Source: Sinorhizobium psoraleae (GTDB taxonomy: Bacteria > Pseudomonadota > Alphaproteobacteria > Rhizobiales > Rhizobiaceae). Taken from it: a stretch of DNA of 64,000 nt. Positions 1-64,000 of the stretch are shown here, one piece after another. Location of the stretch: assembly GCF_013283645.1 (NCBI RefSeq), contig NZ_JABEKV010000003.1:434001-498000 (forward strand). The letters run 5' to 3'. The number at the start of each line of letters is the position of its first letter. Position 1 is the stretch's first letter. A program made the translations under genes and the position numbers. The notes beneath the pieces are model-generated. The model saw nothing but the letters and a program-made list of their open reading frames with translations. It ran no database searches and had not been told where the DNA came from.

Positions 1-79
1 AGAGACGAGCCGATTCGCCGGCTAGACGATTGCTCTAAGTGCAATAAACCGGAGTCCGGCCGATGGCTGGAAAAAAAAG

Positions 80-514
80 ATGCAACGAAGCCGCATGCTG
101 GAGAAGGGCTCTGACGCGCTGTTGGAATTATGTGATCGGCTGGAGGCAATCGCCGACGCCTTGCCCAACGCAATCAATGTAACGCGCTACGAGCAGATCG
201 CGGATACGCTTGTGCCGACGCTTGGCAGCCTGCACGAGCTGGAGGAACAAGTCCTCTTTTCTCAACTTCTCGCGCGAACGGATGGCCGAGACGTGACGGC
301 GCTGATCGAACGTCTTCGCGAAGAGCATCAGCACGACGAGAGAGCTGCGGCCGATGTCGCTGAAGTGCTCCGCGAGCTCCTTCACGGTCGCTGCCGGCTT
401 AGCTGGGACGCGATCGGCTATATGCTGCGCGCGCTCTTCGAGAGCCTCCGCCGCCACGTCGCGACCGAGCGCCTGCTGCTTTCCGAGAGCCGTCAGGGTG
501 CCTGCCATGCGTGA
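80..514 (+). CDS. Hemerythrin HHE-domain protein
   Basis: A 144-residue soluble, helical protein. The pattern is that of a hemerythrin-like (HHE) cation-binding domain: a His in LHELEEQ near residue 52, an EEHQHDE segment near residue 84, and a C-terminal HVATERLLL segment whose His-x-x-x-Glu is the classical metal-ligand arrangement. Such proteins hold a di-iron site and bind oxygen or nitric oxide, and in rhizobia they are common next to denitrification genes. Its stop overlaps the start of nnrU by 8 bases, so the two are probably translationally coupled. This supports a role in NO or nitrosative-stress handling, which is inference. The start at 80 follows an A-rich run rather than a strong ribosome site, so an upstream start outside the visible promoter region is possible. 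Confidence 0.75.
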   Translation: MQRSRMLEKGSDALLELCDRLEAIADALPNAINVTRYEQIADTLVPTLGSLHELEEQVLFSQLLARTDGRDVTALIERLREEHQHDERAAADVAEVLRELLHGRCRLSWDAIGYMLRALFESLRRHVATERLLLSESRQGACHA

Positions 515-1199
515 ATTTTTGCTGGCCTTCGCGGTCTTTCTTGCGCTGCACATGGTGCCCGCCATGCCGAAACTTCGCGAGCGGCTCATTCAGCGGCTGG
601 GCCGAAAGAGTTATTTCGCCGGCTATTCGCTGCTGTCGATCGTAGCGCTCGTCTGGGTCTTCCACGCAGCTCTTACATTGGATTTCATACCGCTCTGGGA
701 CCCGGGGCCGTGGCAGGCCTGGGTCACGTTCGTGCTCGCACCCGTCGGCATCTTCCTCGTTCTTGCGGGCCTCTTCAGCGAGAACCCGCTTTCGATTTCG
801 ATCTTTCAGGGTACCGGCGGGACGGGCGCCATCGTCGGCATCACCCGCCATCCGGTGCTCTGGGGGTTCCTCCTCTGGGCGGCTGGACACGTCGTTCCGA
901 ACGGCGATCTTCGCTCGCTCGTGCTCTTCGGCGGCTTCGCGCTTTTTGCAGCGGGCGGTTTCCTGATGGTCGAGCGGCGCGCGCGCCGCCGCATTGGCGA
1001 TGAATGGCCGAAGGTTGCCGCCGGCACATCGATCTTGCCCTTCGCCGCCATTCTCGGCGGCCGCGCCCGCTTCCGCCTGGATCCGGTCCTGGTGCTCTCG
1101 GCCTTTGCCACGGGCGCAATCACGCTCTGGCTGCTTGCCGGCGGCCACTACGCAATCTTCGGTGCCGATCCGCTGCTGCAAGCCTTCCTGTTGCTTTGA
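507..1199 (+). CDS. nnrU: NnrU family membrane protein
   Basis: A 230-residue integral membrane protein with about six hydrophobic segments. It matches the NnrU family: an N-terminal REFLLAFAVFLALHMVPAMP segment, RLIQRLGRKSYFAGYSLLS, and a central GITRHPVLWGFLLWAAGHVVPNGD motif with conserved His residues. NnrU is known as a gene needed with nitric oxide reduction in denitrifying alphaproteobacteria and is controlled there by NnrR. Its biochemical role is not established. I start it at the ATG at 507, where the protein begins with the family N-terminus; an in-frame ATG at 354 would add unrelated sequence read inside the previous gene. Its neighbours (hemerythrin upstream, anaerobic quinone genes downstream) fit a denitrification setting. 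No nirK or nor genes are inside the window. Confidence 0.85.
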   Translation: MREFLLAFAVFLALHMVPAMPKLRERLIQRLGRKSYFAGYSLLSIVALVWVFHAALTLDFIPLWDPGPWQAWVTFVLAPVGIFLVLAGLFSENPLSISIFQGTGGTGAIVGITRHPVLWGFLLWAAGHVVPNGDLRSLVLFGGFALFAAGGFLMVERRARRRIGDEWPKVAAGTSILPFAAILGGRARFRLDPVLVLSAFATGAITLWLLAGGHYAIFGADPLLQAFLLL

Positions 1200-1232
1200 A
1201 CCTGCCGCCGGGACGTTTTTCCTGACCCGGCT

Positions 1233-1808
1233 TTACCCCTGCCAGGCTTCTGCCATCGGCGCGATCGGCAGCGCCAAGAGATCGATGGCGCGCGCGGCGA
1301 GATGGTCGACGATCGCCTCGACGCTTGCCGGACGATGGTAAAATCCCGGCACCGGCGGCATGACGATCGCGCCCATTTCGGTAACGGCACACATGTTGCG
1401 CAGATGCCCAAGATGGAGCGGCGTTTCGCGCGTCATCAATACGAGCCGCCGGCGCTCCTTCAGATGCACATCGGCGGCTCTGACCAGAAGATTGTCGGCA
1501 AGTCCATTGGCGATCGCCGCGAGCGTGCGCATCGAACACGGTGAGACGATCATGCCGGCAGTTGGGAAGGATCCGCTGGCGATCGCCGCGCCGATGTCGT
1601 CGTGCTCGTAGATGCGGTCGGCCTTTTCGAACAAGCGCAACAGTGCGTCCGGTCCAACTTCGTGGCTCAATGTCCTGTGCGCCGCCGGCGACATGACCAG
1701 ATGCATCTCGACTTCGTCGATCCACGCAAGCCGCTCGGCGATGCGCAGCGGGATCGCGGCTCCGGAAGCGCCGGTTACACCAACAACTATCCTCAACCTT
1801 CCAGTCAT
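1233..1808 (-). CDS. ubiX: Flavin prenyltransferase UbiX
   Basis: A 191-residue flavoprotein of the UbiX/Pad1 family. UbiX attaches a dimethylallyl group to reduced FMN to make the prenylated FMN cofactor used by UbiD. The Rossmann-like start IVVGVTGASGAAIPLRI, the SPCSMRTLAAIANGLADNLLVRAADV region and the RRRLVLMTRETPLHLGHLRNM segment are family hallmarks. The start at 1808 overlaps the ubiD stop in an ATGA, so the two genes are co-transcribed and coupled on the minus strand. UbiX-UbiD pairs also serve phenolic-acid decarboxylases, but the adjoining ubiTUV genes favour ubiquinone synthesis here. Confidence 0.92.
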   Translation of the reverse strand: MTGRLRIVVGVTGASGAAIPLRIAERLAWIDEVEMHLVMSPAAHRTLSHEVGPDALLRLFEKADRIYEHDDIGAAIASGSFPTAGMIVSPCSMRTLAAIANGLADNLLVRAADVHLKERRRLVLMTRETPLHLGHLRNMCAVTEMGAIVMPPVPGFYHRPASVEAIVDHLAARAIDLLALPIAPMAEAWQG

Positions 1809-3313
1809 CGGCTGTCTCCCAGACCCAGCTCGGCCCACATCCGATCGACATCGGCCATCACCTCTGGTGACATGTCGAGCACCCTCCCCCATTCGCGGTC
1901 GGTCTCCGCGCCGATCTTGTTGGTCGCATCGAGCCCGAGCTTGCCACCGAGGCCGGAGCGCGGTGACGCGAAATCGAGATAGTCGATCGGCGTGTCGGCG
2001 ATGATCGTGACGTCGCGGCTCGCGTCGAAGCGCGTGGAAAGCGCCCAGATAACATCCGACCAGTTGCGCACGTTGATGTCCGGGTCTACGACGATGATGA
2101 GCTTCACGTAGCTGAACTGCGGCAGCATCGACCAGAGCCCCATCATCAACCGCTTCGCCTGGCCCGGGTAACGCTTGTCGATCGCCACGACCATCGCCCG
2201 GTAGGAACAGGCCTCCGGCGGCAGCCACAAATCGACGATCTCCGGATACTGCTTCTTCACCAGCGGCACGAACAGAACGTTCATCGCTTCACCGAGACGC
2301 GACGGCTCGTCGGGCGGCCGGCCGGTATAGGTAGAGAGATAAATCGGATTCCGACGCATCGTGATCGCCGAGAGAGTCATGACCGGGAAGCGATCGACGG
2401 AATTGTAGTAACCGGTATGGTCGCCGTAGGGCCCCTCGTCGGCCGTCTCGGCTGCGGACACGGTGCCTTCGAGCACGATCTCCGCATTCGCCGGCACCGG
2501 CAACGGCACCGTGCGGCCTGTTACAACCGGTGTTCGACGCCGGCGAATGAGCCCTGAAAAATTGAGTTCGCTCAGCCCGTCCGGCAATGGCATCACCGAC
2601 GCGAGGATAGTGGCCGGATCCGCTCCGATCGCGACCGCGACCGGCATGTCCCGGCCCTGTCTCTGCCAGAGGCGATGATGCCGCGCGCCACCGCGGTGGG
2701 GGAGCCAGCGAACGATCGCCCGGTCTCGACCCAGAACCTGCATGCGATAGATGCCGACGTTGATGTCGGTCGGATCGTCAGGCGCCATGGTGATGACCAG
2801 CGGCCAGGTGATGAGCGGTGCCGGCTCGCCCGGCCAGCACCACTGGATCGGCAGGCTCCCGAGATCGATCTCCGGACCGCTCCAGACGATCTCCTGGCAC
2901 GGCGCCCGGCTATGATGCTTCGGCCGCATCGAGAGTGCGGACCGCAGCATCGGCAGTTTCTCCCAGGCGTCACGCAGCGATGCCGGCGCGCGGGGATCAC
3001 GCAGCTCCGCGAGCTCCTCGGCAAAGAAAGGCAATCCGCCCGGCTCCAGGCCGAAGCCGCGCTCGATCCGCGCTTGCGCGCCGAACAGGTTGGCGAGCAG
3101 GGGAATCTCGTGCAGGCGCCCGGAAGCATCGACCGGCTTTTCGAACAACAAGGCTGGCCCGCCCGACGCAAGCACGCGCCTGTGGATCTCGGTCACTTCG
3201 TGGACGAGCGAAACGGGCCGCGAAATCCGCTTCAGCTCGCCATCGCGCTCAAGCGCCGAAGCAAAATCCTGAAGCGAGGCGAAGTGCTGAGGAGAGCGGA
3301 AGCCTTTGTTCAT
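1805..3313 (-). CDS. ubiD: UbiD family prenyl-FMN decarboxylase
   Basis: A 502-residue protein of the UbiD family, close to the usual length of about 490. UbiD removes the carboxyl group from 3-polyprenyl-4-hydroxybenzoate in ubiquinone synthesis, using prenyl-FMN supplied by UbiX. Visible motifs are NVGIYRMQVLGRDR near residue 185, the RWLPHRGGARHH stretch just after it, and EGTVSAAETADEGPYGDHTGYY near residue 290, which carries acidic residues of the active-site region. It lies back to back with ubiT, with a 108-base intergenic region that holds an FNR/FixK-like box, and overlaps ubiX by four bases. A paralogous UbiD decarboxylase acting on other aromatic acids is the alternative; context makes this less likely. 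Confidence 0.88.
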   Translation of the reverse strand: MNKGFRSPQHFASLQDFASALERDGELKRISRPVSLVHEVTEIHRRVLASGGPALLFEKPVDASGRLHEIPLLANLFGAQARIERGFGLEPGGLPFFAEELAELRDPRAPASLRDAWEKLPMLRSALSMRPKHHSRAPCQEIVWSGPEIDLGSLPIQWCWPGEPAPLITWPLVITMAPDDPTDINVGIYRMQVLGRDRAIVRWLPHRGGARHHRLWQRQGRDMPVAVAIGADPATILASVMPLPDGLSELNFSGLIRRRRTPVVTGRTVPLPVPANAEIVLEGTVSAAETADEGPYGDHTGYYNSVDRFPVMTLSAITMRRNPIYLSTYTGRPPDEPSRLGEAMNVLFVPLVKKQYPEIVDLWLPPEACSYRAMVVAIDKRYPGQAKRLMMGLWSMLPQFSYVKLIIVVDPDINVRNWSDVIWALSTRFDASRDVTIIADTPIDYLDFASPRSGLGGKLGLDATNKIGAETDREWGRVLDMSPEVMADVDRMWAELGLGDSR

Positions 3314-3348
3314 GCCCGCTTCTTTGTGCTCGTGATTTCCGCCTGTCT

Positions 3349-3362
3349 TTGATGTGGGACAA
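3349..3362. promoter_or_regulatory. FNR/FixK/NnrR-type box between ubiD and ubiT
   Basis: The sequence TTGATGTGGGACAA keeps the outer TTG-N8-CAA core of CRP/FNR-family sites (FNR and FixK consensus TTGAT-N4-ATCAA) and matches it at nine of ten defined bases. It lies in the divergent region, 36 bases before the ubiD start and 59 bases before the ubiT start. It could therefore switch both quinone operons on under low oxygen or NO. Which regulator binds cannot be told from the sequence. Confidence 0.5.
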
Positions 3363-3421
3363 ACACAAGGAACGGCTGCCGGCTAAACATTGGGAGAACA
3401 TTCACACTGCACAGGCCCCAT

Positions 3422-3928
3422 ATGACCGTTTCCTCCGCGATGGCCGTTCCGCTCCGGCTCATCCCCATTCCCGCCATCGAGCGAGCGACAAGGCTCGTTT
3501 TTTCTCACGTCATGGCGCGCCATCCGGGCCTCTTCGACCGGTTGGGGGATTACGCCGACAAACGATATGGCTTCATCCCGTCCGACCTGCCGGTCGGCTT
3601 CCTGGTCGAACCTGCGAATGCCCGCATATCCGTGCACCGCAAGCCCGATCTGCCACCGACCGACGCTGCGGTCACAGGCGGCTTCGTCCTCCTGCTCGGG
3701 CTGCTCGAAGGTCGCCTCGATGGTGATGCGGTCTTCTTCTCGCGCGACCTGACGGTCATCGGCGACATGGAAGCCATGCTGGCGCTGCGCAATGCGCTCG
3801 ACGACTGCAACATCGACCTGCCCTCAGACATCGGCAGCCTGGCGGGGCCTCTCGCACCGCTGGTGCGGCGCGCCGCCTCGGAAATTCGTAGCCGCGTCCT
3901 GCCCCGGGAGGCCGGCCAATGGAACTGA
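3422..3928 (+). CDS. ubiT: UbiT-like SCP2-domain accessory factor
   Basis: A 168-residue protein with an SCP2 sterol-carrier-like fold. The N-terminal half includes ERATRLVFSHVMARHPGLFDRLG, and the middle includes RISVHRKPDLPPTDAAVTGGFVLLLGLLEGRLDGDAVFFSRDLTVIGDMEAMLALRNALDD, the lipid-binding SCP2 signature ending in a region typical of UbiT/YhbT. UbiT is an accessory protein of oxygen-independent ubiquinone synthesis, thought to handle the prenylated intermediates. It overlaps ubiU by 10 bases and starts the plus-strand operon ubiT-ubiU-ubiV. An FNR-like box lies about 60 bases upstream. Assignment rests on the domain pattern plus the immediate ubiU and ubiV neighbours. Confidence 0.85.
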   Translation: MTVSSAMAVPLRLIPIPAIERATRLVFSHVMARHPGLFDRLGDYADKRYGFIPSDLPVGFLVEPANARISVHRKPDLPPTDAAVTGGFVLLLGLLEGRLDGDAVFFSRDLTVIGDMEAMLALRNALDDCNIDLPSDIGSLAGPLAPLVRRAASEIRSRVLPREAGQWN

Positions 3929-4896
3929 TCTGCCCCGCCGGAACGCCGGCTGCCTTCCGCGAGGCCGTCGATGCCGGAGCCGATGCCGTCTATTGCGGTT
4001 TTCGCGACGAGACCAATGCCCGCAATTTCCCGGGACTGAACTTTTCCCGCGACGAGCTCAAGGCGGCGATCGCCTATGCCCGTCAGCACGGAGCGATGAC
4101 CTTCGTCGCCATCAACACCTTCATGCGCGCCGGTCGCGAAAAGCTTTGGCACGAGGCGGTGGACGATGCCGTGCGCCTTGGCGCCGACGTGGTCATCCTC
4201 GCGGATTTCGGCCTGATGGCCTATACCGCCGAATGCTACCCCGAGCAGCGCTTGCACGTGTCGGTCCAGGCCTCCGCCGCCAATGCGGACGCCGTCAATT
4301 TCCTGGTCGAGACGTTCCGGGCAAAACGTGTCGTGCTGCCGCGCATTCTCACCATCCCCGACATCGCCCGCCTTGCAAAACAGATCCGATGCGAGATCGA
4401 GGTCTTCGTCTTCGGTGGGCTCTGCGTGATGGCGGAGGGGCGCTGCTCGCTCTCCTCCTACGCGACCGGCAAGTCGCCGAACATGAATGGTGTCTGTTCC
4501 CCAGCGAGCCATGTGCGCTACCGCGAGGATGGCCGCGAACTCGTCTCGGAACTCGGCGACTACACGATCAATCGCTTTCCCGCCGGCGAGGCAGCCGGCT
4601 ATCCGACACTCTGCAAGGGGCGCTTCAACGTTGCCGACGAGCGCGGATACGCTTTCGAAGACCCCGTTTCGCTTGATGTCATGGACCACGTCGACCTGTT
4701 GCGCGAGGCTGGCGTCAGCGCGTTGAAGATCGAAGGACGCCAGCGCGGCAAGGCCTATGTCGCGGAGGTCGTCTCGGTGATGCGCCGCGCTCTCGCCGCG
4801 AATGCCGCCGAGCGGCCCGCCCTCATCTCGCGGCTACGGCTCCTGAGCGAAGGTCAGCGGACGACATCCGGTGCCTATGAAAAGCGTTGGAGGTAG
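3919..4896 (+). CDS. ubiU: UbiU, oxygen-independent quinone hydroxylase subunit (U32 family)
   Basis: A 325-residue protein of the U32 peptidase-like family, with the family start MELICPAGTPAAFREAVDAGADAVYCG. Four cysteines at residues 169, 176, 193 and 232 stand at the positions described for the four ligands of the 4Fe-4S cluster of Escherichia coli UbiU. With UbiV it forms a heterodimer that hydroxylates the ubiquinone ring without O2; prephenate is the reported oxygen source. Position between ubiT and ubiV and a 3-base gap to ubiV support one operon. The alternative, a collagenase-like U32 protease such as PrtC/RlhA, is less likely because of the cysteine pattern, length and neighbours. 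Confidence 0.93.
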   Translation: MELICPAGTPAAFREAVDAGADAVYCGFRDETNARNFPGLNFSRDELKAAIAYARQHGAMTFVAINTFMRAGREKLWHEAVDDAVRLGADVVILADFGLMAYTAECYPEQRLHVSVQASAANADAVNFLVETFRAKRVVLPRILTIPDIARLAKQIRCEIEVFVFGGLCVMAEGRCSLSSYATGKSPNMNGVCSPASHVRYREDGRELVSELGDYTINRFPAGEAAGYPTLCKGRFNVADERGYAFEDPVSLDVMDHVDLLREAGVSALKIEGRQRGKAYVAEVVSVMRRALAANAAERPALISRLRLLSEGQRTTSGAYEKRWR

Positions 4897-4899
4897 ATC

Positions 4900-5820
4900 A
4901 TGACTGGCGCAACGCTTCCAAGCCTTAGCCTCGGCCCGGTCCTCTACTTGTGGGAAGGACCCAAATGGCGCGATTTCTATTTCCGTATCGCCGACGAAGC
5001 GCCGGTCGCGCATGTCGTCATCGGCGAGACGGTCTGCTCGAAACGGCTGCATTTCATCGAGCCGCATGTCGGCGAAGTGGTCGAGCGGCTGGAGCGCGCG
5101 GGCAAGAGCGTCAGCCTTGCCTCGCTGGCACTCGTCACGCTCGAACGCGAGGCCCAAGTCGTGCGGGCGCTGGTGCGCGACAGCACGCATCCGATCGAGG
5201 CTAATGACCTGTCGGCGCTCGGCCTGCTCGCCGGCAAGCCGCACTCCGTCGGCCCGTTGATCAACGTCTATAACGGCGCCACCGCGCGGCTGCTCGCCTC
5301 GCGCGGTGCGACGAGCATCTGCCTGCCACCCGAACTGCCGATGGCGTCCGTTCGCGATATCGTTCGCGATGCTCCCGGCGTGTCGTTCGAGATATTCGCG
5401 TTCGGGCGCGTGCCGCTCGCGATCTCGGCCCGCTGCGCGCACGCCCGGTCCAAAGGACTGGTCAAGGACAATTGTCAGTTCATCTGCGGCGACGACCCGG
5501 ATGGATTGGTGGTCGAAACACTCGACCGCCAGCCCTTTCTCGCCCTGAACGGTGTACAGACCGTGTCGCACACATGCCAGGCACTGATCCAGGAACTGCC
5601 GGAATTGGCCGCGGCCGGCATTTCGCGGATCCGGCTTTCGCCTCAAGACTGCGACATGGTCGCGGTCGCCCGGGTCTTCGACGATGCGATCGCCGGCAGG
5701 TCTCTCCCCGCCGATGCCATCGCCCGTCTTCAAAATGCCTATGCCGGCGCACGGTTTTCGAACGGCTTCCATTACGGCCAGCAAGGCGCCGCCTGGATCG
5801 CAGACCACGCATCAACTTAG
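4900..5820 (+). CDS. ubiV: UbiV, oxygen-independent quinone hydroxylase subunit (U32 family)
   Basis: A 306-residue U32-family protein beginning SLGPVLYLWEGPKWRDFYFRIADEAPVAHVVIGETVCSKR. Cysteines at residues 46, 179, 192 and 196 reproduce the spacing of the four UbiV iron-sulfur ligands: one early cysteine, then CAHARSKG and DNCQFICG. It is the partner of UbiU in ring hydroxylation during anaerobic ubiquinone synthesis. The ATG at 4900 has a good GGAGG site seven bases upstream and follows the ubiU stop directly. The gene is followed by a palindromic repeat that begins at its stop codon and may act as the 3' end of the transcript or as an mRNA-stabilising hairpin. Confidence 0.92.
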   Translation: MTGATLPSLSLGPVLYLWEGPKWRDFYFRIADEAPVAHVVIGETVCSKRLHFIEPHVGEVVERLERAGKSVSLASLALVTLEREAQVVRALVRDSTHPIEANDLSALGLLAGKPHSVGPLINVYNGATARLLASRGATSICLPPELPMASVRDIVRDAPGVSFEIFAFGRVPLAISARCAHARSKGLVKDNCQFICGDDPDGLVVETLDRQPFLALNGVQTVSHTCQALIQELPELAAAGISRIRLSPQDCDMVAVARVFDDAIAGRSLPADAIARLQNAYAGARFSNGFHYGQQGAAWIADHAST

Positions 5821-5872
5821 AGCAAGATGAGGCAAAGTATGTGTGCGGTTTTCGGCCCGCACCTCGCTCTAA
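5817..5872. repeat. Rhizobial palindromic repeat after ubiV
   Basis: A nested inverted repeat: outer arms TTAGAGC and GCTCTAA, inner arms GTGCGG and CCGCAC around a TTTTCGG loop. The outer TAGAGC/GCTCTA arms are typical of short palindromic repeats dispersed in Rhizobiaceae intergenic DNA. A second element with the same outer arms occurs at 30491-30530. It starts at the ubiV stop codon and ends before the ribosome site of the next gene. Confidence 0.7.
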
Positions 5873-5890
5873 CTTATTTGGAGTCGTTCC

Positions 5891-6283
5891 ATGGCACATG
5901 AGTTCGATGTTCTCGGGAATGAGACCGCGGAAGACGAAAATCTCGCAACCGTCATCAGCCAGATCCGCCGGCTAATCGACGGCGCCTCGCTCGAATGCGG
6001 CTGCCGCGCACGCGTCGACGACTTGCTGCTTCGTTTCGAAAGTCTGACGGCCAGGCAACGCGAAAAGCGGATGCTCGACCAGGCCCGGCGCCAACGGCGA
6101 CGCATCGCGGTGATCATGGAACTTCTTCACGAACTCGACGAGATCGGTTATGACGACGCCGACCGAAGCGTGCTGGTGGAAGCGCGGCTGCTTTTCGATG
6201 ACATTGCAGAGGCCGCACGCCAGGGGGCTCGCCTGCTCGATGTCGCCTCCGCCTTGCCGAGATCGAAGGCGGGTGTGCGATGA
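5891..6283 (+). CDS. Small helical protein of unknown function beside ubiTUV
   Basis: A 130-residue hydrophilic protein I do not recognise. It is predicted by eye to be mostly alpha-helical, with a basic segment (QREKRMLDQARRQRRRIAV, near residue 60) between two acidic ends. The only cysteines form a CGC motif near residue 37, in ASLECGCRARVDDLL. No signal peptide or membrane segment is visible. A GGAG ribosome site seven bases before the ATG supports the start. It follows ubiV in the same direction after a 70-base gap filled by a palindromic repeat, so it may belong to the anaerobic quinone or nitrate-respiration transcript. Codon use is like that of its neighbours. A function cannot be assigned. 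Confidence 0.7.
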   Translation: MAHEFDVLGNETAEDENLATVISQIRRLIDGASLECGCRARVDDLLLRFESLTARQREKRMLDQARRQRRRIAVIMELLHELDEIGYDDADRSVLVEARLLFDDIAEAARQGARLLDVASALPRSKAGVR

Positions 6284-6310
6284 TGAGGCACGGACCTATG
6301 GGATCGAGCC

Positions 6311-6415
6311 TGCTGCATGTGTCCTTAAATCGCAGCCGATTTAAGGACAAAAACATGCAGCAAATCAAAGTGCTACGGTGTCCTTTGCGCTTCTGATAAG
6401 CGCGCGGCGCTGTAG
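6311..6415 (+). repeat. Composite palindromic intergenic repeat, copy 1
   Basis: A two-hairpin element. The first hairpin has arms GTCCTTAAATCG and CCGATTTAAGGAC, extended by CTGCATG and CATGCAG. A linker close to CAGCAATTCAAAGTG follows. The second hairpin has outer arms CTAC.G and CGCTGTAG and inner arms close to GCGCGTCT and AGACGCGC. The same architecture recurs about ten times in the window, in both orientations, always between genes. It resembles the RIME-type repeats of Rhizobiaceae. It lies just upstream of the YbaN-like gene. Confidence 0.85.
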
Positions 6416-6439
6416 TCGCGCGCGATCTGGAGACGGCGA

Positions 6440-6808
6440 ATGAATCTTCCATTGCGTATTCTTTGCCTGTGCCTTGGCTGGCTGATGGTCGCATTCGCCG
6501 TCGCCGGCGTGTTCCTGCCCGTGCTGCCCACCACACCTTTCCTGCTTCTGGCGGCGGGCCTGTTCGCCCGCGCGTCTCCTCGGCTTGAACGCTGGCTCAT
6601 CGAGCATCCCGTCTTCGGTCCCTCGCTGCGCCTGTGGCGAGAAAAGGGCGCGATCGCGATGAGGGCGAAGTTCAGCGCCGTCGCCTTGATGGCCGCGAGC
6701 TACGGTCTCTTCTGTCTGTTCAGCAGGCCGAATGCCGCGCTTGCGGCCCTCGTCGCGGCCGTGATGGTGCTTCCGGTCGCCTTCATCCTCACGCGCCCGA
6801 GCAATTGA
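6440..6808 (+). CDS. YbaN/DUF454 family inner-membrane protein
   Basis: A 122-residue membrane protein with a first helix at residues 8-28, the motif GVFLPVLPTTPFLLLAAGLFARASPRLERWLIEHPVFGPSLRLW, and two more helices near the C-terminus. This is the DUF454 (YbaN) signature. The function of the family is unknown; in several bacteria it sits near heme, iron or anaerobic-respiration genes. A GGAG ribosome site seven bases upstream of 6440 supports the start. It converges on napC with only 16 bases between the stops, so it is not part of the nap operon. Confidence 0.82.
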   Translation: MNLPLRILCLCLGWLMVAFAVAGVFLPVLPTTPFLLLAAGLFARASPRLERWLIEHPVFGPSLRLWREKGAIAMRAKFSAVALMAASYGLFCLFSRPNAALAALVAAVMVLPVAFILTRPSN

Positions 6809-6824
6809 CCGCCGATAGAAGGCG

Positions 6825-7520
6825 TCAGAAGTTGCTGGCGTGGAGCTCCCTCATCGCCTTCCTGAGTTCGTCGATCGGGGTCAAGCTGCTGGTGCTTTGG
6901 CCTTCCAGTTCCGGCGGCATCTTCCAGCCCGGATCGATGCCTTCCATGTTCGGCAGCTCGTGCGCGATGCCCTTGTGGCAATCGATGCAGGTTGCCCGGC
7001 CGGGAAGCAGATAGCGAGTATGGATCGCCGCCGCCCGTTGCGTCTGCTTCTGCAGATCCATGGCGATAGACGAATGGCAGTTGCGGCATTCGAGACTGTC
7101 GTTTGCCTTCAGCCGCGCCCATTCATGCTGCGCGAGCTCCAGCCGGTGCTCGAGGAATTTCGGCCGGGTGTTGATCGTTCCGAAGATCTTGCCCCAGACC
7201 TCCTTCGACGCCTGCATCTTGCGGGCGATCTTGTCCGTCCAGTCATGGGGCACGTGGCAGTCCGGACAGGTGGCCCTGACGCCGGAGCGGTTGGAGAAAT
7301 GGATCGTCCGCGTCAGCTCCTGATAGACGTTGTCGCGCATCTCGTGGCAGGAGGTGCAGAAGGTCTCGGTGTTGGTAAGCTCGAGCGCGGTGTTGAAGGC
7401 GCCCCAGAATATCACACCGCCGACGAAGCCGCCAAGTGTCAGAAAGCCGAGGCTCAGTGTTCCTGCCGGCGTGCTGACGAGGTGCCACGCCCAGAGGACG
7501 AGTTTCCGGATCCATCCCAT
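6825..7520 (-). CDS. napC: Tetraheme cytochrome c NapC
   Basis: A 231-residue NapC/NirT-family quinol dehydrogenase. One N-terminal membrane anchor (about residues 20-45) is followed by a periplasmic domain with four CXXCH heme sites at residues 55-59, 85-89, 145-149 and 178-182. It takes electrons from ubiquinol and passes them to NapB and then NapA in nitrate reduction. It is the last gene of napEFDABC and starts four bases after the napB stop. Length and heme spacing are standard for the family. Confidence 0.96.
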
Positions 7521-7524
7521 GGCG

Positions 7525-7989
7525 TCACTCGCTTCCCGCCGGCTTGACGCCCAGCTCGCTCATGTCCTTGAAAGTGTTATCGACGAGCGGCCTGACATCG
7601 GCCTGGGGCACGTGGCAGGCGGTGCAGAAATAGCGCCGCGGCGACACGTCCGCGAGCATCTGCCCATCCCGCGTCAGATAATGGGTGACGCTGATCATCG
7701 GAGCCCCGGAATCCTGAGTGAATTCACGCTTGTGGCAGGAGAGGCAGCGATTGGTGTTGACCGACAGCTGATAGCCTTCGATCGAATGCGGGATCACCGG
7801 CGGCTGATCGGGATACGCCCGCATCTTGCGGACGTCGTCGACCACCCATTTCGGTATCGGTTCGGCTCCCGGTTCGTCCATCGATTGCGGCGGCCCGGAA
7901 AGTTCCGGCACCATCTGGGCGATGGCCGCGGTGCTCACGAACAGCACCGCAAGCAGCGCTCCGAGCATCCATGCTGGGCTTCTCATCAT
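7525..7989 (-). CDS. napB: Periplasmic nitrate reductase diheme subunit NapB
   Basis: A 154-residue exported diheme cytochrome c. A signal peptide covers about residues 1-25 (hydrophobic [16 protein letters not shown], cleavage after an AIA-type site). The heme sites are CLSCH at 82-86 and CTACH at 122-126. It transfers electrons from NapC to the catalytic subunit NapA in the periplasm. The start overlaps the napA stop (ATGATGA arrangement), and either of two adjacent ATG codons could be used. Confidence 0.95.
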
Positions 7990-10490
7990 GCGGCAGAGAC
8001 GATCTTGACTGCGCATTTCTTGAAATCCGTCTGTTTGGAGATGGGATCGGTAGCGTCCAGCGTTACCTTGTTGATGAGCTTGCTGGCGTCGAACCACGGA
8101 ACGAAGATCACGCCGGGAGGCATGCGGTTGCGGCCGCGTGTCTCGACGCGGGCACGGATTTCGCCGCGCCGGGAAACGATCCTGACCTCGCCACCCTGGT
8201 TGAGGCCGCGCTTGCGGGCATCGTCCGCGTTCACGAAGCAAACCGCGCCGGGGAAGGCCCGATAGAGCTCCGGCACCCGCATCGTCATCGATCCAGAATG
8301 CCAGTGTTCGAGCACGCGACCGGTAACCAGCCAGATATCGTATTCGTCATCGGGCTCTTCGGCCGGAGGCTCGTAGGGAACGGCAAGGATCACCGCCCTG
8401 CCGTCCGGGCGGCCGTAGAACTTCACGCCCTCGCCCGGCTTCACATAGGGGTCATAGCCTTCCCGGTAGCGCCAAAGCGTCTCCTTCCCGTCGACGACGG
8501 GCCAGCGCAGGCCGCGCTCCTCGTGGTAGCGGTCATAAGGGGCGAGGTCATGCCCATGCCCGCGCCCGAAGGTGGCATATTCCTCGAAAAGGCCCTTCTG
8601 GATATAGAAGCCGAAGGCCTCCGCCTCGTTGTTGGCATAGTCGCCGTTGACCTCGCTTAAGGGGAAGCGATCCACCGCACCATTCTTGAACAGGACGTCG
8701 TGCAGCGTCTTGCCGCGATAGGACGGATTGGCGTCAAGGATTTCCGCCGGCCAGACCTCGTCGGTCGTGAAGCGCTTGGAGAATTCGACCATCTGCCACA
8801 GGTCCGAACGCGCCTCGGCCGGCGCCTGGACGAGCTGGTGCCAGACATGGGTGCGGCGTTCGGCATTGCCATAGGCTCCTTCCTTCTCCACCCACATGGC
8901 GGCCGGCAGGATAAGGTCTGCGCTCATGGCGGTAATCGTCGGATAGACATCGGAAACGACGATGAAGTTGTCGGGGTTGCGGTAGCCCTGGTAAGTCTCG
9001 TTGCTGGTGTTGGGCGCCGCCTGGACGTTGTTGTTGACCTGCACCCAATAGAAATTGAGCTTGCCGTCCTTCAGCATGCGGTCCTGCTCGACGGCATGAT
9101 AGCCCGGTTTTTCCGGGATGATCCCGTGCGGTATCCGCCAGATCTCTTCGGCATGCTCGCGATGTTCCGGATTGGTGACGGTCATGTCGGCCGGCAGGCG
9201 ATGGGCAAAGGTGCCGACCTCGCGCGCGGTGCCGCAGGCGGATGGTTGCCCGGTCAGCGAGAACGGGCTGTTGCCCGGCTCCGAAATCTTCCCCGTCAAG
9301 AGATGGAGGTTGTAGACCATCTGGTTGACCCAGACGCCGCGCACATGCTGGTTGAACCCCATGGTCCAGAGCGACATTACCTTGCGCTTGGGGTCGGCAT
9401 AGAGTTCGGCCAGTTGTTCCAGGAAGGCTGCGTCGACGCCGGTGAGTTCAGCGGTCTTGTCGAGCGTGTATTCCGAAACGAATGTCTTGAACTCTTCGAA
9501 ATTGCTCGGCGTCATCTTGGCGGCATCCTTGGCATTCACCGCCTTGACCTCCAGGGGATTATCAGGCCTCAAGCCGTAGCCGATATCGGTCGCGCCGACC
9601 ATGAAGGTCGTGTGCTTCTCGACGAACTCCTGGTTGACGCGCCCGGTCTGGATGATGTGGTTGGCGATGTAGTTCAGGATCGCGAGGTCGGTGCCCGGCT
9701 TGAAGACGATCGGGATGTCGGCGAGGTCCATGCTGCGGTGGGTGAAGGTCGAGAGCACCGCGACCCGCACATGCGGATGGCCCAACCGCCTGTCTGCGAG
9801 CCGGGTCCAGAGTATCGGATGCATCTCCGCCATGTTGGAGCCCCAAAGCACGAAGGCGTCGGCGTGCTCGAAGTCGTCGTAGCACCCCATCGGCTCGTCC
9901 ATGCCGAAGGTGCGCATGAAGGCGTAGGCGGCCGATGCCATGCAATGGCGGGCATTGGGATCGAGGTTGTTGGAGCGGAAGCCGGCGCGCATCAGCTTCG
10001 TCGCCGCATAGCCCTCGAAGATCGTCCACTGCCCGGAGCCGAACATGCCGACAGCCGTCGGGCCCTTCTCCTTCAAGACCCTCTTCGCCTGCTCCGCCAT
10101 CACGTCAAAGGCTTCGTCCCAGCTCACCGGCTCGAACTCGCCGTCCTTGGCGTAGGCGCCGTTTCGCTTGCGCATGAGCGGTGTCTTCAACCGGTCGGCG
10201 CCGTACATGATCTTCGACAGGAAATAGCCCTTGATGCAGTTCAGGCCGCGATTGACCTCCGCCTGCATGTCGCCATGGGTGGCGACCACCTGCCCTTCCT
10301 TCACGCCCACCATCACGCCGCAACCGGTGCCGCAGAAGCGGCATGGCGCCTTCGACCACTTGATCTCCAGCGCGCTTACGCCACCGGGTACGGGTTGCGC
10401 GGCGGCGGGCAGCGCGATGCCCGCCGTTGCCGCCGCTATGCCGGCCGCGTGGGCCTTGAGGATGTCACGCCGCGTCAGTTCGTCGGTCAT
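7986..10490 (-). CDS. napA: Periplasmic nitrate reductase catalytic subunit NapA
   Basis: An 834-residue molybdopterin (bis-MGD) enzyme that reduces nitrate to nitrite in the periplasm. The N-terminus begins [17 protein letters not shown], a twin-arginine signal (RR at 7-8), which fits folded export. Cysteines 50, 53, 57 and 85 form the C-x2-C-x3-C-x27-C 4Fe-4S site, and Cys183 in ARHCMASA is the expected molybdenum ligand. Length matches the family (about 830). I start at 10490 because it gives the Tat signal; a longer reading frame to 10652 adds non-homologous sequence inside napD. It overlaps napD by 26 bases. Confidence 0.97.
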
Positions 10491-10764
10491 TGCCGATCGT
10501 CTCCTCTTTCTCGACATGCTCGAACACCATGTTGGCGGCGACCACGCCTTCGAGCGTGGAAATCCGCGACAGGCACTCGCCGAGCACGCCCGTACTCGTT
10601 CCTTCGATGACCACCACGATCTTGCCGCCCTGGTGGCCGTAAACCTCGACATTGTTCATTCGGGAAAGCGCCGCGAGGACCTGCTCCTCCATCGCCGGAA
10701 CGGCGACAATAACGGCGCTCGAGACATGATATTCGGCTGGTTTTTCCCTCGATCTTTCAGGCAT
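10465..10764 (-). CDS. napD: NapD chaperone for NapA export
   Basis: A 99-residue cytoplasmic protein of the NapD family, with a ferredoxin-like fold. [45 protein letters not shown] is the typical core. NapD binds the Tat signal peptide of NapA and delays export until cofactor insertion is complete. Its C-terminus overlaps the napA start by 26 bases, which would couple synthesis of chaperone and client. The start at 10764 lies eight bases inside the napF end and removes an unrelated Ala/Pro-rich extension. Confidence 0.92.
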
Positions 10765-11257
10765 GGGCGCCCTCCCGGTTCCGTGCGGCGACCTGGACGG
10801 CGCCGACCGGGCAGATGCCGACGCAGGCGCCGCAGCCGCTGCAGGCATTTTCGTTCACGATTGGCAGGAAAGGCCCGCCGGTGCGGGGCTGAAAGCGGAT
10901 CGCCTCCTCCGGACAACTGTCGCGGCAGGACTGGCAGGCGACGTTGTTCTTCGCCAGGCAATGATCGGCGATCGCCGCCACATGCGCAAAGCGCGTCACA
11001 TCCGCCGATTGAAAGACCGGCTCCGGACAGGCGCGCCGGCAATCACCGCAGAAGGTGCATTCGCCGACTGAAAAATCGAGCGACGGTCGGTCGGCGGCAA
11101 GGCTGATGATACGTGGTGGACATGCGTCGACGCAGCGGCCGCAACCGGTGCAGGCGGCGAGGCTCTCGAGCGTCACGCCCGGCGGACAGATCCGTTCGGG
11201 CTCGGATGCGCCGCGTCCGAACAGGAGGTTTCGTCTGGAGATCGTCGTAACCGCCAT
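10757..11257 (-). CDS. napF: NapF iron-sulfur protein
   Basis: A 166-residue ferredoxin-type protein with four cysteine clusters: CTGCGRCVDACPP, CTFCGDCRRACPE, CQSCRDSCPEE and CSGCGACVGICPVGAV. These would bind up to four 4Fe-4S clusters. The N-terminal TISRRNLLFGRG resembles a twin-arginine signal, as in other NapF proteins, although NapF acts on the cytoplasmic side in assembly or activation of NapA. It lies second in the operon, eight bases from napE. I start at the ATG at 11257 rather than an upstream TTG. Confidence 0.93.
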   Translation of the reverse strand: MAVTTISRRNLLFGRGASEPERICPPGVTLESLAACTGCGRCVDACPPRIISLAADRPSLDFSVGECTFCGDCRRACPEPVFQSADVTRFAHVAAIADHCLAKNNVACQSCRDSCPEEAIRFQPRTGGPFLPIVNENACSGCGACVGICPVGAVQVAARNREGAHA

Positions 11258-11265
11258 GACGCACC

Positions 11266-11460
11266 TCAATGCGGCGCCGGTGGCGGACCCGGCGGTCCGA
11301 AGACGATCTGAAACATCCAGACGATGAAGCCATAGCCGCCGACGACGGCGACGGCGAGCAGCGGCCAGATGCCGAAGGCCAGCACCAGAAAGGTCAGAAG
11401 TTCACGCCGCCGGGACTGCGGCCTTGGCGTTGTCATCTGCTGTGGAGATAGCTCTGACAC
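11266..11460 (-). CDS. napE: NapE small membrane protein
   Basis: A 64-residue protein with one central transmembrane helix (ELLTFLVLAFGIWPLLAVAVVGGYGFIVWMFQIVFGPPG) and a proline-rich tail. This is the NapE family, found at the head of nap operons; its role is not settled. It is the first gene of napEFDABC, and the promoter must lie in the AT-rich DNA at 11461-11660. Confidence 0.9.
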   Translation of the reverse strand: MSELSPQQMTTPRPQSRRRELLTFLVLAFGIWPLLAVAVVGGYGFIVWMFQIVFGPPGPPPAPH

Positions 11461-11761
11461 ATTATATCTCCCCGTTGATCCGACCCATGCGCATAGTAAC
11501 GATCCCAGACGGGAAAGAAAGAAGAATAAACTAAACTCTTCTTCTCAGGTATAAAAATAACATCTGTCAATTCAACGGGATATTTACCCGGGCAATTAGA
11601 GGACCTCTCCTGTCCGAGAAAGAACCTGTAGTACTTTATGCTTTCCTAAAGCACTAAATACTGCAACGCTTGCGGGCGAAGGTTGCGCCCTTCGGCGGCG
11701 CAGGATCAGGGCGCAAGACCGGTGCGGCTTTCGGCGGCACCGGCCTTGCCGGGCGGTATCT
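11461..11761. other. AT-rich intergenic region upstream of the nap operon
   Basis: This 300-base stretch has no gene. Its napE-proximal half (to about 11660) is clearly AT-rich for this replicon and should hold the nap promoter. I looked for a TTGAT-N4-ATCAA box and found only half-sites, so the regulator binding here is not evident. The other half contains the terminator of the pseudoazurin gene. Confidence 0.6.
11715..11747 (-). terminator. Hairpin downstream of pseudoazurin gene
   Basis: Inverted repeat with 11-bp arms (AAGACCGGTGC and GCACCGGCCTT on the plus strand, one G-T pair) around an 11-base loop, starting 15 bases after the pseudoazurin stop. No long U tract follows, so termination efficiency is uncertain. 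Confidence 0.55.
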
Positions 11762-12208
11762 CTATTGCGCCAGCGCCGCGAATGCCGCGTCCAGGCGCTC
11801 CTGCGCCTTCTTCGGGTTCTTCGCCCCTCTCGCCGCGTCGAGGTTGGCCGGGTTCTCGCCGACCTGCACGACGCCGACCATGCCCATGCCGTAGTGCGGC
11901 GTGCACTTCACGCCATAGACGCCCGGAGTGGTGAACGTGACCTTGTAGTTCTCGTTGACCTTGCTCTTCAGCGCTTCGGCGCCGTCCGGCAGCATGCCCT
12001 TGATCGTCTCGACATTGTGGCCCTTGTCGGTCGGAACGAAGGTCACGGTATCGCCGGCGGCGACCTTCAGCGAAGCCGGTTCGAAGACCATCACGCCGTC
12101 CTTGCCCTTGTTGAGCATGTGCACTTCGAAATCTGCCGCAAGCGCGGGCGTGGTGGCCAGCATTGCCAGCGCGGCGAGGCCAAGGCTCTTCTTCATCATA
12201 GTCAGCAT
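11762..12208 (-). CDS. pazS: Pseudoazurin, periplasmic blue-copper protein
   Basis: A 148-residue exported cupredoxin. A signal peptide ([24 protein letters not shown]) is followed by the mature protein starting ADFEVHML. The copper ligands are visible: His in KGHNVET, then Cys, His and Met in [11 protein letters not shown]. Pseudoazurin carries electrons to copper nitrite reductase and other periplasmic denitrification enzymes. I start at 12208, where a GGAG site stands eight bases upstream. A perfect FNR/NnrR-like palindrome lies about 85 bases before the start codon. It is transcribed in the same direction as nap but has its own terminator hairpin. Confidence 0.95.
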
Positions 12209-12285
12209 TTCATCTTCTCCGTTGAACCGCCAAGCCCTTGCCTGGAGTTGTCTCCCCGGAAATAGGCCGACGCCAGCCTGCCGAC

Positions 12286-12301
12286 TTTGACGCGCGTCAA
12301 A
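12286..12301 (-). promoter_or_regulatory. FNR/FixK/NnrR-type palindrome upstream of pseudoazurin gene
   Basis: TTTGACGCGCGTCAAA is a perfect 16-bp palindrome with the TTGAC-N4-GTCAA layout of CRP/FNR-family sites. It is centred about 85 bases upstream of the pseudoazurin ATG, which would place it near -41.5 for a transcript with a 5' leader of about 45 bases. The inner GAC/GTC rather than GAT/ATC fits an NNR/NnrR-type variant. Confidence 0.6.
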
Positions 12302-12435
12302 CAACGCGAAAGATGATGGTCGACCGCCTCTCCGCTCATGCATACGAACTCGACCGTGATTTCCACGTCATCGCGCCGGCCTTCCGACTCCCGCCGCCGA
12401 AGACCGTTGACAGGTTACGTCTATCGGATTAAGAC

Positions 12436-12457
12436 TGACGAAATTCGAAAATCGTCA
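12436..12457. promoter_or_regulatory. Candidate operator of the TetR gene
   Basis: Inverted repeat TGACGA-N10-TCGTCA, ending 20 bases before the start codon of the TetR gene. Position suggests autoregulation of the regulator and the RND genes behind it. Confidence 0.35.
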
Positions 12458-12477
12458 CTCGTAATTCGTGAGATGAA

Positions 12478-13086
12478 ATGAGCGAACTCGCAGATACCGG
12501 CGTCGACGCAGCCAGACAGGAAAACGTGACGCGGATCCTCGACTCCGCCGAGCGGCTGTTCCGCCATTACGGCTACAGCAAGACGAACGTGGCCGACATC
12601 GCCCGCGACCTCGAAATGTCGCCGGCGAATATCTACCGCTTCTTCGCCTCCAAGACCGAGATCCACCAGGCGATCTGCGGCCGCATGCTCGCCGCCAGCT
12701 ACCAACAGGCCTACGAGATTTCACACCTTCCCTTGAGCGCTTCCGAGCGGTTGCGCCGTTACGTGCACAGCCAGCACAAGATGACGGTCGAAACCATGCT
12801 CGACGAGCAGAAGGTCCACGAGATGGTGGTCGTCGCGATCGAGCGGGATTGGCACGTCATCGAGAAACATATCGACCGCCTGCACGAACTCGTGGCGGAC
12901 ATCATCCGTGACGGGATCGCGTCTGGCGAATTCGCCGATCAGGACGCGGATGCCGCCGCCCGGTGTTTCGGCGCCAGCACCGTTACGCTCTGTCATCCGC
13001 AAATGGTGGCCCAGTGCCTCGCGAAGCAAAATCGCGCGACACCCGACGAACTGATCGAATACGTGATCAGGGCGCTGCAGAAATAA
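12478..13086 (+). CDS. TetR family regulator of the RND efflux system
   Basis: A 202-residue TetR/AcrR-type repressor. The N-terminal helix-turn-helix is clear (ILDSAERLFRHYGYSKTNVADIARDLEMSPANIYRFFASKTEIHQAI, about residues 19-65). The C-terminal part belongs to a ligand-binding domain of the TetR C-terminal family seen with RND pumps. It lies 41 bases before the membrane-fusion lipoprotein gene in the same direction, so it probably controls this pump and itself. It is divergent from the pseudoazurin gene. The inducer is unknown. Confidence 0.88.
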   Translation: MSELADTGVDAARQENVTRILDSAERLFRHYGYSKTNVADIARDLEMSPANIYRFFASKTEIHQAICGRMLAASYQQAYEISHLPLSASERLRRYVHSQHKMTVETMLDEQKVHEMVVVAIERDWHVIEKHIDRLHELVADIIRDGIASGEFADQDADAAARCFGASTVTLCHPQMVAQCLAKQNRATPDELIEYVIRALQK

Positions 13087-13127
13087 TAGAGCCGCATGGC
13101 GGCAGACAGGAATCAGGAGTGCCAGCG

Positions 13128-14270
13128 ATGTTTTCACCCAAGGCCTTCGGAATGAGCATCCCGGTCGCTGCCAAGTTCGCGGCCGCGCTTGTCATCGCCG
13201 CCGCCCTCTCGGCCTGCTCGGAAGAGAAGGTCGAGACCAAGGAGGTTATCCGGCCCGTCAAGGTCGTCGAGGTTGCCGGCGGCGGCAGTGTGCGTGAACT
13301 CGACTATTCCGGGTCGGTGAAGGCACGCACGGAGATGAACCTCGGCTTTCGCGTCAACGGCAAGATCACCGAACGGCTCGTCAATATCGGCGACCGGGTG
13401 AAGCCGGGCGATCTGCTTGCCCGCGTCGATCCGACCGATTACCAGCTTGCCGTGAAGAGCGCCGAGGCAACTCTCGCCGCCGCCGAAAAGCAGGTGGAAA
13501 CGACGGCGCTGACCAGGACGCGGGCTGAGCAGCTCTTCACCAAGGAGTTCTCGTCCAAGGCCCAGCTCGATCAGGCGGCGCTTCTCTACGATCAGGCGGT
13601 CTCCACACGGGATGCTGCCGCCTCGTCGCTCGACCAGGCGAAGAACCAGGTTACCTACACGGATCTGAAATCCGACCAGAACGGTATCGTCACCGCGATC
13701 AACGCCGATATCGGCCAGGTCGTCGGCACCGGCACACCGGTCGTGACCGTCGCCGTGGATGGCGAGAAGGAAGTGCAGATCGCCGTGCCCGAGATGGATA
13801 TCTCCGAGTTCAAGCCGGGCAAGACGGTCAAGGCGCGTTTCTGGTCGGATGACGCGCTCGTGCTCGACGGCAAGGTGCGCGAGGTGTCCGGCAGCGCGGA
13901 CCAGCAGTCGCGGACTTTTTCCGTGCGCGTCAGCCTGCCGACCGACCCGCGCGTGCTGCTCGGCATGACAGCGACGATCGAGGCGGTAGCCAATGCGCAG
14001 CCGTCGGTTTCCATCCCCTTGAGCGCGCTTGCCGAAAAGGACGGCCGGAAGGTCGTCTGGGTGGTTGATCGTGACAGCTCGACGGTGCATGCGCGCGACG
14101 TCAAGCTCGCCGAATTCACCGGCGATGGCGTTCGCGTCGCCGAAGGGCTTGAGCAGGGCGATCTCGTCGTTGCCGCCGGCACGCAATTCATGACGGAAGA
14201 CCTGAAAGTGAAGCTGCCGGCAGCCGAACAGCAGGCAGCTCTCACCGAAACCGGCGAAGTCCTTCGCTAA
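13128..14270 (+). CDS. RND efflux periplasmic adaptor lipoprotein
   Basis: A 380-residue membrane-fusion protein of the HlyD/AcrA class. A lipobox (ALSAC, lipidated Cys30) ends the signal peptide. A barrel-sandwich half (LGFRVNGKITERLVNIGDRVKPGDLLARVDPTDYQLA), a coiled-coil hairpin (about residues 110-180) and a beta-barrel part follow. It bridges the inner-membrane RND pump and an outer-membrane channel. The start at 13128 gives the lipoprotein signal; a longer frame runs back into the TetR gene. It is followed after 31 bases by the RND gene. No outer-membrane factor gene is in this cluster, so a TolC-like protein must come from elsewhere. Confidence 0.92.
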   Translation: MFSPKAFGMSIPVAAKFAAALVIAAALSACSEEKVETKEVIRPVKVVEVAGGGSVRELDYSGSVKARTEMNLGFRVNGKITERLVNIGDRVKPGDLLARVDPTDYQLAVKSAEATLAAAEKQVETTALTRTRAEQLFTKEFSSKAQLDQAALLYDQAVSTRDAAASSLDQAKNQVTYTDLKSDQNGIVTAINADIGQVVGTGTPVVTVAVDGEKEVQIAVPEMDISEFKPGKTVKARFWSDDALVLDGKVREVSGSADQQSRTFSVRVSLPTDPRVLLGMTATIEAVANAQPSVSIPLSALAEKDGRKVVWVVDRDSSTVHARDVKLAEFTGDGVRVAEGLEQGDLVVAAGTQFMTEDLKVKLPAAEQQAALTETGEVLR

Positions 14271-14301
14271 CTCCCATTGATCGACAGAACGGAACCACGC
14301 C

Positions 14302-17300
14302 ATGCACGCCTCCACTGAGGACAGGAAACCGTTCAACCTCTCCCGTTGGGCGATCGGCCACCCGAGCATCGCGCGCTTCCTTTTCGCGCTGATCATCATC
14401 ACCGGTGCGCTCGGCCTCGTACGCATGGGCCAGCGCGAAGATCCGGAATTCACCTTCCGCGTCATGGTTATCCAGGCCGTCTGGCCGGGTGCATCCATCG
14501 AGGAGATGCAGGACCAGGTCGTCAACAAGATCGAACGAAAACTCCAGGAAACGCCACATCTCGATTTCGTCCGCTCCTACACGCGGGCCGGCAGCGCCAT
14601 CATCACGCTGCAGGTCGAAGGCGACACCAATGCCGAAGAGGTGGCCGACGCATTCTATCAGGTGCGCAAGAAAGTCGGCGACATCGACAACGAGCTGCCG
14701 GAGGGCCTGCTCGGCCCCTATTTCAACGACGAGTTCGGCGACACCTTCATCACGCTCCATTCGATCAGCGGCGACGGCTACAGCTATCCCGAGCTGAAGA
14801 AGTTCGCGATCCAGGGTCGCGACATGCTCCTGACCACGCCCGGCGTCGAAAAGGTGTCGATCATCGGTGACCAGCCGGAGAAGATCTATATCGACGTATC
14901 CTCCAAGGCGCTCGCGGAACGCGGGCTGACGCTCAATGATCTGCGCAGCGCGATTGTCGGACAGAACAATGTTGATCTCGCCGGCTCCGTCGATACCGGC
15001 ACGCGATCCGTCCGCATTTCCGTCGAAGGGGGAGTCGACCGGGCGGAGGACATCCGCGCGTTGAGACTGCGTGCGGGAGATCAGGTCATCCGGCTCGGCG
15101 ATATCGCCAGTGTTACCTCGGGACTGGAGGACCCCTTCCAGCGCAAATACCGCTTCAACGGCCACGACAGCGTCCAGATCGGCGTGGTCATGGCGAAAGG
15201 CTTCAATGTCACCGACGTCGGCAAGGCGGTGGAAGCGACCTATGACCGCTTCGAATCCGCGCTTCCCTACGGCGTGTCGGTCGACCAGATCGCCAACCAG
15301 CCGGAGGTCGTGACCGACGCGATTACCGAGTTCATGCATGCCCTCGGGGAGGCGTTGATCATCGTTCTCGTCGTCTCCTTCCTGTCGATCGGCTGGCGTT
15401 CGGGCCTGGTGATCGCGATCGCCATCCCGCTGGTGCTCGCCGCCACCTTCGCGATCATGTACGAACTCGGCATCGACCTGCAGCGCATCTCGCTTGGTGC
15501 CCTGATCATCGCGCTCGGCCTGCTCGTCGACGACGCGATGATCGTCGTCGAGATGATGGAGCGCAAGCTCGAGGAAGGCCTCGTGAAGATCGAGGCGGCG
15601 AGCTTCGCCTATTCCTCGACCGCCTTCCCGATGCTGACCGGCACACTCATCACGACCGCCGGCTTCATCCCCGTCGGTTTCGCGGAATCGACCGCGGGCG
15701 AATATGTGCGCTCGCTCTTTTATGTCGTCGGCATCGCGTTGGTTGTCTCCTGGTTCGTAGCCGTCTATTTCACGCCCTGGCTCGGCTACATGATCCTGAA
15801 GCAGCGCCATCATGCCGGCAGCCACCACGACGTCTTCGACACGCGCTTCTATCGCCGCCTGCGCGCGACCGTCGGCTGGGCCGTGCGCCACAAGGTCATC
15901 GTGCTCGTCATGACACTCGCGACCTTCGTCGGCAGCCTCTGGGCGTTCCAGTTCATCCCGAAGAACTTCTTCCCGCAGTCCTCGCGGCCGGAAATCCTCG
16001 TCGATCTGTGGCTGCCGGAAGGTACCAGCATCAAGGAGGTCGAGAAGCAGGCCAAGGCGCTCGAAGCGCAGATGATGGACGACGAGGACAAGCGCTTCAT
16101 CGCCACCTATATCGGCGAAGGCGCGCCGCGCTTCTTCCTGCCGCTCGACCAGCAGCTCCGCAACCCGAACTTCGCCCAGCTCCTTGTCATGGCGAAGGAC
16201 GAGCCGGCCCGCGAGCGGCTGATCACAAAGCTGCGCACGGTCATTGCCGAAGACTTCCCGTCGATCCGCGCCAAGGTCGACCGGCTCTTCCTGGGGCCAC
16301 CGACCGGCTGGCCCGTGCAGTTGCGCGTGATAGGCCCGGACCGCGCCGAAGTGCGCCGCATCGCTGACCAGGTAAAGGCGAAGTTCAACGAAAACCCGCT
16401 GCTCGGCGCCGTTCACGACGACTGGCTGGAGCCGGTGCCGGCGATGAAGCTGGTGATCGACCAGGACCGCGCCCGGGCGCTGGGCGTCACCTCGCAGCGC
16501 ATCCGCCAGATGCTGCAGGCGTCGATGTCCGGCGTGCCGCTCGACAATTTCCGCGATGGCGAGGAAACGGTCTCGATCGTCGCACGCGAACCGGACGGCA
16601 ATCGCCAACTGCTTTCGGCCGTCAACTCGGTCTATGTCCCGACCGACTTCGGCGGCTTCGTGCCCGTCTCGCAGGTCTCCAAGGTCGTTCCGGTCATGGA
16701 ACAGGGCATCGAATGGCGGCGCGATCGCCTGCCGACGATCACGGTCCGCGCGACGCTCCCCGACGGCGTGCAGTCGAACGACGTGACGATGAAGCTCTAT
16801 GACGAGCTCAAGGGACTTCGGGACGGCCTTGCACCCGGCTACAAGGTCGAGATCCAGGGCGGTGCCGAAGACAGCGCCGAAAGCCAGGCCTCCATCGCCG
16901 CGAAGGCGCCGATCATGCTGCTGGTCATCGTCATCCTCCTGATGGCGCAGCTCCAGCACTTCGGCAAGTCGATGCTGGTGCTCGCGACCGGTCCGCTCGG
17001 CATCATCGGTGCTGCCGCCGCGCTGCTCATCAGCGGCGCACCCTTCGGCTTCGTCGCCATTCTCGGCGTCATCGCGCTGCTCGGCATCATCATCCGCAAC
17101 TCGATCATCCTCGTCGATCAGATCGATCAGGACATCGCGGCCGGCATGGAGCGCTCGGAAGCCATCATCGGCGCGGCGGTCCGCCGCTTCCGGCCGATCA
17201 TGCTTACCGCGCTGACAGCGGTGCTGGCGCTGATCCCGATCTCGCGCGGTGTGTTCTGGGGTCCGCTCGCCTATGCCATGATGGGCGGCATCCTGGTCGC

Positions 17301-17454
17301 GACCGTCTTGACGATCCTGGTGCTGCCAGCCGGCTACGCGCTGTTCTTCGGCAAGGAGCCGAAGGCGCGGAAAGTGGAGCCGGAAGCCGCCGACGAGCGT
17401 ACCGAAGACGATGATGAGGAAGAGCGCTATACCGCGCCGATCGCGGCAGAGTAA
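14302..17454 (+). CDS. RND family efflux transporter permease
   Basis: A 1050-residue AcrB/HAE1-like proton-driven pump, standard length. TM1 is near residues 25-45, two large periplasmic loops follow, and the relay aspartates Asp410-Asp411 lie in LGLLVDDAMIVVEMM (TM4). The second half repeats the fold (IPKNFFPQSSRPEILVDLWLPEGTS, then PFGFVAILGVIALLGIIIRNSIILVDQID). The sequence type (EDPEFTFRVMVIQAVWPGAS) belongs to the branch related to TriC/VexF-like pumps rather than classical AcrB. Substrates cannot be predicted. It forms an operon with the adaptor gene. Confidence 0.93.
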   Translation: MHASTEDRKPFNLSRWAIGHPSIARFLFALIIITGALGLVRMGQREDPEFTFRVMVIQAVWPGASIEEMQDQVVNKIERKLQETPHLDFVRSYTRAGSAIITLQVEGDTNAEEVADAFYQVRKKVGDIDNELPEGLLGPYFNDEFGDTFITLHSISGDGYSYPELKKFAIQGRDMLLTTPGVEKVSIIGDQPEKIYIDVSSKALAERGLTLNDLRSAIVGQNNVDLAGSVDTGTRSVRISVEGGVDRAEDIRALRLRAGDQVIRLGDIASVTSGLEDPFQRKYRFNGHDSVQIGVVMAKGFNVTDVGKAVEATYDRFESALPYGVSVDQIANQPEVVTDAITEFMHALGEALIIVLVVSFLSIGWRSGLVIAIAIPLVLAATFAIMYELGIDLQRISLGALIIALGLLVDDAMIVVEMMERKLEEGLVKIEAASFAYSSTAFPMLTGTLITTAGFIPVGFAESTAGEYVRSLFYVVGIALVVSWFVAVYFTPWLGYMILKQRHHAGSHHDVFDTRFYRRLRATVGWAVRHKVIVLVMTLATFVGSLWAFQFIPKNFFPQSSRPEILVDLWLPEGTSIKEVEKQAKALEAQMMDDEDKRFIATYIGEGAPRFFLPLDQQLRNPNFAQLLVMAKDEPARERLITKLRTVIAEDFPSIRAKVDRLFLGPPTGWPVQLRVIGPDRAEVRRIADQVKAKFNENPLLGAVHDDWLEPVPAMKLVIDQDRARALGVTSQRIRQMLQASMSGVPLDNFRDGEETVSIVAREPDGNRQLLSAVNSVYVPTDFGGFVPVSQVSKVVPVMEQGIEWRRDRLPTITVRATLPDGVQSNDVTMKLYDELKGLRDGLAPGYKVEIQGGAEDSAESQASIAAKAPIMLLVIVILLMAQLQHFGKSMLVLATGPLGIIGAAAALLISGAPFGFVAILGVIALLGIIIRNSIILVDQIDQDIAAGMERSEAIIGAAVRRFRPIMLTALTAVLALIPISRGVFWGPLAYAMMGGILVATVLTILVLPAGYALFFGKEPKARKVEPEAADERTEDDDEEERYTAPIAAE

Positions 17455-17479
17455 GCTCCGCCGCGATCATTCTTGATGC

Positions 17480-17506
17480 GCCAGCCGGAAGAAGAGGCCG
17501 GCTGGC
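17480..17506. terminator. Terminator between RND and monooxygenase genes
   Basis: Perfect 9-bp arms GCCAGCCGG and CCGGCTGGC around a 9-base loop, followed on the plus strand by ATATTTCAT. It lies between two convergent genes and may serve both. Confidence 0.65.
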
Positions 17507-17521
17507 ATATTTCATCCTCGA

Positions 17522-19324
17522 TCAGCCGAGGTGGTGCCGTTCCTGAAGGCCATAGACCGGCGTCGCAATGCCCTCGCAGCGGGCCTTCAGCTGCAATGAA
17601 AGATACTGCGAATAATGCCGCGACTGATGCAGGTTGCCGCCGTGGAACCAGAGCGCCTCCTGCTGCGTCGGCTTCCACATGTTGCGCTGCTCGCCCTCCC
17701 ACGGACCGGGGTCCTTCGGCGTCTCGGAACCGAGGCCCCAGACCTTGCCGACCTTGTCGGCGACCTCCTTCGAGATGAGATCCGCCGCCCAGCCGTTCAT
17801 CGAGCCATAGCCGGTGGCGTAAACGACGAGATCGGCCGGAAGCTCGGTGCCGTCCTTCAAGACGACGGCATCTTCCGTCAGGTGGCTGACATCGGAGCCC
17901 GATTTCAGCTTGATGCTGCCGTCGATGACGAGATCGCAGGCGCCGACGTCGATGTAATAGCCGGACCCGCGGCGCAGATATTTCATGAACAGGCCGGACC
18001 CGTCGGCCCCCCAGTCGAGCATGAAGCCGGCCTTTTCCAGATCCGCATAGAACTTGGCGTCGCGCTCGCGCATCTTCTCGTAAAGCGGAATCTGGAACTC
18101 GTGCATGATCCGGTAGGGAAGCGAGGCGAAGATCAGATCTGCCTTGCGCGTCGTCATGCCGGCGGCAACCGCCCGTTCGGAATAGAGGTCTCCGAGGCCG
18201 ATATCCATCAGCGTGTCGGAGCGCACGATGTGCGTCGACGAACGCTGCACCATCGTCACATCGGCACCGCCTTCCCAAAGCGCCGCGCAGATATCATGCG
18301 CGGAATTGTTGGAGCCGATGACCACCACCTTCTTGTCGCGATAGGCGTCCGGACCCGGATGCTGTGAGGAATGCTGCTGTTCGCCTTTGAATACGTCCTG
18401 ACCTTTCAGCTTCGGGATGTTCGGCTTGCCCGACATGCCGGTCGCGAGAACGAGCTGCTTCGGCCGAAGCACGACTTGCTCCCCGTTGCGCTCGACGACG
18501 ACCGTCCACTCCTTCGCCTCCTCGTCGTACTCAGCCGATTTGCAGTTGGTCGAGCTCCAGTAGTTGAGCTCCATCACCTTGGTATACATTTCCAGCCAGT
18601 CGCCGATCTTGTCCTTCGGCGCGAAGACCGGCCAGTTCTCCGGGAAGGGGATATAGGGCAGGTGGTCGTACCAGACCGGGTCGTGCAGGCAGAGAGACTT
18701 GTAGCGCTTGCGCCAGCTATCGCCCGGGTGTTCGTTCTTCTCGATGATGATTGTCGGCACGTTCAACTGGCGCAGACGCGCGCCAAGCGCGATGCCGCCC
18801 TGCCCGCCGCCGATGATGACGACATAGGGCTGGGTCTCGTAGCCGAGTTCGGCCGCCTCGCCTTCGCGCTTTTCCTTCCACGTCTTGCGGTTGGGATCAT
18901 GACCGTGCTCGGCGCCGAGCGGCCGCCTGAAGCCCTTCGGCTCCTCGTGCCCCTTGAGCTCCGTCATCGTGGTGAGAAGCGTCCAGATCAGGCCGTTCTT
19001 CAGCCGCATGTGGCCGTAGCCGCGCGCCACCTCCGTCTCGAATTCAAACCATCCTTCGCTCACGCCGTCCCCGCCGCTCGCCTGTTCCTTCTCGTCCTGC
19101 CGGAACAGTGCCGGTTTCACCGCCGCGAGCTGGCTCGTCAGCATGTCGCGGACCTGGTCCCGGCCCTCCATCGTTCTGATGTTCCAGGTAAACGCGACGA
19201 GGTCGCGCCAGTAGCAATCCGCCTGGAACAGATTGACGGCGGCCTCGATATCGCCCTGTTCGAGCGCCCTGCCGAGCTTGGCAAGCGTGTTGTCGATGCG
19301 GGTGTTGGGACTTTCTTCAAGCAT
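17522..19324 (-). CDS. Flavin-containing monooxygenase with N-terminal SnoaL/NTF2-like domain
   Basis: A 600-residue two-part protein. Residues 1-130 look like an NTF2/SnoaL fold (IDNTLAKLGRALEQGDIEAAVNLFQADCYWRDLVAFTWNI). From about 165 it is an FAD- and NADPH-binding class B monooxygenase: GGGQGGIALGARL (172-184) for FAD, PGDSWRKRYKSLCLHDP as the usual substrate-region segment, and VVIGSNNSAHDICAALW for NADPH. Such enzymes oxygenate ketones, amines or indole-3-pyruvate. It follows the alcohol dehydrogenase gene after 71 bases and is driven by the same sigma-54 promoter, so the pair probably oxidises an alcohol to a ketone or aldehyde and then attacks the carbonyl carbon (inference). The start at 19324 has a strong GGAGG site. 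Confidence 0.88.
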   Translation of the reverse strand: MLEESPNTRIDNTLAKLGRALEQGDIEAAVNLFQADCYWRDLVAFTWNIRTMEGRDQVRDMLTSQLAAVKPALFRQDEKEQASGGDGVSEGWFEFETEVARGYGHMRLKNGLIWTLLTTMTELKGHEEPKGFRRPLGAEHGHDPNRKTWKEKREGEAAELGYETQPYVVIIGGGQGGIALGARLRQLNVPTIIIEKNEHPGDSWRKRYKSLCLHDPVWYDHLPYIPFPENWPVFAPKDKIGDWLEMYTKVMELNYWSSTNCKSAEYDEEAKEWTVVVERNGEQVVLRPKQLVLATGMSGKPNIPKLKGQDVFKGEQQHSSQHPGPDAYRDKKVVVIGSNNSAHDICAALWEGGADVTMVQRSSTHIVRSDTLMDIGLGDLYSERAVAAGMTTRKADLIFASLPYRIMHEFQIPLYEKMRERDAKFYADLEKAGFMLDWGADGSGLFMKYLRRGSGYYIDVGACDLVIDGSIKLKSGSDVSHLTEDAVVLKDGTELPADLVVYATGYGSMNGWAADLISKEVADKVGKVWGLGSETPKDPGPWEGEQRNMWKPTQQEALWFHGGNLHQSRHYSQYLSLQLKARCEGIATPVYGLQERHHLG

Positions 19325-19395
19325 GAGATCTCCTCCTTTTTCGCTTGATTGAGACGCGGGCGGCTCCTCATCCGCCCGCGCGGGAAACATCGGCG

Positions 19396-20469
19396 TCACT
19401 TCATGAGATCGATCAGGATCTTCAGGTGCTTGCCGGACGGGTCGAGAAGCGCGTCGAAACCCTTGGTCACCGCTTCATCGAGGGCGATGCGCTTCGTGAC
19501 GATCCGTTTCGCCGGCAGGAGGCCGGACGCGATCAGGCGGATGACGCGCGGCCAATAGTGGGTTGGATAGGCCCAGGAGCCGCGCAGATCGATGTCCTTG
19601 AAGGTGACCTGGAACCAGTCGAGCGGGTTTTCATGCGGATGCAGGCCAGTCTGCACGACAACGCCCTGCTTGCGCACCGCATCGACACAGGCCTTGAGCG
19701 CGTGCTCGTTCCCGACGCATTCGATCGCGACGTCGCAGCCGACCTTGCCTTCGGTCAAAGCGCGCACGACCTCACCCGGTTTTCTTCGCTCAGGGTTGAT
19801 CGTGACGAGATCCGGCAGGATCGATGCTGCGAATTCGAGCCGGGCGTCGTTGATATCGGAGACGAAGAGCTGCGCCGCGCCGGCCGCGCGCGCGGCAAGC
19901 AGAGTCAGCACGCCGATCGGCCCGGCACCGGTCACGAGCACGCTGCTGCCGGCCGTTACCCCGCCGCGGTCGCATGCGTAGACCGCAACCGCGGTCGGCT
20001 CGACGAGTGCAGCCTCCTCGTCCGTCATCTCGTCGGGAATCTTCTCGACATTGTACTCGTTGAGCAAAGCGTATTCGCCCATGCCGCCCCAAGCCCAGCT
20101 CAAGCCCGCCAGCGCCAAATCCGTGCTCAGGTGGAAAAGGCCGCGATCGGCGAAATAATCGCCGGCACGCGGCATGATCAGCGGCTGGACGGAAACCCGG
20201 TCGCCCGGGCGGAGCGAGGTCACTCCGTCACCGACCGCCTCGACCACGCCGCCGAACTCGTGGCCCAGCACCTGAGGACCATATGCGCCGGTAAAGGGAT
20301 GCGGATCCTTGGGAATGAAAATCGGGCCGTAGGCATATTCGTGCAGGTCGGTACCGCATATGCCGACGAAGCGGTTGCGGACCAGCACCTGCCCGGCTGC
20401 CGGCTCGCCCGGCGCCGGGACATCCTCGATCCTGAGATCCTTGGCCGCATGAAATCTGAGCGCTCGCAT
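19396..20469 (-). CDS. Zinc-dependent alcohol dehydrogenase (2,3-butanediol/sorbitol dehydrogenase-like)
   Basis: A 357-residue medium-chain dehydrogenase. Catalytic-zinc features FVGICGTDLHEY and GHEFGGVVEAVGDGV are near residues 34-75. The structural-zinc cysteines of the classical loop are lacking in the GDYFADRGLFHLS region. The Rossmann motif GAGPIGVLTLLAARAAG lies near residue 178. The family oxidises secondary alcohols or diols such as 2,3-butanediol with NAD. It is the first gene behind the sigma-54 promoter at 20510-20525. Substrate is unknown; the AcoR-like activator nearby suggests a small alcohol or ketone. Confidence 0.88.
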   Translation of the reverse strand: MRALRFHAAKDLRIEDVPAPGEPAAGQVLVRNRFVGICGTDLHEYAYGPIFIPKDPHPFTGAYGPQVLGHEFGGVVEAVGDGVTSLRPGDRVSVQPLIMPRAGDYFADRGLFHLSTDLALAGLSWAWGGMGEYALLNEYNVEKIPDEMTDEEAALVEPTAVAVYACDRGGVTAGSSVLVTGAGPIGVLTLLAARAAGAAQLFVSDINDARLEFAASILPDLVTINPERRKPGEVVRALTEGKVGCDVAIECVGNEHALKACVDAVRKQGVVVQTGLHPHENPLDWFQVTFKDIDLRGSWAYPTHYWPRVIRLIASGLLPAKRIVTKRIALDEAVTKGFDALLDPSGKHLKILIDLMK

Positions 20470-20509
20470 GTTTCCTCCTGATCGTCGCCGTCTTGGTTGA
20501 GCAGCGATT

Positions 20510-20525
20510 TGCAATGGCCGTGCCA
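20510..20525 (-). promoter_or_regulatory. Sigma-54 (-24/-12) promoter of the adh-monooxygenase operon
   Basis: Read on the minus strand, TGGCACGGCCATTGCA fits the sigma-54 consensus TGGCACG-N4-TTGCA exactly, with GG and GC elements at the right spacing. It ends 40 bases before the dehydrogenase start. A sigma-54 activator gene is adjacent, which makes this a strong assignment. Confidence 0.88.
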
Positions 20526-20601
20526 AGCCGTTGCGGGCGAGGAAAATGCAATGATTTCAACGACGATGGTCGAGCGGCATGTTGCGTCAGGCAGCACAGC
20601 C

Positions 20602-20615
20602 GCCACAGGTGTGGC
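20602..20615. promoter_or_regulatory. Candidate activator binding site (UAS) for the AcoR-like protein
   Basis: GCCACAGGTGTGGC, 6-bp arms GCCACA and TGTGGC, lies about 85 bases upstream of the -24/-12 promoter. This is the usual distance for enhancer sites of sigma-54 activators. No second copy is obvious, so this is a candidate only. Confidence 0.4.
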
Positions 20616-20642
20616 AGCCTACCTGTTGCAAGGCAAAGTCGC

Positions 20643-22526
20643 TCAGTGCTTCTGCTCGAGGTGGTAGCGCCTGATCTGCCGATGCACGGTCGAGCGATCG
20701 ATGCCCAGCCTTCGCGCCGCCTCGGAGATGTTCCAGTTGCAGGCATCGAGCATCAGGCCCAGTGTTGTTCCGGCATCGCCCGTCTCCCGCTCAGCCGTCG
20801 CGACGAGCTGGTCCGGCAGATCGCATGGTTGGATGACGCAGCCTTCGGCGAGCGCGGCAGCAACAGCAATGGCGTTGTCGAGCTCGCGAATGTTTCCCGG
20901 CCAGTCGTGCGCCCTCAACGCCACGCGCGCGGCCGGAGAGAGCGTGAGTTCTCCGGCCCCATTGCAATGCCGCTTCAGGATCTGCTCCAGCACCCAATCG
21001 AAGTCCGGCCTGTCTCTTAGCGCCGGCAGCGAGAGCGTCGCGGCATTGAGCCGGTAGAAGAGATCCTCGCGAAAGGCGCCGTTCGCAACCAGCGTCTTCA
21101 GCGGCCGATGCGAGGCGGAAACGATCCTGATCTGGACCGGACGCGGCACGGTGCCCCCGACCGGAAGCACCTCGCGCTCGGCCAGCACCCTGAGCAACCG
21201 GCTTTGCAGCGCAAGGGGCATGTCGCCGATCTCGTCGAGAAAGAGCGTGCCGCCGTCCGCCTGTTCGATAAGGCCCTTTCGGCCCTTGGCGGACGCACCG
21301 GTAAAGGCCCCCGGCAGATAGCCGAAGAGCTCGCTCTCGATCAGCTGCTCGGGGATCGCCGCGCAATTGATGGCAACGAAGTGGCCCCCGAGACCGCTGC
21401 CCTCGTGGATGGCGCGCGCCAGGTGTTCCTTGCCCGTCCCGGTTTCGCCCTGGATGAGGATCGGCAGCCCGGTGCGGGCGAGTTTCGCGGCCTTTGCCTG
21501 CAGCGCAACGATTTCGGGCGCATCGCCGCCAAGCTGGCGCAGCGGCGGCGGGATCTGCGCGCGCGAGACGCTTGGCGCGCGGATGCTGGCATGCGGCTCG
21601 ATGGCGTGGGCGAAGAGCGCATTGCCGTCGCGGGCGAAGACGAGCCGTTCCTGTGTCGGCCGCCTGCGCGTGAGCTCGGGAAGGTCGTCGATCTCGAGAT
21701 CGAAGAAGCGCGACACCGGCTCGCCGATGAGCTGGCGCGGATCACGCCAGTCAAGCCCGGTCGAGCGGGCGAGGATCTTCGCCCCGCCATGGGTCATGCC
21801 GACGATCCGGCCAAGGCCGTCGATCGAGACCGCCGCCTCCGGGTCGACGTCGAGGAATTCCGGCGAGCGCGAGAACCTGAGCACCCACTGGTGCCGCGCC
21901 TGGGCCATGAGGTTGGCAAGCTCGATGCGCCTCGCGCTGGCGGTGACCAGATGAAGCGCGAGGTTCTGGCTCGCCTTCAGGATCGGCGAACTCAAGAGCG
22001 AGATGTCGAGGACGGCCGAAAGTTCGCCGTGGATATCGTAGATCGGCGCGGCCGTGCAGGACAGCGGCGTGTGCGTGTTGTCGAAGTGGTCGGTCTGGTG
22101 GATCGTCAGCGCCTCACCCGCCTCGATGCAGGCACCGACGGCGCAGGTGCCGGCGCGCCACTCGGACCATTCGGAGCCGAGATAGAGCCCGGCCTTGCGA
22201 AGGCTGTTGTCGAACAGCGGATCGCCGAGAAATTCAACCGTCACACCCTGTCGGTCGGAGAGCAGCAGCACGTAGTTCTGCCCTGCGACCTGGCGGAACA
22301 GATGTTCGAGCCCGGAGCGAGCGATGGCGATCAGGTCTTCCGATTGCTGGCGATGTTCCTTGAGCCGCGTCTCCGGCACGATATAGGCCTCGCAGGCCTG
22401 CGCCGGGTCGAGGCGGTGGTGTTCCAGGCAGCGCAGCCAGGACTTGACGACCATAGCGTCGCGACTGCTTGGAAGGCCACGGCCGACGCGCTCGATTTCG
22501 CGGATATGGTCGGAATGTGAAAACAT
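20643..22526 (-). CDS. AcoR-like sigma-54-dependent transcriptional activator
   Basis: A 627-residue enhancer-binding protein. The N-terminal half has a GAF sensor (about residues 70-200, ending CTAAPIYDIHGELSAVLDIS). The AAA+ domain includes GETGTGKEHLARAIH (Walker A) and ESELFGYLPGAFTGA; the intact GAFTGA loop shows it can contact sigma-54. The C-terminus has a Fis-type helix-turn-helix (NISEAARRLGIDRSTVHRQIRRY). This layout is that of AcoR, the acetoin-catabolism activator. It lies directly upstream of the dehydrogenase operon, in the same direction, and is its likely activator. I start at 22526, where a GGAGG site precedes the ATG. Confidence 0.92.
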   Translation of the reverse strand: MFSHSDHIREIERVGRGLPSSRDAMVVKSWLRCLEHHRLDPAQACEAYIVPETRLKEHRQQSEDLIAIARSGLEHLFRQVAGQNYVLLLSDRQGVTVEFLGDPLFDNSLRKAGLYLGSEWSEWRAGTCAVGACIEAGEALTIHQTDHFDNTHTPLSCTAAPIYDIHGELSAVLDISLLSSPILKASQNLALHLVTASARRIELANLMAQARHQWVLRFSRSPEFLDVDPEAAVSIDGLGRIVGMTHGGAKILARSTGLDWRDPRQLIGEPVSRFFDLEIDDLPELTRRRPTQERLVFARDGNALFAHAIEPHASIRAPSVSRAQIPPPLRQLGGDAPEIVALQAKAAKLARTGLPILIQGETGTGKEHLARAIHEGSGLGGHFVAINCAAIPEQLIESELFGYLPGAFTGASAKGRKGLIEQADGGTLFLDEIGDMPLALQSRLLRVLAEREVLPVGGTVPRPVQIRIVSASHRPLKTLVANGAFREDLFYRLNAATLSLPALRDRPDFDWVLEQILKRHCNGAGELTLSPAARVALRAHDWPGNIRELDNAIAVAAALAEGCVIQPCDLPDQLVATAERETGDAGTTLGLMLDACNWNISEAARRLGIDRSTVHRQIRRYHLEQKH

Positions 22527-22806
22527 GACCGCCTCCCAACGGACCGCCTTCCTCCTGCTGCAGCCACCTTGTGCGTCTGAAAAGACGCGATCGCCGCTGG
22601 GGCGCGAGTGTGCGCATAGGAAACCGAAATGTAAAGGAAGGGGACCCGAGGAAGCGGGTACGCAAAGGTCCGCCTCGGGCACCTCGTGCTCGGAGAGCGG
22701 TGCCCGGACTATCCTCTATCTGTATCATCCAGTGCCGAGGGCGCTCCGGGCCTTCGATTTCGCCCGGAGGAAAGGCGCAGGCACCCGGCGCCATCGTCCA
22801 TTCAGA

Positions 22807-23016
22807 TCACTCGTCGAGGCGAAATCCGACCTTCATGACGACCTGATAGTGCGCGACCTCTCCGTTGACGATCTGTCCCCGAATCTGGTCGACTTCGAAC
22901 CAGTCGAGATTCCGCATGGTCTTCGAGGCGCGCGAAATCGCCGTTTCGATCGCCTCGTTGACCGAGGTCTTCGAGCTTCCGATCAATTCTATCTTCTTGT
23001 AGACGTGCCCGCTCAC
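22807..23016 (-). CDS. Dodecin family flavin-binding protein
   Basis: A 69-residue dodecin. VYKKIELIGSSKTSVNEAIETAISRASKTMRNLDWFEVDQIRGQI shows the family pattern, including the tryptophan (DWFEV) that stacks on flavin and the Gln in DQIRG. Dodecins form hollow dodecamers that store riboflavin or FMN. The start is a GTG at 23016 with a strong GGAGG site; the ATG further upstream adds a non-family extension. It stands alone between two regulators, close to a flavin monooxygenase operon, which may or may not be meaningful. Confidence 0.9.
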   Translation of the reverse strand: MSGHVYKKIELIGSSKTSVNEAIETAISRASKTMRNLDWFEVDQIRGQIVNGEVAHYQVVMKVGFRLDE

Positions 23017-23200
23017 AGCAACCTCCTCCGGGTTCTGATTGCTTCTTCTTCTGAACATCGCCCTCGCGCGGGTGGCGAAACGTGCGGCGCACGCCTCATT
23101 CTCACCGGCGATCACCGAGGCCGACAGGGCCAGCATGCGCCTGTTGGGTTGCGATTGCCAGTCACCGGCGAAATTTGCGGACGCCCGGAGCGTGGGGCTG

Positions 23201-24214
23201 TTACCCGCCGCGGATCGAGGAACGCCAGACGAGATCGGCGTCGAGTCTGATCGAATGGTCGCGCGCGGAAGGATCTTGCGCGTCGACCCTGCCCAGCCAT
23301 CTCACTGCCTCCCGGGCGATCGCCTCTACGGGCTGGGCGAACGTCGTCAATTCGTAGGACGACCAGGCCGCTTGCTCGATGTCGTCGAAGCCGGCGACGC
23401 AGAGCTGATCCGGAATCGAAACCGAGAACTGATGCCGGGCTGCATCCATGAAGCCGCAGGCGATGAGGTCGGTCGCGCAAAAGACGGCGTCGGGCCGCTC
23501 ACTCAGCGTCAGCAGCCTTTGTGCCAGCACGCGGCCGCTTTCATACGCTGTCGGCCCGTAGCGTTCGACGACGACCTCCAGACCCATCGCCTTCGCGGCC
23601 GCGACGAAGCCGTGCTCGCGCGCCATCAAGCTTGGCGTTCCCGCCTCGGAATTGGCAAAGGCAAGGCGTCGGCAGCCGGCACGCAGGAAGGCCGTAACAA
23701 GCCGGCCCGCGGCCACCGCGTCGTTCAGATTGATCCTGAACGGCCCCTCCTGATCGTCGTCGCGGTTGATCAGCACCAGTCTCTGACCGTTCTTGAGACA
23801 GAGCTGCGTAATCGACTTGTCCGGCATTCCCGAGAGAATGATGGAAGCGTCGGCGCGATAGCGGATTGCCTGCCTGAGCGCGAGACCGACGCTGCCGTCG
23901 GAACGGTCGGTATTGACCAGCATGGCGATCTTGCCGGCATTCTGCAGTTGCTGCGTCAGCGCCCGGATCAGGGTCGATCGATATGGCGTGCCCATCTCGG
24001 AGACGATGAGGCAGACGATGCCGCTTTCGTTGCGCATCAGCCCGCGCGCGAGATGGTTGACGTGATAGCCAAGCGCCTCGGCCGCCTCCACCACCTTGCG
24101 CCGCGTCTCGGGAGAGACGCTGGCACCGGGCGTAAAGGTGCGCGAAACGGCGGAACGGGAGACACCCGCCCGTTCGGCGACCTCTTGAGCGCTGACGAAA
24201 GGCTTTTGCGACAC
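23201..24214 (-). CDS. LacI family regulator of the adjacent ABC transporter
   Basis: A LacI/GalR repressor of about 337 residues. The N-terminal helix-turn-helix is VSAQEVAERAGVSRSAVSRTFTPGASVSPETRRKVVEAAEALGYHVN, followed by a hinge and a periplasmic-binding-like domain (ESGIVCLIVSEMGTPY, then PDAVFCATDLIACGFMDAARH). It is divergent from the ABC transporter genes, and three copies of one inverted repeat fill the region between them. I choose the GTG at 24214 because longer starts would put two of these operators inside the coding region; an upstream start remains possible. LacI proteins usually sense sugars or sugar derivatives. Confidence 0.88.
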   Translation of the reverse strand: MSQKPFVSAQEVAERAGVSRSAVSRTFTPGASVSPETRRKVVEAAEALGYHVNHLARGLMRNESGIVCLIVSEMGTPYRSTLIRALTQQLQNAGKIAMLVNTDRSDGSVGLALRQAIRYRADASIILSGMPDKSITQLCLKNGQRLVLINRDDDQEGPFRINLNDAVAAGRLVTAFLRAGCRRLAFANSEAGTPSLMAREHGFVAAAKAMGLEVVVERYGPTAYESGRVLAQRLLTLSERPDAVFCATDLIACGFMDAARHQFSVSIPDQLCVAGFDDIEQAAWSSYELTTFAQPVEAIAREAVRWLGRVDAQDPSARDHSIRLDADLVWRSSIRGG

Positions 24215-24250
24215 GATGGCCCGAATGTGTTGCGATCTGTGCACGGAGAA

Positions 24251-24276
24251 TTGCACGATTTTGCAAATGTGTGCAA
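24251..24276. promoter_or_regulatory. Two overlapping LacI-type operators
   Basis: Two overlapping TTGCA-N6-TGCAA inverted repeats, at 24251-24266 and 24261-24276, just upstream of the LacI start. A third repeat of the same form lies at 24349-24364. They are probably bound by the adjacent LacI protein and would control the regulator itself. Confidence 0.6.
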
Positions 24277-24348
24277 GGCGTCGATGCCCCATGAACGGCG
24301 GCATTGACAAAGAAATATGTTGACAGGAAAAATCTCCTCATGCAGCAT

Positions 24349-24364
24349 TTGCACGCGCTTGCAA
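24349..24364. promoter_or_regulatory. LacI-type operator upstream of the ABC transporter operon
   Basis: TTGCACGCGCTTGCAA, a TTGCA-N6-TGCAA repeat with 14 of 16 bases symmetric, 43 bases before the start of the binding-protein gene. A TTGACA hexamer at 24320-24325 could be the -35 element, which would put the operator over the promoter's downstream part. Confidence 0.6.
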
Positions 24365-24407
24365 CAGCGTCCGGCATGGAGGCGCCGGCACAATCTGGGA
24401 GGAAATC

Positions 24408-25436
24408 ATGGGTTCGGTAAAAATCGCCGCGGCAACGCTTGCCGCGGGTGTGACTTTCTTTGCCTTTTCCGCGCATGCCGACGGAAATCTCAATCTCATC
24501 TGCTCCGCGGACGTGGTGATCTGCGAGCAGATGGAGGGCGCCTTCGAGAAGGAGACGGGCATTTCGGTCAACATGGTTCGCCTTTCGTCCGGCGAAACCT
24601 ACGCCAAGATCCGCGCCGAGGCACGCAACCCGAAAACCGATATCTGGTGGGCGGGCACCGGCGACCCCCACCTGCAGGCCGCTTCCGAGGGGCTGACACT
24701 CGAATACAAGTCGCCGATGCTCGGTGAGCTGCAGGATTGGGCGGTCAAGCAGGCCGAGAGCGCCGGCTACCGCACGGTCGGCGTCTATGCCGGCGCACTC
24801 GGCTGGGGCTATAACACGGAAATCTTCAAGCAGAAGAATTTCAAGGAGCCGAAGTGCTGGGCCGACCTGCTCGATCCGGCCTTCAAGGGCGAGGTCCAGA
24901 TCGCCAATCCGAATTCTTCCGGAACGGCCTATACGGCGCTGGCAACACTCGTTCAGATCATGGGCGAGGACCAGGCCTTCGACTACCTGAAGAAGCTCAA
25001 CGACAACGTCTCGCAATATACCAAGTCCGGCTCGGCACCGGTGAAGGCTGCTGCGCGCGGGGAAACCGCGATCGGTATCGTCTTCATGCATGACGCGGTG
25101 GCGCAGGCCGTCGAAGGCTTCCCGGTGAAGTCGGTGGCGCCCTGCGAGGGTACCGGCTACGAGATCGGCTCCATGTCGATCATCAAGGGCGCGAAGAACC
25201 TCGACAATGCCAAGAAATGGTACGACTGGGCGCTCTCGCCCGCGGTGCAATCGAAAATGAAGGAAGCAAAATCGTTCCAGCTGCCGTCGAACAAGACGGC
25301 CGAGATTCCGAAGGAAGCGCCGAAGTTCGAGGACATCAAGCTGATCGATTACGACTTCAAGACCTATGGTGATCCGGCCAAGCGCAAGGCGCTCCTGGAG
25401 CGCTGGGACCGGGAGATCGGCGCCAACGCGAACTGA
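24408..25436 (+). CDS. AfuA/FbpA-like ABC transporter substrate-binding protein
   Basis: A 342-residue periplasmic binding protein. A signal peptide ends at AHA|DGN near residue 25. The body (LICSADVVICEQMEGAFEKETGISVNMVRLSSGETYAKIRAE, then ANPNSSGTAYTAL) is the fold annotated as iron(III)-binding, but the typical twin tyrosines of FbpA-type iron ligands are not obvious. Related AfuA proteins bind hexose phosphates rather than iron. A GGAGG site precedes the ATG. The cluster continues with a double permease, an ATPase and an inositol-monophosphatase-like enzyme, under a LacI regulator. A phosphorylated sugar or polyol is therefore the better guess for the ligand (inference). Confidence 0.82.
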   Translation: MGSVKIAAATLAAGVTFFAFSAHADGNLNLICSADVVICEQMEGAFEKETGISVNMVRLSSGETYAKIRAEARNPKTDIWWAGTGDPHLQAASEGLTLEYKSPMLGELQDWAVKQAESAGYRTVGVYAGALGWGYNTEIFKQKNFKEPKCWADLLDPAFKGEVQIANPNSSGTAYTALATLVQIMGEDQAFDYLKKLNDNVSQYTKSGSAPVKAAARGETAIGIVFMHDAVAQAVEGFPVKSVAPCEGTGYEIGSMSIIKGAKNLDNAKKWYDWALSPAVQSKMKEAKSFQLPSNKTAEIPKEAPKFEDIKLIDYDFKTYGDPAKRKALLERWDREIGANAN

Positions 25437-25463
25437 CGCGCATTCCGGCGCGCCGCGAACTGC

Positions 25464-25486
25464 GGCCGGCGACGTTCTCGCCGGCC
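25464..25486 (+). other. Intercistronic hairpin between binding-protein and permease genes
   Basis: Perfect 9-bp arms GGCCGGCGA and TCGCCGGCC around a 5-base loop in the 195-base gap, with no U tract. Such hairpins often protect the upstream message so that the binding protein is made in excess. Confidence 0.6.
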
Positions 25487-25631
25487 GACCGTACCCGCTG
25501 TCGCGCGATCTGAACGGATGAGCCCTGCGGTGACGCACACCGCCCACTTTCGTGCAATCGGTCGCATGATGCCCCCTGATGACTTCGGGCACGGTTCTTG
25601 CGACCCCGACGACCCGAGGCAAACGCGATCC

Positions 25632-27860
25632 ATGGAATATCGCAATCGCAGACTGGATATCGTTCTCGCCCTCGGGCTGGCGGCGTTTCTCCTCCTACCC
25701 TGGTACCGCATCGAGGGCGGCTTCTTCGGCTTCGGCTGGCTCGCCGATTTTCCGGGGAGCTCATCCGTCTCGCCCGGCGTGCTTCACATTGTGAACGGCC
25801 GGTGGTGGCTTGCCGCGCCGGCGCTGTTGCTCCTCCTTGCCGGTGCCTCCCGCTTCGTCGGCGATCCACGTCGGCGCGGCACTCTCCTTGCCTCAACCGG
25901 CGCACTGGGGATCGCGCTCCTCGCGCTGCAGGGGCTGGCGATCGGCTTTACCGGCTGGACCTGGACGATCAGCGAAGCGCTCTTCGGTGCGCTCCCCGAC
26001 GGGCAGCCTGCCATGGGAGCCGGCGCGGTGCTGTCTGCACTCGTCTTCGTCCTCGTCTTTTCCTTCGGGCTTGCCGAGCGTGGCGCGATGAAGGGCGACG
26101 CCTTCGTCGTCGGCGCCATCGCGCTCCTCGTCTTTCTCGTCTCCGTCTTTGTCTTCTATCCGGTCGGCAGCATGCTCGTCGGCGCCTTCCAGGATTTCGA
26201 CGGCTCGTTCAATCCGGACGGCTTCACGCGCAACATCGTCGACCCGTCGATCTGGAGCCTCGACTGCGTCATCGGCGGGACCCGCTGTGGCGTCGCCTGG
26301 CGCACCTTCTGGCTGGCGGTCATGACCGCTGGCGGCTCGACCATTCTCGGGCTCGCCTTCGCCCTCGTCGCCACCCGCACCGGCTTTCGCTATAAGAAGA
26401 GCCTGCGGCTCCTGACGGTGCTGCCGATCATCACCCCGCCCTTCGTCGTCGGCCTCGCGCTGACCCTGCTCTTCGGCCGCTCGGGTGTGGCGACACAGGC
26501 GATGTCGGCGATCCTCGGCATCGAGCCAGGTCGGTGGCTCTATGGCCTCACCGGCATCTGGATCGCGCAGGTCCTGTCCTTCACGCCGATCTCCTTCCTT
26601 GTGCTGATCGGTGTCGTCGAGGGTGTCAGCCCGTCGATGGAGGAAGCCTCGCAGACGCTGAGAGCCGATCGCTGGCGGACCTTCTGGCACGTCTCGCTGC
26701 CCTTGATGAAGCCCGGCCTCGCCAATGCCTTCCTCATCGGCTTCATCGAAAGCATGGCGGATTTCGGCAATCCGCTGGTGCTCGGCGGCAGCCATGGCGT
26801 GCTTTCGACGGAAATCTTCTTCGCCGTCGTCGGTTCGCAAAACGATCCCTCGCGCGCCGCCGTCCTTGCTATCATCCTGCTCTCATTCACGCTCACCGCC
26901 TTCCTCGCCCAGCGCATCTGGCTTTCGGGCAAGAATTTCTCGACCGTCACCGGCAAGGGCGACAGCGGCATGCATGCGGCCCTCCCCCGCTCGGTCTCGA
27001 TCGGCGCCCACGCGCTGGTCGTTCCCTGGGCGCTCTTCACCATCGTCGTCTACGGCATGATCCTGATCGGCGGTTTCGTGAAGACCTGGGGGCTCGACAA
27101 TACGCTGACGCTCGAGCACTACGCCCAAGCCTTCTCGATCGAATTGCGCGACGGGGCCATTGCCTGGACCGGCGTTGCCTGGAATTCCTTCTGGACGACG
27201 ATGGAAATCGCCCTCGTTTCAGCGCCGCTGACGGCTGCGGTCGGGCTTCTTACCGCCTATCTGATCGTGCGCCAGAAATTTGCCGGCCGCGAGCTCTTCG
27301 AATTCGCGCTGATGATGAGCTTCGCCATTCCGGGCACGGTTATCGGCATCAGCTACATCATGGCCTTCAACCTGCCGCCGCTGGAGATGACCGGAAGCGC
27401 CCTGATCCTGATCGCCTGCTTCGTCTTTCGCAACATGCCGGTCGGCGTGCGCGGCGGCGTCGCGGCGATGAGCCAGCTCGACCGGAGCCTCGACGAAGCA
27501 TCGTTGACGCTGAGGGCCGACAGCTTCCGCACGATCCGCAAGGTGATCCTCCCGCTGTTGCGCCCGGCGATCACCGCGGCGCTCGTCTATTCCTTCGTGC
27601 GCGCCATCACCTCGATCAGCGCCGTCATCTTCCTGGTCAGCGCCGAATACAACATGGCGACGTCCTACATTGTCGGCCTTGTCGAGAACGGCGAGTACGG
27701 TGTCGCGATCGCCTATTCCTCGATGCTGATCCTGGTGATGATCGCCGTCATCGCCGGCTTCCAGTTCCTTGTCGGCGAGCGGCGGCTGAGACGCGAGAAC
27801 CGCGTGCAGTCGCTTGCCGCCACCACGCCCGCTTCCCTTCGCCAGGAGAAAACCGCATGA
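25632..27860 (+). CDS. ABC transporter permease with two fused permease domains
   Basis: A 742-residue inner-membrane protein with an extra hydrophobic N-terminal part (about 200 residues, four to five helices) and two binding-protein-dependent permease domains. Each carries an EAA loop for contact with the ATPase: EEASQTLRADRWRTFWHVSLPL in the first and DEASLTLRADSFRTIRKVILPL in the second. A double permease is the usual form in Fbp/Afu-type systems. The start at 25632 gives the most natural membrane start; an upstream frame adds soluble sequence in the intergenic hairpin region. The stop overlaps the ATPase start in an ATGA. Confidence 0.88.
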   Translation: MEYRNRRLDIVLALGLAAFLLLPWYRIEGGFFGFGWLADFPGSSSVSPGVLHIVNGRWWLAAPALLLLLAGASRFVGDPRRRGTLLASTGALGIALLALQGLAIGFTGWTWTISEALFGALPDGQPAMGAGAVLSALVFVLVFSFGLAERGAMKGDAFVVGAIALLVFLVSVFVFYPVGSMLVGAFQDFDGSFNPDGFTRNIVDPSIWSLDCVIGGTRCGVAWRTFWLAVMTAGGSTILGLAFALVATRTGFRYKKSLRLLTVLPIITPPFVVGLALTLLFGRSGVATQAMSAILGIEPGRWLYGLTGIWIAQVLSFTPISFLVLIGVVEGVSPSMEEASQTLRADRWRTFWHVSLPLMKPGLANAFLIGFIESMADFGNPLVLGGSHGVLSTEIFFAVVGSQNDPSRAAVLAIILLSFTLTAFLAQRIWLSGKNFSTVTGKGDSGMHAALPRSVSIGAHALVVPWALFTIVVYGMILIGGFVKTWGLDNTLTLEHYAQAFSIELRDGAIAWTGVAWNSFWTTMEIALVSAPLTAAVGLLTAYLIVRQKFAGRELFEFALMMSFAIPGTVIGISYIMAFNLPPLEMTGSALILIACFVFRNMPVGVRGGVAAMSQLDRSLDEASLTLRADSFRTIRKVILPLLRPAITAALVYSFVRAITSISAVIFLVSAEYNMATSYIVGLVENGEYGVAIAYSSMLILVMIAVIAGFQFLVGERRLRRENRVQSLAATTPASLRQEKTA

Positions 27861-28918
27861 GCACCGAAGGTCCCGGTTCCGTCGTCTTTCAAAACATTCG
27901 CAAGCAGTTCGGCGCCTTCACGGCCATTCACGACCTGTCGCTGACGATCGAACCGGGCACGCTGGTGACGCTGCTTGGGCCGTCCGGCTGCGGCAAGACG
28001 ACGACACTCAGGATGCTGGCCGGCCTCGAGCATCCGACATCCGGCCGCATTTTGATCGGCGGCAAGGACGTGACCATGTTGCCGGCGAATGAACGCGACG
28101 TTTCCATGGTCTTCCAGTCCTATGCCCTGTTCCCGCATATGACGGCGCTCGAGAACGTCGCCTACGGCCTTGAATCGTCCGGCCTGAAGCGAAAGGAGGC
28201 GCGCGAGCGCGCCGAGGACGGATTGGCGCTCGTCGGCCTCGCGGGCATGGGCGAGCGGTTGCCGGCCGAGCTTTCCGGCGGACAACAACAGCGCGTCGCC
28301 GTCGCCCGCGCGCTGGTGCTCGAACCACAGGTGCTGCTGCTCGACGAACCGCTGTCGAATCTCGACGCGCGGCTGCGCCGTCGCGTCCGGACCGAAATCC
28401 GCGAGCTGCAGCAGCGCCTCGGCTTCACCGCCGTCTACGTCACCCACGACCAGGACGAGGCGCTTGCCGTCTCCGACCGCATCATCGTGATGAGGGACGG
28501 GCATGTCGCGCAGGAAGGCGCGCCCCGCGATCTCTATGATGCCCCTGCGTCGGCCTTCATCGCCGATTTCATGGGCGAGGCCAATGTCGTTTCCTGCGAT
28601 ATCCTCGGCGTCGAGGGCGGCGATGCGACGATCCGCGTCGAGGCGCTGACCCATCGCGTACCGGGCCGCGATATCCGGCCCGGACCGGCGAAGCTCGCCG
28701 TGCGGCCGAATGCGATCACGCTGGAACCGGCGAAAAACGGCGCGTTTTCCGGTCGCATCACCCACGCCGCCTATCTCGGCGATCATGTCGAATACGAGGT
28801 GAAGACGGCCGCAGGCACGCTCTTCGTCGTCGATCCCGCTGTCGAAAGAACGCTGGCTCCGGCGACGGATGTCGCGATCGGCTTCAAGGAGCGCGGCATT
28901 GCCATCATCAGCAGTTGA
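27857..28918 (+). CDS. ABC transporter ATP-binding protein (Fbp/Afu/Pot type)
   Basis: A 353-residue ATPase. Walker A GPSGCGKTT near residue 42, Q-loop FQSYALFPHM, signature LSGGQQQRVAVARAL, Walker B VLLLDEPLSNLD and switch His in VTHDQDEA are intact. A C-terminal TOBE-like regulatory domain (about residues 245-353) follows. It energises the fused permease encoded immediately upstream; the ATGA overlap indicates translational coupling. Confidence 0.93.
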   Translation: MSTEGPGSVVFQNIRKQFGAFTAIHDLSLTIEPGTLVTLLGPSGCGKTTTLRMLAGLEHPTSGRILIGGKDVTMLPANERDVSMVFQSYALFPHMTALENVAYGLESSGLKRKEARERAEDGLALVGLAGMGERLPAELSGGQQQRVAVARALVLEPQVLLLDEPLSNLDARLRRRVRTEIRELQQRLGFTAVYVTHDQDEALAVSDRIIVMRDGHVAQEGAPRDLYDAPASAFIADFMGEANVVSCDILGVEGGDATIRVEALTHRVPGRDIRPGPAKLAVRPNAITLEPAKNGAFSGRITHAAYLGDHVEYEVKTAAGTLFVVDPAVERTLAPATDVAIGFKERGIAIISS

Positions 28919-28990
28919 GCCCGCGTCGAGGTGTCACCACCGCGCGCTTGCCGAGAAACCCATTTGCAAAACATAACCGAGGAAACCTTC

Positions 28991-29791
28991 ATGACGTCAC
29001 ACGACCCTTCCGGGCTCGAAACCCGACTGGCTCTAGCCGAAGCGGTGGCTCGCGAGGCGGGCGCCGTGGCGCTCGACTATTTCAACCGGCGTGAGACGCT
29101 GGTCGTCGAGATCAAACGGGATCCGCAGGATGTCGTCTCGATCGCCGATCGCGAGGTGGAGAATCTTATTCGCGCCCGTTTTGCGGAAGCTTACCCGGAC
29201 GATGGCGTGCTCGGCGAGGAATACGGCCTCGTGCCGGGAAGCTCCGGCTTCACCTGGGTGATCGACCCGATCGACGGCACCAGCCCGTTCGTCAACGGCA
29301 TGCCGAACTGGTGTGTCTCGATCGCGCTTCTGCATGACGGCGTCCCTGTTGTGGGAGTGATCGCGGCGCCGTGCCATGGCGAGCTTTATGCCGCAGCACT
29401 CGGGCGCGGCGCGCGTCTCAACGGCAAGCCGTTGTCGCTCGATGCTTCACGCACGATCCGCAACGCTGTCACCGGGATCGGCGCCAATAACCACGTGACG
29501 CCGGCATTCGTCGGCAAGATAGTCGAGAAGCTGCTTGAATCCGGCGGCAATTTCGTGCGCAACGGCTCCGGCGCCCTGATGCTCGCCTATGTCGCTGCCG
29601 GCCGCCTGGTCGGCTATTACGAACCCCACATGCACGCCTGGGACTGCCTCGCCGGCTATTGCCTGGTAAAGGAAGCGGGCGGATGGTACCTGCCCTTCCC
29701 CGTCGAGGGCGAACGTCTTACAACGGGATCCGCCGTTCTCGCAGCCGCACCTGGCGCGATCGACGACCTGAAGAAGATCGCTGCGCTCTAG
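28991..29791 (+). CDS. Inositol monophosphatase family phosphatase
   Basis: A 266-residue Mg-dependent phosphatase of the IMPase family. Metal-site motifs are GEEYG (near residue 75), DPIDGTSPFVNGMPNWCVSIAL (near 95) and HAWDCLAGYCLVKEAGG near the C-terminus. Members hydrolyse inositol phosphate, fructose-1,6-bisphosphate, histidinol phosphate or nucleotide bisphosphates, and the exact substrate is not predictable. It is last in the LacI-controlled transport operon, 72 bases after the ATPase. This suggests that an imported phosphate ester is dephosphorylated in the cytoplasm. GAGG precedes the chosen ATG. Confidence 0.88.
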   Translation: MTSHDPSGLETRLALAEAVAREAGAVALDYFNRRETLVVEIKRDPQDVVSIADREVENLIRARFAEAYPDDGVLGEEYGLVPGSSGFTWVIDPIDGTSPFVNGMPNWCVSIALLHDGVPVVGVIAAPCHGELYAAALGRGARLNGKPLSLDASRTIRNAVTGIGANNHVTPAFVGKIVEKLLESGGNFVRNGSGALMLAYVAAGRLVGYYEPHMHAWDCLAGYCLVKEAGGWYLPFPVEGERLTTGSAVLAAAPGAIDDLKKIAAL

Positions 29792-30133
29792 GTCGCATGC
29801 CTCAGCGCGCCTCGCATCTCCGAGGCGTGCGGCATTATCGCCTTGAATCGCTGCGTGAATCCGATCCTGCTCGCCAGCGCGAGAGGACGGTTTTGTCGGG
29901 TCTGTCGAACGTCGGCAGCAGAAGCCGGAGCAAATCGGCCTGCGTGTGATCGGACACGGCGGCCTATATGGCAGCGAATCTACAAGATTTCTTGATATGG
30001 GAGCGATTTGAGGATAAAATCCTACGCCAATTCAAAGCGTTACAGCGACCGTGCGAAGTGAAAGGCCGGAGCTGAAACGTAAGGCGCACGCGAGGGGTGA
30101 CGCTTTGGTCAAGCTTCATACGTGGAGGTTGTC
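29792..30133. other. Gene-free stretch with a degenerate repeat
   Basis: No convincing gene. A short GC-rich inverted repeat follows the phosphatase stop, and 30015-30055 carries a decayed half of the composite palindromic repeat (GGATAAAATCC, then CAATTCAAAGCGTTACAGCG). The end holds the ribosome site of the SPW gene. Confidence 0.6.
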
Positions 30134-30493
30134 ATGGTAAACACTCTCATGGCCGGACGAAGAGCCCAGGATTGGGCCAACCTGATCCTGGCGGTGTGCT
30201 TGTTCCTCTCTCCCTGGGTCATCGGTTTTGCGACTGAGGCCGTTCCGACCTGGAACGCCTGGATCGCCGGCATCGTGCTTGGCGCGCTGGCGATTGCAGC
30301 GCTTTCTGCCTTCGCAGAATGGGAGGAGTGGGTGAATATGGTGATCGGCCTATGGCTGATCGTCTCTCCCTGGGTGCTCGGCTTCATGACGAACGTGAAC
30401 GCGATGTGGACGCATGTCATTCTTGGCGTGCTGGTCGCGGCACTGTCGGCCTGGGCGGTCTGGGACTATCGCCACCCGCACTCGCACGCCTAG
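30134..30493 (+). CDS. SPW repeat membrane protein
   Basis: A 119-residue membrane protein with four helices arranged as two repeats. Each repeat carries the SPW signature: QDWANLILAVCLFLSPWVIGF and EEWVNMVIGLWLIVSPWVLGF. This is the SPW family, whose function is unknown. GGAGG five bases before the ATG at 30134 supports the start. The gene stands alone and ends in a strong palindromic element. Confidence 0.9.
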   Translation: MVNTLMAGRRAQDWANLILAVCLFLSPWVIGFATEAVPTWNAWIAGIVLGALAIAALSAFAEWEEWVNMVIGLWLIVSPWVLGFMTNVNAMWTHVILGVLVAALSAWAVWDYRHPHSHA

Positions 30494-30585
30494 AGCATCC
30501 CGCTTCACCGGAAGCGGAAAAGATGCTCTAGAATCAAAGTGCTACAGCGACCCTTGTGCGTCTGATCAGACGCGCGGCGCTGTAG
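30491..30585. repeat. TAGAGC palindrome plus half composite repeat, copy 2
   Basis: Two adjoining elements. 30491-30530 is a hairpin with outer arms TAGAGCATC and GATGCTCTA and inner arms CCGCTTC and GAAGCGG; it probably ends the SPW transcript. 30531-30585 is the second half of the composite repeat (AATCAAAGTG linker, CTACAGCG/CGCTGTAG arms, and an inner TGCGTCTGATCAGACGCG hairpin). The first half of the composite element is replaced by the TAGAGC hairpin. Confidence 0.8.
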
Positions 30586-30707
30586 ACCAAGTTGATCCTG
30601 GATTTAACCGGTCCGGGATCACCGGGTGATAACCTTCGAGCGGGATGCTGGCCGAAGTATCGTTCCCTCGTCCCGCTCGAGAGAATTGCGTTCTCAATGG
30701 AGGGTAC

Positions 30708-30740
30708 TCCCGCTTCCGGCAAGCTAGGCCGAAAGCGGGA
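30708..30740. terminator. Hairpin downstream of thuB
   Basis: Inverted repeat TCCCGCTTCCGG / CCGAAAGCGGGA (one G-T pair) around a short loop, eight bases after the thuB stop. A TTTT run on the plus side follows within ten bases. Another inverted repeat, CGAGCGGGA / TCCCGCTCG, lies next to it at about 30642-30680. Confidence 0.55.
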
Positions 30741-30748
30741 TTGGCCTT

Positions 30749-31837
30749 TTAACCCCCGACGACCGCGCGTTCTTCCACGACCGAAAGCGCATCCGCGACA
30801 TCCAGTTCGCGCCGTTCTCTTTCGGTTTCGATTGCGACATCGAGCACCTTCTGGAGATTGGCGGCATGGCGGAAGCTCGGTTCGACAGCCTGACCGGCTG
30901 CGACCGCCTCAGCAAAACGCTGGTAGTTGGTCGGCACCGTTCCGACATCGAGATCGCGCCAGATCGCCTTTTCGACATCGGCGCCGAGGCAGGCCTTGAG
31001 GCGCGAGCCGTCCGGCGTGTGGATCACCTCCAGCGCGCCCTTGTCGCCATGCAGCCTGAGACGCAGTTCGTTCAGGTGGCCCGTCGCCCAGCGGCTGGCA
31101 TGGATCACGCCCATTGCGCCGTTTTCGAACTCCGCCGTCATCGCGAAGCTGTCATTGGCATCAAGCTCATATTCGCCGATGCGGTTGTCGGGCACCTTGT
31201 CGAATGCCTTCAGCCGGGCAAAGACCCGATCGACCGCGCTGCCGGCGCCATAGCTGGCGAAGTCGAGGATATGGATGCCGACGTCGCCGAGCACGCCGTT
31301 GGAGCCATGTTTGGTCGACAGCCGCCACAGCCATTTCGATTCGCTCGCCCAGTCGCCCCAGGCTTTCGATACCAGCCAGCTCTGCAGGTAGGAGGCTTCG
31401 AGATGGCGCACCCGGCCGATCTCGCCTGCAAGCACCAGTTCGCGTGCCCGCTGGAGCGGCGCGACATTGCGGTAGGTGAGGTTCACCATGTTGACGAGGC
31501 CGGAGCGCTCGGCCGCATCGGCCATTTCGGCCGCCTTGTCGTAATTTTCGGCCAGCGGCTTTTCGCACAGCACGTGCTTGCCGGCGGCAATAAGCGCCAG
31601 CGTCGTCGGATGATGGGCCTTGTCCGGCGTGACGTTCGTCACCGCGTCGAACTCGCCCCAGGCGATCGCGTCTTCGAGCGAGGTGAAGATGCGGGCAATG
31701 CCGTGCATGTCGGCAAAGCCGCGCGCCCGCGACGGGTCGACGTCGACGGCGGCGACCATCTCGACGCCATCGATCTTGGCAAAGGCTTGCGCATGGCTGT
31801 TGGCCATGCCGCCGGTTCCGAGAATGAGCAAACGCAT
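30749..31837 (-). CDS. thuB: ThuB-like Gfo/Idh/MocA family dehydrogenase
   Basis: A 362-residue NAD-dependent dehydrogenase. The Rossmann start LLILGTGGMANSHAQAFAKIDGVEMVAAVDVD and the catalytic-site segment GKHVLCEKPLAE (near residue 90) are the family hallmarks. With ThuA it is known in Sinorhizobium meliloti for catabolism of trehalose and related disaccharides through 3-keto intermediates. It is last in the thuEFGKAB order. The thuA stop overlaps an in-frame ATG at 31849; I prefer the ATG at 31837 because GAGG stands six bases before it. Confidence 0.85.
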   Translation of the reverse strand: MRLLILGTGGMANSHAQAFAKIDGVEMVAAVDVDPSRARGFADMHGIARIFTSLEDAIAWGEFDAVTNVTPDKAHHPTTLALIAAGKHVLCEKPLAENYDKAAEMADAAERSGLVNMVNLTYRNVAPLQRARELVLAGEIGRVRHLEASYLQSWLVSKAWGDWASESKWLWRLSTKHGSNGVLGDVGIHILDFASYGAGSAVDRVFARLKAFDKVPDNRIGEYELDANDSFAMTAEFENGAMGVIHASRWATGHLNELRLRLHGDKGALEVIHTPDGSRLKACLGADVEKAIWRDLDVGTVPTNYQRFAEAVAAGQAVEPSFRHAANLQKVLDVAIETERERRELDVADALSVVEERAVVGG

Positions 31838-31845
31838 GGTGGACC

Positions 31846-32637
31846 TCATCGATATCCTGCTTCGCCGGCCTGGTGCAGCTTCGGCCCGCGCTCGACGATC
31901 GGCTCCAGAGCTTTCTCCACCGGGACGTTCGGCGCCTCGTGGATCGCCTTGTAGCTACCGAGCGGATTGTGCGCCCATTTCACCGAATTGCGCAGCACAG
32001 TGTGCACCGTGGCGTCGTGATAGGTCGGATAGGTTTCATGGCCGGGACGGAAATAGAAGATGTTGCCGGCGCCGCGCCGCCAGGTCAGCCCCGAGCGGAA
32101 CACCTCGCCGCCGGCAAACCAGGAGATGAACACCGTCTCCAGCGGCTCCGGCACGGAAAACTGCTCGCCATACATTTCCTCGTTTTCCAAGACGAAATGC
32201 TCGCCGAGACCTTCGGCGATCGGATGGCGCGGATTGACCACCCAGACGCGTTCGCGTTCGCCCGCCTCGCGCCATTTGAGCGCGCAGGGCGTGCCCATCA
32301 GCCGCTTGAACACCTTGGAGAAATGGCCGGAGTGGAGCACGATCAGCCCCATTCCTTCCCAAACGCGCTTTGCGACCCGCTCGACGACCCGATCCTCGAC
32401 GGCGCCGTGGTCCTTGTGGCCCCACCAGACGAGCACGTCGGTCGACGCCAGCCGCTCTTCGCTCAAGCCGTGCTCCGGCTCCTGGAGCGTCGCCGTCGTC
32501 GCGGCAATCGCCGCATCCTCGTTCAGCGCCGCCGCGATCGTGTTGTGCATGCCGTTCGGGTAAATCTCCCGAACCACCGCATTCGTCTGCTCGTGGATGT
32601 TCTCACCCCACACGATGGTGTTGATAGACAAGGTCAT
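31846..32637 (-). CDS. thuA: ThuA-like trehalose-utilisation protein
   Basis: A 263-residue protein of the ThuA-like (class I glutamine amidotransferase fold) family. Typical segments are [49 protein letters not shown] and [25 protein letters not shown]. ThuA works with ThuB on disaccharide breakdown in rhizobia; its exact reaction is not fully defined. The gene begins 164 bases after thuK, a gap occupied by a composite palindromic repeat, and overlaps thuB. The ribosome site AAGGAG is unusually close to the ATG at 32637. Confidence 0.87.
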
Positions 32638-32680
32638 TCTCCTTGGGTTACGGCATCCTTTGCCGGATGCCTTTGTCTCT

Positions 32681-32783
32681 ACTGCACGTGTCCTTGGATC
32701 GGAGCCGGTTAAGGACAAAAACATGCAGCAATTCAAAGTGCTACAGCGATCCTTGGCGCCTGGTAAGACGCGCGGCGCTGTAG
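32681..32783 (+). repeat. Composite palindromic repeat, copy 3, inside the thu operon
   Basis: A near-complete copy between thuK and thuA. First hairpin TGTCCTTGGATCG / GGTTAAGGACA is partly decayed. Then come CATGCAGCAATTCAAAGTG and the second hairpin CTACAGCG...CGCTGTAG. Orientation is opposite to thu transcription. Confidence 0.85.
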
Positions 32784-32800
32784 TTTGGCTTGCGGCGAGG

Positions 32801-33829
<1,029 letters not shown>

Positions 33830-33885
33830 TCTTCTCTCCTAAATCACGCGAGATGCAGGCGGAAAACCGCTCTTCCTCATCCGCT

Positions 33886-34716
33886 CTAACCTTTGACGCC
33901 GCCGGCCGTGAGCCCGGAAATGATCCGCCGCTGAAAGATCAGGACGAGGACCACGAGCGGCACCGTGACGATCACCGATGCTGCCATGATGTTGCCCCAG
34001 GGAATTTCGAACTGGCTGCCGCCCGAAAGCAGCGCGATCGCGACCGGCACCGTGCGCTGGACGTCCGAGGACGTGAATGTCAGCGCGAAGAGGAATTCGT
34101 TCCACGCGGCGATGAAGGCGAGCAGCCCTGTCGTCACCAATGCCGGCCACATCAGCGGCATGAAGACACGTGTGATCACCACCCAGGGAGACGCGCCGTC
34201 GACGATCGCCGCCTCCTCGATCTCGACCGGGAGGTCGCGCATGAAGGTGGTGAGCACCCATACGGTGAACGGCAGGGTGAAGATCATGTAGGAAAAGATC
34301 AGCGCCAGCGGCGTGTTGTAGACCCCGATGAAGCGCACGAGCTCGAACAGCCCTGCAAGCACGGCGATCTGCGGGAACATCGACACCGACAGGATGGTCA
34401 GCAGCAGCAGCGACCGGCCGCGGAAGCGCACGCGCGCCAGTGCATAGGCTGCGGTGACGGCGAGCAGCAGCGAGATTGCCACCACCAGCGTAGCGACGAG
34501 GAGCGAATTGCCGAGGTTGCGAACGAACGTGCCGTGCGAGAAGATCTCCGCGTAATTGGCAAGCGACACCGTCGTCGGCCAATAGTCGACGCGAAACAGC
34601 GCCGTGCCGGATTTGAAGCTCGTCAGGATCGCGTAGTAGAACGGGAAAACCGCAATGACGATGATGGCGGCGACGAGCGCATAGAACCCGGTCCGCTTTG
34701 CGATTGTGGCGACCAT
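33886..34716 (-). CDS. thuG: Trehalose/maltose ABC transporter permease ThuG
   Basis: A 276-residue MalG-type permease with six membrane helices and the EAA loop EEAAIVDGASPWVVITRVFMPLMWPAL near residue 180. It starts in an ATGA overlap with the thuF stop. A longer frame begins inside thuF and is not needed. It pairs with ThuF to form the transport channel. Confidence 0.92.
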   Translation of the reverse strand: MVATIAKRTGFYALVAAIIVIAVFPFYYAILTSFKSGTALFRVDYWPTTVSLANYAEIFSHGTFVRNLGNSLLVATLVVAISLLLAVTAAYALARVRFRGRSLLLLTILSVSMFPQIAVLAGLFELVRFIGVYNTPLALIFSYMIFTLPFTVWVLTTFMRDLPVEIEEAAIVDGASPWVVITRVFMPLMWPALVTTGLLAFIAAWNEFLFALTFTSSDVQRTVPVAIALLSGGSQFEIPWGNIMAASVIVTVPLVVLVLIFQRRIISGLTAGGVKG

Positions 34717-35699
34717 CAGCGCTCTCCTCCATCGAGGTTTACGCGCCCGAACCACATGTAGAGGATCGTGATCGACGCGATGATCAGGAACAGCATGGTG
34801 GAGGCGGTCGCTCCGTAGGCGAACTTGTCGAAATCGAAGAGGTTCTCGCGCGCCAGCACCGACACCGTCTTCGTCTGCGCGTTGTTGGGGGTCAGCACGT
34901 AGATGAGATCGAAGATGCGCAGCGCGTCCAGCATCCGGAAGATGACCGCGACCATCAGCGCCGGCCGGATGAGCGGCAGTGTCAGCCGCCAGAAGACGCG
35001 CAAGGGATGCACGCCGTCGATCTTGGCGGCTTCATAGATATCGGCTGGCACCATCTGCAGACCGGCGAGGATCAGGAGTGCCATGAACGGCGTCGTCTTC
35101 CAGACATCGACGATCAGCACCGCGATCATCGCGGTATCGGGGCTCGCGGTCCAGGCGATCTTCTGGCTGATCAGACCGAGGCCGAGCAGTATGTCGTTCA
35201 GGATGCCGAACTGGTCATTGAGCATCCATGCCCACATCTTCGCGGAGACGATGGTGGGGATCGCCCAGGGAATGAGGATCGCAGCGCGCACGAGGCCGCG
35301 TCCGGGAAACCGCGCGTTGAGCACGAGCGCCACGATCAGGCCCAATGCCGTTTCGATGCTGACGGAGATCGCGGTGAACTTCAGCGTATTCCACACCGCG
35401 TTCCACCAGGCAGGATCGGCGAGCAGGCCCCTGTAAATGGTTCGCCCGCTCTTCAGCGTGATCCAGGAAAGATAATTCTGGAGGCCGACGAATTCGGCTC
35501 CGGAGAGATTGGTCAGCGAGGCATTGGTGAAGCTGAAATAGATGGTCCGCACGAGCGGCCAGCCAGCGACCATGGCCAGAACAAGCAATGTCGGCGCGAG
35601 AAAGACCCAAGCCGAACGGACACGCTGCGCCTGAAGGTCGGAGCCTATCCTTTTGCCCGCAAGTGCGGACGGCGGCCCCGCGAGGGAAAGATCTGTCAT
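34716..35699 (-). CDS. thuF: Trehalose/maltose ABC transporter permease ThuF
   Basis: A 327-residue MalF-type permease. The N-terminus is cytosolic (to about residue 27), six helices follow, and the EAA loop is YEAAKIDGVHPLRVFWRLTLPLIRPAL near residue 222. It lies 218 bases after thuE; that gap holds a strong hairpin and a composite repeat. Its neighbours fix the thuEFGKAB order known from Sinorhizobium meliloti. Confidence 0.92.
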   Translation of the reverse strand: MTDLSLAGPPSALAGKRIGSDLQAQRVRSAWVFLAPTLLVLAMVAGWPLVRTIYFSFTNASLTNLSGAEFVGLQNYLSWITLKSGRTIYRGLLADPAWWNAVWNTLKFTAISVSIETALGLIVALVLNARFPGRGLVRAAILIPWAIPTIVSAKMWAWMLNDQFGILNDILLGLGLISQKIAWTASPDTAMIAVLIVDVWKTTPFMALLILAGLQMVPADIYEAAKIDGVHPLRVFWRLTLPLIRPALMVAVIFRMLDALRIFDLIYVLTPNNAQTKTVSVLARENLFDFDKFAYGATASTMLFLIIASITILYMWFGRVNLDGGER

Positions 35700-35765
35700 G
35701 ACACGAGCTCACTGGTTGGCGTCCAGCTTCTGGGCGGAACGTTCGACCTGCTGCATGGTTCCCTG

Positions 35766-35824
35766 CGGCGCCGCGCGTCTGACCAGAGGCGCAAGGTCGC
35801 TGTAGAACTTTGAATTGCTGCATG
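35766..35824 (-). repeat. Half composite palindromic repeat, copy 4, between thuE and thuF
   Basis: Minus-strand reading gives CATGCAGCAATTCAAAGTTCTACAGCG..., the linker plus second hairpin of the family, with a decayed inner stem. It lies in the thuE-thuF gap, next to the strong hairpin at 35875-35904. Confidence 0.8.
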
Positions 35825-35874
35825 ATTTCGGTTGAAGCGCTCTTCGGGGTTCCGAAGAGCCTGCGATGCTGTTT

Positions 35875-35904
35875 GCGACGGCAGCCGGCGATGGCTGCCG
35901 TCGC
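35875..35904 (-). other. Strong intercistronic hairpin after thuE
   Basis: Perfect 12-bp arms GCGACGGCAGCC and GGCTGCCGTCGC around a 6-base loop, 13 bases after the thuE stop, with no U tract. Its likely effect is to stabilise the thuE message or attenuate read-through into the permease genes. Confidence 0.65.
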
Positions 35905-35917
35905 AGGCCTTGGGAAC

Positions 35918-37183
35918 TTACCAGGCGTCGCCCTGGAGCTCGGTCAGATCGGCTTCGAGAAGTTCGAGGTTTTCGGCGGCCGTGCCCCCGCCCGACAGCG
36001 TGTTGTGCACGGCGCTCCAGAATTTGGAGGAGACCTCGTTGTACTTCACCTTCGCGACCGCCGAGGGGCGCGGCACGGCATTCTGGAAGATCGGTTTCCA
36101 GTTCGGCATGAAGGGCTGCGCGGCGGCGACTTCCTGATCGTCGTAGAGCGCTGCGATCGTCGGCAGGTTCGACAGCTGGATGGCGCGCGTCTTCTGCACC
36201 TCGGGCGAGCCCAGGAACTTGACGAAAGCAATCGATGCTTCCTGCTCGTCCGAATATTTCGAAACCGCGAGGTTCCATCCGCCGAGCGTCGAGGACGGCT
36301 GATCGCCGTCTGTCGCGGTCGGCAGCGGCTTCACCTCGAATTTGCCCTTGACCGCACTGTCGTCGCCGTTTCCAAGCGCATAGGCGTAGGGCCAGTTGCG
36401 CATGAACACGGCGTTGCCCGTCTGCCAGACGCCGCGCGATTCCTCCTCCTGATAGGCGAGCACGCCAGGGGGAGAGATCGTGCCGATCCATCCCTTCACC
36501 CGTTCGAGGGCCGCCGCAGCCTTTTCGTTGTTGACGGAGATCGTGCCGTCGGGCTCGACGATCTGGCCGCCGCCGGAGGACTTGATCCATTCGAGCGCAT
36601 TGCAGGTCAGCCCTTCATAGGCATTGCCCTGGAAGACAAAACCCCAGATGTCGGGATTGCCGGCGGCGCGTTCCTTGTCCTGGATCTCCTTTGCCGTGGC
36701 GGCGAGTTCATCCCAGGTCTTGGGCGGCGTCTTGCCATATTTGTCGAGGAGATCCTTGCGGTAATAGAGCGCCGGCGCGTCGGTATAGAACGGCAGCGCG
36801 ACCAGCTTGCCGTTGACGGTCTGCGATTGAATGATCGAGGGGAAGTGGGCGCCGACCACGTCCTTCGTGGCCCCGGTCAGGTCGACGAACTGTTCGGCAA
36901 GCTGCGGCGCCCAGATGACGTCCGTCTGATAGACGTCGACATCCTTGTTTCCGGCCGCAAGCCAGAGGCGGTACTGGCTGAATTGCTCGCTGCTCGACGG
37001 CGGCATCGTCACCAGGTTGACCTTGTGACCGGTCTCCTTTTCGAACCTGGCGATCTGCTCGCGCAGAAAGCTCAAATTCTTGCCGGTCGAATTGGCCGCC
37101 ATAGATAATTCAGCGGCGGCGGCAAGATCGGCAGCACCCGCGATGGCAGCGCAGATAATCAGCGTCCTCAGGATAGGCTTCAT
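35918..37183 (-). CDS. thuE: Trehalose/maltose ABC transporter substrate-binding protein ThuE
   Basis: A 421-residue periplasmic sugar-binding protein. A signal peptide covers about residues 1-24 (MKPILRTLIICAAIAGAADLAAA). The mature protein has the MalE-type pattern: FEKETGHKVNLVTMPPSSSEQFSQYRLWLAAG, VDVYQTDVIWAPQLAEQFVDL, then LPFYTDAPALYYRKDLLDKYG. It delivers trehalose/maltose-type sugars to ThuFG. I start at the ATG at 37183, nine bases after GGAGGAG. The promoter and candidate ThuR operators lie upstream, divergent to thuR. Confidence 0.92.
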   Translation of the reverse strand: MKPILRTLIICAAIAGAADLAAAAELSMAANSTGKNLSFLREQIARFEKETGHKVNLVTMPPSSSEQFSQYRLWLAAGNKDVDVYQTDVIWAPQLAEQFVDLTGATKDVVGAHFPSIIQSQTVNGKLVALPFYTDAPALYYRKDLLDKYGKTPPKTWDELAATAKEIQDKERAAGNPDIWGFVFQGNAYEGLTCNALEWIKSSGGGQIVEPDGTISVNNEKAAAALERVKGWIGTISPPGVLAYQEEESRGVWQTGNAVFMRNWPYAYALGNGDDSAVKGKFEVKPLPTATDGDQPSSTLGGWNLAVSKYSDEQEASIAFVKFLGSPEVQKTRAIQLSNLPTIAALYDDQEVAAAQPFMPNWKPIFQNAVPRPSAVAKVKYNEVSSKFWSAVHNTLSGGGTAAENLELLEADLTELQGDAW

Positions 37184-37210
37184 GTTTTCTAGCTCCTCCA
37201 AGCTCCCCCG

Positions 37211-37246
37211 GTTTCGTAAACTCCCCTGAATTCGAAAACGGTTTGG
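37211..37246. promoter_or_regulatory. Candidate ThuR operator pair near thuE
   Basis: GTTTCGTAAAC (37211-37221) and AAAACGGTTTGG (37235-37246) both have the central-CG layout of LacI-family operators. They lie within 65 bases of the thuE start. A related pair is at 37419-37444. The assignment to ThuR rests on position only. Confidence 0.4.
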
Positions 37247-37418
37247 CTGCGGCAGAAGCTGGCAGAAGCCAAAACTTCTGTCAAGGCGTGTCCAAAGGCG
37301 ATGTCACAACGACAGCGAGCATGACTTACATCATTGTTTTCCATTATAATATTGCCTTCGCGTGGCCTGTGGATTGTTGCAGCCGACAAGCGACACAGAA
37401 CACGGGCCGGCGAGACCA

Positions 37419-37444
37419 TTTCGTAAAAATTTAAAACGATTTGG
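37419..37444. promoter_or_regulatory. Second candidate ThuR operator pair
   Basis: TTTCGTAAAA (37419-37428) followed by AAAACGATTTGG (37433-37444), a near-copy of the two elements at 37211-37246, about 200 bases away in the thuE-thuR intergenic region. Two separated operator clusters would allow DNA looping. The rest of the 490-base gap is AT-rich and holds a decayed repeat at its end. Confidence 0.4.
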
Positions 37445-37542
37445 ATAAAGCAAATCTCCACGCCTTTTTGTTGGGCCGCGCCCACTCACTGCGGGAACGG
37501 ATTGTTACCGCTGGCGAACCGCGTATAGTCCTTGTGCAAATG

Positions 37543-37605
37543 CTGCGGCGGCGCGTCCAATCGGGCGCCAAAGTCGGTGTGGCAGTTTGAAGTACTGCAT
37601 GATTT
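37543..37605 (-). repeat. Degenerate composite repeat, copy 5, in the thuR leader
   Basis: Aligns along its length with copy 4 (GCGTC...GGCGCCAAAGTCG...TTTGAAGTACTGCATGATTT) but the hairpin arms have drifted. It ends about 67 bases before the thuR start. Confidence 0.55.
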
Positions 37606-37672
37606 CGTCGTTGGATCGGCTCCGAACTGGGAAATCGTGCAGCGGGGGCGCGCAGGGAATACGATCGATCAC

Positions 37673-38698
37673 ATGAAGCTCAAGGAGTTCGCCAAACAGT
37701 TGGGGCTGTCCCCGACCACGGTCAGTCGCGCGTTGAGCGGCTATCCCGAGGTCAGCGAGAAAACCCGCCAACGCGTCACGGAGGAAGCGGTGCGCCTCGG
37801 TTACCGGCCAAACATCAATGCGGTGCGCCTGGTGACCGGCCGTGCCGGCGCGATCGGCGTGGTGATGGGTCGCAGCGGCGAGTTCCAGTTCTCCGAATAT
37901 ATGAGCGGGATGGCCGAGCGGCTGGATAGCGAAGACATCGACATCCTCGTCAGTCCGCTCGCGGAGCAGGGTGGCAAGAACGAAAACCAGCTCTACAGCA
38001 GGCTCGCGACCAGCGGCCGGGTCGATGCCGTGATCATCCATTCTCCAATGCCGAACGACGAGCGCATCACGCTCCTGCACAGGCTCGGAATGCCGTTTCT
38101 GGTCCATGGCCGCTCCGAGACCCAGGTCCCGCATGCCTGGCTCGACATCGACAACGAAGGCGCCATCCGGCGCGCGACCTCGCACCTAATAGACCTCGGC
38201 CACAGGCGCATCGCCATGATCAACGGCCGCGCCGGGCTCACCTTTTCGCTTCATCGCGACAAGGGCTATCGCGAAGCCTTGGCGCAGCGCGGCATCCAGT
38301 TCGATCCGCACCTGGTCGCCCATGGGCATTTCACCGACGAACTGGGATTTCGCTTCGCCCGCTCCTTCCTCGAACAATCGCCGCGGCCGACGGCGTTCGT
38401 GGCGGGCTCGATGATGACTGCGCTCGGCGTCTACCGCGCGGTGCGCTCCTTCGGGCTCGTGGTCGGCCGGGACATTTCCGTCATCGCCCATGATGATGTC
38501 TTTCCCTATCTCACCGCCGACAACATGGTGCCCTCTCTTTCGACCACCCGCTCGTCGCTGCGCGCCGCGGGCGCGCGGTCGGCGGATCTGGTCCTGCAGC
38601 TTCTGTCTGGCAGACCGGCGACGGAGATCCACGAGCTCTGGCCAGTCGAGCTCATCCTTCGCGAATCCACCGGTCCGGTGCCGCAAGCGCCCGGCTGA
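37673..38698 (+). CDS. thuR: ThuR-like LacI family regulator
   Basis: A 341-residue LacI/GalR repressor. The N-terminal DNA-binding part is MKLKEFAKQLGLSPTTVSRALSGYPEVSEKTRQRVTEEAVRLGYRPN, followed by a sugar-binding core (GAIGVVMGRSGEFQFSEYMSGMAERL, then RRIAMINGRAGLTFSLHRDKGYREAL). It is divergent from thuEFGKAB, as ThuR is in Sinorhizobium meliloti, and should repress it in the absence of trehalose-type inducers. The start at 37673 gives the standard LacI N-terminus; the upstream frame runs through the repeat. Confidence 0.9.
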   Translation: MKLKEFAKQLGLSPTTVSRALSGYPEVSEKTRQRVTEEAVRLGYRPNINAVRLVTGRAGAIGVVMGRSGEFQFSEYMSGMAERLDSEDIDILVSPLAEQGGKNENQLYSRLATSGRVDAVIIHSPMPNDERITLLHRLGMPFLVHGRSETQVPHAWLDIDNEGAIRRATSHLIDLGHRRIAMINGRAGLTFSLHRDKGYREALAQRGIQFDPHLVAHGHFTDELGFRFARSFLEQSPRPTAFVAGSMMTALGVYRAVRSFGLVVGRDISVIAHDDVFPYLTADNMVPSLSTTRSSLRAAGARSADLVLQLLSGRPATEIHELWPVELILRESTGPVPQAPG

Positions 38699-38862
38699 TC
38701 CATTCCATCGGCAAGGAGTACTGCGGCTTCCGGAGACCGAAGGAGGCCGCGAGGCCGGCGACGTCGACCAGTTCGCTCGGCGCGCGCCCTTGCATGGCAT
38801 GCCCGAGCAGTCCAAAAGTCCAGGCAAAGAGTGCAGCCAGGGATTAGGCGTCGGACGGGCGG

Positions 38863-40071
38863 ATGAAAAGAAGAGAGATCGCGATCATCGGCGGCGGGCC
38901 TGCCGGCCTCATGGCGGCGGACGTGTTGTCCAGCCTCGACCATGCCGTGACCGTCTATGACAGCATGCCGACGGTCGGGCGCAAATTCCTGCTCGCCGGG
39001 AAATCCGGGCTCAACATTACCCACGCCGAGGATTATGCGCATTTCGCGACGCGCTTCGGCTCCGCGTCGGATCGATTGCGCCCCGCCCTCGACGCCTTCA
39101 CGCCGAACGATGTGCGGACCTGGGCGGCCGAGCTCGGCACGGAAACCTTTGTCGGCTCGTCGGGCCGCGTCTTTCCGAAGGTCATGAAGGCCTCGCCGCT
39201 CCTGCGCGTCTGGCTGCGCAGGCTGGAGGCGCGGGGCGTCCGGGTTCTCACCCGCCATCACTGGTCGGGTTTCGATGACGGCGGCTATGTCTTCGAAACG
39301 CCGGAGGGGCGGACGATCGTCCATTGCGACGCCGTCTTGCTGGCGCTCGGCGGCGCAAGCTGGCCGCGACTCGGCTCCGATGCCGGCTGGTTGCCTTTAC
39401 TGCGCGACAGAGGCGTCGATATCAGCGATTTTCGACCCGCGAATTGCGGCTTCGACGTCGCCTGGAGCGAGATCTTTCGCGAGCGTTTCGCGGGCGAGCC
39501 GCTGAAATCGGTGACGGCTGCGTCCGATGCCGGCGTCTTCCCGGGCGAATTCGTGGTGACGCGGCACGGCATCGAGGGCAGCCTCGTCTATGCCCATGCG
39601 TCGAACCTGCGCGACGAGCTCGAAAGAAATGGCGAGGCAGCGCTCGTGCTCGATCTCGTGCCCGGACGAACAGTCGAACGGCTTGCCCGTGATCTTGCGC
39701 GGCAGCACGGTAAGGCGAGTCTTTCCAACCGCCTTCGTAAAGCTGCCGGCCTTGCCGGCGTCAAGGCCGCGCTGGTCAGGGAAATGGCACCCGCCGCACC
39801 TCACGCCGATCCCCGGCATCTCGCCGGGCTGATCAAGGCCTTGCCGATACCGGTTCTCAGACCCCGGCCGATCGCGGAGGCGATCTCGTCGGCGGGAGGC
39901 GTTCGCCTCGATGCCATCGATGACGACTATATGCTGAAGGCGCTTCCGGGTGTTTTCGTCGCCGGCGAAATGCTCGACTGGGAAGCGCCGACCGGCGGCT
40001 ATCTGCTGACCGCCTGCTTTGCCACGGGGCGGGCGGCGGCACGCGGGATCGAGGCCTGGCTGCAGCGGTAG
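38863..40071 (+). CDS. BaiN/HI0933-like flavoprotein (TIGR03862 type)
   Basis: A 402-residue FAD-dependent oxidoreductase. REIAIIGGGPAGLMAADVLSSLDHAVTVYDSMPTVGRKFLLAGKSGLNITH is the dinucleotide-binding N-terminus with the K-x-GRKFL-x-GKSGLN pattern of the HI0933/BaiN family. The C-terminus has GGVRLDAIDDDYMLKALPGVFVAGEMLDWEAPTGGYLLTACFATGRAA, where the second FAD contact lies. The reaction is unknown for this branch. It is monocistronic, convergent with a TetR gene 10 bases beyond. Confidence 0.88.
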   Translation: MKRREIAIIGGGPAGLMAADVLSSLDHAVTVYDSMPTVGRKFLLAGKSGLNITHAEDYAHFATRFGSASDRLRPALDAFTPNDVRTWAAELGTETFVGSSGRVFPKVMKASPLLRVWLRRLEARGVRVLTRHHWSGFDDGGYVFETPEGRTIVHCDAVLLALGGASWPRLGSDAGWLPLLRDRGVDISDFRPANCGFDVAWSEIFRERFAGEPLKSVTAASDAGVFPGEFVVTRHGIEGSLVYAHASNLRDELERNGEAALVLDLVPGRTVERLARDLARQHGKASLSNRLRKAAGLAGVKAALVREMAPAAPHADPRHLAGLIKALPIPVLRPRPIAEAISSAGGVRLDAIDDDYMLKALPGVFVAGEMLDWEAPTGGYLLTACFATGRAAARGIEAWLQR

Positions 40072-40081
40072 CGGAGTCCGG

Positions 40082-40786
40082 TTAGACCGGCTCTTCGCGG
40101 AGTTCTTCGACCTGCCCTGCGCCCTTAGCCGGCTTTCCGCCATAGGCGCGCAGGAACGTCCGCACCGCCGCGCGGGCGGCCTTCTCGAGTTCCTCATCCG
40201 TCGGCACTCCGCCAAAGAAGCTGTTCATCGGCAGATCGGCGTTAACCAGAGCGAGGAACTGCTTGGCGGCAAGGTCGAAGTCGTCGATGTCCAGCCGCGC
40301 GACATGGGAAAGCCGGGCAAAGAGCGCCGATAAAGCGGTTCCGATCTTGCCTGGTCCCTGCTGGCGCCAGATCTCGAAGAGATGCGGATAACGCTCGCCC
40401 TCCGTCTGCACCAGCTTGCGGATGAATTTTCCGTCGTGATTGCACACGCAGTTCTTGTTGAGACGGACGGCAAAGGCGGTCAGATCGTCTTCGAGATTGT
40501 CGCCGTTGTCGGGAAAGGTCGCCAGAATGGAAAACAGCGCGCCATTGGCGCGATCCATGATGTCCTGGACGACCGCCATGAACAGCGTCTCTTTTTCGCG
40601 GTAGTGGTTGTAGACGGTCTGCCGAGAGACGCAGGCTTCCATCGCGATTTCGTCGATGCTGGCGCCGGCAAAGCCTTCGCGGCAAAACACGTCGGCGGCA
40701 GCATCCAATATCGAGACGCGTTTGGCGCATTGGCCTTTCGGGGTGGGGCCGCCTGTCTTCGGTTGCGGCGCGTTCGGTTTTTTCAT
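40082..40786 (-). CDS. TetR family regulator of the Bcr/CflA pump
   Basis: A 234-residue TetR/AcrR repressor. The helix-turn-helix is ILDAAADVFCREGFAGASIDEIAMEACVSRQTVYNHYREKETLF (about residues 26-69); the C-terminal AefR-like part includes FIRKLVQTEGERYPHLFEIWRQQGP. It is divergent from the MFS efflux gene, and a perfect palindrome sits between them. It probably represses both. Confidence 0.88.
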   Translation of the reverse strand: MKKPNAPQPKTGGPTPKGQCAKRVSILDAAADVFCREGFAGASIDEIAMEACVSRQTVYNHYREKETLFMAVVQDIMDRANGALFSILATFPDNGDNLEDDLTAFAVRLNKNCVCNHDGKFIRKLVQTEGERYPHLFEIWRQQGPGKIGTALSALFARLSHVARLDIDDFDLAAKQFLALVNADLPMNSFFGGVPTDEELEKAARAAVRTFLRAYGGKPAKGAGQVEELREEPV

Positions 40787-40811
40787 GCCCTGAAAATAAG
40801 ACGTGTTGACG

Positions 40812-40833
40812 AATTAGACAATGGTGTCTAATT
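40812..40833. promoter_or_regulatory. TetR operator palindrome over the MFS promoter
   Basis: AATTAGACA-N4-TGTCTAATT, perfect 9-bp arms, 26 bases upstream of the TetR start. On the plus strand it lies just after TTGACG (40805-40810), and a TAATTT hexamer (40829-40834) at 18-base spacing would be the -10. Repressor binding would therefore block a promoter reading toward the efflux gene. Confidence 0.65.
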
Positions 40834-41004
40834 TTACACGTGTGTCCAGATTATTTGACACAAGCGGTCGCCGCGCCGGTGTGATCCTCCCAAGCCGCAT
40901 CCAGGCAGTTCCGGTGGCTGCTTTTCCATTTCAACCTTTGGCGACAGCGATGGGCCGGCAGATACATCCGGCTCTGCCTTCGCGGTTTCTGAAAGAGCAT
41001 CATC

Positions 41005-42204
41005 ATGACGACCTCATTTTTACGCACTGCGATTATTCTCGGCCTTTTATCGGCTATAGGACCCTTCGCGATCGACATGTACCTTCCGGCCCTGCCGTCG
41101 ATCGGCAAGGATCTCGGCGCTGAAAACCACGTCGTGCAACTGAGCCTGCTCTCCTTCTTCATCTCCTTCGCGCTGTTCCAGCTCGTCTACGGCCCGCTCT
41201 CGGATATCTGGGGGCGCAAGGCGCCGCTCTATCTCGGCATCGGGCTTTTCGCGGTGGCGAGCATCGGCTGCGCGGTGGCGAGCGACATCGAAACCCTAAT
41301 CGCCTTCCGCTTCCTTCAGGGCATCGGCGGTGCCGCCGGCATGGTCATTCCGCGCGCGGTCGTGCGCGACATGCACACCGGCGTCCAGGCCGCGCGGCTG
41401 ATGTCGCTGCTCATGCTCGTCTTCAGCATTTCGCCGATTCTCGCACCGCTGACCGGCAGCGCGGTGATCGAATTCTACGGCTGGCGCGGCGTCTTCTATG
41501 CGGTGATGATCGCGGCCATCATCGGTCTCATCCTGCTTTCGACGCAACTCGAGGAGACAAGGCCGAAGGAGCATCGGTCGGACAGCACTGTTGCCAGCGC
41601 CATGGCCGCCTACCGGCTGCTCCTTGGCGACCGCAACTTCCTGACGCTGGCCTTCATCGGCGGCCTCGGCATCTCGAGCTTCCTGGTCTATTTGGCGAAC
41701 TCGCCCTTCGTCCTGATCGACCATTACGGCCTGACGCCGACGCAATACAGCTTCGCCTTCTCGATCAACGCGGTCTCGTTCTTCGCCGTATCGCAGGCGA
41801 CCGGCTGGCTTGGCGAACGCTTCGGTCTCGTCCGGCTGATGCGGATGGCGGTGATATTGTTCGCGCTGACCATGGTCAGCATGTTCGTGGTCATGAACCT
41901 CGGCATCAATCAACTGCCGGTCATGGCGGCCTTCCTCTTCGTCGGCTACGGCGTCCTCGGTCTCGTCATCCCTACGTCGGCAGTGCTGGCGCTGGAAGAT
42001 CACGGCGAAATCGCCGGCACCGCGTCGGCGCTGATGGGAACGCTGCATTTCGTCACCTCCGCCGTGGCGATGGTCATCACCAGCATCTTCTTCGACGGCA
42101 CGGCGCTGCCGATGGCCGCCGGCATCGCGCTCTGCGCGCTTGCAGCATTCCTTGTTACCCAGGCAACGATCGGCCGTCGCCGCCCGGTCGTCGCCGCGGA
42201 ATAA
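41005..42204 (+). CDS. Bcr/CflA family MFS drug efflux transporter
   Basis: A 399-residue major-facilitator protein with 12 membrane helices. FAIDMYLPALPSIGKDLGA after TM1 is the Bcr/CflA hallmark, and QLVYGPLSDIWGRKAPLYLGI is the loop 2-3 motif. RFLQGIGGAAGMVIPRAVVRDM follows. Members export bicyclomycin, chloramphenicol-type drugs or cysteine. It is divergent from the TetR gene, with a long leader of about 170 bases after the predicted promoter. Confidence 0.9.
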   Translation: MTTSFLRTAIILGLLSAIGPFAIDMYLPALPSIGKDLGAENHVVQLSLLSFFISFALFQLVYGPLSDIWGRKAPLYLGIGLFAVASIGCAVASDIETLIAFRFLQGIGGAAGMVIPRAVVRDMHTGVQAARLMSLLMLVFSISPILAPLTGSAVIEFYGWRGVFYAVMIAAIIGLILLSTQLEETRPKEHRSDSTVASAMAAYRLLLGDRNFLTLAFIGGLGISSFLVYLANSPFVLIDHYGLTPTQYSFAFSINAVSFFAVSQATGWLGERFGLVRLMRMAVILFALTMVSMFVVMNLGINQLPVMAAFLFVGYGVLGLVIPTSAVLALEDHGEIAGTASALMGTLHFVTSAVAMVITSIFFDGTALPMAAGIALCALAAFLVTQATIGRRRPVVAAE

Positions 42205-42212
42205 ACGAATTC

Positions 42213-42239
42213 CCCGCGCGTCCCGAAAGGATGCGCGGG
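42213..42239 (+). terminator. Terminator after the MFS gene
   Basis: Arms CCCGCGCGTCC and GGATGCGCGGG (one mismatch-type pair) around CGAAA, starting nine bases after the stop. No U tract follows. Confidence 0.55.
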
Positions 42240-42384
42240 CCACTCGCGGTCGCGCGCCGATGAACGCTTTGTGAAGCTGCTCCCGTCGATTACGTGCTAA
42301 CGTCGACAGACGGGTGCGGCGCACCGCGATGTTTGACGGGGAGCACCGGGGCCGCGCCCGATAGGAGCGTGAAAGGAGCCCGCC

Positions 42385-42969
42385 ATGCTTCCAACGCGAC
42401 GTTCTCTGCTGACCGCATTTCTCGCGATCCCGGCCTTGCCCATCGCGAGCATCCAAGGGGCCGCCGCGCAACGGCCCCGCGTGCCGCTGACGCCCGCCTG
42501 CGGCAACGATCGCGACCTCACCCTCGCACGGACAGCAGGTCCCTTCTACAAACCCGACGCGCCCATGCGTCATGAGCTCTTTGCCGATTCCCCCGGTGGC
42601 GAGCGCATTACGCTGGCCGGCTATGTTCTCGACAGAGACTGCCGGCCGCTCGGCAACAGCCTCGTCGAAATCTGGCATGCCGACGAGACGGGCGCCTACG
42701 ACACGAGCGGTTTCCGGCTGCGCGCGCACCAGTTCACCGATGCGAACGGCCGCTGGTGGTTCGCCACGGTCGTTCCAGCGCGTTATTCCGGCAGGACCCG
42801 GCACTATCATCTTCGCGTGCAGCGTCGGGGCGGCAGGCTGCTTACGACGCAGCTCTTCTTTCCGAACGAACCGGGCAACGCGCGGGACCGCCTGTATTCG
42901 GATGCGCTTCTGCTCGAGATCAGCAACACCGCCGACGGGAAATTCGGCCGCTTCGATTTCGTCGTCTGA
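42385..42969 (+). CDS. Tat-exported intradiol dioxygenase-like protein
   Basis: A 194-residue protein of the intradiol ring-cleavage dioxygenase fold. The N-terminus MLPTRRSLLTAFLAIPALPIASIQGAAAQ is a twin-arginine signal peptide. The four non-heme iron ligands of the family can be matched: Tyr105 (ETGAYDTSG), Tyr134 (PARYSG), His140 and His142 (RHYHLRV). Cytoplasmic members split catechol or protocatechuate; exported ones are poorly understood. No beta-ketoadipate genes are nearby. It is alone, flanked by hairpins on both sides. Confidence 0.85.
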   Translation: MLPTRRSLLTAFLAIPALPIASIQGAAAQRPRVPLTPACGNDRDLTLARTAGPFYKPDAPMRHELFADSPGGERITLAGYVLDRDCRPLGNSLVEIWHADETGAYDTSGFRLRAHQFTDANGRWWFATVVPARYSGRTRHYHLRVQRRGGRLLTTQLFFPNEPGNARDRLYSDALLLEISNTADGKFGRFDFVV

Positions 42970-42980
42970 AGCCCCAAAGG

Positions 42981-43022
42981 TGCGAGACCGCCTCTGAGGA
43001 TATCCCTCGCAGCGGTCTCGCG
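42981..43022. terminator. Bidirectional terminator between dioxygenase and EF-G-like genes
   Basis: Arms TGCGAGACCGC and GCGGTCTCGCG lie between the stops of two convergent genes, with the loop itself containing CTCTGAGGATATCC. It ends ten bases from the stop of the minus-strand gene. Confidence 0.6.
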
Positions 43023-43031
43023 AAGTTTCAC

Positions 43032-44993
43032 TCAATGTTCGTTCGAATGCGCTCCATGCGCCGTGATCACGCTCTGCGCTTCCTTGCCATAAAGCTCCTC
43101 GAAATGATCGAAGCTCTTGGAGAAGTAGCCGATCCCCTGCGTGGCCGATCGTAGCGAACGTGCCAGATCGTCGAGCGCGGACCCGGGAACGAGAGCGCGG
43201 AAGATATCCCATCCCTTCGCGCCCTCGTCCCGGTCGAAACCGAGGACCTGCCCTTTGAGTGTCGAAACGATCGGCACGAGACTGCCGGAATAGATGGAAG
43301 GAATGTGGATCTCCACGCGGAAGATCGGCTGCATCAGCACGGACGAGGCTTGCGAGAGGGCCTGACGGACGCCCATCTTTCCGGCCGTGCGAAACGCGTA
43401 TTCCGAACTGTCGACCGAGTGATGCTGACCGTCGGTCAGCATCACGCCGACATCGATGACCTTGAAGCCGAGCGGGCCCTTGTCCATCGCCTCGCGCGCG
43501 CCTGCTTCGACCGCCGGTATGAAGTTCCTCGGAACGGCGCCGCCCTTGACGGTTTCGGCAAAGGTAAACCCGCCGCCGCGCTCATTGGGATGAACGCTGA
43601 GCTTCACGTCCGCAAACTGACCGGCGCCGCCGGTCTGTTTGCGGTGACGATAGTGCACGTCCGACGACTTCGAGATCGTCTCGCGATAGACGGGGCTCGG
43701 CGATTGCTCGCTGACCTGGACGTGAAAGACATCGGAGAGCGTCCGGCAGAGGTCGCGCAGGTGCACCGGCCCCTGGGCGCAGACCAGTTGCGCGCCGGTC
43801 CCCTCCTCCTGCATGACCTTGAGCCCGCGATCGGTTTCGGAAAGCTTGGCGAGCGTTTCGGAGAGCTTGGTTTCGTCGCGCTCGCTTTCCGGCACCAGGA
43901 TGCGTTCCAGCATGGGCGTTGGGGGCGCCGTCCATTCCGGCGGCGCCACCGTGGCATTGGCCGTCAACAGCGACGGCACGATGAGGTGATCGGATTTCAC
44001 GGCGGCGAAGACCTGGCCGGGGGCCGGCGTCGCCGATGCTATAGGGCGGCCGTTCGCCGGGTCCTGCAGGGCCCCGAGACCGGCGCCGCCGAGGGCCGCC
44101 CCCTGCTTCACGCCGTTCTGGAGGGCGCGAACAAGCACGGTCTTGCCGACGCTCGGACGATGATGGGCATGAAAACTGACGGCAGAGAGCGTCGTATCGG
44201 AGATGCCGGCGGCAGCGGCAAGGCGTGTCCGCAGCGCCTCGACCCGTGGCGCATCGTGACGAAGCGCCTTCATCAGCCGCAGAATGCCGTTGCTGTGGCT
44301 TGCGGCGCCGACCAGCACCGGGATGATCTTGTTTTCGCTCAAGACCCGCTTCGAGATCGAATAGATCGCATCGCTCGCCGGTTCGCGGTCCTCGATCAGC
44401 TCTTCCAACAGCCAGTCATCGAATTCGGAAAGATGTTCGAGCAACTCGGTCCGCGCCTCGTGCTCGCGGTCAATGACGCTTTCTGGAAGCTCGAAAAGCG
44501 CAGACGTCTGGCCTTCCCGGTAGCGCCAGGCGCGCTCCGAAATCAGGTCGCAACTGCCGATGATCTTGTCGCCGTCGCGAATCGGGATCTGCCGCAGCAC
44601 GAGAGGGTGGTTGGAATAGTCCTGGAGAGCGGCGACGACGTCTCTGAGCCGTTCTCTGGGCTCATCCATGCGGTTGACGAAAAGAATGCAGGGCGTCCCC
44701 GACGCCTCGATCGCCTTGAGGTAAGGTGCCGCGAGCACCGCTTCGTCCGGGGCCGGCGAAACGCAGAGCACGCAGGCGTCGCTGGCGAGAAGCGCATCCT
44801 GCACATGCGCCAGCGCTTCGTTCGTTCCGGGCGTGTCGAGCGCACACCACTCCTCGTTTCCGAATTCGAACTCCGTCACGCTCAACCCATAGGGAGAGGC
44901 GGATTTTCTTGGCTGGCCTTCAAGCAGACCCAGCTTTTCCACGAGCGTGGATTTTCCGGTCTGCGAAGGCCCAAGTACCGTGAAGCAGCGCAT
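43032..44993 (-). CDS. EF-G-like translation-factor GTPase
   Basis: A 653-residue protein with the domain order of elongation factor G but shorter than the usual 700. The P-loop is GPSQTGKS (8-15), then DTPG (53-56), and NRMD (107-110) instead of the canonical NKxD guanine-specificity motif. Switch I is much reduced. Domains III-V follow, with RHRKQTGGAGQFADVKLSV and RQALSQASSVLMQPIFRVEIHIPSIYSGSLVPIVSTLKGQVLG typical of EF-G domains IV and V. It is not the housekeeping fusA, since it stands alone and has divergent GTPase motifs. Paralogs of this type exist in rhizobia; the role is unknown, and ribosome recycling or rescue under stress is a guess. Confidence 0.85.
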   Translation of the reverse strand: MRCFTVLGPSQTGKSTLVEKLGLLEGQPRKSASPYGLSVTEFEFGNEEWCALDTPGTNEALAHVQDALLASDACVLCVSPAPDEAVLAAPYLKAIEASGTPCILFVNRMDEPRERLRDVVAALQDYSNHPLVLRQIPIRDGDKIIGSCDLISERAWRYREGQTSALFELPESVIDREHEARTELLEHLSEFDDWLLEELIEDREPASDAIYSISKRVLSENKIIPVLVGAASHSNGILRLMKALRHDAPRVEALRTRLAAAAGISDTTLSAVSFHAHHRPSVGKTVLVRALQNGVKQGAALGGAGLGALQDPANGRPIASATPAPGQVFAAVKSDHLIVPSLLTANATVAPPEWTAPPTPMLERILVPESERDETKLSETLAKLSETDRGLKVMQEEGTGAQLVCAQGPVHLRDLCRTLSDVFHVQVSEQSPSPVYRETISKSSDVHYRHRKQTGGAGQFADVKLSVHPNERGGGFTFAETVKGGAVPRNFIPAVEAGAREAMDKGPLGFKVIDVGVMLTDGQHHSVDSSEYAFRTAGKMGVRQALSQASSVLMQPIFRVEIHIPSIYSGSLVPIVSTLKGQVLGFDRDEGAKGWDIFRALVPGSALDDLARSLRSATQGIGYFSKSFDHFEELYGKEAQSVITAHGAHSNEH

Positions 44994-45026
44994 CGGCGAT
45001 CCTCCAATCTACCACGATGACACGTC

Positions 45027-45092
45027 TCTACAGCGCCGTAGTGTGTCTTTTCAGACGCGCAGAGTCGCTGTAGCACTTTGAATTGCTGCATG
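45027..45092 (-). repeat. Half composite palindromic repeat, copy 6
   Basis: Minus-strand reading: CATGCAGCAATTCAAAGTGCTACAGCGACTC, then an inner GCGCGTCTGAAAAGACAC hairpin and a decayed closing arm. It lies 34 bases upstream of the EF-G-like gene, in its direction. The remaining gap to 45350 has no gene. Confidence 0.8.
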
Positions 45093-45350
45093 TTTTCTCC
45101 TCAAATCCGTTGCGATCCAAGGAACATGCAAGCAGCCAAGATGTCCCGCACGGCGCAATGCGCCGGAGATCGGTCCTTTCTCCGACGCCGTTCCCTCCCC
45201 TCGCGAGGTCAAGGCTTTACCAAGGGTGCACCCGCGCCCGTCGCTACGCAAGCTGAGATCGACTATCTCGGGAAAAGGCCGCGAACCCGGCAGCGAAAGT
45301 GCGACACGGCAGGATGAACGCCAGGCCTGCATTCACCCTTCGTCGCACCG

Positions 45351-46139
45351 TCAACCGATGGCGCTCGGCGCAAACTCCGCGACCAGCTCGTGGCGATCGC
45401 CCGGATAGGTCAGCCGAACGCTGGTGACCGGCGCACCGCCGCTCCAGGTCCGCCGTTCGATGACGAGGCAGGGGGATCCAACCGCGACACCGAGGGCCTG
45501 CGCGGCCTGGCGGCTTGCCGCCACGGCGCGGATACGATGCTCCGCCGTGCTCCAGGGCACCTTGCCGAGCAGCCAGGAGCCGGGGGCGACGGCATCGAAC
45601 GGCTCCGCTTCCGCCTCCGGCACCGCCGAAAGGCTGATCAGCCGTTCCTCGAGGCAAAAAGGTCGGCCGCTTGCCAGATGCAGGCAGGTGATATCGAGCA
45701 ACCGCGACGAGGCTGGCAGGTCGATGCGTCCCGAATCGCGAGCACTGATCTTGCGGACATGCCGCTCGTCGAGACGGTAGCCGTATTCGAGACCGAGCGA
45801 CTGCACCTCGAGCTTGACGTCGTGGATTTCCATGACCGCGGACTGGACGTGCGGAAAAGTGACATAGCTGCCCGATTTACGCCGCCGCTCGATCAATCCC
45901 TTTTTGACGAGTTCGGTCAGCGCCTTGTTCACGGTCATGCGCGAGCAACCATATTGCTCCGTCAACTCGTGCTCGAAAGGAATTCGATATCCCGGCGGCC
46001 AGTCGCCGGACATGATGTGCCCCTCGACGTCGCTGAGGATCCGCTGATGCAGGGAAAGCGGCTGCTCTTGACGGTTTTCCTCCTGGGAAGAACGATCAGT
46101 GGAAATGGCGGGACCCTCGGCTGGTGACTGACCCCGCAC
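45351..46139 (-). CDS. GntR/HutC-like transcriptional regulator
   Basis: A regulator of about 262 residues. The GntR winged helix (LHQRILSDVEGHIMSGDWPPGYRIPFEHELTEQYGCSRMTVNKALTELVKKGLIERRRKSGSYV) is followed by a UTRA ligand-binding domain. The sequence is of the HutC histidine-utilisation-repressor type. No hut genes are in the window, so it acts at a distance or has another effector. The start is uncertain: I use a GTG at 46139 with AGGA upstream; the frame stays open to another GTG at 46196. Confidence 0.82.
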   Translation of the reverse strand: MRGQSPAEGPAISTDRSSQEENRQEQPLSLHQRILSDVEGHIMSGDWPPGYRIPFEHELTEQYGCSRMTVNKALTELVKKGLIERRRKSGSYVTFPHVQSAVMEIHDVKLEVQSLGLEYGYRLDERHVRKISARDSGRIDLPASSRLLDITCLHLASGRPFCLEERLISLSAVPEAEAEPFDAVAPGSWLLGKVPWSTAEHRIRAVAASRQAAQALGVAVGSPCLVIERRTWSGGAPVTSVRLTYPGDRHELVAEFAPSAIG

Positions 46140-46464
46140 CTTAAACAATTCCTGCCGCGGCGACAGCCCCGGCGAGGCCGCCCGCCGTTTATCCACGCAG
46201 GATGCTGCACAATCAAATTGTTACGACGGCCTCATGCAGTTCCGGAAGAACATGCCCAATGCCGCCATGGACAGCGGGCGTGCAGCGATCGGTGTTCGTC
46301 CGCGCCCGGCAGAGACATACAGAAAGTCGCCCCCTCCCCTTGCTGGATCGCCCGGCCCCGAAACTGACTCAACCTTGGGCCGGCCGGTTCCCCGTTGACT
46401 TTTATTGACCCTGAGCGCACCTGCAAAATTTGCCGTAGAGCGACCGTTCCGGACATTTTTTGCA
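46140..46464. other. Intergenic region without clear gene
   Basis: It contains the promoter side of the HutC-like gene and the 3' flank of the SnoaL-like gene. I see no repeat, RNA gene or supported coding region. Confidence 0.5.
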
Positions 46465-46851
46465 CTAAAGTTGTATTTCGATGGCGGCCTTGTCTATGAC
46501 GGACCACACCTTCTCGATCCTCTCGTCCTCAAATTCATAGAACACGTTCTCGGTGAACGAGACTCTTTTCCCATTTACATGGAGGCCAAACAGGAGTCCT
46601 GTCGGCGTGCAGTCGAAGCGCAGACGGCTCGCTACAAGAGGCGGTTCGCAGATGAGCAGATGGATATCGAAATGGAGGTCGGGGATCGCGCGAAAATCTC
46701 CCTCCAGCATCTCACGATAGCCTGATAACCCGATCAGCTCGCCGTTGTAGTGAACGTCATCATGAACGAACTGGCCCAAATTCGGCCAGTCCTGTTTGTT
46801 CAGGCAGTCGATGTAGCTTCGGTAGATGTCGGAGAGACGGGTCTTTGTCAT
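46465..46851 (-). CDS. SnoaL-like / ester cyclase family protein
   Basis: A 128-residue NTF2-fold protein. SDIYRSYIDCLNKQDWPNLGQFVHDDVHYNGELIGLSGYREMLEGDFRAIPDLHFDIHLLICEPPLVASRLRFDCTPTG is the SnoaL-like (ester cyclase) pattern. The family includes polyketide cyclases, but most bacterial members have no known substrate. It stands alone on the minus strand, with a decayed repeat just upstream. Confidence 0.82.
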   Translation of the reverse strand: MTKTRLSDIYRSYIDCLNKQDWPNLGQFVHDDVHYNGELIGLSGYREMLEGDFRAIPDLHFDIHLLICEPPLVASRLRFDCTPTGLLFGLHVNGKRVSFTENVFYEFEDERIEKVWSVIDKAAIEIQL

Positions 46852-46877
46852 GGCAGCTGCCTCCGTACTGCTCCAAG

Positions 46878-46944
46878 TCTACAATGCCGTCCGTCTTGTC
46901 AGAGGGCAAAGGACGCAGTAACGCCTCGAATTGCTGCATGTTCT
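46878..46944 (-). repeat. Degenerate half composite repeat, copy 7
   Basis: Minus-strand reading AACATGCAGCAATTCGAGGCGTTACTGCG, with a weak inner hairpin (CCTCTGACAAGACGG). It keeps the linker but has lost most arm pairing. It lies upstream of the SnoaL-like gene. Confidence 0.65.
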
Positions 46945-46980
46945 AAGCCGCGGCGGTCATTTCCGATGCGAGCCTCGAGC

Positions 46981-47166
46981 CTAGTAGAAGAGATGCCAGG
47001 GCGTCAGGAAGGCGCGTGCCCATTCTTGTTCCTGTTCCTGCTCCCGTTCGCGCTCCGCCGAAGCATCGCCACGGACGAGACTGGAGGCGGTCTTCTCGCC
47101 GCGCATCACCGCTTTCGGCGCCGGCGGCTCGAAATAGCCAAGCGTCATTCCACCGAGATAGAACAT
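46981..47166 (-). CDS. Possible 61-residue protein of unknown function
   Basis: A small frame starting MFYLGGMTLGYFEPPAPKA and ending WARAFLTPWHLFY, with an acidic/glutamine-rich EREREQEQEQEW middle. A GGAAGG site lies seven bases before the ATG. I do not recognise it. Its regular termini and the ribosome site argue for a real gene, but it is short and could be fortuitous. It precedes the rep region and is transcribed away from it. Confidence 0.4.
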   Translation of the reverse strand: MFYLGGMTLGYFEPPAPKAVMRGEKTASSLVRGDASAEREREQEQEQEWARAFLTPWHLFY

Positions 47167-47727
47167 GCAGCGCCCTTCCCTGCTCGCGTTTTCGAGACAC
47201 AAGCCTGCCACAATCCAGCATGCTGTCAATAGTCTACTAAATTTATGTTCTATCACTCCTGCTGCCGACCGAGGGCTCGACGGATGCGGGAGTTCCTCGG
47301 GCGGCAGAGCCGATCTGCGATGGTGCCCCATACGCTTCGATTGATCGAAGCCGCTTTGTGGCAGCGATCGCCCAAACAGGGATCAAATGAATTCAAAGCA
47401 CTAGGCCCGCGTTCCAACCCTGCCGCGGCTTCAGCAGCACGCGACAAACGCCGCGCAACTGACCCCTCGATCCGAACGGGAAGGACAGGCCGGATGGAAT
47501 CACCACATTTCCAGACCAACTGCGCGGCCATCACCTTCCGCTGCGCCGATCACACTGCGAGCTGTCGCGCCGACCGACGACGGACCAGCCTCCGATCGGA
47601 CCTGCGTAGCGTCCATTAGTTTGGTTCACACCTAGCCAAATCGCGAGCATCGCTTGCGGCATCGTCATCCTGTCGATTGAACCGGTGGCGACGTGGGCAC
47701 GTTGACGACACCCGGACGAACTCGCCG

Positions 47728-47743
47728 GTTGTCCGCGGACAAC
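47728..47743. promoter_or_regulatory. repABC palindrome, upstream class, copy 1
   Basis: GTTGTCCGCGGACAAC, a perfect 16-bp palindrome that fits the repABC centromere consensus GTTNNCNNNNGNNAAC. It lies 190 bases upstream of repA, 38 bases from an identical copy. It could be a RepB (parS) or a RepA operator site. Confidence 0.65.
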
Positions 47744-47765
47744 CGCGTTGAAGGTCGCCGGTAAA

Positions 47766-47781
47766 GTTGTCCGCGGACAAC
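47766..47781. promoter_or_regulatory. repABC palindrome, upstream class, copy 2
   Basis: Identical to the palindrome at 47728-47743. The 38-base spacing is about 3.6 helical turns. The two copies share the CCGCGG core, unlike the four downstream sites with a CAGCTG core. Confidence 0.65.
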
Positions 47782-47933
47782 TCGTAAACAGTGAAATTCA
47801 TAAACTGCGACCCGCGCAGCGCATAAAAGGGCATTTTGTTAAGCGTTTGTAAATTGGCAGCGAATCGGCGCATAGTATATCTGCGCAGATTGGTTCCTAT
47901 TGGCGAATTTTGCGCAGTTTTCCGGAGATGACG

Positions 47934-49130
47934 ATGTTGCAACAGAGAATCCAGGGTCTTGAGGAGCAGGAGCATTTGCCATCACTGCTGTCCGCCGACG
48001 CTCAGGAACTCGCTCACCAGCTGCAGGAACATCAGAAAAAGATCTTCTCCCCGACTGCACAAAAAACCATGCGGCTGTTCACGCCGGCCGAGGCGGCTGC
48101 CTTCATCGGAATCGGTGAAGGCTATCTTCGCCAGATCGCTTCAGAAGGCCACGGGCCGGAGCCGCTGTCAAACGGTCGGCGCATGTATGCCGTCGATGAC
48201 ATCGATCGCATCCGCCGTGTGCTCGACGAGGGCAGCAAGACCGGAAAATACATCCCCCACCGCCGACCGGGCGAAAAGCTCCAGGTCATCTCGGTCATGA
48301 ATTTCAAGGGCGGTTCGGGCAAGACAACGACGTCGGCCCATCTTTCCCAATATCTCGCGCTCCGCGGCTATCGCGTACTGGCGATCGATCTCGATCCCCA
48401 GGCCTCGCTTTCCGCCCTCTTCGGCCATCAGCCGGAGCTCGACGTCGGCGAGGCAGAAACACTTTATGGCGCCATTCGCTACGACAGCCCGCGTTCCATC
48501 GCCGACGTCGTCCGCGCCACCTACACGACCAATCTCCATCTGATCCCCGGCAATCTCGAGCTGATGGAGTTCGAACACGAGACACCTAAGGCGATGATCG
48601 GCGGCTCATCCGAGACGCTGTTCTTCGCAAGAATCGGTGAGGCGCTTTCCGAGATCGAGGGCTTCTACGACATCGTCGTCATCGACTGCCCGCCGCAGCT
48701 CGGCTTTCTGACCATGTCGGCGCTCTGCGCGGCGACGTCGGTGCTCATCACCGTGCATCCGCAAATGCTCGACGTGATGTCGATGTCGCAATTCCTGTCG
48801 ATGACGAGCGACCTCATGGCTGTCGTCGAGAAGGCGGGCGGCCGCACCAGCTATGACTGGATGCGCTATCTCGTAACACGCTTCGAGCCAAACGATGGTC
48901 CCCAAAGCCAGATGACCGGCTTCATGCGGGCGATCTTCGGCAATCGCATGCTCCAGAATGCCATGGTGAAGTCGACCGCCATCTCGGACGCCGGCGTCAC
49001 CAAACAGACGCTCTACGAGGTGGAACGCTCGCAATTCATACGCGGCACCTATGACCGGGCGATGGACTCGCTCTCTCTCGTCAACGCGGAGATCGAAGAG
49101 ATGGTCCGCAAGGTCTGGGGAAGGAAGTAA
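47934..49130 (+). CDS. repA: Plasmid partitioning ATPase RepA
   Basis: A 398-residue ParA-type ATPase of the repABC family. An N-terminal helix-turn-helix region (FTPAEAAAFIGIGEGYLRQIASEGHGPEPLSNGRRMYAVDDIDRIRR, about 49-95) binds the operator. The deviant Walker A motif KGGSGKTT lies at residues 125-132, and IDLDPQASLSALFG and VVIDCPPQLGFLT follow. It segregates the replicon with RepB and represses the operon. I choose the ATG at 47934, six bases after GGAG; an ATG at 47928 is an alternative. It is followed after three bases by repB. Confidence 0.96.
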   Translation: MLQQRIQGLEEQEHLPSLLSADAQELAHQLQEHQKKIFSPTAQKTMRLFTPAEAAAFIGIGEGYLRQIASEGHGPEPLSNGRRMYAVDDIDRIRRVLDEGSKTGKYIPHRRPGEKLQVISVMNFKGGSGKTTTSAHLSQYLALRGYRVLAIDLDPQASLSALFGHQPELDVGEAETLYGAIRYDSPRSIADVVRATYTTNLHLIPGNLELMEFEHETPKAMIGGSSETLFFARIGEALSEIEGFYDIVVIDCPPQLGFLTMSALCAATSVLITVHPQMLDVMSMSQFLSMTSDLMAVVEKAGGRTSYDWMRYLVTRFEPNDGPQSQMTGFMRAIFGNRMLQNAMVKSTAISDAGVTKQTLYEVERSQFIRGTYDRAMDSLSLVNAEIEEMVRKVWGRK

Positions 49131-49133
49131 TCG

Positions 49134-50138
49134 ATGGCGCGCAAGAACCTGATCGGCATTTCTGACGGCTCGACTGCCCCGATCGAAGGAGAGCGGCCGG
49201 CCGTCGAGCGCCCGATCGCCGGCCTCGCGCAAGGCCACCGGCCAAGCGGTCTCGTCGGCGGAATCACCAGGTCGCTATCGAACATCACCCAGAAGGTGGA
49301 GCGCGCTGAAGAACTGGAGCGCCAGCTTGCCGAAGGGCAATCGATCGTTGATCTCGACCCTTCGCTGATCGACGCTTCTTTCGTCGTCGACCGGCTGGGC
49401 GTTACGGCCGAGGCGCAGGCCGCGCTGGTGCAACAGATCCGCGACCACGGACAACAGGTCCCGATCCTGGTGCGTCCGCACCCGACCGCGAAGGAGCGCT
49501 ATCAGGTCGCCTACGGCCACCGCCGGCTTGCGGCACTGCGTGAGATCGGCGGGAAGATCAAGGCGGTCATTCGCAACCTCAGCGACGAACAGCTCGTCGT
49601 CTCCCAAGGACAGGAGAACAACGCCCGCACCGATCTTTCCTTCATCGAACGCGCGCTGTTTGCGACCCGGCTTGAAGATCGCGGCTTCTCCCGTGAGATC
49701 ATCATGTCGGCGCTCGGCGTCGACAAAGCGGCCTTGTCGAAGATGATCACCATCGTTCGTCGATTGCCGGTCGAAGTGATCGAGGCGGTCGGTGCCGCCC
49801 CGTCCTTTGGGCGTCGGCGATGGATGGAACTGGCCGATCTTCTCGATCTCGACGGCAGCCGAACGCGGGCGCTCGGATTTGTCGAGCAAGCCGATTTTCC
49901 GACGGGTGAAAGCGATCAGCGCTTCGAGAAACTGTTCAGCTTTCTCAGCACCGCCAAGGAGCGATCAAAGGCGGAAGCCTGGACCGCACCTGACCGTACA
50001 CGCCCCGTGCGCATCCGCGAGACAGAGTCGGAAACGACTCTCGCCTTCAGCAAGAAGGTTGCGCCGGGTTTTGCCGATTTCGTGAGGCAGAGGCTGCAAT
50101 CTCTGTACGTCGAATACCAACAGGAAACAGGAGATTAA
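49134..50138 (+). CDS. repB: Plasmid partitioning protein RepB
   Basis: A 334-residue ParB-family centromere-binding protein. The ParB/sulfiredoxin-like nuclease domain includes IRDHGQQVPILVRPHPTAKERYQVAYGHRRLAALREIG (about 100-137), then VVSQGQENNARTDLSFIERALFATRLEDRGFSREIIMSALGVDKAALSKM with the DNA-binding helix-turn-helix. RepB loads on palindromic parS sites and works with RepA. The start codon follows the repA stop closely, so the two are co-translated. Confidence 0.96.
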   Translation: MARKNLIGISDGSTAPIEGERPAVERPIAGLAQGHRPSGLVGGITRSLSNITQKVERAEELERQLAEGQSIVDLDPSLIDASFVVDRLGVTAEAQAALVQQIRDHGQQVPILVRPHPTAKERYQVAYGHRRLAALREIGGKIKAVIRNLSDEQLVVSQGQENNARTDLSFIERALFATRLEDRGFSREIIMSALGVDKAALSKMITIVRRLPVEVIEAVGAAPSFGRRRWMELADLLDLDGSRTRALGFVEQADFPTGESDQRFEKLFSFLSTAKERSKAEAWTAPDRTRPVRIRETESETTLAFSKKVAPGFADFVRQRLQSLYVEYQQETGD

Positions 50139-50145
50139 ACAGAGC

Positions 50146-50200
50146 AAAAGAAAAAGGCTTCCGAACGACTAGCGCTGCGGAAACCCTTCTCTCGTGTAGC
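50146..50200 (-). ncRNA. Counter-transcribed RNA (incA/RepE) between repB and repC
   Basis: On the minus strand, TTGACA (plus 50230-50235) and a weak GATTCT (plus 50207-50212) at 17-base spacing form a promoter. The transcript would start near 50200 and end in a hairpin of 8-bp arms GGTTTCCG/CGGAAGCC (plus 50156-50185) followed by TTTTTCTTTT. Position and layout match the antisense RNA that limits RepC synthesis and causes incompatibility in repABC plasmids. The exact ends are estimates. Confidence 0.8.
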
Positions 50201-50294
50201 AACCTGAGAATCCCATTTCCGCGAATCAGTGTCAAGAGTTTTTGACGTCGTTTCGGCGAACGATTTTCTTTTGCCTTGGATAAGGTGAAGAAAA

Positions 50295-51620
50295 ATGGAA
50301 CGTGGAAGTGTGACGACGCCCTTTGGGCGGCGGCCGATGACGCTTGGGATGCTCTCAAGTCAAATCACCGCGAGCCGCACCGAGGCGGAGCGATCGGTCG
50401 ACAAATGGAAACTGTTTCGCTGGCTCTGTGAAGCGAAGACGGTCGTCGGCGTGTCGGATCGATCGCTGGCGGTGCTGAACGCATTGCTGAGCTTTTATCC
50501 GGGCTCCGAGCTCGCAAAGGGGAGCGGCCTCGTCGTTTTCCCATCGAATGCACAGCTCTCGCTTCGAGCGCATGGCATGGCTGGAACGACGTTGCGCCGC
50601 CACCTCGCGGCCCTTGTCGATGCTGGCCTCATCCTTCGACGCGATAGCCCCAACGGCAAGCGCTACGCCCGGCGAAGCCACAGCGGTTCTGTCGGAGAAG
50701 CCTTCGGGTTCGATCTCTCACCGCTGATCGCACGCGCGGCCGAGTTCGAAACCACCTCGGCGCAGCTTGCCGCTGAACGGCAGCATCTGCGCGTGATGCG
50801 TGAGAGACTGAGCCTCTGCCGGCGCGACGTTGCGAAGTTGCTGGATCTCGTCCGCGAAAACGCTCCGCAAGGCGACTGGCAGGACTATGCGCTCCTGTTT
50901 GAGCACCTCACCACCCAGCTTCCCCGTAAGCCCTCGCCCGCCGACATCGAGGCTCTCCTCGGCTCGATGGAGCGTCTTCGGTCCGATCTTACCAATCAAT
51001 TGGAAAAATTACTGAATTCCGGAAAAATGGACATCAATGATCGCCAGAATGGATGCCACATACAGAATACACATCCAGACTCCCTATCTGAATCTGAACG
51101 TGGCTTGGGAAAAGGATCGGAACCATTTTTACGAAACGACGTCGAAGCGAGCCCGGCAACGACTTTGACCGAACGCTTACCGAGCCCGGCGCCTGGCGGC
51201 GCACCGTGGTCGTCGGCAGCCGCCGATCGCTCGGTCACGCCATCTCAAAGACCACATCGTGAAATCCCGCTGCTCGCCATCCTGCAGGCCTGCCCGCAGA
51301 TCGCCGACTATGGGCCTTCCGGCCGGATTTCCAGTTGGAAGGACCTGATGACGGCGGCGATCGTCGTCCGCTCCATGCTCAACGTCAGCGCCGATGCCTA
51401 TGATGCGGCCTGCTCCGTCCTTGGTTGCGAGAACGCCGCCACCGTCGTCGCCTGCATTCTCGAAAGGGCTGAGCACATCACATCGCCAGGCGGTTACCTG
51501 CGTGAGCTCACGAAGCGGGCGCAGCGGCAGGAATTTACGCTTGCTCCGATGATCGTCGCGTTGAGCCGCGCCAAGCGACGGGCAGGGAAGGAGCCCGGAG
51601 GACTTGTGCTTGCGCATTAG
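50295..51620 (+). CDS. repC: Replication initiator RepC
   Basis: A 441-residue replication initiator of the RepC family. The N-terminal part (TPFGRRPMTLGMLSSQITASRTEAERSVDKWKLFRWLCEAKTVVGVSDRSLAVLNALLSFYP) and a winged-helix region (VVFPSNAQLSLRAHGMAGTTLRRHLAALVDAGLILRRDSPNGKRYARR) bind the origin, which lies inside the gene. A long alpha-helical middle and a C-terminal domain follow. Its expression is limited by the antisense RNA just upstream; the leader TTTTGACGTCGTTTCGG before the start can form alternative structures. Confidence 0.95.
   Translation: MERGSVTTPFGRRPMTLGMLSSQITASRTEAERSVDKWKLFRWLCEAKTVVGVSDRSLAVLNALLSFYPGSELAKGSGLVVFPSNAQLSLRAHGMAGTTLRRHLAALVDAGLILRRDSPNGKRYARRSHSGSVGEAFGFDLSPLIARAAEFETTSAQLAAERQHLRVMRERLSLCRRDVAKLLDLVRENAPQGDWQDYALLFEHLTTQLPRKPSPADIEALLGSMERLRSDLTNQLEKLLNSGKMDINDRQNGCHIQNTHPDSLSESERGLGKGSEPFLRNDVEASPATTLTERLPSPAPGGAPWSSAAADRSVTPSQRPHREIPLLAILQACPQIADYGPSGRISSWKDLMTAAIVVRSMLNVSADAYDAACSVLGCENAATVVACILERAEHITSPGGYLRELTKRAQRQEFTLAPMIVALSRAKRRAGKEPGGLVLAH
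50990..51140. other. AT-rich patch within repC, likely replication origin
   Basis: This stretch of repC is clearly AT-richer than the rest (for example ATTGGAAAAATTACTGAATT near 50999-51018). In repABC plasmids the origin lies inside repC in such an AT-rich segment, so this is the likely melting region. The assignment is by position and composition only. Confidence 0.55.
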
Positions 51621-52266
51621 GGCGGGCCTAGCCGTTCGGGAGGAGCGCAGCCTTCTCGCTCGGCCTCTGTCCGTAAAGGCTGCCAGCCGCTGGAGGGGAG
51701 GGGGAAGTGACGCTTCTCCTACAGCCGCGCCTTCATCCGACCATTGCTTTAAGTCGCGAAATATCCGACACTCCATGCCGCGACGGATTCGCTTGGATAC
51801 GCGTTTGGCGGTATTTAGTGGCTGTTTCTTAACAATTCCGCGGCTATCGTAAGCCATTGGCGAAAAAGAGTTTAATTGGGCGTTGCGGAAGCTATCTCGC
51901 TCATAATTTCCGACACCTCGGATAGCCGAAAAGCGAGCCGTTCCCACCCACTCGGCGGCAGAACGAAGCCGACGCTCTCGGAGCGCTCTCAAGCTCTGCG
52001 TTTCCACGGTTGACAGCTGTCAACAGTCGCTCGGCTATCACGACACATTCGTTTTACCAAAGCAAGTCCAGGGAAGGTGTAAACAGTCTTCCCTCCGAAA
52101 TCGTTGGTTTTCCCAGAAACAGAGCGCTTCAGTATCTCGGCGGAACCCGGGAAACGCTGTGGCCGAGAAATTGCCGTGGCGGCTCACAGACCGGAGGTTC
52201 GTCGCCTCTAAGCCAATCTTCGAGGCCGCTGCTGATATTCTTCTGAATGTCGCGGAGGAAAGCCGC
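51621..52266. other. Gene-free region downstream of repC with one parS site
   Basis: About 650 bases with no supported gene. GTTGACAGCTGTCAAC is at 52010-52025. The first part has short inverted repeats (for example GAGGAGCGC); the rest shows no organised signal. Confidence 0.6.
52010..52025. promoter_or_regulatory. parS-like palindrome, downstream class, copy 1
   Basis: GTTGACAGCTGTCAAC, a perfect palindrome fitting GTTNNCNNNNGNNAAC, about 390 bases after the repC stop. Three more identical copies lie downstream at 53539, 53627 and 57893. RepB binding is the expected function. Confidence 0.75.
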
Positions 52267-53103
52267 TCATTCGTGCCAGTGTTCAGCCACCCATGGCGTC
52301 GGGCGGATGTAGTGCCGCAGATAGCGCAGCGCACTTTTCTCGCGCCGGTCCGGAGAAAAAAGGCCGCGGATATGTTCGAGCGGCGTCGCGGGACGCCCCT
52401 TGTAGCCGAACCGTCCATCGATCGCGTGCTGCGGCAGCAGACTGCGGGGAAAGAGGACCACCCGGCCGTCGGCAGGCAATCGCGGTGCGAGGAAATAGTT
52501 GATCGGAAGGGGCCAGCGGCAATCCTGCCGGAAATGCAGAACCCAGCGCCGCGGAAAGAGCTTTACGCCGCCTGGTGCATTGCGGGTGACGAAGCGTTGT
52601 TCGAAGCTGTATTCATCCGCAACGCCCTGCGGATCGGCGCGGAACTTCTCCTGCAAGGGAACGAGCTTGCCGACCGGAAACCGGAACAATGACGTCTGGC
52701 CGAGCCGTTCGAACGGCGTCGTCTGGTTGCGCGCCAGGATCACATCATCGGGCTCGCCGACCTCGAAGAAAGAATCAAGCGACCCGACGATCACGAGGTC
52801 GAGGTCGAGGAAGAGGACCGGGCCGGTGAGGCTGCCGAGTTTCGGACCCCAGAGCCGCGCCTTCGGCCAGATGCCTTTCGTATTGACCGGCATCGCAACG
52901 TCGAGCGGCGGCAGGTCCTCGCAGAGAATCTCTGGACGCAGGCCGCTGCGGTTGTCGGTGAAACAGGTGAATGTGAAAGGCGGCGTAATGTTGCGCGCGA
53001 CCATGGCGTAAAGCCGATTGATGAAGGGAGGCCCGTATTTCGTGCCCCAGTTGATGCATATCACCTGCTTGACGCCGCCGCTTGCCGCCAGAACGCTTGC
53101 CAT
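52267..53103 (-). CDS. Glycosyltransferase-like protein
   Basis: A 278-residue protein starting VLAASGGVKQVICINWGTKYGPPFINRLYAMVARNITPPFTFTCFTDN. A DxD metal-nucleotide motif stands at Asp100-x-Asp102 in VLFLDLDLVIVGSLD, the hallmark of GT-A-type glycosyltransferases. The donor sugar and target are unknown. A GGAG site precedes the ATG. It lies between repABC centromere-type palindromes and points toward repC; no polysaccharide cluster is nearby, so it may be a stray gene. Confidence 0.75.
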   Translation of the reverse strand: MASVLAASGGVKQVICINWGTKYGPPFINRLYAMVARNITPPFTFTCFTDNRSGLRPEILCEDLPPLDVAMPVNTKGIWPKARLWGPKLGSLTGPVLFLDLDLVIVGSLDSFFEVGEPDDVILARNQTTPFERLGQTSLFRFPVGKLVPLQEKFRADPQGVADEYSFEQRFVTRNAPGGVKLFPRRWVLHFRQDCRWPLPINYFLAPRLPADGRVVLFPRSLLPQHAIDGRFGYKGRPATPLEHIRGLFSPDRREKSALRYLRHYIRPTPWVAEHWHE

Positions 53104-53131
53104 GGGCTCTCCGCTCTTCCTTAGTTTGCCT

Positions 53132-53234
53132 GCTGCATGACTCCTTAAATCGGAATCGATCCAAGGACAAAATCACGCAGCAATTCAAGTGCTACAGCGA
53201 CTTAGCGCGTCCGATTGGACGCGCGGCGCTGTAG
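53132..53234 (+). repeat. Composite palindromic repeat, copy 8
   Basis: Nearly complete copy: CTGCATGA, TCCTTAAATCG and ...GGACAAAATCACGCAG, then CAATTCAAGTGCTACAGCG and a strong inner hairpin GCGCGTCC/GGACGCGC with closing CGCTGTAG. It precedes the glycosyltransferase-like gene. Confidence 0.85.
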
Positions 53235-53538
53235 TTATGCCGCCTACCAAAGGTCTTTCCGCAAGGGCCGAGTTCATCCATCCGCCTTATAGACGCGGCT
53301 CAAACTTCGACAGTCGGGGAATTGCTTTCGATTTCCTATCCCGCTGGTGCACTCTCACGCTTTCGGTTGGGTACGGTCGAGAGATGCGGATTGATCCTTC
53401 CGCACCTAGTCTCAACGTCCCCTCGGATGAGAATTGCAGCGCCGTTGCAGGCTACTCATCAATAGTCACTCTCCAGCGTGCCTTCTTTTTGGGAGCACCG
53501 CCGGCATTTAGAACGTGGCCGACTTCATATCGATGTCA

Positions 53539-53554
53539 GTTGACAGCTGTCAAC
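53539..53554. promoter_or_regulatory. parS-like palindrome, downstream class, copy 2
   Basis: GTTGACAGCTGTCAAC, identical to the site at 52010. It forms a close pair with the site at 53627, 88 bases apart from start to start. Confidence 0.75.
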
Positions 53555-53626
53555 GGCGCGGCCGTAGCGCGATGCCTTGCTCTCCTTTGTCCTCAGGCCG
53601 GCGCACCTCTCGCTGCAGTGTCGGAC

Positions 53627-53642
53627 GTTGACAGCTGTCAAC
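53627..53642. promoter_or_regulatory. parS-like palindrome, downstream class, copy 3
   Basis: GTTGACAGCTGTCAAC, identical to the other downstream sites. About 170 bases upstream of the DUF1612-type gene. Confidence 0.75.
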
Positions 53643-53815
53643 TGGCGCTCGAAGGCAATGGCGACCCTGTGCGATGTCCTTCCGCCGGCTCATTGCAATC
53701 CTCGATGCCCGCAAGCCACAGTCGCGATATTAGCGGGGGAGAAAGCCTGGGAAGCCTGTGACGGAAAATAATCGCGTGTTACCTTCCGTTTCGTTGATAA
53801 CGTTTCGTCTTTAAA

Positions 53816-54958
53816 ATGAGATACGAAATCCCTGATCCGCTCCATCCAACGCTGCTGCCGGCCCTGATTGCGGCGGAAGACAGCCTTGCGCGTCTCGACG
53901 AGCGAGCCGGGCGGCATGCGGTTTCGGAGGGCTTTCGCGAACGCGGACAGTTCTTCGACGCGGCGGCAGCGCTTTGGGTTGCCGGGGAACTGGTGCATGT
54001 CGAGGATCTCGTGCTGCACGACGCTCACATGGATGCGCGCGCACCCTCTCATGAACTGACCATCGCGCATGCGGTACTGCGCGCCCGCCGTCGGCTGGAT
54101 CTCGCGGAACCGGACTGGGCCTTGACGAGCGGCGGATTGAACGTGCTCAGGGGAGAGGGCGGGGCGGTCACGGAGCAGAACCTTCGCGAGGAAGCTCGTC
54201 GGGACGATGCGGGCTCGGACGCGGAAGATGATCCGGACGAAAATCCGCTCGCCGCTGAATTTGCCGAACTCGATGCAGCGATCGCCCGGTCGCAAAGGTT
54301 GCTGGACACACATGCCGACGGCACCGACGAGATGGACCCGGCGTTGTCGCCAGCCGCCAAGGCGAGGTCGGAACCGATGGGGCAACTCGGATTGCTCTTC
54401 GAGGAGGAGTGGGACGAGGAGCAGCGCCTCGATGCCTGGCGCGCCGTTCTGGCGGCAGCCGATCAGTTGCCGGCTTCGCTCGGGGCGGCAATCCTCTTCG
54501 ATGCCTGGGAGCGTATCGAACCGCTGCGCCGGCAGCATTGGCTTGGCTCGCTGCTCGTCGGGGTCTATTTACGTGTTCGTGGAAAGGTGTCCTCGCACGT
54601 GCTGGCATTCAACACCGGCCTGAAGACGATCCGTCACGAGCGTCGCCGCTCGAAGGACAGGCTCACACGATTGCTCGCTTTCCTGGAGGCGATGGCGGTG
54701 ACAGCCGACCTTGGCATGAAGGAACTCGACCGGCTTTCTCTGGCAAAGACGCAAATGGAGATGCGGATCAGGGACCGGCGCTCGAGCAGCAATCTCCCTG
54801 GATTGATCGATCTCGTTCTGTCGCGGCCGATCGTCTCGACGGCGCTGATCGCCCGCCACGTCGGCGTCACACAGCGAAGCGCGCTCAACCTGGTGCGTGA
54901 GCTCGGCGTGCGCGAGATGACGGGCAGGGGACGCTACCGCGGCTGGGGCGTGCTTTAG
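53816..54958 (+). CDS. RHE_PE00001/DUF1612 family DNA-binding protein
   Basis: A 380-residue protein of the type named after Rhizobium etli RHE_PE00001, often encoded near repABC loci. The first half has conserved helices (FREEGQFFDAAAALWVAGELVHVEDLVLHDAHMD-like). A very acidic middle (DAGSDAEDDPDENPLAAEFAELD) follows, and a C-terminal helix-turn-helix lies in LIDLVLSRPIVSTALIARHVGVTQRSALNLVRELGVREMTGRGRYRGWGVL. Function is unknown; plasmid maintenance or gene regulation is inferred from location beside two parS-like sites. Confidence 0.85.
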   Translation: MRYEIPDPLHPTLLPALIAAEDSLARLDERAGRHAVSEGFRERGQFFDAAAALWVAGELVHVEDLVLHDAHMDARAPSHELTIAHAVLRARRRLDLAEPDWALTSGGLNVLRGEGGAVTEQNLREEARRDDAGSDAEDDPDENPLAAEFAELDAAIARSQRLLDTHADGTDEMDPALSPAAKARSEPMGQLGLLFEEEWDEEQRLDAWRAVLAAADQLPASLGAAILFDAWERIEPLRRQHWLGSLLVGVYLRVRGKVSSHVLAFNTGLKTIRHERRRSKDRLTRLLAFLEAMAVTADLGMKELDRLSLAKTQMEMRIRDRRSSSNLPGLIDLVLSRPIVSTALIARHVGVTQRSALNLVRELGVREMTGRGRYRGWGVL

Positions 54959-55048
54959 GACAATTCCAGGAAGTGCGCGACGGTTTTCCGGCCGGAATTG
55001 CGTAGTTTCAAAGAGTTGGCGCTTTGGCGCGTCCTGGCTCAGGCGACG

Positions 55049-55549
55049 TTATTGCCGGCGCAGATTAATGTCGCTGGTAACGACGCTGTCGCCGGACCTG
55101 GGGTCGACATCAGTCGTCACGAGTCTCATGCCGTTCTGTCCGACCTTCTGCAGGGTCAGGTTTGCGCTGCGATCGCCGTTCACTTCCCTCGGCCAGCGTA
55201 TAGTAAGATTGATCGCATTGCCGCGTCTGTTTCCGGTCAAGCCTGCCCGTCTTCCACTCGGCCCGACATAGAAGCCGCTGTAGCTTGAGCCGTTGAATTG
55301 CAAGTCGGCGCCAACGGCGCGCGAAACGACGATCAGACCGCGGCAGGTTCCCTTCATCGATAGGGCCGGACCGCTCGCTTGCGAATTGAAGGTGCAGGAC
55401 ACGTTGATAGGCGACCGGTTGATCCGGACTTTCACCATGCCGTCGCCGGCCCACTGGCCCTCCAGCGACCCGAGAAATGCCGTCTCGTCGGCCTGCGCTG
55501 CCCCAACAGCAAAGAACAGGCCGCATGCGGCCAGCAGACGCTGGATCAT
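55049..55549 (-). CDS. Exported protein of unknown function
   Basis: A 166-residue protein with a signal peptide (MIQRLLAACGLFFAVGAAQA). The mature part is beta-rich: FLGSLEGQWAGDGMVKVRINRSPINVSCTFNSQASGPALSMKGTCRGLIVVSRAVGADLQFNGSSYSGFYVGPSGRRAGLTGNRRGN. Two cysteines could form a disulfide. I recognise it as a type of conserved rhizobial exported protein, with no known function. GGAGG precedes the ATG at 55549. It is monocistronic. Confidence 0.8.
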   Translation of the reverse strand: MIQRLLAACGLFFAVGAAQADETAFLGSLEGQWAGDGMVKVRINRSPINVSCTFNSQASGPALSMKGTCRGLIVVSRAVGADLQFNGSSYSGFYVGPSGRRAGLTGNRRGNAINLTIRWPREVNGDRSANLTLQKVGQNGMRLVTTDVDPRSGDSVVTSDINLRRQ

Positions 55550-55715
55550 CTTCGTAGAACCTCCTCCTGGGGGAATCGGGATCGGCGAAGCAGGGGCGCT
55601 CGTCGATCGCTTGACGAACGCCCCAACCCGCATGAGGTTCCTTTCTTGCGTTGCTGTCAACCTTTTCACGGGTCGGCAACGACATTTGGCCAGCGGCGCC
55701 ACGGCGCCGCTGCCG

Positions 55716-57221
55716 TCAATCCTCCTCGACGAAGACCTCCTCGCGCTTGGCCTTGACGCTCGGCAGGAAGACGACGACGAGCACGATGGCCGCGATCAGC
55801 AGCAGCACGGCGCTGATCGGTCGGGTGACGAAGGTCGTCGGGTCGCCGCGCGACAGGATCATCGCGCGCCGGAGGTTCTCTTCAAGCAGCGGCCCCAGCA
55901 CGAAGCCGAGGAGCAGCGGCGCTGGCTCGCAGCGCAGCTTCAGGAGCAGGTAGCCGACGAGGCCGAAGAAGGCGACCGCGTAAAGGTCGTAGACGTTGGA
56001 ATTGACGCTGTAGACCCCGATCGAGCAGAAGGCCATGATGATCGGAAACAGCACGAAATAGGGGATCTTCAGGAGCTTCACCCAGAGCCCGATCAGCGGC
56101 AGGTTCAAGACGACGAGCATCAGATTGCCGATCCACATGGACGCGATGATGCCCCAGAAGAGCGCCGGCTGCTCCACCGCGACGTTCGGGCCTGGCACGA
56201 TGCCCTGGATGATCATCGCGCCGATCATCAGCGCCATGACAGGGTTTGCCGGAATGCCGAGCGTCAGCAGCGGAATGAAGGACGTCTGTGCGCCGGCATT
56301 GTTGGCGCTCTCCGGTCCTGCGACACCGGCGATGGCACCGCGGCCGAATTCCTCCGGGCGGTCGGAGATGCGCTTTTCCACCGTATAGGAGGCGAAGGCG
56401 GCGAGGATCGCACCGCCGCCCGGCAGAATGCCAAGCGCCGAACCGATCACGGTGCCGCGCACCACCGGCGCGAACATCCGCTTGAAATCCTCGCGAGTCG
56501 GCATCAGGTCGCTGACCTTGGCCATCAGCACTTCGCGGGTCTTCTCGCTTTCAAGATTGCGCAGGATCTCGGCGATGCCGAAGACGCCGACGGCAACCGC
56601 GACGAAGTTGAGACCGTCGGCATATTCGCGAATGCCGAGCGTGAAGCGCGGCGTGCCGGTATAGATGTCAGTGCCGACGAGGCCGAGCAGCAGGCCGAGC
56701 GCGACCATCGCCAGCGCCTTGATGATCGAGCCATGGGCAAGTGCAACGGAGGAAACGAGGCCGACGATCATCAGCGAGAAATATTCGGCCGCGCCGAACT
56801 CCAGCGCGATTTCGGTCAGCGGCGGTGCGAAGATCGCCACGAGAAAGGTCGAGACGGTTCCGGCAAAGAACGAGCCGAGCGCCGCGATCGCGAGTGCTGC
56901 GCCGGCGCGGCCATTGCGCGCCATCTGGTAGCCGTCGATCGCGGTCACCGCGGAGGAGGACTCGCCCGGCATGTTGATCAGGATGGCGGTGGTCGAGCCG
57001 CCATATTGCGCGCCGTAATAGATGCCGGCGAGCATGATCAGAGAGGAAACCGGCTCGAGCTGGAAGGTGATCGGCAGGAGCATGGCGATCGTTGCCGTTG
57101 CGCCGATGCCGGGCAGGACGCCGATCAGCGTGCCGAGGAGAACGCCGATCAGGCAGAAGAGAAGGTTGGCCGGCGAGGCGGCGGTGGCGAAGCCGAGGGC
57201 GAGATTGCTGAAAAGATCCAT
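55716..57221 (-). CDS. tctA: Tripartite tricarboxylate transporter large membrane subunit TctA
   Basis: A 501-residue inner-membrane protein of the TctA family, with about 11-12 helices. GVLPGIGATATIAMLLPITFQLEP, AGIYYGAQYGGSTTAILINMPGESSSAVTAIDGYQMARNGRAG and GRGAIAGVAGPESANNAGAQTSFIPLLTLGIP are the conserved TctA repeats. With TctB it forms the sodium- or proton-driven permease that takes substrates from the binding protein TctC. It is last in a tctC-tctB-tctA order. Confidence 0.93.
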   Translation of the reverse strand: MDLFSNLALGFATAASPANLLFCLIGVLLGTLIGVLPGIGATATIAMLLPITFQLEPVSSLIMLAGIYYGAQYGGSTTAILINMPGESSSAVTAIDGYQMARNGRAGAALAIAALGSFFAGTVSTFLVAIFAPPLTEIALEFGAAEYFSLMIVGLVSSVALAHGSIIKALAMVALGLLLGLVGTDIYTGTPRFTLGIREYADGLNFVAVAVGVFGIAEILRNLESEKTREVLMAKVSDLMPTREDFKRMFAPVVRGTVIGSALGILPGGGAILAAFASYTVEKRISDRPEEFGRGAIAGVAGPESANNAGAQTSFIPLLTLGIPANPVMALMIGAMIIQGIVPGPNVAVEQPALFWGIIASMWIGNLMLVVLNLPLIGLWVKLLKIPYFVLFPIIMAFCSIGVYSVNSNVYDLYAVAFFGLVGYLLLKLRCEPAPLLLGFVLGPLLEENLRRAMILSRGDPTTFVTRPISAVLLLIAAIVLVVVFLPSVKAKREEVFVEED

Positions 57222-57230
57222 GGCCGCCTC

Positions 57231-57692
57231 CTAGAACCGGACCCAGGGGCCGAAACGCTCGAACGGGAGGTTGAGACCGTAGCTGAACACGGCGACCGAA
57301 AAGACTGTCAACGCAAGCGAGATGGCGAGCGCCCAATGCGGCTTCATGCGGTGCGAGGCGAAACAGGCAATGAGCGCGGTGCAGAAGATTGCCGGAACGA
57401 ACCCCAATCCTCGCACGGTCAGCCCGAAAAAGATCGGTGCCGGCAGAATGAGAAACATGCCGCGGACGGCGATCGCTCCCATCGGTTCGCCTTGAACCCG
57501 TGCGGACTGCACAAGGATGACGGCGCCGAGCAGCGTCAACACGCAGGCGAGCAGGAGCGGGAAGTAACCGGGGCCCATGCGGAAGGCGGTGCCGAGCTCG
57601 AGGGTGAGCGACTGCCAGACGAAGAACAACCCGACGGCCGTCAGGATGCCGCCGCACAGGGCATTGGTCGTGTCGAAGGAGATGGATTTCAT
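57231..57692 (-). CDS. tctB: Tripartite tricarboxylate transporter small membrane subunit TctB
   Basis: A 153-residue membrane protein with four helices: ALCGGILTAVGLFFVWQSLTLELGTAFRMGPGYFPLLLACVLTLLGAVIL is the TctB pattern with the FRMGPGYFP motif. It starts 386 bases after the tctC stop and nine bases before tctA. The longer frame runs into the repeat at 57744-57839 and is not used. Confidence 0.9.
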   Translation of the reverse strand: MKSISFDTTNALCGGILTAVGLFFVWQSLTLELGTAFRMGPGYFPLLLACVLTLLGAVILVQSARVQGEPMGAIAVRGMFLILPAPIFFGLTVRGLGFVPAIFCTALIACFASHRMKPHWALAISLALTVFSVAVFSYGLNLPFERFGPWVRF

Positions 57693-57743
57693 CGTGTCCC
57701 CATTTTGTTCGAGAGCCGTTGAGCCGCGCTCCCTTCTGCGGCG

Positions 57744-57839
57744 TGTTTCCTTAAATCCTACCCGATTTAAGGATAAAAACATGCAGCAATTCAAAGTGCT
57801 GCAGCATCCTTGCGCGTCTGATGAGACGCGGCGCTATAG
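57744..57839 (+). repeat. Composite palindromic repeat, copy 9, inside the tct operon
   Basis: A well-kept copy: TTTCCTTAAATC / GATTTAAGGATAA, CATGCAGCAATTCAAAGTG, then GCGCGTCTGATGAGACGCG. The outer arm (CTGCAGC/CGCTATAG) has two changes. It lies between tctC and tctB, opposite to tct transcription. Confidence 0.85.
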
Positions 57840-57892
57840 GCGAATGTGCTCGCGTCTCGTTATCCGGGCAAGGGGCACCAGACCTTTGCCGA

Positions 57893-57908
57893 GTTGACAG
57901 CTGTCAAC
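57893..57908. promoter_or_regulatory. parS-like palindrome, downstream class, copy 4, in the tctC-tctB gap
   Basis: GTTGACAGCTGTCAAC, identical to the other three downstream sites but 4.2 kb further from repC. It lies in the non-coding gap of the tct operon, so RepB bound here would sit on the operon's own transcript region. Confidence 0.75.
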
Positions 57909-58078
57909 ATCCGGTCTTGGCACTGACGCGGGACAAGGAAGGCATGACCGCGCTGCCCCATCCCGCACCACATCTCGAACCGATCACGTCTTCCGGTTCT
58001 TATCGATGACCGCGACCGGAGACAGGTCGCCGCCGTTCTTGTCTTGCGACGGGGACGGCGGCGAGTTCTGTCACGCAA

Positions 58079-59056
58079 TCAATCGGCGTACTGACCGGCG
58101 GCCTCGATCACCGGCTTCCAGCGGGCGATCTCGCTCTCGAGCTTGGCCTTCAGCGCTGCCGGCGTCGCGTCCGCTTCGCTCGACGGTTCGGTGCCGAGTT
58201 CCGCAAAGCGGGCGGTGACGTTCTGATCCTTGAGCGCCAGCTGCAGCGACTTCGACAGGCGTTCGGTCACCTCGGCAGACGTGCCTTTCGGCGCATAAAT
58301 GCCGTGCCAGATGCCGACCTGGAAATCGGCAAGGCCGCTTTCGACCGCCGTCGGCAGATCCGGGAAGATCTTGAGGCGGGCCGGAGAGGTGACGGCATAG
58401 GCTTTGATCGTGCCGCCCTGGATCTGCTTGGTGGTATTGGTCGTCTGGTCGCACATGATGTCGACCTGACCGCCGAGCAGATCGGTCATTGCCGGACCGG
58501 TGCCCTTGTACGGCACGGTCGTGAGCTGGGTGTCGATCGCGCTCATGAACATCATGCCGCAAAGATGCGACGCGGCGCCGATACCGGCATTGGCGACCGT
58601 CACGGTGTCCTTGTTGGCCTTGACGTAGTCGATCAGTCCCTTGAGATCCGTCGGTTCGAAGTCCTTGCGGGCGACGATCGTCATCGGCACTTCGGTGACG
58701 AGGCCAACATATTCGAAGGCGTTCAGCGTGTCATAGGCAAGCTTGCGATAGAGCGTGGCGCTGGTCGCCATGCCGATATGGTGCAGCAGGATCGTGTAGC
58801 CGTCCGGATCGGCCTGTGCGACGCGGCCGGCGCCAAGCGTACCGCCGGCGCCGCCGACGTTCTCGACGATGATCTGCTGGCCGAGATCCTTCGACATGGA
58901 TTCGGCGACGAGGCGGGCGACCGTGTCGGTTGGGCCACCGGCCGAGAAGGGAACGACCATCGTGATCGAGCGCTCCGGATAGTTTTGGGCGCTGGCCGGG
59001 GCGGCAAACAGGGAAACGGCGGCGACAGCGCCCAGAAGCGCTTGCAGAATTTTCAT
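58079..59056 (-). CDS. tctC: Tripartite tricarboxylate transporter binding protein TctC (Bug family)
   Basis: A 325-residue periplasmic binding protein. The signal peptide ends near SAQ|NYPERS (residue 24). Bug-type motifs are SITMVVPFSAGGPTDTVARLVAESM, GGAGGTLGAGRVAQADPDGYTILLHHIG, and VPYKGTGPAMTDLLGGQVDIMCD. The ligand in such proteins is a carboxylate; citrate and similar acids are only the class examples. It is the first gene of tctC-B-A. Confidence 0.92.
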   Translation of the reverse strand: MKILQALLGAVAAVSLFAAPASAQNYPERSITMVVPFSAGGPTDTVARLVAESMSKDLGQQIIVENVGGAGGTLGAGRVAQADPDGYTILLHHIGMATSATLYRKLAYDTLNAFEYVGLVTEVPMTIVARKDFEPTDLKGLIDYVKANKDTVTVANAGIGAASHLCGMMFMSAIDTQLTTVPYKGTGPAMTDLLGGQVDIMCDQTTNTTKQIQGGTIKAYAVTSPARLKIFPDLPTAVESGLADFQVGIWHGIYAPKGTSAEVTERLSKSLQLALKDQNVTARFAELGTEPSSEADATPAALKAKLESEIARWKPVIEAAGQYAD

Positions 59057-59228
59057 CTTTTCCTCCCGATGAAATTATAGACCAGCCGGCATGGTCCTCC
59101 CGCGCCGGTTCTGGATCGCCTATTAGCGGACGGGATTTTAGCACATACAACCGCTGCCCGCGGTCATTTTACCGTTTTCCGCGCTCGCCCCGCGCGATAT
59201 GGGTGGATTTGGAAACAAAGTCTCCGGG

Positions 59229-59252
59229 CGATGGGTGGATTTCCACCCATCG
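59229..59252. terminator. Hairpin downstream of the pseudouridine synthase
   Basis: Perfect 11-bp arms CGATGGGTGGA and TCCACCCATCG with a 2-base loop. It follows the minus-strand stop at 59259 by seven bases. On the plus strand it is followed by TTTT. Confidence 0.65.
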
Positions 59253-59258
59253 TTTTGC

Positions 59259-60047
59259 TCAAGCTTCGAGAGCGGTGCGCCGCCGGAGATATTCGATCTC
59301 GGCCTCCGTCAGCGGCCGAACGGCGCCTTTCGGCAAGTCGCCGAGCTCTATATCGCCGATCGAGACGCGCACGAGCCGCAGGCACTCGAAGCCGAGCACG
59401 TCGAGCATGCGGCGGATCTGCCGATTTCTACCCTCCTGCAACTCGACCTCGACCCAGCTGTTGCGGTCGCCGCTTCTCAGCCGTTGCACGTGCGCGGCGC
59501 GCAGTTGCTCGCCACCTTCGCTCACGCCTTCGATCATACGGGCGGCCGCGGCATCGTCGAAGATGCCGCTCACCTGTACGTGATAGATCTTGCCGAGATG
59601 CGTTTCCGGATCGAGCAGACGCTGCGCCAGAACGGTATCGTTGGTAAAGAGCAGAAGTCCCTCGCTCGCCTTGTCGAGCCTGCCGACCGGCGAGAGAAAC
59701 CGCGCGTCGGCGTCGCCGAGGCAACTATAGACTGTCGGCCGCCCCTCCGGGTCCTCGCGGGTGGTGACGAGGCCGCGCGGCTTGTTCAGCATCAGATAAA
59801 TCTTTGCTTCCGCCGTGACTGTGACGCCATCGACGGCAATCCGGTCGGCCTCGATGTCGACCCAACGGGAAAGGTCGGTCGTCCTTCTGCCACCGACGCT
59901 GACGCGGCCGTCGGTGATCAGCTTCTCGGCCTGCGTGCGGGAGCAATAGCCGAGCTTGGAGAGCGCGCGCGCCAACGTTACCCGCTTGCCGGCGTCGGCT
60001 TTCGCTTCGTTGCCATGTCTCTTCGGTGAGGGGCGCCGCTTGTTCAC
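59259..60047 (-). CDS. RluB/RluE-type pseudouridine synthase
   Basis: A 262-residue RNA-modifying enzyme. An S4 RNA-binding domain (RALSKLGYCSRTQAEKLITDGRVSVGGRRTTDLSRWVDIEADRIAVDG, about residues 25-75) is followed by the RsuA-type catalytic domain with LSPVGRLDKASEGLLLFTNDTVLAQRLL, whose Asp in GRLDKASEGL is catalytic, and NRQIRRMLDVLGFECLRLVRVSIGDIEL. It makes pseudouridine in ribosomal RNA. The start is a GTG at 60047; an upstream ATG (60092) is possible. It is divergent from the DUF3300 gene. Confidence 0.9.
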   Translation of the reverse strand: MNKRRPSPKRHGNEAKADAGKRVTLARALSKLGYCSRTQAEKLITDGRVSVGGRRTTDLSRWVDIEADRIAVDGVTVTAEAKIYLMLNKPRGLVTTREDPEGRPTVYSCLGDADARFLSPVGRLDKASEGLLLFTNDTVLAQRLLDPETHLGKIYHVQVSGIFDDAAAARMIEGVSEGGEQLRAAHVQRLRSGDRNSWVEVELQEGRNRQIRRMLDVLGFECLRLVRVSIGDIELGDLPKGAVRPLTEAEIEYLRRRTALEA

Positions 60048-60260
60048 GACTTCCAGTCTCCACGGTGTTTGACCGTGGTCCATCTGGCACAATCCGCGCC
60101 GCTCGGCCAGAGTAGAAACCCCATTGATTGCTGTAGCTTTGATACGAAGATCAAGGATGATAATCTCGCCTGCGACTTGTGCGACAGGCTCGTCCTGAAC
60201 GTGAACCGCTTCGTTGAGAGAGCGGCGCCTTCTTCGACGGGCGAATTGGGAGGCGTCGTC

Positions 60261-61604
60261 ATGATCAAGTCAAATCTGCGGGGCGTGACTGCCTTGGCGG
60301 CGATATCGCTGCTGCCAATTGGAGGCAACCCCCTTACCCTGACGAAGGCCTTGGCCCAGCAGATGGCCGCCGTTCCCGCCCAGGAGCAGGCGGAGCCGGA
60401 GCCGCTCACCGAAGACGAGCTCGAGATCTTCGTCGCCCGCATCGCGCTTTATCCCGACGAGCTGGTCGCGCTGATTTCCGCTGCTTCGCTCTATCCCTTG
60501 CAAATAGTCGAGGCCGAGCGGTTTCTCCAGGCCCGTGCGAAAAATCCCGATATGCAGCCGAAGGAGGACTGGGACGGCAGCGTGATTTCGCTGCTGAACT
60601 ATCCGCAGATCGTCGAGATGATGAGCGACGACCTCGATTGGACGCAACAACTTGGCCAGGCGATCGCCTACCAGCAGAAGGATGTGTTGATCGCGATCCA
60701 GCAACTGCGCGAGGAAGCGGTCGCGAAGGGCGTCATCAAGTCCGACGACAAGGTCAAGGTCGTCGAGGACAACGACAACATCGTCATCCAATCGACGAGC
60801 CTGGAGAAGATCTATGTTCCGCAGTATCCGCCGGAAATGCTCTACGAGCCGGACTATGCGCCGGTGCCGATCGGTTATTATCCCGAGCCCTATCCCGCCT
60901 ACTATTATCCGGCAGCGACCTTCTTCGCCGGCGCGGTGACCGGTGCGATCTGGGCCGCAGTCGTAGACTGGGACGATTGGGGCGTCTGGGGCGGGCGCTG
61001 GGACGGCGACATCAATGTCGATTGCAACAAGTGCTTCAACAACGTCGACATCAACGGCAAGATCAAGTGGAACGACATCGACTGGAAGAATGTCGATCGC
61101 AGCAAGCTGAGCTTCGACCGGGACCAGTTCCAGAAGTTCGACAGGACGAATATCCGCAACAATATCAAGGCCAATAGCGACAACAGCATCCGCAGCCGCG
61201 CCGCCGAACTCAACAGAGATCGGCCCGCGCAGCGCCCTGCGGGCGGCCAGCTAAAGGATGTGCGCAAGAGCACGCTCGAGGGCTTGCAGGCAAGGCAGGG
61301 GCCGGAAGCAAGGCCGAGACCGAGCCTCGAAAGTCCTGCGGCGGCGCGACGCGATGTCGCCCAGCCAGGCATCAACCGGTCGACCGCCAAGCGGCCGGCG
61401 AAGATCGACCGGCCTGTCGGCAAACCCAAGGCGGCGGCGAAGCTCGACAGCCGCCCGCGCAAACCGTCCGCGCTTGGCAACGTCTCCCATGGAAAGCGGG
61501 AAACGCTCGCATCCCGGCGCGGCGGGCACAGCATGGGCGGCGGTCACAGCGGCGGCGGCAGGCCGCACAAGGTAATCAAACGCGGCGGCGGTCGCAGGCA
61601 CTGA
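60261..61604 (+). CDS. DUF3300 exported protein
   Basis: A 447-residue exported protein. A signal sequence is followed by the DUF3300 domain: LTEDELEIFVARIALYPDELVALISAASLYPLQIVEAERFLQARAKNPDMQPKEDWDGSVISLLNYPQIVEMMSDDLDWTQQLGQAIAYQQKDVLIAIQQLREEAVAKG. Tyr/Pro-rich YPPEMLYEPDYAPVPIGYYPEPYPAYYYPA and a WDGDINVDCNKCFNN segment come next, then a basic low-complexity tail ending in RRGGHSMGGGHSGGGRPHKV. Function is unknown. The start at 60261 follows GGGAGG. Coupled to a DUF2950 gene 22 bases downstream. Confidence 0.88.
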   Translation: MIKSNLRGVTALAAISLLPIGGNPLTLTKALAQQMAAVPAQEQAEPEPLTEDELEIFVARIALYPDELVALISAASLYPLQIVEAERFLQARAKNPDMQPKEDWDGSVISLLNYPQIVEMMSDDLDWTQQLGQAIAYQQKDVLIAIQQLREEAVAKGVIKSDDKVKVVEDNDNIVIQSTSLEKIYVPQYPPEMLYEPDYAPVPIGYYPEPYPAYYYPAATFFAGAVTGAIWAAVVDWDDWGVWGGRWDGDINVDCNKCFNNVDINGKIKWNDIDWKNVDRSKLSFDRDQFQKFDRTNIRNNIKANSDNSIRSRAAELNRDRPAQRPAGGQLKDVRKSTLEGLQARQGPEARPRPSLESPAAARRDVAQPGINRSTAKRPAKIDRPVGKPKAAAKLDSRPRKPSALGNVSHGKRETLASRRGGHSMGGGHSGGGRPHKVIKRGGGRRH

Positions 61605-61626
61605 CCGGGCAACAGGGGGCACGACC

Positions 61627-62571
61627 ATGATCAAGCTCTTTCAATTGATCCTCCTCGGATCTGCCGTTTCCGTCGCGCTCTCGCTCGCTTCAGTCGGACC
61701 GATTCATGCCCAGGAAGCCAGCGACATCAGCGACTATGCGTCGGCGAATGACTCGCCGCTCTTCGACGATCCGTCCGCAGCCGTCGAGACGTTCAAGAAG
61801 GCGCTCGCGGCTGACGACTTCAACGGCGTTGCCGGCCTGCTTGGCCTCGATGCGACGAAGCTAAAGGCGAGCGAAGGGGTCATGGACACATTTGCCCTCA
61901 TTCGCGAGGGCGCGGCACGGCAGGTCGTCCTTCGTGATCGCGGCAATCAGAAGATCCTCGAAATCGGCGATCGGCTCTGGCCGTTGCCATTCCCGATCAC
62001 CAAGGGTGAGGACGGCAAATGGTCTTTCGACACCTATGTCGGTCTCGAGGAGATCGTCAACCGCCGCGTTGGCCGGAACGAAGAGGAGGCGATCGAGGCG
62101 GTGCGTGCCTATGTCGAGGCGCAGAAGGAGTACGCGGAGCTGGATCGCGACGGCGATGGCGTCCTGGAATACGCCCAGAAACTCATCAGCAGCGACGGCC
62201 AGACGGACGGGCTTTATTGGCCGGCCGAGCAGGGCGATGGCGAAAGCCCGGTCGGTGCCGCGATCAGCGAAGCGGTCCTGGAAAAGACCAAGGCAGGAGA
62301 GGGCTATTTCGGTTACCGGTTCCGCATCCTGACTTTCCAGGGCGACAATATCGCCGGCGGCAAATACGACTATGTCATCAATGATAACATGATCGCCGGT
62401 TTCGGTTTGATCGCCTGGCCGGTCAAATATGCCGAGACCGGCGTCAACACCTTCGTCGTCAACCAGCATGGTATCGTTTACGAAGCGGATCTCGGTCCGA
62501 GCACCGAAGCGATCGTGCCCTTCATCGATCGGTTCAATCCGGATGACAAATGGACCGTGGTTGCCGACTGA
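61627..62571 (+). CDS. DUF2950 exported protein
   Basis: A 314-residue exported protein: signal peptide to about residue 28 (SLASVGPIHAQ), then the DUF2950 domain (FDDPSAAVETFKKALAADDFNGVAGLLG, then GAISEAVLEKTKAGEGYFGYRFRILTFQGDNIAGGKYDYVINDNMIAGFGLIAWPVKYAETGVNTFVVNQHGIVYEADLG-like). Function is unknown; DUF2950 and DUF3300 genes are commonly adjacent in proteobacteria. It is the last gene of this pair, with no clear hairpin directly after it. Confidence 0.88.
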   Translation: MIKLFQLILLGSAVSVALSLASVGPIHAQEASDISDYASANDSPLFDDPSAAVETFKKALAADDFNGVAGLLGLDATKLKASEGVMDTFALIREGAARQVVLRDRGNQKILEIGDRLWPLPFPITKGEDGKWSFDTYVGLEEIVNRRVGRNEEEAIEAVRAYVEAQKEYAELDRDGDGVLEYAQKLISSDGQTDGLYWPAEQGDGESPVGAAISEAVLEKTKAGEGYFGYRFRILTFQGDNIAGGKYDYVINDNMIAGFGLIAWPVKYAETGVNTFVVNQHGIVYEADLGPSTEAIVPFIDRFNPDDKWTVVAD

Positions 62572-63780
62572 AGCGTTCGGACGGGCTGCCTGCCGGCGAG
62601 GGACGTTATCTCCATCGCCGGCGTCGAAAATCAAGGCAGCCGAAACGGCACTCACCAAACGATCAGCGGGCCGGTGAGGGTGCTTGAGCAGCCGGTGGCC
62701 AAGAAACTGCCGGAGCTCAGCGAAATGCTCGGCGCGGAGGCTGGGACGGCTACCAACTGGACCGCACGACGGCAATGAAGGCGAACGACAGCTTCCGATC
62801 GGACGCACCTCAAACGGTTTGATTTGAGGGATCATGCGGTAGCGGCAGGGCCACGCGCGACGCGCTTTGGGGGCCGTGACCGCCCTGCGCCGGGAGCGCC
62901 TGTCCGCCATACGAAATTCGACTTTAGTATTACTTATTAGTCGTTGCTTATTTTCGGTTGCCTTGTCCGTTCGATTGTGTAATCTCCTAAGTGCGCGGGC
63001 ACATCTTCAAGCATTTTCCTTGTAGTCCCCTGCCGAGAGAATGTCATGAGGACGTATTGAGGTGCCAGTGCTCTATTGCGTCGCCTGCATGATCTCCGTT
63101 TAATTGAAGAGGCTCCGAATTTCAGTCGGGGCCTCTTCGGTTTGATCGGATATATGCAGAAATTATATTATAGGTTATTCGCGTGTATATGCGAATGCCC
63201 CAGTTTCCTGGAAAAGGGCGGTGTTTAATACTCGTCGCACATCCGTGGCGACTGGCCACGGCTTCGCCGAAATCACTCCGATTGCAGATCATGCCGTCGC
63301 GTGGCGGGTCCCTCCGACCAGGGAAAAGCGCAGGCGATGAGGGTCTTGCGGAAGATCGTCTGGTAGGCGTTGGCATCGTCGTATCCGCTGTGCAGGCGAT
63401 TTGCTCCCACTACCCCGCAGACCATGAACCCGACAGAATGCCGATCTTCACTCGGTCCTGCACGCTCCCGGCCTCTCAACCGCCTCAGTGCTTGGAAATT
63501 CTCGCTGTCGCTGTCGATCTGAACGCGAAGAAGCGCCAGGAGCAGACATTCGTGTAGTCAGGATGCATCGCCCCAAAAATGTTGGCTGACGTATCAAGGA
63601 CACTTGAAAAGTCTGACCGGCTTTCCCGGAACACGCTGGATGATGCCCTTGGCTTCCAGTTGAACGGCCTTCAACCACCATCCGTCGGGGCAGAAACTGC
63701 TTGCGCAACGGACCGGAATCACAGAGCTGGTTACTCCATGCCGTTCGGCCAACTGTATTTCGCTGTCTTCACGTAACCGA
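62572..63780. other. Gene-poor tail region
   Basis: About 1.2 kb where I can support no gene. Base composition drops in GC around 62930-63200, frames are short on both strands, and a hairpin lies at 63106-63138. The minus-strand frame at 63594-63902 and the plus-strand frame at 63183-63557 look like remnants or chance frames rather than intact genes. Confidence 0.5.
63106..63138 (+). terminator. Strong terminator-like hairpin in the gene-poor tail
   Basis: 13-bp arms GAAGAGGCTCCGA and TCGGGGCCTCTTC (one T-G pair) around a 7-base loop, followed on the plus strand by GGTTTGAT. No coding gene ends nearby, so it may end a small RNA or be left from a lost gene. Confidence 0.45.
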
Positions 63781-64000
63781 TCATCTGTTCCTCCTGTTGA
63801 AGTCGCGTTTGCCCCTGTTTCGCATGAGGATTTCGGACAGGACCCTCCGGTCATCCCCCGACATGGCGGCAATCCACTGGTTGGTGAAGTACCGCAATTC
63901 ATGGGTGGAGAAGGGGGCCGGGTTCCTCGCGTAGGGAACGAGGGTGTCGATGAGCGTCTGCCCCAACAGAAAGTGGTCCCAGTCCTCCTTGATATGCGGA
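63781..64000 (-). CDS. Partial protein of unknown function running off the window end
   Basis: A minus-strand frame open to the right edge; the visible C-terminal 72 residues include HIKEDWDHFLLGQTLIDTLV and NPAPFSTHELRYFTNQWIAAMSGDDRRVLSEILMRNRGKRD. It is acidic-basic mixed and well composed for a real protein, and it ends in an ATGA overlap with a 17-codon frame. The start lies outside the window. I do not recognise the family. Confidence 0.45.
   Translation of the reverse strand, partial: PHIKEDWDHFLLGQTLIDTLVPYARNPAPFSTHELRYFTNQWIAAMSGDDRRVLSEILMRNRGKRDFNRRNR

Follow-up and report, generated by a model that had tools for sequence, protein, structure and literature searches.

Without oxygen, denitrifying rhizobia depend on ubiquinone both to reduce nitrate and to run the bc1 chain. 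What, then, do five ubiquinone genes do among the denitrification genes of Sinorhizobium psoraleae, and how might they be switched on? In this study, we analysed a stretch of 64,000 nt (the window), in which positions 1233-5820 hold ubiX-ubiD divergent from ubiT-ubiU-ubiV with a regulatory box in between. This five-gene cassette is on a 1.14-Mb contig similar to Sinorhizobium plasmids of 1.6-2.1 Mb, a plasmid-like replicon of a soil bacterium, with nirK-hemN-nor genes on the left (outside the window) and the nap and pseudoazurin genes on the other side. Judged by its sequence, the cassette is the O2-independent ubiquinone gene set of a Sinorhizobium that also has denitrification genes, a known kind of gene set that is ordinary among relatives. 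We put at about 85% the probability of the whole explanation, namely that the cassette is controlled by one low-oxygen/NO box and that its UbiD-UbiX pair serves the oxygen-free route. The features concerned are as follows.

80..514, plus strand: hemerythrin-domain protein (PF01814, 46.9 bits)
507..1199, plus strand: nnrU, convergent with ubiX (PF07298, 170 bits)
1233..1808, minus strand: ubiX, flavin prenyltransferase (prFMN for UbiD; NF004685, 251 against a cut-off of 188 bits)
1805..3313, minus strand: ubiD, polyprenyl-4-hydroxybenzoate decarboxylase, the sole UbiD-family protein found in the genome
3314, minus strand: predicted ubiD transcription start, one base before the ATG, placing the box centre at -41.5
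3345..3347, minus strand: predicted ubiD -35 element, GAC, at -33 to -31 if the start is 3314
3349..3362, no strand: FNR/FixK/NnrR-family box TTGATGTGGGACAA, between the two operons
3384..3390, plus strand: predicted ubiT -10 region TAAACAT, here one base closer to the box than the consensus
3422..3928, plus strand: ubiT, SCP2-domain accessory factor (NF047962, 63.9 against a cut-off of 46.9 bits)
3919..4896, plus strand: ubiU, U32-family O2-independent hydroxylase subunit with C169, C176, C193 and C232
4900..5820, plus strand: ubiV, U32-family O2-independent hydroxylase subunit with C46, C179, C192 and C196
6825..11460, minus strand: napEFDABC, periplasmic nitrate reductase (NapA and NapC confirmed by profile, NapD and NapE from ORF translations)
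11762..12343, minus strand: pseudoazurin (TIGR02375, 190 against 110 bits), the true start probably internal
12287-12300: TTGACGCGCGTCAA, a TTGN8CAA site at pseudoazurin

For ubiX the start codon is the ATG at 1808, in a 4-nt overlap with the ubiD stop; the triplet at 1811 is no start. Between ubiT and ubiU the overlap is 10 nt. UbiX passes its subfamily cut-off, shares the operon with ubiD and is 50% identical to E. coli UbiX. UbiD carries the three UbiD Pfam domains (PF20695, PF01977 and PF20696), passes the subfamily model TIGR00148 (476 vs 245 bits) and is 54% identical, over its length, to E. coli UbiD; its top PDB sequence matches are two entries named 3-octaprenyl-4-hydroxybenzoate carboxy-lyase (E 1e-171). 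Its best model, the E. coli-type 4-hydroxy-3-polyprenylbenzoate decarboxylase PRK10922, gave 602 bits, under the cut-off of 788, and we read this model as a narrow one that is not defining by itself. UbiU and UbiV reach their NCBIfam equivalog cut-offs (500 vs 440 and 360 vs 275 bits), with 48% and 33% identity to the E. coli proteins, and UbiV has the ligand pattern CXnCX12CX3C. Taking the 4Fe-4S ligand positions of E. coli from an excerpt of PMC6747719, we found that C169, C176, C193 and C232 of UbiU align with the same-numbered E. coli cysteines, and C46, C179, C192 and C196 of UbiV with C39, C180, C193 and C197. Across the window and 80 relatives, the four UbiU cysteines and UbiV C179, C192 and C196 were kept in 81 of 81 sequences and UbiV C46 in 80, with one gap. 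The sequence-only reading that all eight ligands are intact is thus confirmed by alignment and conservation. Its description of the gene set as "complete" was overstated, and its further claim that the replicon has its own means of making ubiquinone is unsupported, because UbiA, UbiE and UbiG, which are common to both ubiquinone pathways in E. coli (PMC6747719, in excerpt), are absent from the locus.

That reading had also noted an FNR-family box and, as neighbours, genes for the respiration of nitrogen oxides. This holds, and the case gains strength from the leftward 20 kb, where nirK, hemN, nor-like genes and a CRP/FNR-family regulator are located. Among the neighbours named in the sequence-only reading, NnrU, NapC, NapA and pseudoazurin were confirmed; the NapF score falls slightly short of the cut-off (95.1 against 102.2) and that of NapB far short (133.5 against 230), while NapD and NapE are known from translations only. 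The nearby regulator may be NnrR, no NCBIfam equivalog having been assigned to it. The nnrU gene is placed likewise in 23 of 80 relatives. A box common to nap was rejected, the nearest exact TTGN8CAA to napE being that at 12287, upstream of pseudoazurin, from which there may be read-through into nap. The idea that cassette and nap always go together was rejected too (NapA match in 9/80 related loci); in the order sample described below, UbiU was present in 20 of 34 genomes with NapA and in 35 of 165 without it.

The box conforms exactly to TTGN8CAA and agrees with TTGATN4ATCAA at 8 of 10 positions. Such motifs are not significantly enriched in the window (15 vs 9.7 expected; 7 of 100 shuffles reached 15). 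The box was present in each of the 73 divergent intergenic regions examined, whereas 200 shuffled sets averaged 3.0 and peaked at 8 of 73; these 73 loci, on which the spacing counts also rest, are related and not independent. The proposal of one box common to both divergent operons is borne out to this extent. Relative to the predicted starts, the box and the ubiT-side footprint fit FNR-type class II geometry (centre 41.5 bp upstream, -10 element at -12 to -7). On the ubiT side, T, A and T at +29.5, +30.5 and +34.5 from the box centre are kept in 84, 93 and 75% of the 73 regions, and the predicted start near 3397 would give a leader of about 25 nt. The sequence-only reading had also proposed co-regulation by low oxygen or NO. 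This is consistent with the conserved box and with published expression in relatives: the Hyphomicrobium ubiXDTUV genes are co-regulated with denitrification (PMC12423496, in excerpt), and Bradyrhizobium bll7628-bll7627, annotated as "sterol-binding protein" and "U32 family peptidase" and read by us as UbiT-UbiU, show 10- and 15-fold lower expression when nnrR is mutated (PMC6710368, in excerpt). The choice among FixK, FnrN and NnrR is not readable from the sequence.

Does the box also drive ubiD? Between the box centre and the ubiD ATG there are 40.5-44.5 bp in 66 of 73 regions, and in 45 of the 46 loci where just one in-frame ATG is available, whereas the distance to the ubiT start varies between 33 and 96 bp and exceeds 500 in three cases. 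A Shine-Dalgarno core precedes ubiD in only 15/68 (22%), near the 16% of random places, unlike ubiX (38/50), ubiT (45/72), ubiU (64/71) and ubiV (46/64). Because the distance is fixed and there is little sign of a Shine-Dalgarno sequence, the ubiD mRNA is predicted to be leaderless or nearly so. The published transcription start table of S. meliloti 1021 counts 171 leaderless starts (PMC3616915, in excerpt). It is unlikely, in our judgement, that the box serves ubiT only, with ubiD read from a different promoter or behind an ordinary leader and with the spacing kept for other reasons. That arrangement would suit the weak purine stretch before the ubiD ATG (AAAGAAG in the window), the poor -10 region of ubiD, in which one A is conserved (82%), the locus L078, with its sole box at a distance of 567 bp to ubiD and of 73 bp to ubiT, and a Leisingera plasmid, on which a TTGACGCACGACAA box is much closer to the annotated ubiD start; the kinship of the 73 loci also weakens the fixed spacing. 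Against it, besides the locked ubiD distance and the near-background Shine-Dalgarno signal, the plus-strand GTC beside the box, which is the GAC triplet at the expected -35 place of ubiD, is kept in 91, 98 and 100% of the 73 regions, and three loci with an intergenic region of more than 560 bp (L011, L013 and L014) have a separate TTGN8CAA for each gene.

Which pathway the enzymes serve was approached through their occurrence in 199 genomes of the Hyphomicrobiales (the order sample), where UbiD orthologues scored at least 547 bits and the next match 157. UbiD was found in 37 genomes and UbiU in 55; all 37 UbiD genomes had UbiU, and none of the 144 UbiU-less genomes had UbiD (family-stratified exact p 1.7e-13, with 13 informative families). 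The two genes were adjacent and divergent in 26 of the 37. In this order, UbiD-UbiX thus look dedicated to the oxygen-free route, to judge from co-occurrence. A class-wide rule was rejected, since in a class sample (n = 241) UbiD was present in 113 genomes, UbiU in 27 and both in 24; UbiD being common without UbiU across the class, the coupling is order-wide only and UbiD is not anaerobic by nature. A dual role of UbiD-UbiX in aerobic and anaerobic ubiquinone synthesis, on the E. coli pattern and with ubiTUV as mere neighbours, is improbable, even though the genome has a single UbiD, both proteins are common to the two E. coli routes (PMC6747719, in excerpt) and UbiD is frequent without UbiU in the class. 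Its absence from the 144 genomes speaks against such a dual role and suggests that most of them manage aerobic ubiquinone synthesis without UbiD; ubiD also stands under the same low-oxygen box as ubiTUV, and excerpts on R. capsulatus (PMC10626278) and Hyphomicrobium (PMC12423496) point the same way. A role of the U32 proteins and UbiD in some other pathway (protease, tRNA hydroxylation or aromatic acid decarboxylation) is very improbable: both families do contain such members, but UbiU and UbiV reach equivalog cut-offs, the TrhP model stays far under its own (161 vs 534), the closest solved relatives of UbiD are octaprenyl-hydroxybenzoate carboxy-lyases (575 bits), far above Fdc1 (133), and UbiT adjoins the U32 genes.

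If UbiD-UbiX work without oxygen, another enzyme probably decarboxylates in air. Coq4 was considered for this role and had no match in the genome. In R. capsulatus, ubiD-X and ubiU-V are needed only without oxygen and UbiN (WP_013068139.1) with it (PMC10626278, in excerpt). The S. psoraleae genome encodes an aromatic-hydroxylase-like flavin monooxygenase (L091), with relatives in 179 of the 199 order genomes, which is a candidate UbiN, although its best-scoring family model gives 349 bits against a cut-off of 524. That L091 is a proven replacement for UbiD was not upheld, its relatives being found in 35/113 UbiD-positive and 23/128 UbiD-negative genomes of the class sample.

UbiTUV do not always need UbiD as a companion, since 18 of the 55 UbiU genomes of the order sample have no UbiD orthologue; in 16 order genomes with ubiTUV, no UbiD-family protein was found. 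No extra gene beside ubiTUV was common to the 18, where the widest neighbour clusters, ubiT, ubiU and ubiV aside, covered 7, 6 and 5 loci. A quick tree of the cassette, made from 73 of 81 sequence sets (8 dropped for a missing or short protein), separated an S. medicae/kostiense type from an S. terangae type marginally; a single origin of all Sinorhizobium cassettes was thereby marginally rejected (p-AU 0.041), which is too weak for a claim of transfer.

We propose that falling oxygen together with nitrogen-oxide respiration would lead a CRP/FNR-family regulator, most likely NnrR and possibly FixK or FnrN, to bind the box and drive both operons. UbiX would make prenylated FMN for UbiD, which would remove the C1 carboxyl without oxygen, and UbiU-UbiV with UbiT would hydroxylate the ring, also without oxygen. 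The remaining steps would fall to shared, putative UbiA, UbiE and UbiG encoded outside the locus. In air, a UbiN-kind flavin monooxygenase probably decarboxylates and hydroxylates in one oxygen-using step.

The same arrangement is already known from S. meliloti pSymA (CP140936.1, L133), and genes of relatives have been published as linked to denitrification or NnrR. The pSymA cassette has the same five genes, order and divergence and the same GTCT-TTGN8CAA box centred 41.5 bp from the ubiD ATG, and adjoins hemN and norECBQD, a group II intron protein separating hemN from norD; it differs in its replicon, in UbiU (84%) and in lacking annotated nap genes over the 37 kb examined. Hyphomicrobium denitrificans has the same gene set (Hden_0564-0568), and the authors of that study suggest that UbiXD is replaced in air; the regulators studied in the excerpt are SoxR and sHdrR (PMC12423496). 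R. capsulatus is similar in its anaerobic-only UbiD-X and UbiU-V and in its flavin monooxygenase that decarboxylates in air (PMC10626278, in excerpt), but is a phototroph, and the UbiN orthologue of S. psoraleae is merely a candidate. E. coli has the same enzymes and ligands and two divergent operons under FNR, but uses two separate FNR sites with ubiT divergent from ubiUV (PMC10470549, in excerpt), and its ubiD and ubiX are located elsewhere and serve both pathways (PMC6747719, in excerpt).

New in this analysis are the order-wide pairing of UbiD with UbiU, the conserved box geometry with its prediction of a leaderless ubiD, and the ubiTUV genomes lacking UbiD. Taken further, we hold it slightly more probable than its opposite that UbiD-UbiX of the Hyphomicrobiales are anaerobic specialists kept only with UbiTUV, mostly in one cassette (also on plasmids), with one FNR-family box at -41.5 of both promoters and a leaderless ubiD, and that UbiTUV genomes without the UbiD family use an undescribed oxygen-free decarboxylase. 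Those genomes provide a search list for the missing anaerobic decarboxylase, a question raised by the UbiN authors, who list Rhodomicrobium and Rhodovulum as ubiD-less (PMC10626278, in excerpt). The occurrence rule predicts the presence of UbiD in genomes of the order and is useful for annotation and metabolic models. Since the anoxic respiration of denitrifying rhizobia needs ubiquinone, the cassette may affect how far rhizobia respire nitrogen oxides in soil and nodules.

The five genes that the sequence-only reading had taken for an oxygen-independent ubiquinone set are all backed by NCBIfam and Pfam matches. The features on which the analysis draws are as follows.

1233-5820: ubiX and ubiD (minus strand), ubiT, ubiU and ubiV (plus strand)
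1808, minus strand: start of ubiX, in a 4-nt overlap with ubiD
3349-3362: FNR/FixK/NnrR-family box, TTGN8CAA, between ubiD and ubiT
3384-3390: TAAACAT pattern on the ubiT side, one base nearer the box
L136:1738-19234 (contig C23, directly left of the window): CRP/FNR-family regulator, FGE-domain protein, nirK, hemN and norE/C/B/Q/D-like genes (Pfam/NCBIfam)

UbiT, UbiU and UbiV score high enough for their NCBIfam equivalogs, as UbiX does for its subfamily model. UbiD passes the threshold of the UbiD subfamily but, at 602 bits, stays under the 788 required by the equivalog model that matches it best; it shares 54% identity with Escherichia coli UbiD along its length, and the solved structures closest to it in sequence are octaprenyl-hydroxybenzoate carboxy-lyases. 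The sequence search of solved structures found no relative of UbiU at E 0.001. The iron-sulfur cysteines of UbiU and UbiV are intact, as had been read: all eight line up with the ligand positions determined in E. coli (PMC6747719) and, with one gap at UbiV C46 as the sole exception, are kept across the window and 80 relatives (the best 80 of at least 587 confirmed UbiU matches).

The neighbourhood of nap and pseudoazurin was likewise borne out, napEFDABC and pseudoazurin both lying to the right of the cassette. Since nirK (568 vs a cut-off of 296 bits), hemN (409 vs 325 bits) and nor-like genes lie to the left, the cassette stands inside a denitrification island, through which the window's edge cuts. 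An FGE-sulfatase-domain protein occupies the place of nirV; this name and NorD/Q/B/C/E are read from Pfam domains and gene order. The contig measures 1.137 Mb in a genome of 7.43 Mb and 67 contigs. The records nearest to the window's DNA are plasmids of Sinorhizobium terangae, S. chiapasense and S. mexicanum (1.6-2.1 Mb; 87-88% over 8 kb); when 20-40 kb of the window is compared, the S. chiapasense and S. mexicanum records match again, as do S. meliloti records of 1.6-1.7 Mb.

The five-gene cassette is ordinary for its group. A UbiU scan of genome contigs gave at least 587 confirmed matches, and among the best 80 loci, which were analysed, a UbiD match was present in 76, ubiD divergent from ubiT and no more than 900 bp away in 72, ubiX adjoining ubiD on the same strand in 66, nnrU convergent with ubiX in 23, and a NapA match within the DNA examined in nine (eight loci spanned less than 18 kb). 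In PLSDB, 169 records have a UbiU match at E 1e-80, including S. meliloti pSymA, where the same arrangement is annotated beside hemN and norECBQD. An Ensifer canadensis plasmid has it with nnrU and a hemerythrin protein, like the window, and a 70-kb Leisingera caerulea plasmid is also annotated with it. The Sinorhizobium and Ensifer loci among L003-L080 carry two kinds of cassette, an S. terangae/E. sesbaniae type (that of the window) and an S. medicae/kostiense/shofinae type, which do not form a sister pair in the tree, a marginal result (p-AU 0.041). Relatives of a 130-aa protein at 5891-6283, itself matching no NCBIfam or Pfam family, occur in 26 of the same best 80 loci, 23 of them directly behind ubiV.

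In the window, 108 bp separate the starts of ubiD and ubiT. Together with the 72 divergent loci among the best 80, this gave 73 intergenic regions, which are related and hence not independent. TTGN8CAA is present in 73/73, whereas Markov shuffles that kept dinucleotide use average 3.0 and never exceed 8; at least seven of the ten TTGATN4ATCAA positions are matched in 61 (shuffles: mean 1.9, maximum 7). The outer TTG and CAA are constant, which follows from how the boxes were picked, and the inner bases vary; the information lies in the inner and flanking columns. A box centred at -41.5 occupies the class II place; read by the usual rules for class II promoters and their elements, with the centre so placed, the ubiT side has T, A and T at -12, -11 and -7. 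Towards ubiD, the three bases of a GAC triplet are conserved in 91, 98 and 100% of loci; the triplet would occupy positions -33 to -31, which match the GAC of TTGACA. The intergenics of L011, L013 and L014 exceed 560 bp and have one TTGN8CAA close to ubiD and another close to ubiT, as would fit promoters that each need a box of their own; in L078 the sole box is near ubiT.

The ubiD ATG coincides with the predicted transcription start. Taking the box 20-60 bp from ubiD where there were two, the ATG is 40.5-44.5 bp away from the centre of the box in 66/73 loci (66/68 with an in-frame ATG in reach) and in 45 of the 46 with a single possible ATG; the distance is exactly 41.5 bp in 40 loci and 42.5 bp in the window. 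On S. meliloti pSymA it is 41.5 bp. The ubiT start has no such fixed distance (33-96 bp, and more than 500 in L011, L013 and L014). A Shine-Dalgarno core precedes ubiD in 15/68 loci (22%, vs 16% at random places), with a median duplex energy of -2.5 vs -2.7; for ubiX, ubiT, ubiU and ubiV the core is found in 38/50, 45/72, 64/71 and 46/64. Because the ATG is locked on the predicted start and the core is near background, we infer that ubiD mRNA is leaderless or nearly so. In S. meliloti, 171 leaderless starts have been mapped (PMC3616915). On the Leisingera plasmid the centre of the box, TTGACGCACGACAA, is about 24 bp from the annotated ubiD start, and the geometry may thus fail outside the order Hyphomicrobiales.

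FixK, FnrN and NnrR are described as reading similar boxes (PMC6710368, PMC4999443). In Bradyrhizobium diazoefficiens, bll7628 and bll7627, listed as a sterol-binding protein and a U32 peptidase and taken here to be UbiT and UbiU, are reported with the box TTGTTCCCGCTCAA and fall 10- and 15-fold in an nnrR mutant (PMC6710368), which by analogy favours NnrR as the regulator here, with low oxygen acting upstream of it. The regulator left of the window stands where nnrR could be expected; its identity as NnrR is only inferred, because NCBIfam gives it no equivalog. The genome has 13 HTH_Crp_2 matches above the Pfam cut-off. Perfect palindromes elsewhere in the window, TTGACAGCTGTCAA (52010, 53540, 53628 and 57894) and TTGTCCGCGGACAA (47729 and 47767), may be operators of other regulators.

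Among 199 genomes of the order, 37 have a UbiD orthologue (at least 547 bits; next match 157) and 55 have UbiU. UbiU is present in all 37 UbiD genomes and UbiD in none of the 144 lacking UbiU (exact test stratified by family, p 1.7e-13; informative strata, 13 families with UbiU+ and UbiU- members and some UbiD). The two genes are adjacent and divergent in 26/37; since seven genomes (one genus) have them at distant places of a single contig and four have them on different contigs, linkage alone is insufficient to explain the rule. A class-wide rule is ruled out: of 241 alphaproteobacterial genomes, including three of the order besides the window's own, 113 have UbiD and 27 UbiU, and only 24 of the 113 have both. 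UbiD without UbiU is thus common in the class, and the coupling belongs to this order. In G102, G146, G182 and G197, genomes of one genus, the UbiD match contains one in-frame stop (TGA, TAG, TAG and TAA), which may be alignment run-on or a real interruption; three of these genomes are single contigs, and the group has ubiD some 263-293 kb from ubiU.

An aerobic decarboxylase that makes UbiD dispensable in air would be a natural reason for the coupling. Rhodobacter capsulatus UbiN is described as such an enzyme, and ubiD-X and ubiU-V mutants there as failing only without oxygen (PMC10626278). The window's genome has no Coq4 match, two UbiH/UbiF-family hydroxylases (L087 and L088) and one aromatic-hydroxylase-like monooxygenase, L091, a candidate aerobic replacement. 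Its relatives at E 1e-40 occur in 179/199 order genomes (36/37 with UbiD, 143/162 without); across the class sample their distribution is not that of a stand-in for UbiD (35/113 UbiD+ vs 23/128 UbiD- genomes).

Already published are the occurrence of FNR-type sites at ubiTUV loci across Pseudomonadota (PMC11707229), Hyphomicrobium ubiXDTUV with denitrification, together with its authors' suggestion that UbiXD are replaced in air (PMC12423496), the R. capsulatus genetics (PMC10626278) and FNR control in E. coli (PMC10470549). In the open-licence literature we found no report of the order-wide rule, the one-box geometry or leaderless ubiD, which is not proof of absence.

All 18 order genomes with UbiU and no UbiD orthologue (L092-L109) have ubiT, ubiU and ubiV. 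A Pfam search for the UbiD family drew a blank in 16 of them and gave a distant member in each of G025 and G082; it likewise found none in the three such genomes of the class sample (G230, G259 and G362, where UbiU alone was read). Beyond ubiTUV, no gene common to all 18 neighbourhoods was found. The authors of the UbiN work raised the same decarboxylase gap for two phototroph genera (PMC10626278). The UbiTUV genomes without the UbiD family widen this anaerobic-decarboxylase gap.
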